Shown piece after piece: positions 1 through 34,943 of a stretch of DNA of 34,943 bases. The position numbers were made by a program, and so were the translations under genes. How positions within the stretch are numbered: the stretch's first letter is position 1; the number at the start of each line of letters is the position of its first letter. This DNA is from a virus, in IMG/VR virus record IMGVR_UViG_3300032308_001181, positions 1 through 34,943 of that record; one strand, given 5' to 3'. The notes under the pieces were generated by a model that made no database searches, was not told the origin of the DNA, and saw nothing but the letters and a program-made list of their open reading frames with translations.

Positions 1-123
1 AAGACCAAAAAGGGGGGAACATGAGACGGTACGTTGAAAACAGGGCAACACTTGAAAATTGGATTCTACTGGGTGCAGGAAGCGCCTATTTTTTGATGGG
101 TGACGTCAAAGGGCACCCCGAAC
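1..123. repeat. Terminal direct repeat, copy 1 (circular overlap)
   Basis: Bases 1-123 are identical to 34821-34943. The copy runs from just before the ribosome binding site of the first gene into its coding region. It may be the overlap left by assembly of a circular or circularly permuted genome, or a short true terminal repeat. Because it lies inside a gene rather than in a gap, I favour an assembly overlap and a unit genome of 34,820 bp. Confidence 0.95.
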
Positions 124-278
124 TTGGAACACCGAAGGACGATCCAATCAGGACGTCGAACATCGAGTGGATTGATTTTGCGAGTATGGAAGCGCAGACG
201 AGAAACACGCTCTATAAACTAGGTCGGCCCGCCGGTGGAACGCGAGTGCTGACCGATACAATGAAGGTGGTTTTATGA
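21..278 (+). CDS. Small hypothetical phage protein (85 aa)
   Basis: I do not recognise a named family. The 85-residue product has a hydrophobic patch near residues 14-28 (WILLGAG..YFLMG), then a G-H-P motif (residues 31-33) and a T-S-N-I segment near residue 45, a pattern I associate with small early phage proteins of unknown function. The ATG at 21 follows a very strong purine-rich site (aaggggggaac). Through the circular junction it lies about 20 bases after the stop of the HTH gene at 34454, so it is probably co-transcribed with the recombination genes. Its stop overlaps the next start (ATGA at 275-278), indicating translational coupling. The whole start region is present twice because of the terminal repeat. 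Confidence 0.75.
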   Translation: MRRYVENRATLENWILLGAGSAYFLMGDVKGHPELGTPKDDPIRTSNIEWIDFASMEAQTRNTLYKLGRPAGGTRVLTDTMKVVL

Positions 279-484
279 TGTCCCTTTTAGAGGACGAGGG
301 CTATCGGTGTCTCAAGTGCGGTAAAATCTCTTTAAAAATAAAGGGTTGTTTTCCAATGACCGTTGATTCTGCGATTAATCAACCAGAAGGCTACGGCTGT
401 ATGTGTTTAGCTCCAAGTTTTGAAAAGGTGAGCAGACAGGTTTTTAAAGACGATAAATCAGAGGTAAATCAAAATGACAATTAA
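275..484 (+). CDS. Cysteine-rich small protein (69 aa)
   Basis: Unrecognised 69-residue protein. Five cysteines occur in two groups: C-L-K-C-G at residues 12-16, a single cysteine near 25, and C-M-C near 42-44. This spacing resembles a small zinc ribbon or knuckle, but only the first pair has classic CxxCG geometry, so metal binding is an inference. The C-terminal third is charged and probably flexible. The gene overlaps the preceding one by four bases and the following one by eleven, which places it in the early operon running to 897. A role in nucleic-acid or protein binding is possible but not shown by the sequence. Confidence 0.7.
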   Translation: MMSLLEDEGYRCLKCGKISLKIKGCFPMTVDSAINQPEGYGCMCLAPSFEKVSRQVFKDDKSEVNQNDN

Positions 485-695
485 CAAGCTGGCTAAAGAA
501 ATTTGTTCTCGTGAAGGACTCAAAAAGTCTGTGGACATAGCGCAGGTCAAAGAAATCTTGCGTATCATTTGTGAACTTGAATCCGAAGCTGAATTCTACA
601 ATTCGCAAGGTCCAGTGTCCGCGATTGTGGATCAAGAATTCAAGGTTCGAAAGAAGGTCTGGAAGCGTCTTGAAAAGCTTGAGGTTGAGAAGTAA
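474..695 (+). CDS. Small helical hypothetical protein (73 aa)
   Basis: A 73-residue, highly charged, mostly alpha-helical product. The first 35 residues (MTINKLAKEI then ..VDIAQVKEILRII) resemble the N-terminal helices of HU-like proteins or a small helix-turn-helix. The beta arms of HU are absent, so I do not call it HU. The C-terminal end is lysine/glutamate-rich. The ATG at 474 lies within the last codons of the upstream gene and follows the purine-rich stretch ataaatcagaggtaa, giving a usable ribosome binding site. It belongs to the rightward early operon. DNA binding is plausible but unproven. Confidence 0.7.
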   Translation: MTINKLAKEICSREGLKKSVDIAQVKEILRIICELESEAEFYNSQGPVSAIVDQEFKVRKKVWKRLEKLEVEK

Positions 696-747
696 GCGAC
701 ATCAAGAATAAATTTAAGTTTTTTCAAGCGAATCCCGATAAGAAACC

Positions 748-897
748 ATGAGCAAGCAAAAGATACCGCAATGGGTTTTCAATAAGATCGAAGGTTGGGT
801 TATTTGCCATGCCATCACTTGGTTCAGCGTTGACGAAGTATCAAAATGGACCATGAAAGAATGGTGTCAGTTCTACGAACGAATACCGAAGAGATAA
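748..897 (+). CDS. Tryptophan-rich microprotein (49 aa)
   Basis: A 49-codon reading frame from ATG 748 to TAA 895-897, bounded upstream by an in-frame stop at 739-741. The product begins MSKQKIPQWVFNKIEGW and has five tryptophans in 49 residues, a net positive charge and a soluble, helical look. No family is recognised. It fills the space between the previous gene and the leftward terminator, and its stop codon sits inside the A-tract that forms the U-run of that terminator. This tight packing and the reasonable composition support it, but its ribosome binding site is weak (gataagaaacc). Confidence 0.5.
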   Translation: MSKQKIPQWVFNKIEGWVICHAITWFSVDEVSKWTMKEWCQFYERIPKR

Positions 898-925
898 AAA
901 AACCCCGCCGGATTAGAGCGGGGTT
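896..925 (-). terminator. Rho-independent terminator of the leftward Ig-like gene
   Basis: An 8-bp perfect stem (aaccccgc at 901-908 pairing with gcggggtt at 918-925) with a 9-nt loop. On the minus strand the stem runs straight into a T-tract (seven A on the plus strand at 896-902, two of them in the stem). The direction matches the leftward gene ending at 970. There is no T-run on the plus-strand side, so it should terminate leftward transcripts best. Confidence 0.85.
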
Positions 926-969
926 CTACGAAGTGAAAACGGAGCCCATTCAGAGATATCAAAACGATA

Positions 970-1464
970 TCACAAAGGCTGCGGTTGACCAGCACTAATT
1001 TCGACCTTAACCGCTTCACCGGCTACAAGATCAATGTCCAGTTCGCCCAAGATTTCTTTCACGGGCTCACCAAGATCAGCGTCCGCACGGACCTGGACCT
1101 TGAATGCACCGATTGGACCTTTGGGCTTTACCAAAGCTGAGAAGCCATCGGCCGCAACCTCGAGAGTTGCAAGGGCGTCGTCAGTGACAGCCCATTGTGG
1201 AACGCCATCAACCTTGGCAGCGTTGCCTTGAGCATCTTTAACAGCGATTAGAAGCGGAAGCGCTTCAGTGATTTTGAGAAACATGTTTCCCCCTAGTTCT
1301 TTCATTGTCCCGTCTTTAAGTTTTATATAAAATTTGATTCGATCCGCGACACCTTCGACGGGCTTTGAAGGCACGGAAATCAAATCAATTTTCTTTTCAA
1401 TCGTGAGAAGCTTCCAAATGATAATAGATTGAAGAACAATCACACCAAAAAATAACGCAAGCAT
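970..1464 (-). CDS. Membrane-anchored Ig-like domain protein (164 aa; alternative 104-aa start)
   Basis: This is one of only two leftward genes. The long form has an N-terminal membrane helix (LFFGVIVLQSIIIWKLL, residues 4-20), a charged linker (to about residue 60), and a C-terminal bacterial Ig-like (Big/invasin-type) beta-sandwich. Its signatures are ..LIAVKDAQGN.., ..VDGVP.WAV.D.., ..ADGFSALV.. and ..GAFKVQVRADADLG... Domains of this type are common in phage surface and accessory proteins. The ATG at 1464 follows gaggggg; a second ATG at 1282-1284 (codon 61) follows aggggga, so a soluble Ig-only product is also likely. The gene has its own downstream terminator and faces away from the late operon, which suggests separate expression. 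Its function is not known; surface display or a host-interaction role is inference. Confidence 0.8.
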   Translation of the reverse strand: MLALFFGVIVLQSIIIWKLLTIEKKIDLISVPSKPVEGVADRIKFYIKLKDGTMKELGGNMFLKITEALPLLIAVKDAQGNAAKVDGVPQWAVTDDALATLEVAADGFSALVKPKGPIGAFKVQVRADADLGEPVKEILGELDIDLVAGEAVKVEISAGQPQPL

Positions 1465-1600
1465 TTGAACCCCCTCGCGAAAAGCTAAGCCCTACAGGCA
1501 CTCATCACAAGTTTAATTTGTGTCAGCTTTGCACTCGGTCAAAGTCTAGAATTCGTTCACCGAATGACAAAGAGACTGACTTTTGTGCAAAGATCTAAAA
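1465..1600. promoter_or_regulatory. Divergent intergenic region
   Basis: These 136 bases separate the leftward Ig-like gene from the rightward unit starting near 1601, so promoters for both directions are expected here. I see no convincing sigma70 pair. On the minus strand a TTGACC hexamer lacks a good -10, and on the plus strand TAGAAT (about 1548) lacks a good -35. A short inverted repeat (attcg, 5-nt loop, cgaat) lies near 1550-1565. The 11-mer ctcgcgaaaag at 1474-1484 recurs at 1763-1773. Confidence 0.4.
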
Positions 1601-1750
1601 ATGAAACGCCGTGTGCTTAAAGCCATCGCAATTCTGTTTTTAATATGTTTCGCAATCTATGCCGTGTACTGGTTTTATTGTCTGAAGGTTCAACTTGAAA
1701 TGCTGACGATGCTTGTTGTTTTGATCCTTCAACAACTTCAAATGATCTAG
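1601..1750 (+). CDS. Small membrane protein (49 aa), uncertain
   Basis: A 49-codon frame from ATG 1601 to TAG 1748-1750. It starts with a basic tip (MKRRVLKA) followed by about 18 hydrophobic residues (IAILFLICFAIYAVYWFY), then a second hydrophobic stretch (MLTMLVVLILQQL). This is the profile of a small inner-membrane protein such as a holin or antiholin. It lies in the unit that contains the endolysin gene, which makes a lysis role attractive. Against it, there is no clear ribosome binding site before the ATG (agatctaaaa), and it is short enough to be chance. A palindromic hairpin follows directly after its stop. Confidence 0.4.
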   Translation: MKRRVLKAIAILFLICFAIYAVYWFYCLKVQLEMLTMLVVLILQQLQMI

Positions 1751-1753
1751 ACC

Positions 1754-1781
1754 TTTTCAGGACTCGCGAAAAGTCTGAAAA
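1754..1781. promoter_or_regulatory. Near-perfect inverted repeat upstream of the phosphoesterase
   Basis: ttttcaggact (1754-1764) pairs with agtctgaaaa (1772-1781) to give a 10-bp stem with one bulged G and a short loop containing cgcgaa. No T-run follows on either strand, so it is not a standard terminator. It could be an operator or an mRNA hairpin at the start of the phosphoesterase cistron, 20 bases before its ATG. Confidence 0.5.
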
Positions 1782-1800
1782 CCAATACTCTGACAACAAA

Positions 1801-2562
1801 ATGAGTTTAGAACTGGCTTTGATCATTCCAGACACTCATCGGCCTTACCACCACGCTAAGGCTTACGCTCTAATGCTGAAGGTCGCAAAAGACCTCAAAC
1901 CCGATCACATTTATGTTCTTGGCGACTATGCCGACTTCTACGCCGTATCAAGTCACATGAAAGACCCGAGGCTTCCGACGATGCTTTTAAAGGAAGTCGA
2001 ATCAGTAAATGAAGGCCTTGATGAACTTGATGCCGAGTTCCCAAAAGCCAAGAAGGTGTTCATCGAAGGCAACCATGAATTCCGTCTTGAGCGATATCTT
2101 TTCGACAAGGCACCGGCGCTATTCGGTATCACTTCCGTAAAACATCTTTTGGAGTTCGACAAACGCTCCAATTGGCGCTTTGTGCCCTACAATTCCAATC
2201 AGCTTGTGCAGGTCGCAGGGTCCAAGCTCTATGCCCGCCATGAGCCTCTAGGGAACTCAGCGAAGCTAACCGCTGCAAAGGCGCTATGTTCTCTCGTCTA
2301 CGGCCACATTCACCGTATCGAATCGAGTTTCATTGTCGGAATCGACGGGTCTCAGCACATTGCGTTCTCTGTCGGATGGCTTGGCGACAAACGAAAAGAC
2401 GAGGTTTTTGGATACACAAAAGGCCATCAACAATGGCAGTTGGGCTTTGGCTTGGTGTACGTTGACACAAAAACGCGCAATTTCTATCCTGTCCCGGTTC
2501 ACATAATTGAGTCGAGGGGGAAGCTTTCATGCGTCGTTCAAGGGCGTCTTTTCATAGGCTAA
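1801..2562 (+). CDS. Calcineurin-like metallophosphoesterase
   Basis: A 253-residue protein with the full set of calcineurin-like (Mre11/PPP superfamily) metal-binding motifs in order: D11-T-H13, G41-D-Y-A-D45, G90-N-H-E93, a lone H147 in ARHEP, and G168-H-I-H171. The family hydrolyses phosphomono- or diesters with a two-metal centre in the cytoplasm; the substrate (nucleic acid end, nucleotide or phosphoprotein) cannot be read from sequence. The next gene is a predicted PD-(D/E)XK nuclease overlapping by 34 bp, so a joint DNA-processing role is a reasonable inference. An anti-defence role, removing a signalling nucleotide, is speculation. The ATG at 1801 lacks a strong SD. The residues after about 215 look like an extra tail beyond the catalytic core. 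Confidence 0.85.
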   Translation: MSLELALIIPDTHRPYHHAKAYALMLKVAKDLKPDHIYVLGDYADFYAVSSHMKDPRLPTMLLKEVESVNEGLDELDAEFPKAKKVFIEGNHEFRLERYLFDKAPALFGITSVKHLLEFDKRSNWRFVPYNSNQLVQVAGSKLYARHEPLGNSAKLTAAKALCSLVYGHIHRIESSFIVGIDGSQHIAFSVGWLGDKRKDEVFGYTKGHQQWQLGFGLVYVDTKTRNFYPVPVHIIESRGKLSCVVQGRLFIG

Positions 2563-2948
2563 GCACCAAATACGGGAACCAAAAGGTCACTCGAATCTCA
2601 GACCATGCGGGCTATTCCTTTGCGTCCAAGGCCGAAGCTGAACTCTTCGACATGCTCAAGGCTCAACAAGACAGCGGTGAAATCTCAGACCTTGCTTGTC
2701 AGGTGTGCGTGTATCTGACTGAAAGTCGCATTTTATACAAACCTGACTTCGCCTTCACCGAAAACGGACAAACCATTCACGCTGAAATGAAGGGCTTCGA
2801 AACTGACACTTGGCGTATCAAACGAAGATTGTGGAAAAACTATGGACCCGGCCCGCTGAGAGTTTACAAGAAGGCAAACGGCATGATCTATTTGGCCGAA
2901 GAAATTATACCAAAAAACGGGGGGACAGATGAAGCAGAGGTGGATTGA
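2529..2948 (+). CDS. DUF1064-type PD-(D/E)XK nuclease (Holliday-junction resolvase-like)
   Basis: A 139-residue protein matching the phage DUF1064 pattern: KYGNQKVT (residues 14-21), SKAEAELF (33-40), the catalytic core Y70-K-P-D73-F followed by E86-M-K88 on the next strand, then KRRLW. P-D...E-x-K is the PD-(D/E)XK nuclease signature, with E36 or E38 as a likely extra metal ligand. Phage members are thought to cut branched DNA and resolve junctions before packaging. That fits a genome that relies on recombination and has no other visible resolvase. The ATG at 2529 follows gaggggg with a 10-nt gap and overlaps the phosphoesterase by 34 bp. It overlaps the endolysin gene by 20 bp, so these genes form one operon. 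Confidence 0.8.
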   Translation: MRRSRASFHRLSTKYGNQKVTRISDHAGYSFASKAEAELFDMLKAQQDSGEISDLACQVCVYLTESRILYKPDFAFTENGQTIHAEMKGFETDTWRIKRRLWKNYGPGPLRVYKKANGMIYLAEEIIPKNGGTDEAEVD

Positions 2949-3402
2949 AATTGCGAAGGCCGAACTTGGACAAAAGGAAATCGAAGGGGACAAAGACAAC
3001 CCAAGAATCCTGCAATACGCCGCACTTGGCGTTAAGAACTTCAGCTATCAATCTGACGAAATACCATGGTGTGCTGCCTTTACCGGGTGGTGTCTCAAGC
3101 AAGCAGGCATCGAACCCACGTACAAGCCAAATGCCCGATCATATCTTCAATGGGGGGTCGCCATTCCTAAGTTCAGGCGCGGTGCCGTTGCAGTCTTCAA
3201 ACGCGGGTCAAGCTCATGGCAGGGACATGTCGCATTTGCCCTCGAAGAGGGCCTCTTCAACGTCAAAGTCATAGGTGGAAACCAAGGGGACGCCGTATCA
3301 ATCGCGAACTATTCCAAGAAAAACCTTCTCGGATATCGCTGGCACCCTCAATTCGACGTGCTTATGAAAGAGGACAACCACCTAGAACTGGTCAAATCTT
3401 GA
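2929..3402 (+). CDS. Endolysin, TIGR02594 / NlpC-P60-CHAP-type peptidoglycan hydrolase
   Basis: A 157-residue enzyme with the TIGR02594 pattern: W5-I-E-I-A-K..ELGQKE.., DEIPWCAAF with the likely nucleophile C48, a GH100-V-A-F histidine, and GGNQGD at 116-121 followed by ..LLGYRW. Cys/His papain-like enzymes of this type cut peptide bonds in peptidoglycan. There is no signal peptide, so it should need a holin to reach the wall. The start at 2929 follows cggggggacag. It overlaps the nuclease gene by 20 bp and shares TGA bases with the TTG start of the next gene. It lies far from the small membrane genes near 29 kb that would be its lysis partners. Confidence 0.9.
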   Translation: MKQRWIEIAKAELGQKEIEGDKDNPRILQYAALGVKNFSYQSDEIPWCAAFTGWCLKQAGIEPTYKPNARSYLQWGVAIPKFRRGAVAVFKRGSSSWQGHVAFALEEGLFNVKVIGGNQGDAVSIANYSKKNLLGYRWHPQFDVLMKEDNHLELVKS

Positions 3403-3854
3403 GCAACCCATTTAAGCTTCGGCCTGGACTTCAGTCCGATCTTCCATTCATCAAAAGCTCATGGCTTCAAAGCTATCGCGAGTCGTCAAAGATCAGCTAC
3501 GACCTATTCAATATTTATCAGAATGGTCTGACAGAGAAGATCCTTGAGCGGTCACTCACGGTTGTCGCCTGCAATTCGGAAGACGATGATTTGATTTTGG
3601 GTTGGATCTGCTTTGAGCCTGCACCAAAACCAGTGCGCTTAATTTTTGATCATCCGACAATGCGCATTGTTCATTATGCCTATGTAAAGGCCATTTATCG
3701 AAAGCTTGGTGTTGGAAAAGCACTGTACAAGGCTTGCGTTCAAGAACCATTCGTCTACACTCATAGAACTGAGATGATGAGAAAACTGCCAATTTCAGGA
3801 GACTATTGTCCCTATTTGGCATTCGAGGAGATGAGACCATGCGTAAAAAAGTGA
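3399..3854 (+). CDS. GNAT-like N-acetyltransferase (151 aa)
   Basis: The product resembles GNAT acyltransferases: an opening LRPGLQSDLPFIKSSWLQSY typical of N-terminal GNAT strands and helices, a central strand DDLILGWICFE (63-73), and the acetyl-CoA pyrophosphate loop R101-K-L-G-V-G-K-A-L109 after a VHYAYVKAIY strand. The frame opens further upstream (ATG at 3216), but that stretch overlaps the endolysin and has no GNAT features. I choose TTG 3399, which overlaps the endolysin stop (TTGA). The substrate is unknown; the enzyme would acetylate an amine on a protein or small molecule in the cytoplasm. It is the first of two unrelated GNAT-like genes here. Placement between endolysin and terminase is conserved in spirit with accessory genes, not essential morphogenesis genes. 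Confidence 0.75.
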   Translation: MSNPFKLRPGLQSDLPFIKSSWLQSYRESSKISYDLFNIYQNGLTEKILERSLTVVACNSEDDDLILGWICFEPAPKPVRLIFDHPTMRIVHYAYVKAIYRKLGVGKALYKACVQEPFVYTHRTEMMRKLPISGDYCPYLAFEEMRPCVKK

Positions 3855-4174
3855 GCGCCAAGGACTTATTGTCCGGTGCAGAGACGACCGAAGAACTGCA
3901 AAGTGCAGAACCTTTAGAGGCCGCAGACCTTCCACAAGACGGGACCCGAGACCCGCTTCCAAATGTGATTCCCTTAGAATCACTTCAAGTCGCTCAAGCC
4001 TTCAGATTCGCGGGGAAGGTTACAAACTATTATCACCACATAAAATCTGAGGTTCGCGGCCTTAAAATGTCTTTCGTGCCCGCAAAGCATTGCATTGTCA
4101 TGACCGCACCGGGGTTCAAACCTATCCTTGTGCCCACGGCTAACATTCCGTTCATGACACCACTCGAAAGCTGA
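3839..4174 (+). CDS. Hypothetical protein upstream of terminase (111 aa)
   Basis: No family recognised. The frame opens at 3806, but the ATG at 3839 has a clear site (gaggag, 8 nt before) and gives a lysine-rich start MRKKVSAKDLL. Residues 15-50 are acidic and low in structure; the C-terminal half (..YYHHIKSEVRGLKMSFVP to ..ILVPTANIPFM) looks like a small beta-rich domain. It overlaps the GNAT gene by 16 bp and ends 7 bp before the terminase small subunit gene. A supporting role in DNA packaging is possible from position only. Confidence 0.65.
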   Translation: MRKKVSAKDLLSGAETTEELQSAEPLEAADLPQDGTRDPLPNVIPLESLQVAQAFRFAGKVTNYYHHIKSEVRGLKMSFVPAKHCIVMTAPGFKPILVPTANIPFMTPLES

Positions 4175-4181
4175 GTGCCAC

Positions 4182-4628
4182 GTGGAACAAAAGAAGCCGA
4201 AAGCGAAGATGGGCCGTCCAACGGTCTGGAAGCCCGAGTTTATAGACTTGCTTCCCCCTCACATGGCCAAAGGTCTTTCATTCGAAACATTCGCAGGTGT
4301 CTGCGGTGTTACAAAAGACACGCTGTACCAATGGGTCGAAAAATATCCTGACTTTTCAGACGCCAAAAAGAGAGGCACTGAACTCAATCGGTTGTTTTGG
4401 GAACAAGTCGGTATTGATGGTCTTTGGAACACTGAAGAGACTGAACAAGAAGGTAACTACAGGAAGACCACCAAGAAAAGTCTTAACGCAGCGGTTTGGA
4501 TCTTCAACATGCGCAATCGATTCAACTGGACCGACAAGCAAGAAATCACAATCAAAGATGAAACCACCGAGGAAAGTGTATGGCAGCGCGCAGCACTTCT
4601 CGCAAAGGCCCTGAAGCCCGAGAAATAG
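4182..4628 (+). CDS. terS: Terminase small subunit
   Basis: A 148-residue protein with a basic start, the motif M10-G-R-P-T and a helix-turn-helix at about residues 32-55 (LSFETFAGVCGVTKDTLYQWVEKYP). This is the usual N-terminal layout of phage terminase small subunits, which recognise the packaging site as a ring and hand DNA to the large subunit. The C-terminal part (..NAAVWIFNMRNRFNW..) is the oligomerisation-like helix seen in this family. The GTG/ATG context is compact: the start follows gagtgccacgtgg with no strong SD. It overlaps the large subunit gene by 49 bp, the normal partner order. Confidence 0.9.
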   Translation: MEQKKPKAKMGRPTVWKPEFIDLLPPHMAKGLSFETFAGVCGVTKDTLYQWVEKYPDFSDAKKRGTELNRLFWEQVGIDGLWNTEETEQEGNYRKTTKKSLNAAVWIFNMRNRFNWTDKQEITIKDETTEESVWQRAALLAKALKPEK

Positions 4629-6025
4629 ACCTCAAGGCCGAAGATGCTATTCTTCAAAAAGGCATCGACAAGCTGACTCGCCCTCAATTGATCAAAGGGC
4701 TTTGCTTTGACAAGCAAATGGCTTTCCTTTTGGACGCTACAAAGCGCAAGGCCGGTATTTGTTCCCGTCGTGCCGGTAAGACTACAGGCATCGCCGTTGA
4801 CCTTATGGGGACCGCGAGAGAACCAATGGAAGGCGATTGTGCTTACATTGGGCTGACGAGACGAGCCGCAAAGCAGATACTCTTTCCGACCATCGCAAAG
4901 ATGAACCGGGTTTATAGGCTTGGCTTTGAACCGAACATCGCAGACCTTTGCTTCAGACATTCAAAGACCGGTAACACGATCTATTTGACGGGTGCTAACA
5001 ACCAAGACGAAGCCGAAAAGCTCCGGGGTCTCAAGCTTCGAAAGGTCGTTTTAGATGAAGTCGCATCGTTCAGGTCCCATGTTAACTATTTGGTTGAAGA
5101 GATACTTGAACCAACGCTCATAGATACCGATGGCGACATGATTTTAATTGGCACACCTTCGGCCAATCCAGGGGAAAACTTCTTTCATAAGATCACGACG
5201 CATCAAGAACAAGGTTGGGCCGTTCATAAATGGACCATTCTAGACAACCCATACATTCCACACGCTGCAAAATGGCTTGAAGACTATAGAACTCGTAAAC
5301 AGTGGGCCAAAGACCACCCGATTTATCTTCGCGAATGGCAAGGGGAATGGACCTACGACGTTGATTCAATGGTCTACAAATACCGCGAGTCGACACAAGA
5401 CTTCACGCATCTTCCACCGGGGGAATGGCATCACATTGTTGGAATCGATCTAGGCTTTGACGATGCCTTCACCATTTGTGTGATTGCGTTCAGCTACACG
5501 ATTCCCGAGTGCTATGTGGTCCACCAAGTAAAGAAGTCAGGCCTTATTCCGTCCAAGATGAAAGACGAGATTGAAATGGTCAAAGCGCGGTTTAGTCCGA
5601 TCAAGATGGTCGGTGACCATGGCGGTTTAGGGAAGGCGATCATTCAGGAATTCAATCAACGGCATTTATTGAACATTGCACCCGCTGAGAAGACTCAAAA
5701 GTTCGCATACATTGAGCTTGTAAACGGTGACTTGATATCGGGCTTGGTGAAGATCAAAAAGGATTCGGAGCTTGCAAAGGAAATGGTTGTTCATCAATGG
5801 GACCCAGACAAACGTCTTAAGGAAGACGATAGAACTCAGAACGATTTGTGCGATGCATTCTTGTACGCATGGCGGGAATCGAAACACTACAGACAAGAAC
5901 CAAAACTGGACGTGCCGGAAGTGGGAAGCGACGCATACAATCAAAAGCTTGAAGCTGAGATTCTTGAGCATGAACTCGAGAATTTCGAGAAGGAACAAAA
6001 CCTTGAATGGTGGAACAAGCTTTGA
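4580..6025 (+). CDS. terL: Terminase large subunit (packaging ATPase/nuclease)
   Basis: A 481-residue motor. The ATPase domain has a Walker A-type loop C61-S-R-R-A-G-K-T-T69, Walker B VVLDE 156-160 with catalytic E160, and the coupling motif IGTPS 190-194. The RNase H-like nuclease domain supplies acidic residues at D290 (VGIDLGFDD), D346 (VGDHGG) and D422/D425 (NDLCDAFLYAW). It pumps DNA into the prohead through the portal and cuts concatemers. Length and motif spacing match complete family members. The ATG at 4580 follows gaggaaagtgt and is embedded in the end of terS. The C-terminal tail (residues 440-481) is charged and probably docks to the portal. Confidence 0.96.
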   Translation: MAARSTSRKGPEAREIDLKAEDAILQKGIDKLTRPQLIKGLCFDKQMAFLLDATKRKAGICSRRAGKTTGIAVDLMGTAREPMEGDCAYIGLTRRAAKQILFPTIAKMNRVYRLGFEPNIADLCFRHSKTGNTIYLTGANNQDEAEKLRGLKLRKVVLDEVASFRSHVNYLVEEILEPTLIDTDGDMILIGTPSANPGENFFHKITTHQEQGWAVHKWTILDNPYIPHAAKWLEDYRTRKQWAKDHPIYLREWQGEWTYDVDSMVYKYRESTQDFTHLPPGEWHHIVGIDLGFDDAFTICVIAFSYTIPECYVVHQVKKSGLIPSKMKDEIEMVKARFSPIKMVGDHGGLGKAIIQEFNQRHLLNIAPAEKTQKFAYIELVNGDLISGLVKIKKDSELAKEMVVHQWDPDKRLKEDDRTQNDLCDAFLYAWRESKHYRQEPKLDVPEVGSDAYNQKLEAEILEHELENFEKEQNLEWWNKL

Positions 6026-6034
6026 GGTGCGCGA

Positions 6035-6259
6035 ATGGATTCAAAAGCCCGCAGTCGAATCAGAGAGAACTCAAAAGAGAGGGAACTCTCAAGGATGCTT
6101 GACGAGTTCTGTAGTGCGTACTGTATTCAAAAGGGAACTGACCTAGACGAAGTTGAATTGTGCGTTTATGAAGAGAACCACGGGAAAACAACGGTGATGT
6201 ATTTCCGCATTCAATCAAAGGAATTAAGACTGCATGGAATCAAAACAAAACAATCCTGA
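6035..6259 (+). CDS. Hypothetical protein between terminase and portal (74 aa)
   Basis: Unrecognised 74-residue protein. The first 20 residues are strongly basic/charged (MDSKARSRIRENSKERELSR). A mixed alpha/beta segment follows, with two cysteines (residues 26 and 30) and ..ELCVYEENHGKTTVMYFRI... It lies 9 bp after terL and overlaps the next gene by 26 bp, so it belongs to the packaging/head operon. The start follows a gaggtgcgcga stretch giving a reasonable SD. Nothing in the sequence gives its job. Confidence 0.65.
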   Translation: MDSKARSRIRENSKERELSRMLDEFCSAYCIQKGTDLDEVELCVYEENHGKTTVMYFRIQSKELRLHGIKTKQS

Positions 6260-6524
6260 ACTCAAAGACCCAATCGAAGTTCTTGACGCGGTATGTGATC
6301 TTGCACACCGACAAAAGGTTGGGTCATTCAAGTTTGAATTGAATGGTCTTCGGTTTGAGGCGAACTTCGTCGCGGAAGCGTTTCCGAATTCATTTATCAA
6401 GACGCCTGTCACTGAACGTGGAATTGATGAAAAGGACCCGAACGATTCACCGGAGCTTCGGGAAGAACGCGAAAAGAAGGCGCTTGAAGAGATCATGTAT
6501 TATTCTAGTGGTGCAAAAGTTTAG
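6234..6524 (+). CDS. Hypothetical protein upstream of portal (96 aa)
   Basis: A 96-residue acidic protein with no family I recognise. Residues 10-55 look like a small folded unit (..PIEVLDAVCDLAHRQKVGSFKFELNGLRFEANF..), and the last 30 residues are glutamate/lysine-rich and helical (..ELREEREKKALEEIMYY). It overlaps the preceding gene by 26 bp and ends 20 bp before the portal start. Position suggests a head-assembly accessory, but this is inference. Confidence 0.65.
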   Translation: MESKQNNPELKDPIEVLDAVCDLAHRQKVGSFKFELNGLRFEANFVAEAFPNSFIKTPVTERGIDEKDPNDSPELREEREKKALEEIMYYSSGAKV

Positions 6525-6544
6525 CACGATTCAAGGGGGACATT

Positions 6545-8368
6545 TTGGCGATGACGAATTATTGGTGGGAAGAACCAAAGAATAGCGCGAACGAAGCGGT
6601 GTTCGCGATCTTAAAGCATCTTAATACAAATCAAGCGTGGATTAGAGAAGGGCACCTGCGAAACATGCGCCTTTATGGGAACATGAACGTTTTAGGCATG
6701 AGTGGAAACACTTATTCAACAACCGCCTCAGTGAATCCGCCGTATGACCGCTTGGCGCTCAACGTGATTCAGTCTTGTGCTGACACGGTGACTGAACAAA
6801 TCTGCAAGAACAAGCCGAAGCCTATGTTTCTGACCGAAGGTGGTGACTGGAAGCTTCAGTCAAAAGCGAAGAAACTGAACAAGTTTGTCGATGGCCAGTT
6901 CTATGCCACGGGCATCTATCGAAACGACTATGGTCCTGCGGTGTTCAAGGACGCCGTGGTCATGGGTTCAGGGTTCTTGAAGGTTTATCCACAAGGGAAA
7001 GAAATCAAGATTGAGCGAAAGTTTCCTGGAATGGTCCAGGTGGACGAAGCCGACGGCATGTTCGGCAAACCCCGCTCTATGTATGAGACGGCCTATCTTC
7101 CAAAAGAATACGTGAAACGATTGTATCCAAAGTTTAAGGCTCAAATTGAATCGTGCTCAAGTGCTGAGACGTTCTTTCCGGGACATCGAAACCTTTCAGA
7201 CTTTGTATGGGTTGCGGAAGCGTTTCATTTATCGACCACAAAAGAATCTGAAGATGGTCGACATGTCATTTGTATTGAAAACTGCACCTTAGTTGACGAG
7301 GTTTATAAAAAGACCCGCTTCCCCTATGCGAAGATCGATTGGAACAAACGCTTGCTTGGTTACATGGGTCAAAGCTTGGCCGATCAACTGACCGGCATTC
7401 AAATCGAAATCAATAAGATCTTGAGAGACATTCAACTGACCATGCACCTATTCAAACCGAAGATGTTGATTGAAATGGGTTCCAAGATTGTGAAGGCCCA
7501 CATCAATAACGACGTTGGCGGTCTGGTTTATTGGCAGGGGACAAAGCCTGAAGTGTTCACACCCGTTGCGGTTCCCCCGGAATGGTTTCAGCACTTAGAA
7601 AACTTGTATCAAAAGTCATTTCAGATCGCCGGTGTGTCTCAATTGAGTTCCCAAGGGCTCAAGCCATCGGGAATTAATTCAGGGAAGGCATTGCGTGAGT
7701 TCTCAGATATTAATTCAGAACGTCACATTTTAGCGGGCATGCAATGGGAACAATTTCACTTAGACGCTGCGACCTTGTTCATTGATTGCGCAAAGGACAT
7801 AGCCGAAGAACATGGCGACTATTCAGTGATGGCCAAAGACGGTGACAAGACGTTGAAGATTTCTTGGAAGGAAATCGATTTGGAAGACGATCAATACATG
7901 ATGCAATTATATCCGACGTCTTTCCTATCGAAGACACCGGCCGGAAAGCTTCAAGATGTTGTTGAGCTTTCACAAGCGCAGTTCATTGATAAAAAAGACG
8001 CGCTTAGACTTCTTGATTTCCCGGATCTTCAAGGGGTCACGAAATACACGCTTGCACCGACTGACGACATCTATCGCTGCGTGGAATTGATTCTAGACGA
8101 GGGTGTGTATCCGCAACCTGAACCCTTCCAGGATCTTGAATTCGGTATGAAGGTCATGCAAAGTGCGTATCTATATGGTCGAAATAACAGTGTACCGGAA
8201 GAACGTCTGGAATTATGCCGTCGATGGCTTGGGGAAGCTGACAGACTTCGCAAGAAGGCCCTTGAGGCACTTCAACCCCCTATGCCCGCAGGCCCGATGG
8301 GACCTGAAGGACTACCTGCGCAACCCGCAGCACCACCCGTTAACCCACTACTACCACCTGGAGCATAA
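6545..8368 (+). CDS. Portal protein
   Basis: A roughly 605-residue protein in the portal position between terminase and scaffold, with typical length. Visible portal features are an N-terminal helical region (..AILKHLNTNQAWIREGHLRN), a ..RLALNVIQSCADTVTEQI.. segment, FKDAVVMGSGFLKVYP (clip/wing entry), a long helix ..SLADQLTGIQIEINKILRDIQ.. and a proline-rich C terminus. It forms the dodecameric DNA gate at one vertex, to which TerL and the adaptor dock. The frame opens at TTG 6545; an ATG two codons later at 6551 is equally likely, since aaggggga ends 4 nt before the TTG and 10 nt before the ATG. Its stop is followed immediately by the next ATG. Confidence 0.9.
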   Translation: MAMTNYWWEEPKNSANEAVFAILKHLNTNQAWIREGHLRNMRLYGNMNVLGMSGNTYSTTASVNPPYDRLALNVIQSCADTVTEQICKNKPKPMFLTEGGDWKLQSKAKKLNKFVDGQFYATGIYRNDYGPAVFKDAVVMGSGFLKVYPQGKEIKIERKFPGMVQVDEADGMFGKPRSMYETAYLPKEYVKRLYPKFKAQIESCSSAETFFPGHRNLSDFVWVAEAFHLSTTKESEDGRHVICIENCTLVDEVYKKTRFPYAKIDWNKRLLGYMGQSLADQLTGIQIEINKILRDIQLTMHLFKPKMLIEMGSKIVKAHINNDVGGLVYWQGTKPEVFTPVAVPPEWFQHLENLYQKSFQIAGVSQLSSQGLKPSGINSGKALREFSDINSERHILAGMQWEQFHLDAATLFIDCAKDIAEEHGDYSVMAKDGDKTLKISWKEIDLEDDQYMMQLYPTSFLSKTPAGKLQDVVELSQAQFIDKKDALRLLDFPDLQGVTKYTLAPTDDIYRCVELILDEGVYPQPEPFQDLEFGMKVMQSAYLYGRNNSVPEERLELCRRWLGEADRLRKKALEALQPPMPAGPMGPEGLPAQPAAPPVNPLLPPGA

Positions 8369-8761
8369 ATGGCGGAAGAATGGCGGAAAGTACTTCCAAA
8401 ACATATCGAAGGTGAAGCCGGAGTCGTCTACTACATCAACGTCTCATTGACGTTCACTCACGGGGACGAGTGGACTATGGGGAATCCGTTCACCTTGAAT
8501 CCGAAGTATGGAAGAACCCTTTACGATGTTTTGAAGAAATCGAATTCGTTCAAGAATGATATGAAGCGCGATTTAATGCGCCGTCGTATCTCTGAACGTC
8601 AGGTTCTTGGTGACCATTGGTTTCGGGTCTGGATATCGGAGCACTGCGCACCGAAGCGTTGGAACCCGGAAGCTGTAAAGCACGCCACACAATACAAAGA
8701 GAAGTTAGAACAACAAAACCGTCCGGTTTTACTGGACCATAAAGGGGAAGCTTTAAAATGA
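8369..8761 (+). CDS. Hypothetical head-operon protein (130 aa)
   Basis: A 130-residue basic protein, unrecognised. The N-terminal half is beta-like (..VVYYINVSLTFTHGDEWTMGNPF..) and the C-terminal half helical and basic (..DMKRDLMRRRISERQV..). The ATG directly abuts the portal stop and uses tggag inside the last portal codons as its SD. It shares ATGA with the scaffold gene (8758-8761). A minor head or portal-associated role is inferred from position. Confidence 0.65.
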   Translation: MAEEWRKVLPKHIEGEAGVVYYINVSLTFTHGDEWTMGNPFTLNPKYGRTLYDVLKKSNSFKNDMKRDLMRRRISERQVLGDHWFRVWISEHCAPKRWNPEAVKHATQYKEKLEQQNRPVLLDHKGEALK

Positions 8762-9756
8762 GTGAACAAACGCCTGCGCAACCAGTCAGTGCGCAACCAA
8801 CACCGGCCAAAGTTGAACAACCAATCAATCAGTCGACAGGTCAAAAGCCTGCGCCCATTGATACAAAAGCCCCGGCTCAAGCGCCAACGCCTGAAGCTGC
8901 CCCACAACCAGACAATGATATTTCAAAGCGGATAGCTATCCTTGCGAGACGAGAGAAGGAAACGCAGGAACAGATGAAGCAAGCCAAGGCGCAGCTTGAA
9001 GCTGAACGCCAAAAGATGCTTGCGGAAGTTGAAGCCAAAAAAGCTGAACTGTCCCCTTATGAGAAGTGGAAAGACTACGACTCGAAGATCAAGAATCGAG
9101 ACTGGTCAGTTCTTAAAGAACTCGGCTTTGACTACAACGACTATACAAAATCACTTCTCAACAACGGTGAAGAGACGGTCGAGACGAAGCTTGCGCGAAT
9201 GGAACAAAAGTTTGACCAGAAGCTTCAAGAATCAATCCAGGCCAAGGTCCGGGAACTTGAAGAGATAAATCAACAACGCACACAAGAACAAGCAAGCCAT
9301 GCCACGACCGTGCGTCGAAAAGAGATCGCCGAAGAACTTCAACAAGACTTTAAGAGTGAAGATTCTAAGTTCAAATGGTTGTCGTTTCAGGAAGCGCCTG
9401 AAGACGTGGTCGATGAAATCTTGATTGAATACTACAACCGCACGGCCAAAGAAGAGGGCAGACCTCGAGTGCTCAAATACTCCGAAGCTGCGGACATCGC
9501 TGAAAGATACTTTAAAGCCGAGGCCCAAAAGCGTTTCGGGTCCTATGAAAAGGCTAACGCGATGCTGAAAGCTTTGTTCGATGTTAAAGACGAACCCGTG
9601 GTTGCACCACCGAAGGACGCGCTTATGAAGTTCAATGTGACGCCTAAGACATTGACGAATGAGACAAACGTCCCCCCCGCAAAGCCTGAAACATTGACGA
9701 GTTTCGACCTTCAAAAGTCGAAGGAAGCGGCTTCAAAGATCCTGAAATGGTCTTGA
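8758..9756 (+). CDS. Scaffolding-like protein
   Basis: A 332-residue protein directly upstream of the major capsid gene, the usual scaffold position. Residues 1-50 are proline/glutamine/alanine-rich and disordered. Residues 55-100 form a strong coiled coil (..KETQEQMKQAKAQLEAERQKM..), with another helical, glutamate/lysine-rich region at about 125-185, and a short charged C-terminal end (..KSKEAASKILKWS), where capsid-binding helices of scaffolds lie. It would direct assembly of the capsid shell and then leave. The start overlaps the previous stop. No protease motif is seen, so this is scaffold rather than maturation protease. Confidence 0.8.
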   Translation: MSEQTPAQPVSAQPTPAKVEQPINQSTGQKPAPIDTKAPAQAPTPEAAPQPDNDISKRIAILARREKETQEQMKQAKAQLEAERQKMLAEVEAKKAELSPYEKWKDYDSKIKNRDWSVLKELGFDYNDYTKSLLNNGEETVETKLARMEQKFDQKLQESIQAKVRELEEINQQRTQEQASHATTVRRKEIAEELQQDFKSEDSKFKWLSFQEAPEDVVDEILIEYYNRTAKEEGRPRVLKYSEAADIAERYFKAEAQKRFGSYEKANAMLKALFDVKDEPVVAPPKDALMKFNVTPKTLTNETNVPPAKPETLTSFDLQKSKEAASKILKWS

Positions 9757-9888
9757 TGGCTTGCTAAGTCTGAACATTTGCGCAACAATTGGTCGAAAGT
9801 CGATTGAAGCTATTTCGACAATGTCTAAAAAGCGACTCCAGACAGTTCGTAAATTATTAACATAAATCAAAAATACTGGAGTAATATC
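9757..9888 (+). promoter_or_regulatory. Leader region of the major capsid gene with hairpin
   Basis: This 132-bp gap is the longest in the late operon. attggtcgaaa (9788-9798) pairs with tttcgacaat (9813-9822), a 10-bp stem with one bulged G; no T-run follows. An AT-rich stretch (ttattaacataaatcaaaaa) then leads to tactggag, a clear SD seven bases before the ATG. A promoter may be here but I cannot assign -35/-10 boxes. The hairpin may instead protect or process capsid mRNA. Confidence 0.5.
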
Positions 9889-11088
9889 ATGGCTTTAGAT
9901 ATGTCGTCTTTTGCGGCGGCCCTAAAACAACACTACGTTGATTTGGTCGTCAAAAACCTCGTTTATAAAAACAACCCCCTTCATGCGATCTTGCCGAAGG
10001 ACGAAAAGTTCGGCGGTTTGAACCTGCCGTTGCCACAAATTTATGGTAACCCACAAGGTCGTTCTGCAACCTTCTCAAACGCATTGGCTCAGAAAACCAA
10101 CACTCAAATCAAGGCGTTCACGCTGACTCGAGTGCAGGATTATTCTTTGGCCAACATTTCAAACGAAGTCTTGGAAGCCTCACAAGGTGATTCAGATGCG
10201 TTCATGCGCGCTGCGACTACTGAGATTGATGGTGCTTTTCAAGCGTGTGTTCGATCACTCGCCGGTGCGGAATACCGCGACGGTTCAGGTTCAATCGGTG
10301 TGATTGGATCTATCTTGGGTGCCACAATCACTCTCGCAACCGTATCAGACGTTGTAAACTTCGAAGTCGGAATGACCTTGAAGAGTTCAACTTCACCCGG
10401 TGTTGGCGAGCAAGCAGGTTCAATCGTGTTGATCGGTGTGAACCGTTCTACAGGTGTTTTGACCGCTTCAGGAAACATCACGGCCGGAATTCCGACCGCC
10501 GCTGCGACTCAATCGCTGCATGTTGCGGGTGACTTTAACAAAAAGATCACTGGTCTTGATGGTTGGGTTCCCGTTACCACGCCCACGTCTACTGCGTTCT
10601 TCGGTGTTGACCGAACAAGCGACGTGACTCGTTTGGGTGGACAAAGAATTGATATCAGCGCGCTTCCAATCGAAGAGGGTCTTGTTGAATTGTCAGCATT
10701 GATCGCCCGAGAAGGTGGAACGCCCGACTACGACTTCATGAACTTCGCAAACTACGCGAACCTTGAAAAGGCCTTGGGCTCAAAGGTTATGTATGTAGAC
10801 GTGAAGTCTGACGACGGAATCGTTGGATTCAGCGGTATCAAGATCCACGGTCAAAAGGGAATGATCAGCGTTATTCCTGATCAAAACTGTCAGTCAAACC
10901 GCACTTACATGCTGCAAATGGACACTTGGAAGCTCTATTCTTTGGGCATGGCTCCAAAGCTTCTTAAGTCTGACGGTATGGAGTTCTTGCGGGTATCTTC
11001 TGAAGATAGCGTTGAAGTCCGAGTCGGTTACTACGCCCAAATGGGAACAGTAGCTGTAGGATGGAACGGCGTCGGTCAGTTGTCTTAA
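9889..11088 (+). CDS. Major capsid protein
   Basis: A 399-residue protein in the major capsid position: after the scaffold, before decoration and adaptor genes. It has the length of HK97-fold capsid proteins and a typical N-terminal arm with ..NNPLHAILPK..GGLNLPLPQIYG... Residues about 140-215 are a beta-rich, threonine/serine/glycine-rich stretch (..ITLATVSDVVNFEVGMTLKSS..), best read as an inserted domain. The C-terminal part (..TYMLQMDTWKLYSLGMAPKLL..VEVRVGYYAQMGT) resembles the A-domain strands. Fold is inferred, not shown by a motif. A strong SD (tggag) and flanking hairpins on both sides suggest high expression. Confidence 0.9.
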   Translation: MALDMSSFAAALKQHYVDLVVKNLVYKNNPLHAILPKDEKFGGLNLPLPQIYGNPQGRSATFSNALAQKTNTQIKAFTLTRVQDYSLANISNEVLEASQGDSDAFMRAATTEIDGAFQACVRSLAGAEYRDGSGSIGVIGSILGATITLATVSDVVNFEVGMTLKSSTSPGVGEQAGSIVLIGVNRSTGVLTASGNITAGIPTAAATQSLHVAGDFNKKITGLDGWVPVTTPTSTAFFGVDRTSDVTRLGGQRIDISALPIEEGLVELSALIAREGGTPDYDFMNFANYANLEKALGSKVMYVDVKSDDGIVGFSGIKIHGQKGMISVIPDQNCQSNRTYMLQMDTWKLYSLGMAPKLLKSDGMEFLRVSSEDSVEVRVGYYAQMGTVAVGWNGVGQLS

Positions 11089-11103
11089 TTAAAACTATGC
11101 TGC

Positions 11104-11124
11104 GGGCCTCAATCATTGGGGCCC
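11104..11124 (+). promoter_or_regulatory. Hairpin after the capsid gene
   Basis: gggcctcaa (11104-11112) pairs with ttggggccc (11116-11124) in a 9-bp stem with one G-U pair and a 3-nt loop. No T-run follows on the plus strand, so it is probably an mRNA 3' protection, processing or partial-termination hairpin between capsid and decoration genes. Confidence 0.6.
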
Positions 11125-11150
11125 TCAGACTAAACGAAAGGTAAACCAAA

Positions 11151-11534
11151 ATGGCAAATCGCAATTTTAACAGAGTCCAGGCCCTTGAGAAGGAAGTGAA
11201 ATCTTTGTTTCTCGAAGTGAGCATTGGCGCTTCAGGTGCTCCGACGTTTGTTCGAAAGCTTGGCGCGTTTTCAATCGCTCGAGATTCTGCGGGACTTTAC
11301 ACAATCACTTTGGATGATAAATACAATCAGTTGCTTGCGGTGAACGTGATTCAACTTAAGGCTTCAGGTGCCCTTGCGGCCCCGATCGTAGCTTTGAGAG
11401 CGGACGCGGTTGCAAGTGCGAAGACTTTCCAGGTTGCTTTTTTAGCGCCTGACGCTTCGACTGCGACAGACCCCGACAGTGGTGTAGTTCTCTATGTGAG
11501 AATCGATCTTAAGAACTCAAGTATCGGAGCATAA
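11151..11534 (+). CDS. Probable capsid decoration / minor structural protein (127 aa)
   Basis: A 127-residue protein starting MANRNFNRVQALEKEVK, a helical opener followed by a beta-rich domain (..GASGAPTFVRKLGAFSIARDSAGLYTITLDDKY..). This pattern is common in genes just after phage major capsids. Such proteins are thought to bind the outside of the shell, although I cannot show that here. The ATG follows gaaaggtaaacca, a reasonable SD. It lies 62 bp after the capsid gene and just after its hairpin, so it may be expressed at a lower level. Confidence 0.7.
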   Translation: MANRNFNRVQALEKEVKSLFLEVSIGASGAPTFVRKLGAFSIARDSAGLYTITLDDKYNQLLAVNVIQLKASGALAAPIVALRADAVASAKTFQVAFLAPDASTATDPDSGVVLYVRIDLKNSSIGA

Positions 11535-11536
11535 CC

Positions 11537-11818
11537 ATGATCATGATGGGTGGGGACAAAAAGAAACTCGCTCAGGTCATTGTCGCCCGTTATTCGGGCG
11601 GCGGTGAAGCCGAAAGAAACGCTGAAGAGTTCGAAAAGCGTTCGGCCGAACCTGAAGACGACTCTTATGAATCTGTTATGCTTGAAGCTGCCTCTGAAGT
11701 TATGAGTGCGGTGAAAGCTGCGGACGTGAAAGCCTTGAAAAGCGCCATGTATGCGTTCTTCGAAGCTTGCGATGCGATGCCGCACAAAGAGGGTGAACAC
11801 TACGACGAGGCCGACTAA
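11537..11818 (+). CDS. Small acidic helical protein (93 aa)
   Basis: An unrecognised 93-residue protein, helical and acidic in the second half (..EFEKRSAEPEDDSYESVMLEAASEVMSAVKAAD..), with a glycine patch SGGGEAE near residues 20-26. Similar small genes of unknown function occur between decoration and adaptor genes in many phages. The ATG at 11537 follows ggagcataacc; internal ATGs at codons 3-4 are alternatives. Its TAA overlaps the next gene's ATG (taatg). Confidence 0.65.
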   Translation: MIMMGGDKKKLAQVIVARYSGGGEAERNAEEFEKRSAEPEDDSYESVMLEAASEVMSAVKAADVKALKSAMYAFFEACDAMPHKEGEHYDEAD

Positions 11819-12513
11819 TGGCCTCAACTGTCACGCTTCTTTCCATGCGAGACCAGGCTCGACAACGTGCGGACATGGTGAACTCACAGTTCATCACTGA
11901 TGCCGAATTGACGGGCTACATCAACGCATCAATCAAGCTTCTCTATGACCTGCTAACAAACGCAGGTGAGTTCTATTATTTCAATACGCAGACGATTAAC
12001 ATTGTCGCAAACCAGGACAGTTATCCACTCGATGCAAGCTTCTACAAACTTATGGGTGTGGATCTTGTCGTGGATTCACTCGGGAATGGCGTGACCTTAA
12101 AGCCGTTTCAGTTTGAACAAAGAAACTCGTATTTGTTCACTCCAACTTGGAACGTGGTCGGGCTTTCATACCTTCGCTACATGATTCAAGGGAACAACAT
12201 CAAGTTTGTGCCCATGCCTTCGGGTGCAACCACCGTAAAGGTGTTTTATGTGCCTAAGTTCAACAACCTTTCGGGTGACAGCGATACTTTTGACGGTATC
12301 AACGGATGGGAAGAGTTCGTCATTGTTGATTCATGCATCAAAATGCTGACGAAAGAAGAGTCTGATATCAGCACTTTTGCGGCTCAACGGGCCGATCTTG
12401 CGCAGCGAATTGATGCAATGAAACTTATGCGCGACATTGGGGCACCTGCACGAATTGGCGACAATTCACGCACACAGCCTTGGGAATTCTGGTCTTTCGG
12501 AATCACAAGTTGA
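11818..12513 (+). CDS. Head-tail adaptor protein
   Basis: A 231-residue protein whose opening (..MRDQARQRADMVNSQFITDAELTGYINASIKLLYDLL..) is the helical bundle seen in podovirus adaptor/connector proteins (P22 gp4-like or T7 gp11-like role), followed by a beta-rich middle (..NIVANQDSYPLDASFYKLMGVDLV..). The gene order portal, scaffold, capsid, this gene, nozzle matches the adaptor's place. It would form the ring joining portal and tail nozzle. It overlaps the preceding stop by one base. The assignment rests on pattern and position. Confidence 0.8.
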   Translation: MASTVTLLSMRDQARQRADMVNSQFITDAELTGYINASIKLLYDLLTNAGEFYYFNTQTINIVANQDSYPLDASFYKLMGVDLVVDSLGNGVTLKPFQFEQRNSYLFTPTWNVVGLSYLRYMIQGNNIKFVPMPSGATTVKVFYVPKFNNLSGDSDTFDGINGWEEFVIVDSCIKMLTKEESDISTFAAQRADLAQRIDAMKLMRDIGAPARIGDNSRTQPWEFWSFGITS

Positions 12514-12522
12514 TGGGGGACT

Positions 12523-12834
12523 ATGCCGCTCAAGACTTTCACCCAAATCAATGTCACTGACTATGAGCTTTCGCGAGTTCAAAATGGGCTTATTAATTTC
12601 TCAAATCAATTCCCTGGCATTCCTATTCTTGATGGCCGTCTCATTGAGTCTGTTTCTCTCGTAGCGGGTCAAGACAACCTTGTAGAGACGAAGCTTGATG
12701 TTAACTGGACGGGTTGGTTTCTCGCGCGCCTGACGGCCAATGCGGTCGTCTACGAGGGTACGCAGACAAATAGACTTAAATTCTTAAATCTTCGGTGTTC
12801 AGCAGACTGCACCGTAAGCGTGTGGGTGTTTTGA
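12523..12834 (+). CDS. Small tail/structural protein (103 aa)
   Basis: A 103-residue, mostly beta-strand protein (..LINFSNQFPGIPILDGRLIESVSL..TKLDVNWTGWFLARLTANAVVYEG..) with no recognised family. It sits between the adaptor and the nozzle gene, and its final base is shared with the next ATG (tgATG). An SD (gggga) precedes the ATG. A beta-sandwich component of the tail or a nozzle-associated protein is likely from position. Confidence 0.7.
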   Translation: MPLKTFTQINVTDYELSRVQNGLINFSNQFPGIPILDGRLIESVSLVAGQDNLVETKLDVNWTGWFLARLTANAVVYEGTQTNRLKFLNLRCSADCTVSVWVF

Positions 12835-15776
12835 TGCCTTTGCAGAAACAAACGATTGGGGTCAATTTCGGTGCGGGTATTGATACCAAGACCGATCAAA
12901 AGATGGTCGAGGGAAAACTCACGTCGCTTGAAAACGGTGAGTTCCAAAAGGGAAAGGAAATCAACAAGCGGTCTGGCTACGACCAGTTGAACAATCGAAC
13001 CAATGAAACGGCCAACACACCCGCTCAAACCGCGAACCCTTATTTGCCCGTTGGTGTTCTTGCGACTGGCTTGCCTTTAACTGAAGCGGATGCCCTAATT
13101 TCATACAATGAAAATCAACTTTTGCTTATGGCCTACAAGACGGCATGGAACTATTCATCTAGTGCGCAAAGATGGTTGCGGGTTGGGGACGCAAGACAGT
13201 GCTATATCACCCGTGAATCACAATTTGTCGGGCCATTGAGCTATGCGGCACCGGACTTCGCAACCGATGGCGTGACGGGCGTTTATGTCGCAGACCGTGG
13301 ATATGCAGCGCAGGACCTTGAGACGGGCTCGATCATTCGTCAGGTGACATCAAACCCATTTCTTAGAAGGGCTTTGTTTTGTGACAACAAGTTGTTCATC
13401 TTCACTCTGACGACAAATACAATATCCGTTCTTCAAATTGATGCCTCAACCGTGTTTGGACTTGGCACAATCACCGGAACACTTGTTACCGACGCAACGG
13501 CGGGCCTTCACTTTGAGGTGTTTGCAGATGGTACAAACTTCATTCTTCTCTACAAAAACAATCTTGGAAGTTTATCGTTTCGGAAGTTCAATGCGACAAC
13601 CCTTGCGGCCGGTGTCTCAAATTCCTTTGTTGCGGCCCCGGACATTTTTTCCGGTGGAAGGACCTCGACCGGCGGGTTTTATGTCATAAGTCAGTTCACT
13701 GTCAGATACTACGACTCAAGCTTCGTCTTGCAAGCAGGTCCAGTGACACCACCGGGCTTCAGTGCCATTGGGGCAACGGTCGAAATATCAACCAGAGTCA
13801 CGACTTGCGTTGATTCTTTCGACAATCTTTTGATTGCGGGTGAAAAGGAAGTTACCGGGGCCTTTGCACCGACTTTTGCGATTGTCGGAACATCTAGAGT
13901 CATCACTCAAGCGGTCGATACATCTTTGACCGATGGTGTTGGTTTGTCGATAAGTCCATCTAGACTTGGCGCGAACATGCGCATTGCAAGCCATGCATTC
14001 ACAATGTTCGACACTTTGTTCTTCTTTGCTTATTTTGATTCTGACGTTCAACCCACATTCTATTTATTGGATCGGTCATATACGGTTCACGCGAAATTCA
14101 GTGCTAACTTCGCAGGTGGTGCGGGTTTGACCACACCGATTGTTGTTGGAAACAAAGTCTATGCGCATTTTCCGGTCATTTATGAGCTTGAATCAGACAA
14201 CGGTGTTTTCACCTCTCAGATTGCGACGGCGAGATACGTTTTTGATTTTGATTTGAAAAGCAAATACCCGTCGGCCTTAATTGGTGAGAACTTATACACG
14301 GCCGGTGGTATTGCGTCGCAATTCGACAGTGTGCGAATGAGTGAACATGGGTTTTTGTTTTATCCTGAACAACCCGTTGCAAGCCAAAACGTAGTCGGTG
14401 CCGGTGGTATTCCTGATGTCGGAACCTATCTCTATTATGTCACGTATGAATGGATTGATGCCGTTGGGCAGCTTCATAGGTCTGCGCCAAGTGTGCCGGT
14501 ATCTGTCACGATTGCGGTTGCGAACCTTCGGACGGTGACGCTTTCAATCTTGAATCAAAACACTTCACTTAAAACGAACACAAAGATTGTGATTTATCGG
14601 ACTGAAGCGAACGGCACGGTTCCTTATAGAATCACAAGCGAAGTTTCGCCATTGTTCATCCTTCCATCAAATTCTGCCAACACGGTTCAATATACTGACG
14701 ATGCAGCGGATTCGACAATCACGGCGAACAACATCCTTTACACAAATGGCGGGGTTTTAGAGAACAACACGCCCCCTGCATGTAAACAGGTCGCGGTTTT
14801 TAAAAACCGTCTCATTTATTTGGGTCTCGAAAATGACCTTGAAATAGCTTATTCGAAGACGTTGACACCCGGTGAAGGTATTTCCTTTTCTGATTCATTT
14901 CGAATCCAGGTTCCACCGCAGGGTGGTCCGGTCACGGCCGGTGCAACACTTGACGATAAATTCATAATTTTTAAAGACAACATCTTGTTCGCCATGAACG
15001 GCGATGGTCCAAACGATTTGGGTCAACAAAACACGTTTACAAGTCCTGAACAAATAGCGTCCGACGTTGGTTGTTCTGAACCCAATTCGATTGTGATCAC
15101 ACCCGTTGGGTTGATGTTCAAAAGCTTTAAAGGAATATATCTTTTGAGTCGTCAGCTTCAAGTTCAGTACATTGGTGCGGAAGTTGAAGACTTCAATCAC
15201 TTGACGATTGTATCCGCAACCCTTCTTGAAGATAAAAACCAAGTGATTTTTCACACGCTTGAATCACCCACTTTGGTTTACGACTATTATTTCCAACAAT
15301 GGTCCACTTATACAAATCATGCAGGCTACAAGGCCGTGGTGTATCAGGGTGACTACACTTATTTGCGAACGAACGGCCGGGTTTATAAAAATAACGCTTC
15401 AGTGTTCACCGATGCCGGGACCGGATATCGAATGAGTTTGACGACTCAGTGGATGAAATTCGCAGGGGTTCAGGGCTTTCAGCGTGTGAGACGCTTTGAA
15501 ATCTTGGGCGACTACAAGTCAGCGCATTCACTTCAGGTTCAAATTGCGTATGATTTTGAACAGACTTATTCGAACACGATCACATTCACGACGGCGGTCG
15601 GGGTTTATCAATACCGTGGGCACATGCCTAGACAAAAGTGTGATTCTGTCAGGTTCTTGATTCAGGAAACAGACGCCGCACCCGCAGGTGAGAGTTTCTC
15701 AATCAATGACATAAGCTTTGAAGCTGGAATCAAGCAGGGTCTTTCCAAATTGTCGTCTGCGAGGTCCAGTGGATAG
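12834..15776 (+). CDS. Tail nozzle / stabilisation protein
   Basis: A 980-residue beta-rich protein. The start at ATG 12834 overlaps the upstream stop; the frame is open to 12795, but MPLQKQTIGVNFGAGIDTK is the natural N terminus of this phage family, whose members begin with a similar QKQTI..NF..G.DTK stretch. The long middle has repeated strand pairs as in a beta-propeller (..GFLFYPEQPVASQNVVG.., ..YYVTYEWIDAVGQLHRSAPS..). The end has ..KGIYLLSRQLQVQYIGAEVEDFNH.. and ..VYDYYFQQWSTYTNHAGYKAV.., features of P22 gp10/T7 gp12-type nozzle proteins. It extends the portal-adaptor channel outward and closes the DNA-filled head. No tape measure is present, consistent with a short tail. Confidence 0.8.
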   Translation: MPLQKQTIGVNFGAGIDTKTDQKMVEGKLTSLENGEFQKGKEINKRSGYDQLNNRTNETANTPAQTANPYLPVGVLATGLPLTEADALISYNENQLLLMAYKTAWNYSSSAQRWLRVGDARQCYITRESQFVGPLSYAAPDFATDGVTGVYVADRGYAAQDLETGSIIRQVTSNPFLRRALFCDNKLFIFTLTTNTISVLQIDASTVFGLGTITGTLVTDATAGLHFEVFADGTNFILLYKNNLGSLSFRKFNATTLAAGVSNSFVAAPDIFSGGRTSTGGFYVISQFTVRYYDSSFVLQAGPVTPPGFSAIGATVEISTRVTTCVDSFDNLLIAGEKEVTGAFAPTFAIVGTSRVITQAVDTSLTDGVGLSISPSRLGANMRIASHAFTMFDTLFFFAYFDSDVQPTFYLLDRSYTVHAKFSANFAGGAGLTTPIVVGNKVYAHFPVIYELESDNGVFTSQIATARYVFDFDLKSKYPSALIGENLYTAGGIASQFDSVRMSEHGFLFYPEQPVASQNVVGAGGIPDVGTYLYYVTYEWIDAVGQLHRSAPSVPVSVTIAVANLRTVTLSILNQNTSLKTNTKIVIYRTEANGTVPYRITSEVSPLFILPSNSANTVQYTDDAADSTITANNILYTNGGVLENNTPPACKQVAVFKNRLIYLGLENDLEIAYSKTLTPGEGISFSDSFRIQVPPQGGPVTAGATLDDKFIIFKDNILFAMNGDGPNDLGQQNTFTSPEQIASDVGCSEPNSIVITPVGLMFKSFKGIYLLSRQLQVQYIGAEVEDFNHLTIVSATLLEDKNQVIFHTLESPTLVYDYYFQQWSTYTNHAGYKAVVYQGDYTYLRTNGRVYKNNASVFTDAGTGYRMSLTTQWMKFAGVQGFQRVRRFEILGDYKSAHSLQVQIAYDFEQTYSNTITFTTAVGVYQYRGHMPRQKCDSVRFLIQETDAAPAGESFSINDISFEAGIKQGLSKLSSARSSG

Positions 15777-16104
15777 CTTGTGGACGGAATACCATGAAGA
15801 GCGCCTTGGAAGACACGTGGTTTACGATATCGGAAACCGTGGGTTTGTTTCATACAAGGTACAAGGCGACGAGTGTTACATTGCGGACGTTTTTGTCAAA
15901 AAAGAACACCGCAAAAAGAGTGTGGGGAAGAACTTGATGAACCTAGTCGAAAGTATTGCACGAGAGAAGGGTGCGAAATTCTTGTGCTGCATGGTTATAA
16001 TTGACGCGAAGGACGCGGACCAGGCTTGTGCGAGTGCTTTGGCCTATGGTTTCAAGCTCCGAATGGCGAATGCGAATATTTTGAATTTTTGGAAGGGGTT
16101 ATAG
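15769..16104 (+). CDS. Second GNAT-like acetyltransferase, within the tail operon (111 aa)
   Basis: A 111-residue protein with a compact GNAT core: strand YIADVFVKKEH, the acetyl-CoA loop K50-S-V-G-K-N-L56, and a helix ..LMNLVESIAREKGAKFL.. followed by ..ALAYGFKLRMANANILNFWK. No ATG opens the core. I choose GTG 15769, which overlaps the nozzle stop and follows gagg. It is shorter than most GNATs and lacks part of the N-terminal helices, so enzymatic activity is probable but not certain. Its place between nozzle and ejection genes hints that it acetylates a virion protein or a nearby product. Confidence 0.75.
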   Translation: MDSLWTEYHEERLGRHVVYDIGNRGFVSYKVQGDECYIADVFVKKEHRKKSVGKNLMNLVESIAREKGAKFLCCMVIIDAKDADQACASALAYGFKLRMANANILNFWKGL

Positions 16105-17268
16105 ATGGCGCAACCGAAGAGTCGTGTATCGAACATGTTCGCAATAGATCCTGCAACGGGAAAGACCGTTTTGCGCGATGAACTTCAAATGCGAAACTTG
16201 GCCGGTGAACTTCAAGGCCAATACAATGTAGAAGCCGAGAAGCTTGCGGGAATGAAGCGGCCGCGACTAAACGATGCTCAAAGGTTTTTGTCGGGTTCTG
16301 TCGGTAAAGTTGGCGAATCAATGTCTCGTCAGCTTCAAGAACAAGAATTGAACAAAGTTGGCAGACAACTTGAAGCCGCGAAAGCCGGTCGGCAAGGCTT
16401 AATTTATGACCGTGATTCTCGAGAAGAACGCCTTCGGGACGTGAATCGTGAATACGGTCAAATGATTCAACAAGGTCCGACGGGTCAAGCAAGGGCGTAT
16501 CAACAACAATTGTTGTCGCAGATTCCGCAAAGTCCCATGGCGTCTCAAGCGATGCTTAGGAATCAACAAAATCAAAACATGCAACAAGCCTTAGCGATGG
16601 CGCGTTCAGGTCAAAGCCCTTCGGCCGCGAACCTTATGGCGCGAAATGCGCTTCAGGCTCAAGGCATGGCGAACCAACAAGCGTTCGGTCAGGGCTTAGG
16701 TCAAGCGGCTCAAGAAATGGGTCAATTAAATCAATTTCGTTTAGGTGGAACGACTCAAGGTCGTGCTCAAGACGCGGCTTATGAAATGATGGCACGACAA
16801 GGACAACAACAAACGCAGGCTCAAAGTCTTGATCAAGCGAAGGCGATGCTTCAGGCTCAAACGCAAAGGGAATTGGGTGCAGCGCAGGCGCGGGCCGCGC
16901 AACGTGCCGCGAAGAACCAACAACAAAACTCAATGCTCGGAACGGTCGCTCAAGTTGGTGCGTTGGCGCTCATGGCCTTTTCTGACGAGAAGGTAAAAAA
17001 GAACATTCAAACGGGACGCAAGGCGGTTGAGAATTTTCTCGATGGTTTGAAGGCGCACAAGTATGAATACAAGAACCCGGAGCATGGTGAAGGTGAGCAC
17101 GTTTCAGTCATGGCTCAAGAACTTGAGAAGTCAGAAATCGGTGAGAAGATGGTCGTCGATACGCCTGAAGGCAAAATGGTTGACTACGGGAAGGGCTTGC
17201 CTGCGATGCTTGCGGCTCAAGCTTTACTGCATGAAAAGATCAAGAAACTTGAAAAGGATAGGGGTTGA
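16105..17268 (+). CDS. Ejection-type protein with C-terminal S74 chaperone/peptidase domain
   Basis: A 387-residue protein. Residues 1-275 are glutamine/alanine/methionine-rich and helical, like internal virion (ejection) proteins. A short hydrophobic stretch (..VAQVGALALMAF, about 281-292) precedes the S74 intramolecular chaperone at 293-387. It has S293-D-E-K-V-K298-K-N-I, with serine and lysine five apart as in the catalytic dyad of endosialidase-type S74 domains, then ..HVSVMAQELEKS.. and ..VDYGKGLPAMLAAQALL... S74 domains trimerise a partner and cut themselves off at the serine, here between F292 and S293. They are most familiar at the ends of tail fibres; here it is fused to a Q-rich ejection-like protein. 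The ATG follows aaggggttatag. Confidence 0.8.
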   Translation: MAQPKSRVSNMFAIDPATGKTVLRDELQMRNLAGELQGQYNVEAEKLAGMKRPRLNDAQRFLSGSVGKVGESMSRQLQEQELNKVGRQLEAAKAGRQGLIYDRDSREERLRDVNREYGQMIQQGPTGQARAYQQQLLSQIPQSPMASQAMLRNQQNQNMQQALAMARSGQSPSAANLMARNALQAQGMANQQAFGQGLGQAAQEMGQLNQFRLGGTTQGRAQDAAYEMMARQGQQQTQAQSLDQAKAMLQAQTQRELGAAQARAAQRAAKNQQQNSMLGTVAQVGALALMAFSDEKVKKNIQTGRKAVENFLDGLKAHKYEYKNPEHGEGEHVSVMAQELEKSEIGEKMVVDTPEGKMVDYGKGLPAMLAAQALLHEKIKKLEKDRG

Positions 17269-17271
17269 TTT

Positions 17272-18042
17272 ATGGCCGGTGAAATTCGTCTCAATCCAGT
17301 TGGAAGCATAGTCAAAGCAAACCCGCTTGATGTCCAAGGTGCGATGCAAGGCCTTCGGCCTGACCGCGCAGATAGAGCGGGCATGTACGATGAAGCAAAC
17401 CGTGACCTTCGTCTTCGGATGTATGGTGCGCAAGCCCTGGACGCTGCGAACGCAGGTCAACAAGGTTCGTTTGTTAACGATCAACAAGCTGCGATCAAGG
17501 GTTCGACAGACCCGAATAGTTTCGGGACAAACCAACTTGCACAAGCGCAGAATCCAATGAATCAAGCGATGGCACTTGCGGCGTCTACACAAAGGACCGC
17601 CGGTGGTGCGGGTATAAAGCAAGCGATGAACCAAGGCATTGAAGGCCAACAAGCCAACATTGCGGCTTTACAGCCTGCGATGTTTCAAGAACAAAACGCA
17701 AGGCTTGGCCAAGCGATTGATTTCACGGGTCAGGCTCGACAACAAGACTTAGCTTATGAAGCGCAAATGCGAGAGCTTGCAAGAAACTATGAGAACCTTT
17801 CACTTGATCAACAAAAGGCCATTATGGATCGCGAGACGTCTTTGGCGTCTGGTCAAATGGCTCAACAAGCGGCCTCGTATCAACAAAACGCGCAGAATAA
17901 AGGTGCTCAACTTGGTGCGATTGGAACGGTTGGAGCGGGTGCGGTTCAAGGTGGATTGTTCAATTCAAGTGGTGCAGCGGCACCGCAACCGCAAACGTAT
18001 GCAGGACAATCGAACATAAATTATGGAAGCTTTACGGCATAA
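17272..18042 (+). CDS. Q/A-rich internal virion protein (256 aa)
   Basis: A 256-residue low-complexity, glutamine/alanine-rich protein (..NQAMALAASTQ.., ..GQQANIAALQPAMFQEQNARLGQA..) with long helical stretches and a glycine-rich end (..GTVGAGAVQGGLFN..). No enzyme motif. It lies between the S74 protein and the 531-residue protein in a block that matches P22-type ejection genes, so I infer an internal head protein released with the DNA. The ATG follows ggataggggttgattt. Confidence 0.7.
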   Translation: MAGEIRLNPVGSIVKANPLDVQGAMQGLRPDRADRAGMYDEANRDLRLRMYGAQALDAANAGQQGSFVNDQQAAIKGSTDPNSFGTNQLAQAQNPMNQAMALAASTQRTAGGAGIKQAMNQGIEGQQANIAALQPAMFQEQNARLGQAIDFTGQARQQDLAYEAQMRELARNYENLSLDQQKAIMDRETSLASGQMAQQAASYQQNAQNKGAQLGAIGTVGAGAVQGGLFNSSGAAAPQPQTYAGQSNINYGSFTA

Positions 18043-18051
18043 GGGGTCAAC

Positions 18052-19647
18052 ATGGCGAATCCATTTCTAGGTCAGTCAGGAAACGCGGTGTCTTTTTTAG
18101 GTGCCGACGGTCAACAATACATGGCCGACGCGAGTCAGCTTTCACCGGACGTTATGAATAAATTTACTCCGGTTCCGGGTGCTCCGATGCCTCAAGGTGC
18201 GGCCCCACTTCCTTCACCGATGATGGCTACACCTGAACAAGCGGCCGCAATGGATCAAATGGCGCCTGTAGGTGCTCAACCGGCACCCGCTCCGATGCCT
18301 GGAGTGTCGATGCCACCGCCTTCAATGCCTCAAGCTGCGGGTCAGGAATGGTCTGGAAGCATGGGCGTTCAAAAACCCCAAGCAGGCACTTCTATGGAAG
18401 GACAAATGGGTGGTGATCTTGCACCCGGTGCGGTTGTCATGTCTCAACCTGGACAAGCTGCGGTTCAATCAGCGGCTCCGGCCTACAGTCAAAGCATGAA
18501 GGACATGAACGAAGCCTATGCGCTTATGGGTGCGGGTGCGATGAAGAACGTTGAAGCTGCGGGTCAAATGGCCTCGGCGCAAGCGAAGTATGCTGACGAA
18601 ATGGAACGTCAGATGCTCAAGCGTCAACAAGAACAAGACGCACGTATCAAAGAATTCCAAGATTCAATGAACCAAGAAAAATCAAAACTCGCCACACTGA
18701 CGGATGAATATAAAAACTCCGAAAACGTGGATTCAGGTCGTTTCTTTAAAAATCAATCGACTGCGGGAAAGATCGCGGCCGCTTTGTCCGTAGGTCTTTC
18801 GGCTTATGCTCAAGGTCTCATGGGTCGCGGTGGAAACCCTGCAATGGATATTATAAATCAAGCCGTTGATCGAGATATAAATGACCAGAAGATGGCCATA
18901 GATAAAAAAAGGTCGGACATTTCCGCTCAACAAAATCTCATGGGTCAAATGAAAGCGCAGTTTCAGGACGATGCAATGGCCGAAGCTGCGGCCTACAAAA
19001 TGTCCTATGATTTGGCCGAGAATCGACTCAAGAAACAACTTGCGGGTGTGACGAACACTCAAGCTTTGGCACAAGGTCAAATGCTATTGGGACAAATCGG
19101 CGAGAAAAAAGCCATGTATCAACAAGCTTTTGAACAAGCGGCCGCGAAGAACGCCATGAACCAACAAGTTCGACAAGCTGAAACGGGTGCAAAGCTTCAA
19201 TCACTTGAAGGCCTTGATGAAAAGACCCGTGAACGTGCAGTCAAGATTGGCGACGGATATCAATTAGCGATTTCAAATAATGCTGCAAAAGACCTGAACG
19301 TCAGACTTCCCGCAATCGACGGTATTAAAGAAAAGCTTGGAAGGCTCATTGAAAAAAGTGAATTTTCAATTTTCCCGACAATGAACAAGGGTGAGCTTGA
19401 ATCTTTAAAGGCGCAGTTAGTTTTAGACGTCAAAAACGCTGACCAACTTGGTGCCCTTGATAAAGGTGCGATTGAGATTGTTGATAAAATTGTTGGCGAT
19501 CCGACAACATTTTGGCAGTCGAATGCGAAGGCAAGAATGCAAAGCTTCATAGATACATACGAAATGAAACGCCAAGGATTGTTGAAACAAAACATTCCGG
19601 GCTACAAACCAGTGTCACAAATTGTCCGAGGTCAGCCACGTGAGTGA
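18052..19647 (+). CDS. Internal virion (ejection) protein, 531 aa
   Basis: A 531-residue protein. Residues 40-100 are proline/methionine-rich and disordered; 160-225 form a charged coiled coil (..ADEMERQMLKRQQEQDARIKEF..). Residues 237-280 carry a signature common to podovirus internal proteins: a glycine-flanked hydrophobic helix STAGKIAAALSVGLSAYAQGL, then NPAMDIINQAVDRDINDQK. The rest is helical. These features fit a protein packaged in the head and inserted into the host envelope during DNA entry. The last codons overlap the next gene's GTG start at 19640. Confidence 0.75.
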   Translation: MANPFLGQSGNAVSFLGADGQQYMADASQLSPDVMNKFTPVPGAPMPQGAAPLPSPMMATPEQAAAMDQMAPVGAQPAPAPMPGVSMPPPSMPQAAGQEWSGSMGVQKPQAGTSMEGQMGGDLAPGAVVMSQPGQAAVQSAAPAYSQSMKDMNEAYALMGAGAMKNVEAAGQMASAQAKYADEMERQMLKRQQEQDARIKEFQDSMNQEKSKLATLTDEYKNSENVDSGRFFKNQSTAGKIAAALSVGLSAYAQGLMGRGGNPAMDIINQAVDRDINDQKMAIDKKRSDISAQQNLMGQMKAQFQDDAMAEAAAYKMSYDLAENRLKKQLAGVTNTQALAQGQMLLGQIGEKKAMYQQAFEQAAAKNAMNQQVRQAETGAKLQSLEGLDEKTRERAVKIGDGYQLAISNNAAKDLNVRLPAIDGIKEKLGRLIEKSEFSIFPTMNKGELESLKAQLVLDVKNADQLGALDKGAIEIVDKIVGDPTTFWQSNAKARMQSFIDTYEMKRQGLLKQNIPGYKPVSQIVRGQPRE

Positions 19648-22600
19648 ACCTCAAAGGCCTCAAGACATAACAACAAAGCTTGCACCGGAATTCGCGGCCG
19701 TTGTCCCTGACGTTTACGATGCGCAAGGGAAGAGACAAGTCGGCCTTGATGCCGACCAGATTCCTGCGATGTTTAAAGCGGGACAAGTTGGCTTTGCGCC
19801 GGGTGCGCAAATACCTGTCATAGATCCAACTGGCCGAAAGGTCTCGATTCCTTCTGACCAATTCGCTCAAGCTTTGGAAGAAGGCTATAAATACGACACG
19901 CCCGACATGCAGGCGAAACGATTCTTGTTCGACAAGTATGGGTCGGGCATCGAATCAGCTAAGGCGGGCGTTGAAGCCGGTCTTCGAGGTCTCACAATAG
20001 GTTTGTCAGACCCTTTGCTTGCTTCAACTATCGGTGACTCCGATGCGATGAGACTGAGACAGGAAGCAAATCCGATCATTTCGACCGGCGGTGAAATCGG
20101 TGGTGCGATTGCACCTTTGATTTTGACGGCCGGCGGAAGTGCTGCGGCTCAAGCCGGTGGTCAGGCCGTAGGTCGTGCCGGTGCCATGGGTGCTGCGCGT
20201 GCAGCGGCCGAACTGACTCCGGTTGCTATGGTTGCAAGGGCCGGTCGTGCGACTGAAGGAATTCTTCAGGGTGTTGTTGGATCGGAAGCGAAGACGTTAG
20301 CGGGAAAGATGATTCAAAAGGGTGCGCCGCTTATGGCGGGAAGTGCCCTTGAAGGTGCGCTCTATGGTGGTGGAAACGCTATCTCTGAGACGGCACTCGG
20401 GAAAGCTGACGCAAACGCTGAATTCATCATGAGTCACGTCGGGTCCGGTGCGCTTCTTGGCGGTGCCGTGGGCGGCGCAATTGGTGTTGGTGGTGTTGCG
20501 GCATCTGAACTTGGCAAAAGCCTTGCGAAGGCTAAGGAAGCGGTTGCAGGGCCTTCTAAAAATATCATGGCCAAGTTCTTCGGTGTGAAACCGGAACAAC
20601 TAGATAAATACATTGAGATGGGTGGACGGGAAGCCCTTGAAGATATTCCCGACGATCTAAGTGACGTGATCATGCCGCTTCAAGAGCGCATGAAGGCCGT
20701 TTACGATGATTTAACGGCCGCGAAGATCACACAAAAAGAAGCCGATTCAGCTTTGAAGGGTTTTAAAACTGAATTTAAACGCGCATTTCAAGATAGGTTT
20801 GACGACGCGAAGTATGCGGCACGCCAAGCCGATGAGCATTTCAAGACCTATGAACAACAATTTATCGGTGGTCTTGAGTCTCAAAAACAGGAAATGGCAA
20901 AAGAGATTGCGACAAAGGTCGAGGGTCTTCGTCAGTATGTGATTGATGCCTCAAGTGCTTCAACCGTAGGGCTTGAGAATGGTCGCGTTGCACGTTCAGT
21001 TATTGACGACGCAATTGATGAACAAATGAAATTTTATAAAGAATACGGGACACCTGCTGACGGTGCGATTTCAAAGCTTCAGGCCGTCAAAGATGATTTG
21101 AAAAACATTGTGGTCGATGGCGATTCATACGACGCACTTCTATTGAAGCGTCGAATTCAGGGTCTTGATAAAATAACAAAGTATGACCCGAACGCTGCGA
21201 ACTTTGACCCGCTTGTGAATTCAGCTTTGAAGAGTGCTCGATTCGAAATGGACGACGCTCTAAAAAATACTTTCCCGGCTTACAGGGAAGACATGAAGAT
21301 TGTCTCTGAAGCGGCCCAGACCCTTAAGGGCTTAAAGCGATACGGCGATGAACAATCGGCCATGCGATCACTTGATGCTTTAGGCAAAGCGGAGAGACGT
21401 CAGCTTGATCTTGCGGCCTTAAAAAAGCTTGAAGACGTGACGGGTCTTAAGATCACTGACAAGGTTCTTCCCTATGCGAACAAACGTGCGATTCTAGAAT
21501 CATCGGAAGCGGCGGTTGATCGCGAGACAAAAAAACAAATGCTTCAAAAGCTTAAAGACACGCGATTTGATCGCTTGATTGAAGATGCCGTGGCCGTAAG
21601 CCCTGAACTTCAACAAATGGTGAAGGCCGAAGAGAAGCTTCGCGCGGCGTATTTAGCGAAACAAGGCATTGACGATATTAAGCCCAATGCCCTTGTAGGT
21701 TTATTTGAACAAGCGATGCGTGGTGGTCCGCGTGGTCTTCAGGCCCTTGAAAGACTTCAAAAGGTCGATCAAGCTATGCCGGTTTTAAAGATTCTTGAAG
21801 AGGCCGGGCTCAAAGTAAACGCGAAGAGTTTAGACGAACTTGTTCAAAAAATGTCACTTGTGAGAGATTTCTCAAAACGAAACCAAAACGGTTCAGCGAA
21901 CATCAATCTAGGTGCGATCTTAGGAAGTGCCGTCGGTGGTGTTGGCGGTGGTCCAGTTGTTGGAATGGTCACGGGTGCAATTGGTGGATTCCTAAACGAC
22001 AAAATGGGCCCGAAGATTGCGCAATTCTTGCTTGATAAATACGCGACCGTTGCCGCAATGGAACGCATGGGAATCTCGGTCGCAAAAGAAGTGAATTCCA
22101 AAGTCGGAAACTTCTTGGGTGCCAAAGGCATTGCAACCGGCATGAAGCGTGTTGGTTTACCTGCGGCTTTGTCTCAAAGAGACGAAGAGTTTTCGCTAAG
22201 ATCAAAAAAGAAGGTGTCTAAACTTTCAGCGAATGAATTCAAAAAGGTCTCTGAAAAGGTCGCGGAATTCGAAGCTGACCCAAATCTGTTTATTCAGAAC
22301 GTGACCGATAGCATGAAAGAATTGAACAAGTATGCGCCACAAACGACGCAAGCGATTGGGCAAAAGCTGACAAACGGTCTTGCTTTTCTCTCGACCAAAG
22401 TCCCGCGAGACCCATTGTCGCAATACAAATTAAAAAGGCCGTGGCGTCCAAGTGATTTTGAACTCGCTAAGTTCTCTCGATATTATGAAGCGTTCAACAA
22501 TCCACTGTCAGTTTTTGATGACCTTGAAAAGGGTGACGTTACATCGGAACAAGCCGAGACGCTTCGCGCTGTATATCCTGAGATTTACGGTCAGGTGCAA

Positions 22601-22855
22601 TCTCAGATTTTGGAAGACTTGACGGACATGCAAGAAGATCTTCCTTACGACAAAAAGTTGAGCTTGAGTGTGTTATTTGATGTCCCGCTTGATTTCAGTG
22701 CGGAACCACAGTTTATTTTAGAAATGCAAAAAGGCTTGTCGGGTGAAGATCAACAACAAGCTGCACAAAGTCCAGGATTCAAGCCTCAAGCTTTGAAAGC
22801 GGACAGTGTAGAGAGTAGAATGAGCGGGACTCAAAAGGTCGTAAACCGCGCCTAA
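19640..22855 (+). CDS. Large internal virion (ejection) protein, 1071 aa
   Basis: The largest product of the genome. I place the start at GTG 19640, where gagg lies eight bases upstream, rather than TTG 19622; it overlaps the previous stop. Residues 100-300 are glycine/alanine-rich and membrane-like (..AIAPLILTAGGSAAAQAGGQAVGRAGAMG.., ..GALLGGAVGGAIGVGGVAASELG..). The long middle is charged coiled coil, and residues about 770-830 again have a glycine-rich hydrophobic segment (..ILGSAVGGVGGGPVVGMVTGAIGGFL..). I see no lysozyme or protease motif. Family knowledge suggests large ejection proteins form a transenvelope channel. A 6-bp hairpin (22855-22871) follows its stop codon. Confidence 0.75.
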   Translation: MSEPQRPQDITTKLAPEFAAVVPDVYDAQGKRQVGLDADQIPAMFKAGQVGFAPGAQIPVIDPTGRKVSIPSDQFAQALEEGYKYDTPDMQAKRFLFDKYGSGIESAKAGVEAGLRGLTIGLSDPLLASTIGDSDAMRLRQEANPIISTGGEIGGAIAPLILTAGGSAAAQAGGQAVGRAGAMGAARAAAELTPVAMVARAGRATEGILQGVVGSEAKTLAGKMIQKGAPLMAGSALEGALYGGGNAISETALGKADANAEFIMSHVGSGALLGGAVGGAIGVGGVAASELGKSLAKAKEAVAGPSKNIMAKFFGVKPEQLDKYIEMGGREALEDIPDDLSDVIMPLQERMKAVYDDLTAAKITQKEADSALKGFKTEFKRAFQDRFDDAKYAARQADEHFKTYEQQFIGGLESQKQEMAKEIATKVEGLRQYVIDASSASTVGLENGRVARSVIDDAIDEQMKFYKEYGTPADGAISKLQAVKDDLKNIVVDGDSYDALLLKRRIQGLDKITKYDPNAANFDPLVNSALKSARFEMDDALKNTFPAYREDMKIVSEAAQTLKGLKRYGDEQSAMRSLDALGKAERRQLDLAALKKLEDVTGLKITDKVLPYANKRAILESSEAAVDRETKKQMLQKLKDTRFDRLIEDAVAVSPELQQMVKAEEKLRAAYLAKQGIDDIKPNALVGLFEQAMRGGPRGLQALERLQKVDQAMPVLKILEEAGLKVNAKSLDELVQKMSLVRDFSKRNQNGSANINLGAILGSAVGGVGGGPVVGMVTGAIGGFLNDKMGPKIAQFLLDKYATVAAMERMGISVAKEVNSKVGNFLGAKGIATGMKRVGLPAALSQRDEEFSLRSKKKVSKLSANEFKKVSEKVAEFEADPNLFIQNVTDSMKELNKYAPQTTQAIGQKLTNGLAFLSTKVPRDPLSQYKLKRPWRPSDFELAKFSRYYEAFNNPLSVFDDLEKGDVTSEQAETLRAVYPEIYGQVQSQILEDLTDMQEDLPYDKKLSLSVLFDVPLDFSAEPQFILEMQKGLSGEDQQQAAQSPGFKPQALKADSVESRMSGTQKVVNRA

Positions 22856-22902
22856 ATCGCCGAAAGCGATTGAAGCCAAAAGCAGGGGGGTTTTGTTTTG
22901 GC
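22855..22902 (+). promoter_or_regulatory. Hairpins between ejection and fibre genes; one masks the next start
   Basis: aatcgc/gcgatt (22855-22860, 22866-22871) form a 6-bp stem right at the stop of the ejection gene. Then gccaaaa (22875-22881) pairs with ttttggc (22896-22902). The second stem includes the TTG start codon at 22898, and its loop contains the gggggg SD. Folding would hide the start of the first fibre module from ribosomes. Confidence 0.5.
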
Positions 22903-23266
22903 ACGCAAGAATGTTTTAAAAAAATATCTCATGGTTGAAGCGGGCGACATGTCCGCAGATATAACTTCAGATTCAACTTCAGTTCGATTCCTAGACCAGG
23001 TCCTAATTCGATTGAAATGGACGAACGGTACAAGTCCAGTGGGGGACTTCTTTATTGATATCGCCCACTATGACGACAACTCTCAGACCTTTGACGATTG
23101 GGTTCCGCTGACGCTTGCTTCAACGCCTGCGGCTTCGGGTGCATCCGGTTTTCATCAAATTCATTTAGGACAAGTGACGTTCGATGCTATGCGCGTTCGG
23201 TATGTTCGAACGTCGGGAAGTGGAACGCTTGAAGTAAGTATATTCGCAAAAGATTTGGGGGCATAA
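22898..23266 (+). CDS. Small beta-sandwich tail protein, module 1 (122 aa)
   Basis: A 122-residue, strand-rich protein. The frame has a TTG start at 22898 with agcagggggg seven bases upstream, and the product begins MARKNVLKKYLMVEAGDM. ..MSADITSDSTSVRFLDQVLIRLKWTNG.. and ..FDAMRVRYVRTSGSGTLEVSIFAKDLG match a small phage beta-sandwich (discoidin-like) family of unknown function usually placed beside fibres. Residues 18-60 align by eye with the module 2 copy at 25899 (DMS.DITS..). It lies one base before the fibre gene at 23268, so I infer a fibre-base or connector role. Confidence 0.75.
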   Translation: MARKNVLKKYLMVEAGDMSADITSDSTSVRFLDQVLIRLKWTNGTSPVGDFFIDIAHYDDNSQTFDDWVPLTLASTPAASGASGFHQIHLGQVTFDAMRVRYVRTSGSGTLEVSIFAKDLGA

Positions 23267-23267
23267 G

Positions 23268-25889
23268 ATGGCAGACTTTTTTTGGCCAGTTATTTCAGGC
23301 GGCGGTGGTGGCGGTGGTTCGGGCACGGTAACTAGTGTTGCTTTGTCGGCACCTGCGATCTTTTCAGTGAGTGGAAGTCCAGTCACGACTAGTGGAACAT
23401 TGACGATTGCACTTGCGAATCAAAACGCGAATCTCGTGTGGGCCGGTCCTTCGACTGGAGTCCCTGCGGCACCAAGCTTCAGGTCTTTGGTTGACGCTGA
23501 CATTCCCACTATTGCGAATTCGAAGCTTGATGTCATGGCCGCAAGTACGTTCAAAGCGAATGCTACGGGTGGTGTTGCGACTCCGACTGATATCACGGGC
23601 ACTGACGCCACGGCCTTACTTGATACGTTTACAAGCGGCCTCAAGGGTCTTGCACCGGCTTCAGGTGGTGGAACATCTAATTTCCTACGCGCTGACGGAA
23701 CCTGGGCGGCACCTGCTTCTTCAGGTGCAAATACGACACTCTCAAATTTGACTGCGACGACGGCAATAAATCAGGATTTGTTTTTTGATGTCACGAACAC
23801 AAGAAGCATAGGAAGCAACACAAACTATCCTTTAGCTGTAAACGCCGGGTCTATAAGTGCAGACTTAACCTTGGGAATGGGTGTTAGAGACTTTGCGGTC
23901 TTAAGCAATCCTGTTTTGACGATGGCTTCTCGTTCACTTCCGGATGGTACTGCAAGCGTTGTTTCGTTAGCTTCAGGAAGTTCCACGACCTTAGCTAACC
24001 AAAGAATTGCTGCACTTATGTCGCGAAACCAAACGGGCACAGTTCCAACTGGACTTGTGACGCTTCAATCAGGAAACCAAACGGGCTCAGTTGCTTCGGG
24101 CGATATTCTTTTGAGAGTGGGAACGGTTATAAGCGGGACACGCGGGACAATCCGTTTTGTTGATGCCTCTTTGACTGGCTCTTCAGTCGGTTATGTATGG
24201 ACGCTTCAAAACACGACAACCGGCGCGGGCGCTTGGGCTGCTGCGGCTGCAGGTGGTGCAAATACAACTCTCAGTAACTTGACCTCACCTACGGCTATTA
24301 ACCAGAATTTGATTCCTTCAGGGACAAGAGTTCTTGGTTCTACTGCCAGTCCATGGGCCTCACTTGTCACGCCTGATATTTCAGGTGGTAACGCTGATTT
24401 ATTTATAAGAACAGATGATCAAGCATCGGCCAACTCGAATGCAATTCTTGTTCGAAGTGGTCAGGTAACAACTGCCGGAAATACCGGAGACGTTCTTTTA
24501 GGTTCCGGGAACCATTCGGGAACTGGAAACAGTGGTGCCGTAGTCTTGAGAGCGGGAACTGTAGGCGCCGGGACTCGCGGAAAAATAGTTTTTATTGACG
24601 GGTCTGAAGGCGTAGCGGGCTATGTTTGGACGTCAGTAGGAACCGGCGGCGAGGGTGGATGGGCACCGGCTTCAGGTGGTGCTTCACCGCTGACGACAAA
24701 GGGTGACCTTTACACTTACGACACGGCCGATGCGCGCTTGGGCGTTGGAACAAACGGACAATTTTTGAGTGCGGATTCCACTGAACCGACTGGTTTGAAG
24801 TGGGTGAGTGCAGGTCCTTCGGGTGCCAACACCGCTTTGTCGAACCTTGTTGGACCGACTGCGATCAATGAAGACTTAATTTTTGATAAGACTACGCCCA
24901 TTTTACAAACCAAAGCTCAAATTGGTGCCGCGTCTCAAGAACTTCAAATTAGAACAGGAACGACGACTGGAAACTTTCAGTCGGGTCAAATAAGCCTTTA
25001 CAGTGGTGACACCGCAGGAACCCAACCGACGGGTGCGGTTGCAATATACACTGGAACTGCGGCGGGCGTTGGTGCTGAATCAGGATATGTTCAGCTTTCA
25101 ACCGGGACTCCGGGTTTGGACGCCAATAGCGGACAAGCTATTATTAGCACTGGTGGGGGAAGCGGAACTGGAAGCTCCGGTGTGATCACGATAGGTTCTG
25201 GAAACGTCGATGCCGGAAACGCCGGGAACATAAACATTCAGGCGGGAACTTCGAACACTGGTTCCGGCGGAAATATAAATATATCGGCCGGTGATTCTAC
25301 GAGTGGGACAGAAGGAAGTATCACGCTGACGATTCCGACGGGTGGTGTGATCACCATGGCCGGGACGACGGACTTCAACAACAAAATTGTCTACAACGTC
25401 GCAAATCCTTCGTCGATATCGAATCCGTTCTCTACAAATAATCAAATCTTTGACGTTGATTTCGCGAAGGCTCGACAAGGCATTATTGTTAAATGGAAAG
25501 CTGCATATCCAAATTTCACGGCCGCAGCACTGACGGAAGACATAGAGCTTTTCAGTCTTCCTGCGGGTTGGATGATAAAAAGAATCATGCTGAAACATGA
25601 TGCTTCTTGGAACGATGGCGGAACGGTATCTGCTGCGACTTTAAGTCTTGGAATCACTGGAAACCTGACGAAGTACGCTTCGGCGTTTGATGTGTTTCAA
25701 GCTCCGGGTGGAACAGTTTTTCAAATAAGCAACAATGCGACGATTGAAGATTTCGGCAACCCGACCTCTGTCAGACTTGCTTTGGCGGTTGTTGGAGCAA
25801 ACATAAATACTCTAAATTCTGGTGGTGTTGATTTGTCGATTGAGGTTCAAAACTATTCAGACTTCGCGATTCCAGACATAACAATTTAA
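23268..25889 (+). CDS. Tail fibre protein 1 (873 aa)
   Basis: A large fibre. Residues 11-19 are a glycine hinge (GGGGGGGSG), followed by ..[23 protein letters not shown].. (19-41), the shared N-terminal fibre unit. The shaft has three ANT(T/A)LSNL units at 154, 331 and 520, each followed by TAIN.(D/N)L. There are also repeating strand-turns such as ..SGNQTGSVASGDILLRVGTV.. and ..SGNHSGTGNSGAVVLRAGTV.., typical of beta-helix shafts. Residues about 700-873 form a separate C-terminal domain (..GGTVSAATLSLGITGN..), a candidate receptor-binding head. No hydrolase motif is visible. It is partner of the gene at 22898 and paralogous at its N terminus to the fibre at 26262. Confidence 0.8.
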   Translation: MADFFWPVISGGGGGGGSGTVTSVALSAPAIFSVSGSPVTTSGTLTIALANQNANLVWAGPSTGVPAAPSFRSLVDADIPTIANSKLDVMAASTFKANATGGVATPTDITGTDATALLDTFTSGLKGLAPASGGGTSNFLRADGTWAAPASSGANTTLSNLTATTAINQDLFFDVTNTRSIGSNTNYPLAVNAGSISADLTLGMGVRDFAVLSNPVLTMASRSLPDGTASVVSLASGSSTTLANQRIAALMSRNQTGTVPTGLVTLQSGNQTGSVASGDILLRVGTVISGTRGTIRFVDASLTGSSVGYVWTLQNTTTGAGAWAAAAAGGANTTLSNLTSPTAINQNLIPSGTRVLGSTASPWASLVTPDISGGNADLFIRTDDQASANSNAILVRSGQVTTAGNTGDVLLGSGNHSGTGNSGAVVLRAGTVGAGTRGKIVFIDGSEGVAGYVWTSVGTGGEGGWAPASGGASPLTTKGDLYTYDTADARLGVGTNGQFLSADSTEPTGLKWVSAGPSGANTALSNLVGPTAINEDLIFDKTTPILQTKAQIGAASQELQIRTGTTTGNFQSGQISLYSGDTAGTQPTGAVAIYTGTAAGVGAESGYVQLSTGTPGLDANSGQAIISTGGGSGTGSSGVITIGSGNVDAGNAGNINIQAGTSNTGSGGNINISAGDSTSGTEGSITLTIPTGGVITMAGTTDFNNKIVYNVANPSSISNPFSTNNQIFDVDFAKARQGIIVKWKAAYPNFTAAALTEDIELFSLPAGWMIKRIMLKHDASWNDGGTVSAATLSLGITGNLTKYASAFDVFQAPGGTVFQISNNATIEDFGNPTSVRLALAVVGANINTLNSGGVDLSIEVQNYSDFAIPDITI

Positions 25890-25898
25890 GGGGCTAAA

Positions 25899-26258
25899 AT
25901 GAGAACTGAGAACGAAACAATTCTTGAAGAACTAAGCGGAACGGACATGTCGGTGGATATCACTTCACCGGCTTATTCGATTGAACATATCTATGGCTTC
26001 TCGGTTCAATTCAAATGGTCTGGAAGTGCGACCGGGAACCTGACGATTCAGGGCTCGAACGACGTTTGGGACAACACTCAAAATTATAACGTAGTGAATT
26101 GGGAAACGATTCCCGGTGCTGAGTTTGATGTTTCAACGGGAACAAGTGTTTTGTTCAACATTGATCGCGCATTTTATCGATGGTTTCGAGTGAACTTTGT
26201 CAGCGCCGGTGGTGCAGCTTCAATGGAACTCGCACAATTTATGATCAAAGGGGTTTGA
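25899..26258 (+). CDS. Small beta-sandwich tail protein, module 2 (119 aa)
   Basis: A 119-residue strand-rich protein in the same place relative to fibre 2 as the gene at 22898 holds to fibre 1. It shares the DMSVDITSP..SIEHIYGFSVQFKW pattern, about the same length and a similar end (..FYRWFRVNFVSAGGAASMELAQFMIKG). It reads as a diverged copy of the module 1 gene. The ATG at 25899 follows aaggggctaaa. It probably caps, bases or links a fibre; function is inferred from the repeated arrangement only. Confidence 0.75.
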   Translation: MRTENETILEELSGTDMSVDITSPAYSIEHIYGFSVQFKWSGSATGNLTIQGSNDVWDNTQNYNVVNWETIPGAEFDVSTGTSVLFNIDRAFYRWFRVNFVSAGGAASMELAQFMIKGV

Positions 26259-26261
26259 TGT

Positions 26262-28370
26262 ATGGCATGGGTTGATGTTCCCCCGGATACGGGCGGCGGT
26301 GGTGGTGGTTCGGGAACGGTCACAAGCGTAGGTCTTTTGCTTCCCGCTTCGACTTTCACCATTGGTGGGTCACCTGTCACAATATCGGGAACCTTGACGG
26401 GTCAGTTTATAAATCAAACGGCAAATAGATTTCTCGCAGGACCTACGACGGGCATTCCCGGTGTGCCTACATGGCGTGCTGTAGTGCCTGCGGATCTTCC
26501 GACGATACCGATCACGGGTGGTGGAACGGGTCAAATAACTGCGACATTAGGTTTCAATGCGCTTTCACCTTTGACGACAAAGGGCGACGTTGTAGTTCAT
26601 AACGGGACGAACAACATTCGATTTCCTGTCGGTCCAAACGGTTCAGTTTTAATTTCGAATTCAGCACAAACTTCAGGCCTTGAATGGTCGACGGTTGTCG
26701 GAACGGGAACGGTGACAAGTGTTGCCCTTTCGATGCCTTCAATTTTTAGTGTTTCAGGAAGTCCGGTCACGACGACAGGGACATTGACTGCGTCACTTGC
26801 CACTCAGCTTGCGAATTTAGTTTTCGCAGGTCCTTCAAGCGGTGGTGCTTTGGCGCCTACGTTTAGAAGTTTGGTTGGCGATGATATTTCAGGAATTTCC
26901 GCAGGTGGTGATCTAACCGGGAATTATCCGAATCCAAGTTTAGCGAACACGACAGTTTCACCGGGTGCGTATGGTTCAGCGACTCAGAGTCCGACGTTTA
27001 CGGTGGACGCTAAGGGTCGATTGACTGCGGCCGCGAATGTCACGATTGCGGGTGTTACACCTGCGGGTGCGGCGGGTGGTGATTTGACGGGTTCGTATCC
27101 GAATCCGACTTTGGCGACGTCCGGTGTTGCGGCGGGAACCTTTGGTTCTTCGACTCAGATTCCGGTGATCACTTTCGATGCTAAGGGACGTGCGACGACT
27201 GCGATCACGGTACCGGCTGCGGCCTTTACGGACCCGATGACAACGCCGGGTGATATTATAATTCGTGACGGTTTGAATGCGACGACTCGTCTTCCGGTTG
27301 GAAGTGAAGCTCAAATTTTAAGAGTGGTGAGCGGTGTTCCGGCTTGGGACGATGAAAACATTGACGCAATTTTTGGCGACGGAAACTTAGGAAACGCTAC
27401 GATTTCAGGAGCTTTGACTCTAAGTGCCCTTGTTTCCTACGACACTTTGACGCTGATAGCGGGTTGTCAAATCACGACAAGTGGCTATCCGATTTATTGT
27501 AAAACTTTGGATCTCTCGAATGCGCCTGCGGGTGCGATTCGTTGGAACGGAAACAATGGCGTCAACGGCACGGGTGCGAACGGTGGTGCCGGTGGAACGG
27601 CGCTGACTTCTAACATTTTAGGTGGAAGCGGTGCCGGGTCTCAAGGTGCAACGGGTGTTATCGGTGCCGGTGTTATTGCGGCCGCACCTTCGAACATCAC
27701 TGGTAACGGTGGAAACTCCGGTGCGGGTGGTGGTTCTGGTTCGGGAACGAGCGGCGGCGCTTCAGGTCGAGGACAAGCAACGGCGAGCGCAAGAATTCTT
27801 TACGGTCGAAATGAGACTGCATTTTTAAGGGCCACAAGTTTACTTTCATCGGGTGCCGGTGGTGCCGGTGGATCTTCGGGTGGTGGTGATGCGGGTGCGA
27901 ACACCGGTCGCGGCGGCGGCGGCGGTGGTGGTGGTGGTGGTTTCATCGCCATCTATGCACGAAATATCATCACTTCGGGTTCAACCGCTGCGGGCGTGAT
28001 TCAAGCCAATGCCGGAAACGGTGCGAACGGCGCGACTGCGGTCGTAGCTTCCGTTGGTGGCGGTGGCGGTGGTGGCGGTGGCGGCGGCGGGTATGTGTAC
28101 CTGGCTTATGCTACAAAAACCGGCCCGGTTGTGTCTGGCCTTATTGAATGCAACGGCGGTACCGGCGGGACTGGCGGAAGTGCTATTAGTCCAGGAGCTA
28201 CGGGTGGAAGCGGTGGAACGGGTGGAACTTCCGGTTACATTGACGCAATTAATTTCACGACCATGGTTGGCTCGCATGTTGGTGGTATTGTCGGCGCAGC
28301 GGGTGCGGCTCAAGTGGGCGGCGTTGGCGGCACGGGCGGTGCCGGTGGAACAATTTCCTTGAGTTTATAA
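26262..28370 (+). CDS. Tail fibre/adhesin protein 2 with polyglycine domain (702 aa)
   Basis: The second fibre. Residues 11-18 are a glycine hinge, followed by the shared N-terminal unit ([15 protein letters not shown]..). The unit is repeated inside at about 149-205 ([23 protein letters not shown]), closest to fibre 1. Two GGDLTG(N/S)YPNP repeats lie at 215 and 272, each followed by T.DAKGR.T. Residues about 430-700 are extremely glycine-rich, with runs of 10 glycines (551-560, bases 27912-27941) and 12 glycines (599-610, bases 28056-28091). These runs alternate with short strands ([18 protein letters not shown]). The layout recalls the glycine-rich receptor-binding tips of T-even gp38-type adhesins. 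The receptor is unknown. Confidence 0.8.
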
Positions 28371-28379
28371 GGGGACAAA

Positions 28380-28871
28380 ATGGCGATTCGAGACATTTTA
28401 GACTATCAGGGCGTGAAGATTGGTGAGCTTGAGCTTCCCGACGGGACTTCAGAGGAAGTGTGGGCCGCAAAGCTTGCACCTTATGCCGTGGCACCACTGA
28501 CGCAGGAACAACAAATAATTTCGCAATTGAAGCGAACGGTTCAGGAATCGAAGGTGATTGCAGATGAAGTTATGGAAGAATTTAAAAAAGAGAATCTGCT
28601 CTATTTTGCGACGGCGGGTATATCGAACGATTTGGCGGTTCTCAAAAGCCTATGGGTTCACCATAGACTTCGAGCCGTTGATATAACAGTAGGCGGGCTT
28701 CCTGTAACCGTGGACATCATGAACATGGTTGTGAGCGGTGATATTGAAACGGCTTATGTAGCCCTTTCCTATATGACCCCGGATGACATGTCTCAGGACT
28801 ATCATTTTTTATCGACAGAAAAGATCAATGATTTGAAGACAAAACTAGGTGCTCGCCTTGGACTCGCGTGA
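28380..28871 (+). CDS. Fibre-associated hypothetical protein (163 aa)
   Basis: A 163-residue protein directly after the fibres. It opens with a small beta unit (..DYQGVKIGELELPDGTSEEVWAAKLAPY..) often found in proteins downstream of phage fibres, followed by a glutamine/lysine helix (..QEQQIISQLKRTVQESKVIADEVM..) and a compact C-terminal half (..YFATAGISNDLAVLKSLW..). A fibre assembly chaperone or baseplate role is possible from position and layout, but I recognise no defined family. The ATG follows aaggggacaaa. Confidence 0.65.
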   Translation: MAIRDILDYQGVKIGELELPDGTSEEVWAAKLAPYAVAPLTQEQQIISQLKRTVQESKVIADEVMEEFKKENLLYFATAGISNDLAVLKSLWVHHRLRAVDITVGGLPVTVDIMNMVVSGDIETAYVALSYMTPDDMSQDYHFLSTEKINDLKTKLGARLGLA

Positions 28872-29055
28872 AGTCGGTGACTTTACGACAACAGGAATCA
28901 TCGTGACATCGACGGCCCTCATTTGGTTTATTTGGGACGTGATTGCGTACTTTCAAAAAAAACAAACTATAAGCGTTTACATAAGGGACTGGTCTTTTTA
29001 TAGTCCGGTTGTCCCTTTCATTTTTGGTTTACTAATGGGTCATTGGTTTTGGTGA
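28858..29055 (+). CDS. Two-TM membrane protein, holin candidate (65 aa)
   Basis: Two hydrophobic helices, ..TTTGIIVTSTALIWFIWDVIAYF.. (about 9-31) and ..FYSPVVPFIFGLLMGHWFW (47-65), with a charged middle (QKKQTISVYIRD). Short two-helix proteins of this type after the fibre genes are often holins. I choose TTG 28858, which follows actaggtg by about 8 nt; GTG 28849 is the alternative but leaves no room for an SD. It overlaps the previous gene by 14 bp. No direct proof of pore function. Confidence 0.65.
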   Translation: MDSREVGDFTTTGIIVTSTALIWFIWDVIAYFQKKQTISVYIRDWSFYSPVVPFIFGLLMGHWFW

Positions 29056-29078
29056 CCTTAAAACATACGGAGAGAACA

Positions 29079-29417
29079 ATGGGAAAGAAGCAAAAAGAAG
29101 TGAAGGTTGAAGAAACAAAAACTGAAGAGACTTCACCGGTTCAAGACCCTGCTGCGGCAAGGACTATTGTTGACGGTCAGGGGAACAAGCAAGTCCTTGC
29201 AGAATGGTATGGAATTCGGGGAGAGAGTGTTGCAGCGTTTTACGTTTATTTGGCGACAAGGCCTTTCATTGAGGTGGCTCAATTGATGCCGCTCTTTCAA
29301 CAATTGATGGATATTAAGCCCGTGACGGTGGACGAGACGGTTCCGACAGGCACAGTTGATGAGAACGGCAAGGTGACGATGCCGGACGAGGTTGAAGCTG
29401 GAACTATGGCTCAATAA
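29079..29417 (+). CDS. Hypothetical protein of the lysis region (112 aa)
   Basis: A 112-residue protein. The frame is open from 29043, but the ATG at 29079 has ggag six bases upstream and gives a lysine-rich start MGKKQKEVKVEE. The N-terminal 30 residues are charged and disordered. The middle (..AEWYGIRGESVAAFYVYLATRPFIEVAQLMPLFQQL..) looks like a helical domain, and the end is acidic. No family is recognised. It overlaps the next gene by 26 bp. Confidence 0.65.
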   Translation: MGKKQKEVKVEETKTEETSPVQDPAAARTIVDGQGNKQVLAEWYGIRGESVAAFYVYLATRPFIEVAQLMPLFQQLMDIKPVTVDETVPTGTVDENGKVTMPDEVEAGTMAQ

Positions 29418-29628
29418 GCACGTTGCAGTGCTGACACTTCTAGGCGGTTTAATAGGGACTTCAGGGACCTTGGTCGCGTTTGCGTACACGACTTTCGAGA
29501 CCAAGGCCGAGACGCATAGAGCCATTGATGAAACTAGGCGTTTATTTGAGAGTGTATTGAGTACGATTGATAAGCGTTTGGAACGCATAGAGGACAAATT
29601 GGATAGGATTCAAGAGGGGGAAAGATGA
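29392..29628 (+). CDS. Single-TM coiled-coil protein with non-ATG start (78 aa)
   Basis: One hydrophobic helix (VAVLTLLGGLIGTSGTLVAFAYTTF, about residues 11-35) followed by a charged coiled coil (..RLFESVLSTIDKRLERIEDKLDRIQEG). An N-terminal helix plus periplasmic or cytoplasmic coiled coil fits a holin partner or inner-membrane spanin, so it is a lysis candidate. There is no ATG: TTG 29392 opens the frame right after gagg (too close), while CTG 29398 sits 6 nt after it, the ideal spacing. The true start is therefore ambiguous. The last codons overlap the next ATG (ATGA at 29625). Confidence 0.65.
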   Translation: MKLELWLNKHVAVLTLLGGLIGTSGTLVAFAYTTFETKAETHRAIDETRRLFESVLSTIDKRLERIEDKLDRIQEGER

Positions 29629-29939
29629 AAAGAGATACAGGAATTTTAATAGGTACGTGCTTGGTGTTGATTCCGATGATTGCTTTCGGGCAGGACGCGG
29701 TTCCGGCACCGACGTTCTTGGACGGGGTGATAAAATTTATATCTGAGCTTTCACCGTCTTTGATTGCAGGGCTTTTGGTTGTTGTTGAGTTCATCTTGAG
29801 GGCAACACCTTCAGTGAAGCCGCTTTCGATCTTGGTGCCTGCGAAGTATGCGTGTCAGGGCTTGGCTTTCATTCTTGAGTGGGCAGCGGGCTTGCTTGAC
29901 AAGTTGATCATAGTCGCTCAAAACACGAAGCCAAAATGA
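29625..29939 (+). CDS. Membrane protein with signal peptide (104 aa)
   Basis: The N terminus MKRDTGILIGTCLVLIPMIAFGQDA is a typical cleavable signal (basic tip, hydrophobic core, cleavage likely after A-F-G). A second hydrophobic segment follows at about 43-65 (LSPSLIAGLLVVVEFILRA), then a moderately hydrophobic end. The product is likely exported and held in the inner membrane. In this cassette a lysis or envelope-interaction role is plausible. The SD is agaggggga, one of the poly-G sites. Confidence 0.65.
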   Translation: MKRDTGILIGTCLVLIPMIAFGQDAVPAPTFLDGVIKFISELSPSLIAGLLVVVEFILRATPSVKPLSILVPAKYACQGLAFILEWAAGLLDKLIIVAQNTKPK

Positions 29940-30625
29940 TGTCTTTGAGGATGTTGTTTAAGGTCGCGCCATGTGCATTGGTTGCGGCCTTTTTTTTATC
30001 CTGCGCGGGTGCTCAGAAAACTGAACGTGCACCCTTATACCGCTACAAGGCGGATATTCTTTTTGAAATAAACGGCCTTAAGTCTAGTGGAATGGTTGTT
30101 GTGCCGTTAACGGACTTGGTGAAGATCAAGATGCGATCAAAGGCTAGACTTGATCTTCTCATGATTTCTTCGTGCCACCGAACCTATACAATCGAGAAGG
30201 TTGATGAGGGTTGGTTCGGCGGTGCCGCGAAGGAATTCGTTTATGAATACAGGCCTACTGAAATCGAGAAGTCAGGATTCTGCCCTGTATATTTCCAGGC
30301 TTTCGACAAAAACGGAATCACCGCTTGGGGAATGCTTGCGTTCAAGACGACGGAAACACTTAAGGCCACTCTTCAGTGTTCAGGCACGGTCTCGGAGAAC
30401 GTCGGTGTCTCGATCTGTCAGGCCAAGTCAGGTCTGACTCAGGGAATTAAGTTCTCTCAGAGGCCTAAATTCATCGGTAACGACAAATGTGAAATTAAGG
30501 AATCGGGCCTCAATGCATTTGAAGTGCGGGCGAATTCCGGCTTTTGCAACGCAACATTTATGCTGAATAAAGAGATTCATCGGCTTGTTCTTTTGGGCTT
30601 TGACGAAGTGTTGGTGCGCGAATGA
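29936..30625 (+). CDS. Predicted lipoprotein (229 aa)
   Basis: The start MMSLRMLFKVAPCALVAAFFLSCAG ends in a lipobox-like F-L-S-C, with C23 the likely lipidated residue; leucine is at -2 rather than -3, so the box is imperfect. The mature part is a beta-rich domain with several cysteines (..MISSCHRTYTIEKV.., ..GFCPVYFQAF.., ..GVSICQAKSGL..) that could form disulfides in the periplasm. I recall similar phage lipoproteins of unknown role. Options are an outer-membrane spanin-like partner (long for that) or a superinfection-exclusion lipoprotein. ATG 29936 or the adjacent 29939 may start it; the previous stop overlaps. Confidence 0.7.
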   Translation: MMSLRMLFKVAPCALVAAFFLSCAGAQKTERAPLYRYKADILFEINGLKSSGMVVVPLTDLVKIKMRSKARLDLLMISSCHRTYTIEKVDEGWFGGAAKEFVYEYRPTEIEKSGFCPVYFQAFDKNGITAWGMLAFKTTETLKATLQCSGTVSENVGVSICQAKSGLTQGIKFSQRPKFIGNDKCEIKESGLNAFEVRANSGFCNATFMLNKEIHRLVLLGFDEVLVRE

Positions 30626-30807
30626 ACTACTTAACGATTGTCTTCAAACTACTAGGCCTAGTGCTCGATTGGTACGGAGCCTCTATCGATACTAGGAAGA
30701 AATTCCTAGATTTAGTCAAGGAAGCCGAGAAGGACGAATTGATTCCTTCGAAAGCACGTGACGATTTTGAGCGTCAACTTGAAGCCTTGAATAAGACTCA
30801 AGAATAA
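30622..30807 (+). CDS. Small amphipathic protein (61 aa)
   Basis: A 61-residue protein with a short hydrophobic N terminus (MNYLTIVFKLLGLVLDWYG) and a charged helical rest (..RKKFLDLVKEAEKDELIPS..FERQLEALNK). The start overlaps the lipoprotein stop (ATGA), so translation is coupled. The N-terminal helix could peripherally anchor it to the membrane. It ends the lysis/membrane cassette; no function is visible. Confidence 0.6.
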   Translation: MNYLTIVFKLLGLVLDWYGASIDTRKKFLDLVKEAEKDELIPSKARDDFERQLEALNKTQE

Positions 30808-30821
30808 TTTACTTAAAACTT

Positions 30822-31820
30822 ATGGGGTTATATCTAGGGGATTCGCTCGAGGTCTTAAGGGGCTTTTCAGACAATTCTATTGATGCCGTGGTGACAGACC
30901 CGCCTTATGGTTTGTCGTTCATGGGGAAGAAATGGGACTACGACGTTCCGAGTGTCGAGCTATGGCGTGAGGTGTTACGGGTATTGAAGCCCGGCGGTCA
31001 CGTCTTGTCCTTTGGTGGAACGCGCACTTATCACCGTATGGTCGTGAATATTGAAGACGCGTGTTTTGAGATCAGGGACCAGATTCAATGGTTATATGGT
31101 TCGGGGTTTCCAAAGAGTATGAATGTAGGAAAACAAGGTGGACCAGAAGGCTTTGGAACCGCTTTGAAGCCCGCAAATGAACCCATATGCCTTGCAAGAA
31201 AGCCTTTAGAGAATGGACTGACTGTTGCGCAGAATGTTTTGAAGTGGGGCACGGGTGCAATGAATATTGATGCGAGTCGAATACAATCAAACGGCGAGCA
31301 TAAAAAGTCATTTATGCCTACAAATAATGAACGGGAAATATTTGGAAAACAGACGCCTTATCAGCCTACAAATGCAGAAGGTCGATGGCCCGCGAACATT
31401 CTACTAGACGCGCAAGCGGCGTTTGATTTGGATGAACAGAGTGGTCAATTTGCGGGATCTATTGGAAGGGCTAACAGAAAGAGTGCGGGTCAGTACAATG
31501 CAACAAATTTTAAGGTTGGAGTAATAACTAAAACAGAAATCAAAGATTTTGGCGGTGCTTCTCGGTTTTTTTATGTCGCGAAAGCCTCGAAGCGTGAGCG
31601 TGGACCTGACAACAAACATCCAACTGTAAAACCAATAAAGCTCATGGAATACCTCGTGCGTCTCATAACACCACCAAACGGCACGGTCCTAGACCCATTT
31701 ATGGGCTCGGGAACTACGGGAATTGCTTCAAAGAACCTAGACTTCCAGTTCAAAGGTATTGAATTGAATGCTGAATATTTCGAGATAGCAAAAAGAAGAA
31801 TTGAAGCTTGCATAGCGTAG
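30822..31820 (+). CDS. Orphan DNA methyltransferase, beta class (amino-MTase)
   Basis: A 332-residue site-specific amino-methyltransferase. The catalytic motif D26-P-P-Y29 comes first and the SAM-binding motif D291-P-F-M-G-S-G-T-T-G near the C terminus, with KP at 270-271 and GIEL at 312-315. This order (motif IV before motif I) is the beta class. DPPY occurs in N6-adenine and some N4-cytosine enzymes, so the base is not certain. The middle (about 80-260, with ..WLYGSGFPKSMN.. and ..LKPANEPICLARKPL..) is the target-recognition region. No restriction nuclease sits beside it, so a role in masking phage DNA from host restriction is likely. No clear SD precedes ATG 30822. Confidence 0.9.
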   Translation: MGLYLGDSLEVLRGFSDNSIDAVVTDPPYGLSFMGKKWDYDVPSVELWREVLRVLKPGGHVLSFGGTRTYHRMVVNIEDACFEIRDQIQWLYGSGFPKSMNVGKQGGPEGFGTALKPANEPICLARKPLENGLTVAQNVLKWGTGAMNIDASRIQSNGEHKKSFMPTNNEREIFGKQTPYQPTNAEGRWPANILLDAQAAFDLDEQSGQFAGSIGRANRKSAGQYNATNFKVGVITKTEIKDFGGASRFFYVAKASKRERGPDNKHPTVKPIKLMEYLVRLITPPNGTVLDPFMGSGTTGIASKNLDFQFKGIELNAEYFEIAKRRIEACIA

Positions 31821-31842
31821 CGCGCAAGAATTAACTAGATAA

Positions 31843-32094
31843 ATGCAAAATAAATTCATCAGAACTTATAGCATCGTGAACGGGCGTAGCCATAAGCACG
31901 TTAATTTGGCGAAGATCATTGGAAACAATGTGAGTGGAGTGTTTAGAACTTTGGGGAAAGGAAACGGCCGAACCTTGCAGAACACCCGGCCGCTGCCAAA
32001 AGATTCTTTAGCTTCACTGATAGCAGATTTGAGGGAGTTTTCAAGTGCAAAGGCGGAACGAAAAGATACGCCACGGTCTCTTCAAGGTTCTTGA
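31843..32094 (+). CDS. Basic hypothetical protein downstream of the methyltransferase (83 aa)
   Basis: An 83-residue basic protein with residues 18-40 rich in K/R/H/N (..HKHVNLAKIIGNNVSGVFRTLGKG..), possibly nucleic-acid binding. No family is recognised. ATG 31843 lacks an SD (actagataa), so it may be translated by coupling from the methyltransferase 22 bp upstream. A second ORF with a very strong SD (at 32045) lies in another frame over its last 50 bp, so either or both may be real. Confidence 0.5.
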   Translation: MQNKFIRTYSIVNGRSHKHVNLAKIIGNNVSGVFRTLGKGNGRTLQNTRPLPKDSLASLIADLREFSSAKAERKDTPRSLQGS

Positions 32095-32206
32095 CCGCAA
32101 GACTAATAAGGCCCTGACTCAGTCCAGGGAATTTTGCACCTTAAACATTCGCGAAAGCTGCGTAAACTTGGGAAAACGGGTCCTGACTGGGTCAGTCAGG
32201 AAATAG
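32045..32206 (+). CDS. Small basic ORF with strong RBS (53 aa)
   Basis: A 53-codon frame from GTG 32045 to TAG 32204-32206. The translated product is basic (begins VQRRNEKIRHGLFKVLDRK and ends ..LGKRVLTGSVRK) with two cysteines. gagggag lies seven bases before the GTG, one of the best ribosome binding sites of the window. It overlaps the previous ORF by 50 bp. The 32181-32201 hairpin lies in its final codons. Short length leaves doubt, but SD strength and composition support it. Confidence 0.5.
   Translation: MQRRNEKIRHGLFKVLDRKTNKALTQSREFCTLNIRESCVNLGKRVLTGSVRK
32181..32201. terminator. Inverted repeat between convergent genes
   Basis: tcctgact (32181-32188) pairs with agtcagga (32194-32201) in a perfect 8-bp stem with a 5-nt loop. 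It lies between the rightward ORF ending 32206 and the leftward gene ending 32218. A weak T-tract (ttttccc on the minus strand) a few bases beyond suggests leftward termination. A related sequence, ccctgactcagtccaggg at 32112-32129, may be a second copy of the half-site. Confidence 0.45.
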
Positions 32207-32217
32207 GGTGTTCTCTG

Positions 32218-32406
32218 TCAAAAAACTCTTTCGACCTTTTCAACTTTCCACATTGAATTGTCTCTGTCTGGGAATGCACCGCGTTTGAGTTTAGCGAGTG
32301 CCTTCTTCACGGCGTCGTCTTCGTCAATAGCTATGACCTCGACCTTGCCGTCATACTGGGCGTAGAAACCGGGCCTTGATCTAAGCCAAACTTTGTAGTT
32401 CTTCAT
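32218..32406 (-). CDS. Small basic protein on its own leftward unit (62 aa)
   Basis: A 62-residue protein starting MKNYKVWLRSRPGFYAQYDGKVEVIAIDEDDAV, a small strand-helix layout with a basic/charged C terminus (..KGAFPDRD.. region). The frame is open to 32454, but ATG 32406 matches the promoter: TTGAAG (32442-32437), a 17-nt spacer, TGt TATAGT (32422-32414) and seven bases to the A of ATG. The mRNA should be leaderless. It is the second single leftward gene and is placed like a moron between late and early blocks. I do not recognise a family. Confidence 0.7.
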   Translation of the reverse strand: MKNYKVWLRSRPGFYAQYDGKVEVIAIDEDDAVKKALAKLKRGAFPDRDNSMWKVEKVERVF

Positions 32407-32442
32407 GAAGGCTACTATAACACAAGGCGTTAGGACCTTCAA
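32407..32442 (-). promoter_or_regulatory. Extended -10 promoter giving a leaderless transcript
   Basis: Leftward: TTGAAG at 32442-32437, 17 bases, then TGT followed by TATAGT at 32419-32414. The seven bases 32413-32407 place transcription start at or next to the A of the ATG at 32406. ggacc/ggtcc repeats around 32433-32473 overlap or flank the -35 and might be an operator. Confidence 0.65.
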
Positions 32443-32553
32443 GACCTGTATCAAAGCGGTCCGTCCCTGGACCCGACTTTCATCCTTGATTGATAAATGT
32501 TACAACAAACCATGGGCTTGCAACGGTGCAGAATTTGTGCTCAATGTATAGGC

Positions 32554-32790
32554 ATGAAACAACCTATCGATTTCGACCGCCTTCGGGCCGATCTAAGAAA
32601 CACCGTGTTCAACGCTTGGTTCAGTTGTGGCGATAAACACTTCCCACAAGCGTTTCCCGATGAAGTGAACCAACTGGTCGAAGAGACCGTTGAAAAGGTC
32701 GCCGTGGGCTTTGTAGAGCTTCAGGAGGCCTACTCTCGGGCCAGACAATACGGCCAACAAAGACACGTCGAGTTCTACACGTTCGAATAA
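32554..32790 (+). CDS. Hypothetical early protein (78 aa)
   Basis: The frame is open from ATG 32497 (97 aa) with in-frame ATGs at 32512 and 32554. I choose 32554 because residues after it look like the folded part (MKQPIDFDRLRADLRNTVF..), while the upstream codons carry a cysteine-rich stretch (RCRICAQC). That stretch could be a genuine zinc-binding tip if the longer form is real. None of the three starts has a strong SD. The product is helical and acidic (..EVNQLVEETVEKVAVGFVELQEAYSRARQY). It is the first gene of the rightward early block before the recombination genes. Confidence 0.55.
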   Translation: MKQPIDFDRLRADLRNTVFNAWFSCGDKHFPQAFPDEVNQLVEETVEKVAVGFVELQEAYSRARQYGQQRHVEFYTFE

Positions 32791-32852
32791 ACTTCTTGAT
32801 AAAAACAAAACGTCCCGTTAATTAGGCATTCAAAAGAACCAAAGGAACTAAG

Positions 32853-33671
32853 ATGAATGCACCGTCTTTCGTCCCGGGTTGGGCTTCAATGCCTATTCCT
32901 GACGCTGAATATCACGCTCGACCCGAAGTCTCGTGTCATCAACTTCTAGACTTTGAACAAAGCCCGCGTTTGTACCGCGAGAAGTACATCACCCGAACCC
33001 TGAAGACTGACGTTACACCGGCCATGACCTTCGGCACCTTGTTTCATCAAGCGGTCTTGGAACCTAAAGAATACATGAAGCGGCCCGTAGGTCCTGAAGC
33101 CGGGAAGACGACGAAGGCTTGGCTTGAATTCAAAGCGAAGCACGAAGACGCGGTTCATTTTTACGACAATTATCAAATCACCGAAATGATCCACTCGATA
33201 TCTCAACACCCGGACGCTAACGCCATTATTTCAAAGGAAGATGCGAAGCGAGAACAAGTGGGTTTCGCGAACTTCGAAGGGGTCAACATGCGAATGAAAT
33301 GCGACATGGTGACTGACGATTTCATACTAGACCTCAAAACAACCTATGACTCCAGTGACAAGGCGTTCGGGTACGATGCCGATAAATACGGGTACTTGTT
33401 CCAAGCGACGGTCTACACGTCGTTAGCGGCGCTCATAGACGGCAAATACCGGAAGTTCTACATCATGGCGGTTGAGAAGACGGCACCTTACGAGGTCGCA
33501 ATTTATTCAATTCCCGATGCAGTCCTTGAAAAAGAATTTGATCGCTTTAAAACACTCGTTAAACAATTAAGGTTTTCGCGTGCTGAGAACAAGTGGAGTT
33601 TTAGAAACCCCCACGTCAAACCTATTTGGCTTACAAACTATTATTTTGAAAGGCTTTATGAAAACCTCTGA
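32853..33671 (+). CDS. RecE-like exonuclease (PD-(D/E)XK, PF12684-type)
   Basis: A 272-residue nuclease with RecE-family features: an N-terminal helix and FGTLFH65QAVLEP, MRMKCD151 followed by FILD160-L-K162, giving the D-(E/D)-x-K metal site, and Q184-A-T-V-Y188 as the Q-x3-Y element. Such enzymes digest one strand of double-stranded DNA ends, giving ssDNA for the annealing protein encoded next (overlap 14 bp). The pair acts like RecE/RecT in phage recombination. The ATG at 32853 follows aaaggaactaag. A ttgataaa element lies 50 bp upstream. Confidence 0.85.
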   Translation: MNAPSFVPGWASMPIPDAEYHARPEVSCHQLLDFEQSPRLYREKYITRTLKTDVTPAMTFGTLFHQAVLEPKEYMKRPVGPEAGKTTKAWLEFKAKHEDAVHFYDNYQITEMIHSISQHPDANAIISKEDAKREQVGFANFEGVNMRMKCDMVTDDFILDLKTTYDSSDKAFGYDADKYGYLFQATVYTSLAALIDGKYRKFYIMAVEKTAPYEVAIYSIPDAVLEKEFDRFKTLVKQLRFSRAENKWSFRNPHVKPIWLTNYYFERLYENL

Positions 33672-34425
33672 ACTCAATCTATACCAAAAAATAATTAGGG
33701 TTTATGAACAAGTCTCAACCGTAGTGAAGTACGACCACATTTCCGTGGGAAACAATAGCTATTCAGCGGTGTCTCACGATGCCGTCGTCAAAGCCCTTCA
33801 CGGCCCATTGGCTCAACATGGCATTGTGGTCATTCCTTCAATGCTTGAAGCGAAGATCGAACGCTATGAGAAGGAAAAAACCTACAACGGTCAAACGACA
33901 AAACAAGAATGGTTTCGCGCTGACTGTCATGTCTGCGTGAAGTTCGTCAATGCCGACAAGCCTGAAGAGAATTTCGTCACGGGTGTATGGTCTTATGCAC
34001 TTGATACTTCCGACAAAGCGATGGGAAAGGCTTACACCTACGCAATCAAAATGATTTATCTGAAGGTCTTCTTGCTTGAGAGTGCCGATCAAGAAGAACA
34101 ACGCATCTATGAACAAGAAGCGCCTAGACCTCAGACAAAGACCTACAATGAATCACGCGCACCTGAACCTTCACCCGTGAAGCCTAAGCCTGCGCTTGTA
34201 AACTATGCGCCACAATCGAATGGCGCAAAAACTGACTACGATGGTCCGATTTCTGACAAGCAAGTGAAGCGCATGTTCGCGATTGCTTATAAAAACAATT
34301 GGACGGCTCAAGACATAACGGCAAATATCTTAAAAAATTATGGTGTTGCACCTGAAAACTTGACCGCCAAGAAGTACGAAGAAGCCGTGAGCTTTTTTGA
34401 GGCAAATGAATCAATTCCATTTTGA
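33658..34425 (+). CDS. ERF-family single-strand annealing protein
   Basis: The protein has the ERF pattern: an N-terminal helix (MKTSELNLYQKIIRVYEQVS), ..NSYSAVSHDAVVKALHGPLAQHGIVVIP.. and the signature A114-L-D-T-S-D-K-A-M-G-K-A-Y-T-Y-A-I-K131..YLKVFLLE. It coats and anneals the single strands made by the RecE-like nuclease. The frame opens at 33580, but ATG 33658 has aagg and is the natural start (255 aa). Residues 150-200 are a proline-rich linker; 195-245 form a second small helical domain. The last residues E-A-N-E-S-I-P-F mimic the SSB C-terminal tip (..DDIPF). Confidence 0.85.
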   Translation: MKTSELNLYQKIIRVYEQVSTVVKYDHISVGNNSYSAVSHDAVVKALHGPLAQHGIVVIPSMLEAKIERYEKEKTYNGQTTKQEWFRADCHVCVKFVNADKPEENFVTGVWSYALDTSDKAMGKAYTYAIKMIYLKVFLLESADQEEQRIYEQEAPRPQTKTYNESRAPEPSPVKPKPALVNYAPQSNGAKTDYDGPISDKQVKRMFAIAYKNNWTAQDITANILKNYGVAPENLTAKKYEEAVSFFEANESIPF

Positions 34426-34453
34426 TAAATAAACAAAAACAAAGGACTGCACG

Positions 34454-34822
34454 ATGACAAGGAAACAATGGAAAAGGCTCGCGAATAAATGCGCCAAGCG
34501 ATACTCCGAGGGTTTAAGTGTGAAGGAAATAGCTGACGAGCTAAACAAAAGCCATTTCAGGACGAGAAACGGCCTAGAATGGAACAGGACTCGACTTCAG
34601 GCGTTCTTCTACAATCAAGGTGTGAAGCTTCGAAAAGGTGTTTTCCGAAAACCCTATGAAGTACAAATCGAGTTTCCCGAAACTCAGACAACCTCAACGC
34701 CTCAAAAGACTCAAATTGATGAAGCAACGGATGCAATTAAACTGATTCAAACGGTGTTTCACTCTTCACTTCCGCACAAAAGACAAATAAAAATCGTTCA
34801 GGCCATTATCGAATCAACATAA
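34454..34822 (+). CDS. HTH DNA-binding protein of the early block (122 aa)
   Basis: A basic 122-residue protein. Residues 16-50 (YSEGLSVKEIADELNKSHFRTRNGLEWNRTRLQAF) resemble the helix-turn-helix seen in recombinases and small regulators, where a G-x-S-x-x-x-I-A-x-x-L-N stretch is typical. The C-terminal half is helical (..DEATDAIKLIQTVFHSSLPHKRQIKIVQAI). It lacks a catalytic recombinase domain, so I infer a transcription regulator or origin/recombination accessory. The ATG follows aaaggactgcacg. The TAA uses two bases of the terminal repeat and so crosses the assembly junction into the gene at 21. Confidence 0.75.
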   Translation: MTRKQWKRLANKCAKRYSEGLSVKEIADELNKSHFRTRNGLEWNRTRLQAFFYNQGVKLRKGVFRKPYEVQIEFPETQTTSTPQKTQIDEATDAIKLIQTVFHSSLPHKRQIKIVQAIIEST

Positions 34823-34943
34823 GACCAAAAAGGGGGGAACATGAGACGGTACGTTGAAAACAGGGCAACACTTGAAAATTGGATTCTACTGGGTGCAGGA
34901 AGCGCCTATTTTTTGATGGGTGACGTCAAAGGGCACCCCGAAC
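34821..34943. repeat. Terminal direct repeat, copy 2 (circular overlap)
   Basis: Identical to bases 1-123. It contains the RBS and first part of the gene at 21. Removing it closes the genome at 34,820 bp, with the HTH gene's stop joined to the next gene's leader. Confidence 0.95.

Follow-up and report, generated by a model that had tools for sequence, protein, structure and literature searches.

P22 Erf (PF04404) resembles the ERF protein analysed here in presenting an annealing core, an exonuclease neighbour, and a variable C-terminus after a linker; however, it ends in ...INELKQVA, while the protein analysed here ends in a tip similar to that of single-strand-binding proteins (SSBs). Bacterial and phage SSBs (PF00436) share with our protein a free hydrophobic-Pro-Phe C-terminus with acidic residues upstream but, unlike them, the ERF protein has no OB-fold, fewer acidic residues, and no long disordered tether. 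T7 gp2.5, to which the ERF protein can also be likened, anneals strands and binds partners through an acidic tail that ends in Phe, but is an OB-fold SSB, whereas the ERF protein has a RAD52-type fold. Lambda Redβ is an annealase with a three-helix C-terminal domain (CTD) and an adjoining exonuclease gene, as is the case here (for the domain, by model); however, it has a RecT/Redβ rather than an ERF core, and its CTD binds SSB as well as lambda exonuclease (PMC8303780), whereas the ERF protein displays a tip. A CTD like that of Redβ is common to several SSAP families according to a published analysis (PMC8093625), and the flexible C-terminal domain of the annealing protein ICP8 is reported to make protein-protein contacts (PMC12409425). 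The performance of phage annealing proteins in their host can depend on SSB contact, as described for Redβ (PMC8303780) and Sak4 (PMC5928155); specifically, Sak4 recombineering was reduced tenfold when the HK620 phage SSB lacked its last six residues (NDYPPF) (PMC5928155). Phage annealing proteins serve genome engineering, and an annealase with an SSB-type tip of its own, if true, would represent a natural example of a different host link.

The record analysed here, referred to in its full length of 34,943 bases as the window, carries a 123-base direct terminal repeat (positions 1-123 and 34821-34943), as is typical of a complete, circular assembly; the genome would be circular or terminally redundant. 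The two copies of this repeat are identical; in such an assembly, the HTH/recombinase-like gene at 34454-34822 is followed by the gene at position 21. The window terminase presented no match among phage records. The ERF gene and its neighbour include the following features:

32853..33671, + strand: PD-(D/E)XK exonuclease (DUF3799, exonuclease VIII-like); Pfam PF12684, E 3e-29; phrog_412 exonuclease VIII, 5e-46
33658..34425, + strand: ERF single-strand annealing protein, 255 aa; PF04404, E 5.5e-8; phrog_155, 2e-15; AlphaFold2 model matches RAD52
33658..34119, + strand: annealing core with RAD52 fold, residues 1-154; pLDDT 85-98 for most of residues 11-140
34120..34254, + strand: flexible linker, proline-rich, residues 155-199; pLDDT <60 for most residues, without secondary structure
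34255..34407, + strand: folded C-terminal domain, Redβ-like, three helices, residues ~200-250; pLDDT 88.8 in an AlphaFold2 model of the CTD alone
34408..34422, + strand: SSB-like C-terminal tip ESIPF, residues 251-255; recognised from the sequence, disordered in the model

The end of the exonuclease gene overlaps the start of the ERF gene by 14 nt; a DUF3799 exonuclease beside an ERF is the usual exonuclease/annealase pairing. The ERF protein scored 33.4 bits against PF04404, above the curated cut-off of 25, and its core, which contains a conserved motif around ALDTSDKAMGKA, presented a RAD52-type fold, with human RAD52 as the best Foldseek matches (E 1.2e-4 to 1e-3). A PDB sequence search with the ERF protein gave no match. 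Overall, the window ERF is a fairly ordinary annealing protein with a standard exonuclease partner. In the full-length model, which was obtained with AlphaFold2 and 32 viral homologues, pLDDT was <50 at linker residues 161-171 and 176-193, in agreement with the flexible proline-rich linker that the first-pass annotation had placed before the tip; that annotation had missed, however, the folded domain at residues ~200-250, which carries the tip. The three C-terminal helices were modelled at residues 200-212, 217-227, and 237-250 and, because this folded domain sits between linker and tip, the tip projects beyond a helix by only some five residues; its residues 253-255 had a pLDDT <50 in the full-length monomer model.

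The ERF translation ends in ...YEEAVSFFEANESIPF* (last ten residues FFEANESIPF), i.e., with a hydrophobic-Pro-Phe end bearing the free carboxylate. The initial description of an ERF with an IPF end preceded by an acidic residue thus stands for the 255-aa PF04404 protein and its ...ESIPF terminus, but IPF is immediately preceded by Ser, and the acidic residues are found at positions -5 and -8. With two Glu (net charge -2), the last ten residues contain fewer than three Asp/Glu; among 47 distinct SSB-type tips from related loci, the net charge was -2 or less in 7 and -3 or beyond in 40. Similar low-acid tips in ERF loci include EPNIPF, EDPNNIPF, and DDSIPF, as well as NNIPF on a PF00436 SSB. By its residues, the window tip falls among naturally occurring SSB-type tips, at the low-acid end of their range. 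An acidic-hydrophobic-PF end is expected by chance at about 2.7e-4 per ORF (~3 in 10,000, from the ORFs of ERF loci), corresponding to 0.04 such ends among 153 ERF tails and to ~1% of 45-gene phages with such an end on some gene, so scanning many windows would turn up cases. The tip may therefore be a chance C-terminus, with the last CTD helix ending five residues ahead of the stop codon and no partner involved; we consider this a serious possibility, only a little less likely than the reading favoured below. Against it, the tip is located on the one gene of the window where it would be sensible, at the low rate per gene given above. No second predicted gene in the window carries a tip, and the remaining PF-ending ORFs are 30-31 aa long and overlap other genes.

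None of the 44 ERF tails in a first homologue collection from viral contigs ended in PF. With additional scans, 112 ERF proteins were gathered by HMM, the majority from viral/phage loci with a few genome prophages, which represent 110 distinct tails by their last 25 residues; a PF end was found in 0 of these 110 viral/phage tails. With further genome prophages and phage records added, and the window itself not counted, the union contained 153 distinct ERF tails, two of which end in PF (the L215/L216 pair described below) and one in IF (L007). The relatives closest to the window ERF (L009, L011, L014, L116, and L118), which are 35-44% identical to it over the matched part, present a window-like core and short, tipless C-terminal tails; tails among the nearest relatives include ...IEAKNKR, ...IKAKGGR, and ...ISNAPKNK. 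ERFs with the longer C-terminal domain of the window are also tipless and end in ...GGNANV, ...GGTANV, or ...GGQDNA. The proposal that ERF homologues carry conserved (D/E)xIPF tails thus failed both for the nearest homologues that share the core and for ERFs that share the C-terminal domain, a lack of conservation that fits a chance C-terminus. The window lineage is known from one sequence, and conservation of the tip among relatives of its bearer was not observed; on present data, the tip appears to be private to this lineage rather than a family trait near the window phage. Another ERF tail (L046:972-1607) reads ...NEQPANEDLPEKSK, which resembles ...FEANESIPF; the window tip could have originated from an acidic-(I/L)P stretch like this one. 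The ERF of Rhodobacteraceae phage LS06-2018-MD06 (L007:1971-2441) ends in GKDDDDDDIF, an acidic-aromatic end reminiscent of T7 gp2.5. Viral contigs searched with single proteins (the window ERF, the exonuclease, and the L007 ERF) yielded no relatives, a portal search yielded only two distant contigs, both without an ERF, and a first genome scan yielded no relative; a nine-sequence alignment was too diverged for searching.

The two ERFs with a PF end are prophage-like, come from a class-level draw of genomes (G530 and G641), and are 65% identical to each other (L216:1234-2199, ending in DRDIDDCPF; L215:1141-2169, ending in GQNIDACPF); IDxCPF is kept in both, while the linker before the tip has diverged. 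Like the window protein, they combine an ERF core with a similar C-terminal domain, which precedes the tip and can be aligned with that of the window, and a PF tip. Unlike the window protein, they present the IDxCPF tip after a longer linker and have DUF932 and Gp157-like neighbours and no exonuclease; their core could not be aligned with the window core by BLASTP, indicating a distant ERF lineage. No SSB was found on the L215/L216 contig stretch read; one SSB, ending in DDDVPF, was found in each genome on another contig. Because this pair has one, the window is not alone in having an ERF with a PF tip, and conservation of such a tip in a distant pair suggests that it may be a small addition gained on more than one occasion; that a pair elsewhere keeps such a tip also argues against a chance C-terminus. 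The conserved tip on the L215/L216 pair, together with the position of the window tip within the natural SSB-tip range, makes the idea of a tip grafted onto an annealing protein plausible, despite its absence from the nearest homologues.

The first-pass annotation had noted that no SSB and no replication proteins are visible in this phage. In line with this, no match to the SSB OB-fold domain (PF00436) was found anywhere in the window genome and no SSB was found among ~30 window genes scanned against PHROGs/Pfam; no replication gene was recognised among the scanned genes, which cover the large structural genes in part. The same annotation had also suggested that the tip stands in for the missing SSB. 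However, of the 75 unique ERFs for which 2.5 kb or more of sequence was available downstream, 44 presented no separate tip protein in their locus, and these 44 loci include the nearest relatives of the window, whose ERFs are tipless; because many of the 75 loci are partial, this absence of a tip protein is tentative. Specifically, L011, L012, L014, L116, and L118 (mostly partial contigs) and Bdellovibrio phage phi1402 (L002), the genome of which was read whole, present tipless ERFs and no tip protein near erf. As close relatives without any such protein have tipless ERFs, replacement of a missing SSB is unsupported and was set aside; such phages evidently manage with no tip of their own and presumably rely on the host SSB. 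On L071 and L072, which are the same contigs as L009 and L010 and belong to phages close to the window by their ERF, an SSB-matching ORF appears to end in SFVGDNQKASE, without a tip.

The three-helix C-terminal domain of the window ERF appears, from its model, most like the Redβ CTD. The top VIA-align rows were 8tfu (Z 7.0; rmsd 3.0 over 62), which represents the Redβ CTD bound to a peptide from the SSB C-terminus, and 6m9k (Z 6.4), which represents the Redβ CTD with lambda exonuclease; Foldseek E-values were only 1.4-3.5, and the rows after Redβ had Z 4-5 (5.0 for 80α Sak). A PDB sequence search with this domain gave no match beyond weak chance matches, and Pfam matches of the C-terminal region to T6SS_Tse3_cat and DUF1657 were weak, below the cut-off, and judged spurious. 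As the best structural matches are a domain bound to an SSB peptide and to an exonuclease, the tip might bind the SSB-tip face of the Redβ-like CTD of its own or a neighbouring subunit, as would be consistent with SSB binding by the Redβ CTD (PMC8303780) and with the protein contacts reported for the flexible ICP8 C-terminal domain (PMC12409425). We regard such docking as unlikely, since the fold match is modest (Z under 8), the full-length monomer model shows a disordered tip, and a stretch of five residues after the helix may not be long enough for folding back on the same domain. That docking would control oligomer assembly or compete with host SSB for the CTD face is similarly improbable. 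A broader version, in which SSB-type tips were added independently to ERFs of SSB-less phages on top of a tip-reading Redβ-like domain, so that ligand and receptor are found in one protein and docking represents a switch that links annealing to repair and replication proteins of the host, also seems improbable to us.

These data are best read as an ordinary annealase with an SSB-type tip that is specific to its lineage and for which a function is plausible; the tip is real and rare and is not demonstrated as a new system. We tentatively favour, at a little short of an even chance, the view that host proteins recognising SSB tips also bind the window ERF tip, which would imitate the SSB C-terminus to a modest degree. 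The RAD52-fold ERF core would pair complementary single strands, as established for the family, and the Redβ-like C-terminal domain may, by analogy, dock on the exonuclease and/or host SSB; on this domain, the window phage lineage has acquired a short free SSB-type tip (ESIPF-COOH). An ERF oligomer would display many such tips, through which host proteins that recognise the SSB tip could be kept close to the strands being annealed. The tip would thus add to host SSB rather than replace a missing phage SSB. Mimicry is favoured because tip-like ends are rare and the only one in the window is located on a single-strand-annealing protein, and because ERF-borne tips recur (L215 and L216, with L007 ending in DDDDDDIF); the HK620 SSB result (PMC5928155) also supports tip-dependent help to phage annealing. 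It is weakened by the 0 of 110 viral/phage tails with a PF end, by the tipless nearest and same-CTD homologues, by the low acidity of the tip, and by the lack of a long disordered tether.

Elsewhere in the ERF loci, tip-like ends are found almost only on SSB-type proteins, and the listed examples are SSBs or small proteins encoded near erf. These small tip-bearing proteins present a linker and an acidic end, and several are not PF00436 proteins; the latter include DUF3127, weak DUF736-like and weak SpoVG-like proteins, and families without a Pfam match. The presence of tips on SSBs and on several families outside PF00436 suggests that the tip moves among different likely single-strand-binding proteins, i.e., that small tip motifs may move among unrelated proteins of this type in phages. 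Small tip proteins near erf without PF00436 over the cut-off include L016:10051-10392, L007:1119-1376, L019:7628-7981, L020:9651-9968, L039:1528-1848, and L044:10082-10360; recognised by their tips, such proteins are candidate unrecognised single-strand-binding proteins. Variant ends were also observed on SSB tips: PFN is found at the end of the tip in three phages (L078, L008, and L126), residues follow DDIPF in Pkon1 (L004:2579-3064) and L068, and the SSB of a Salinibacter phage (L231:676-1086) presents the tip DELPW.
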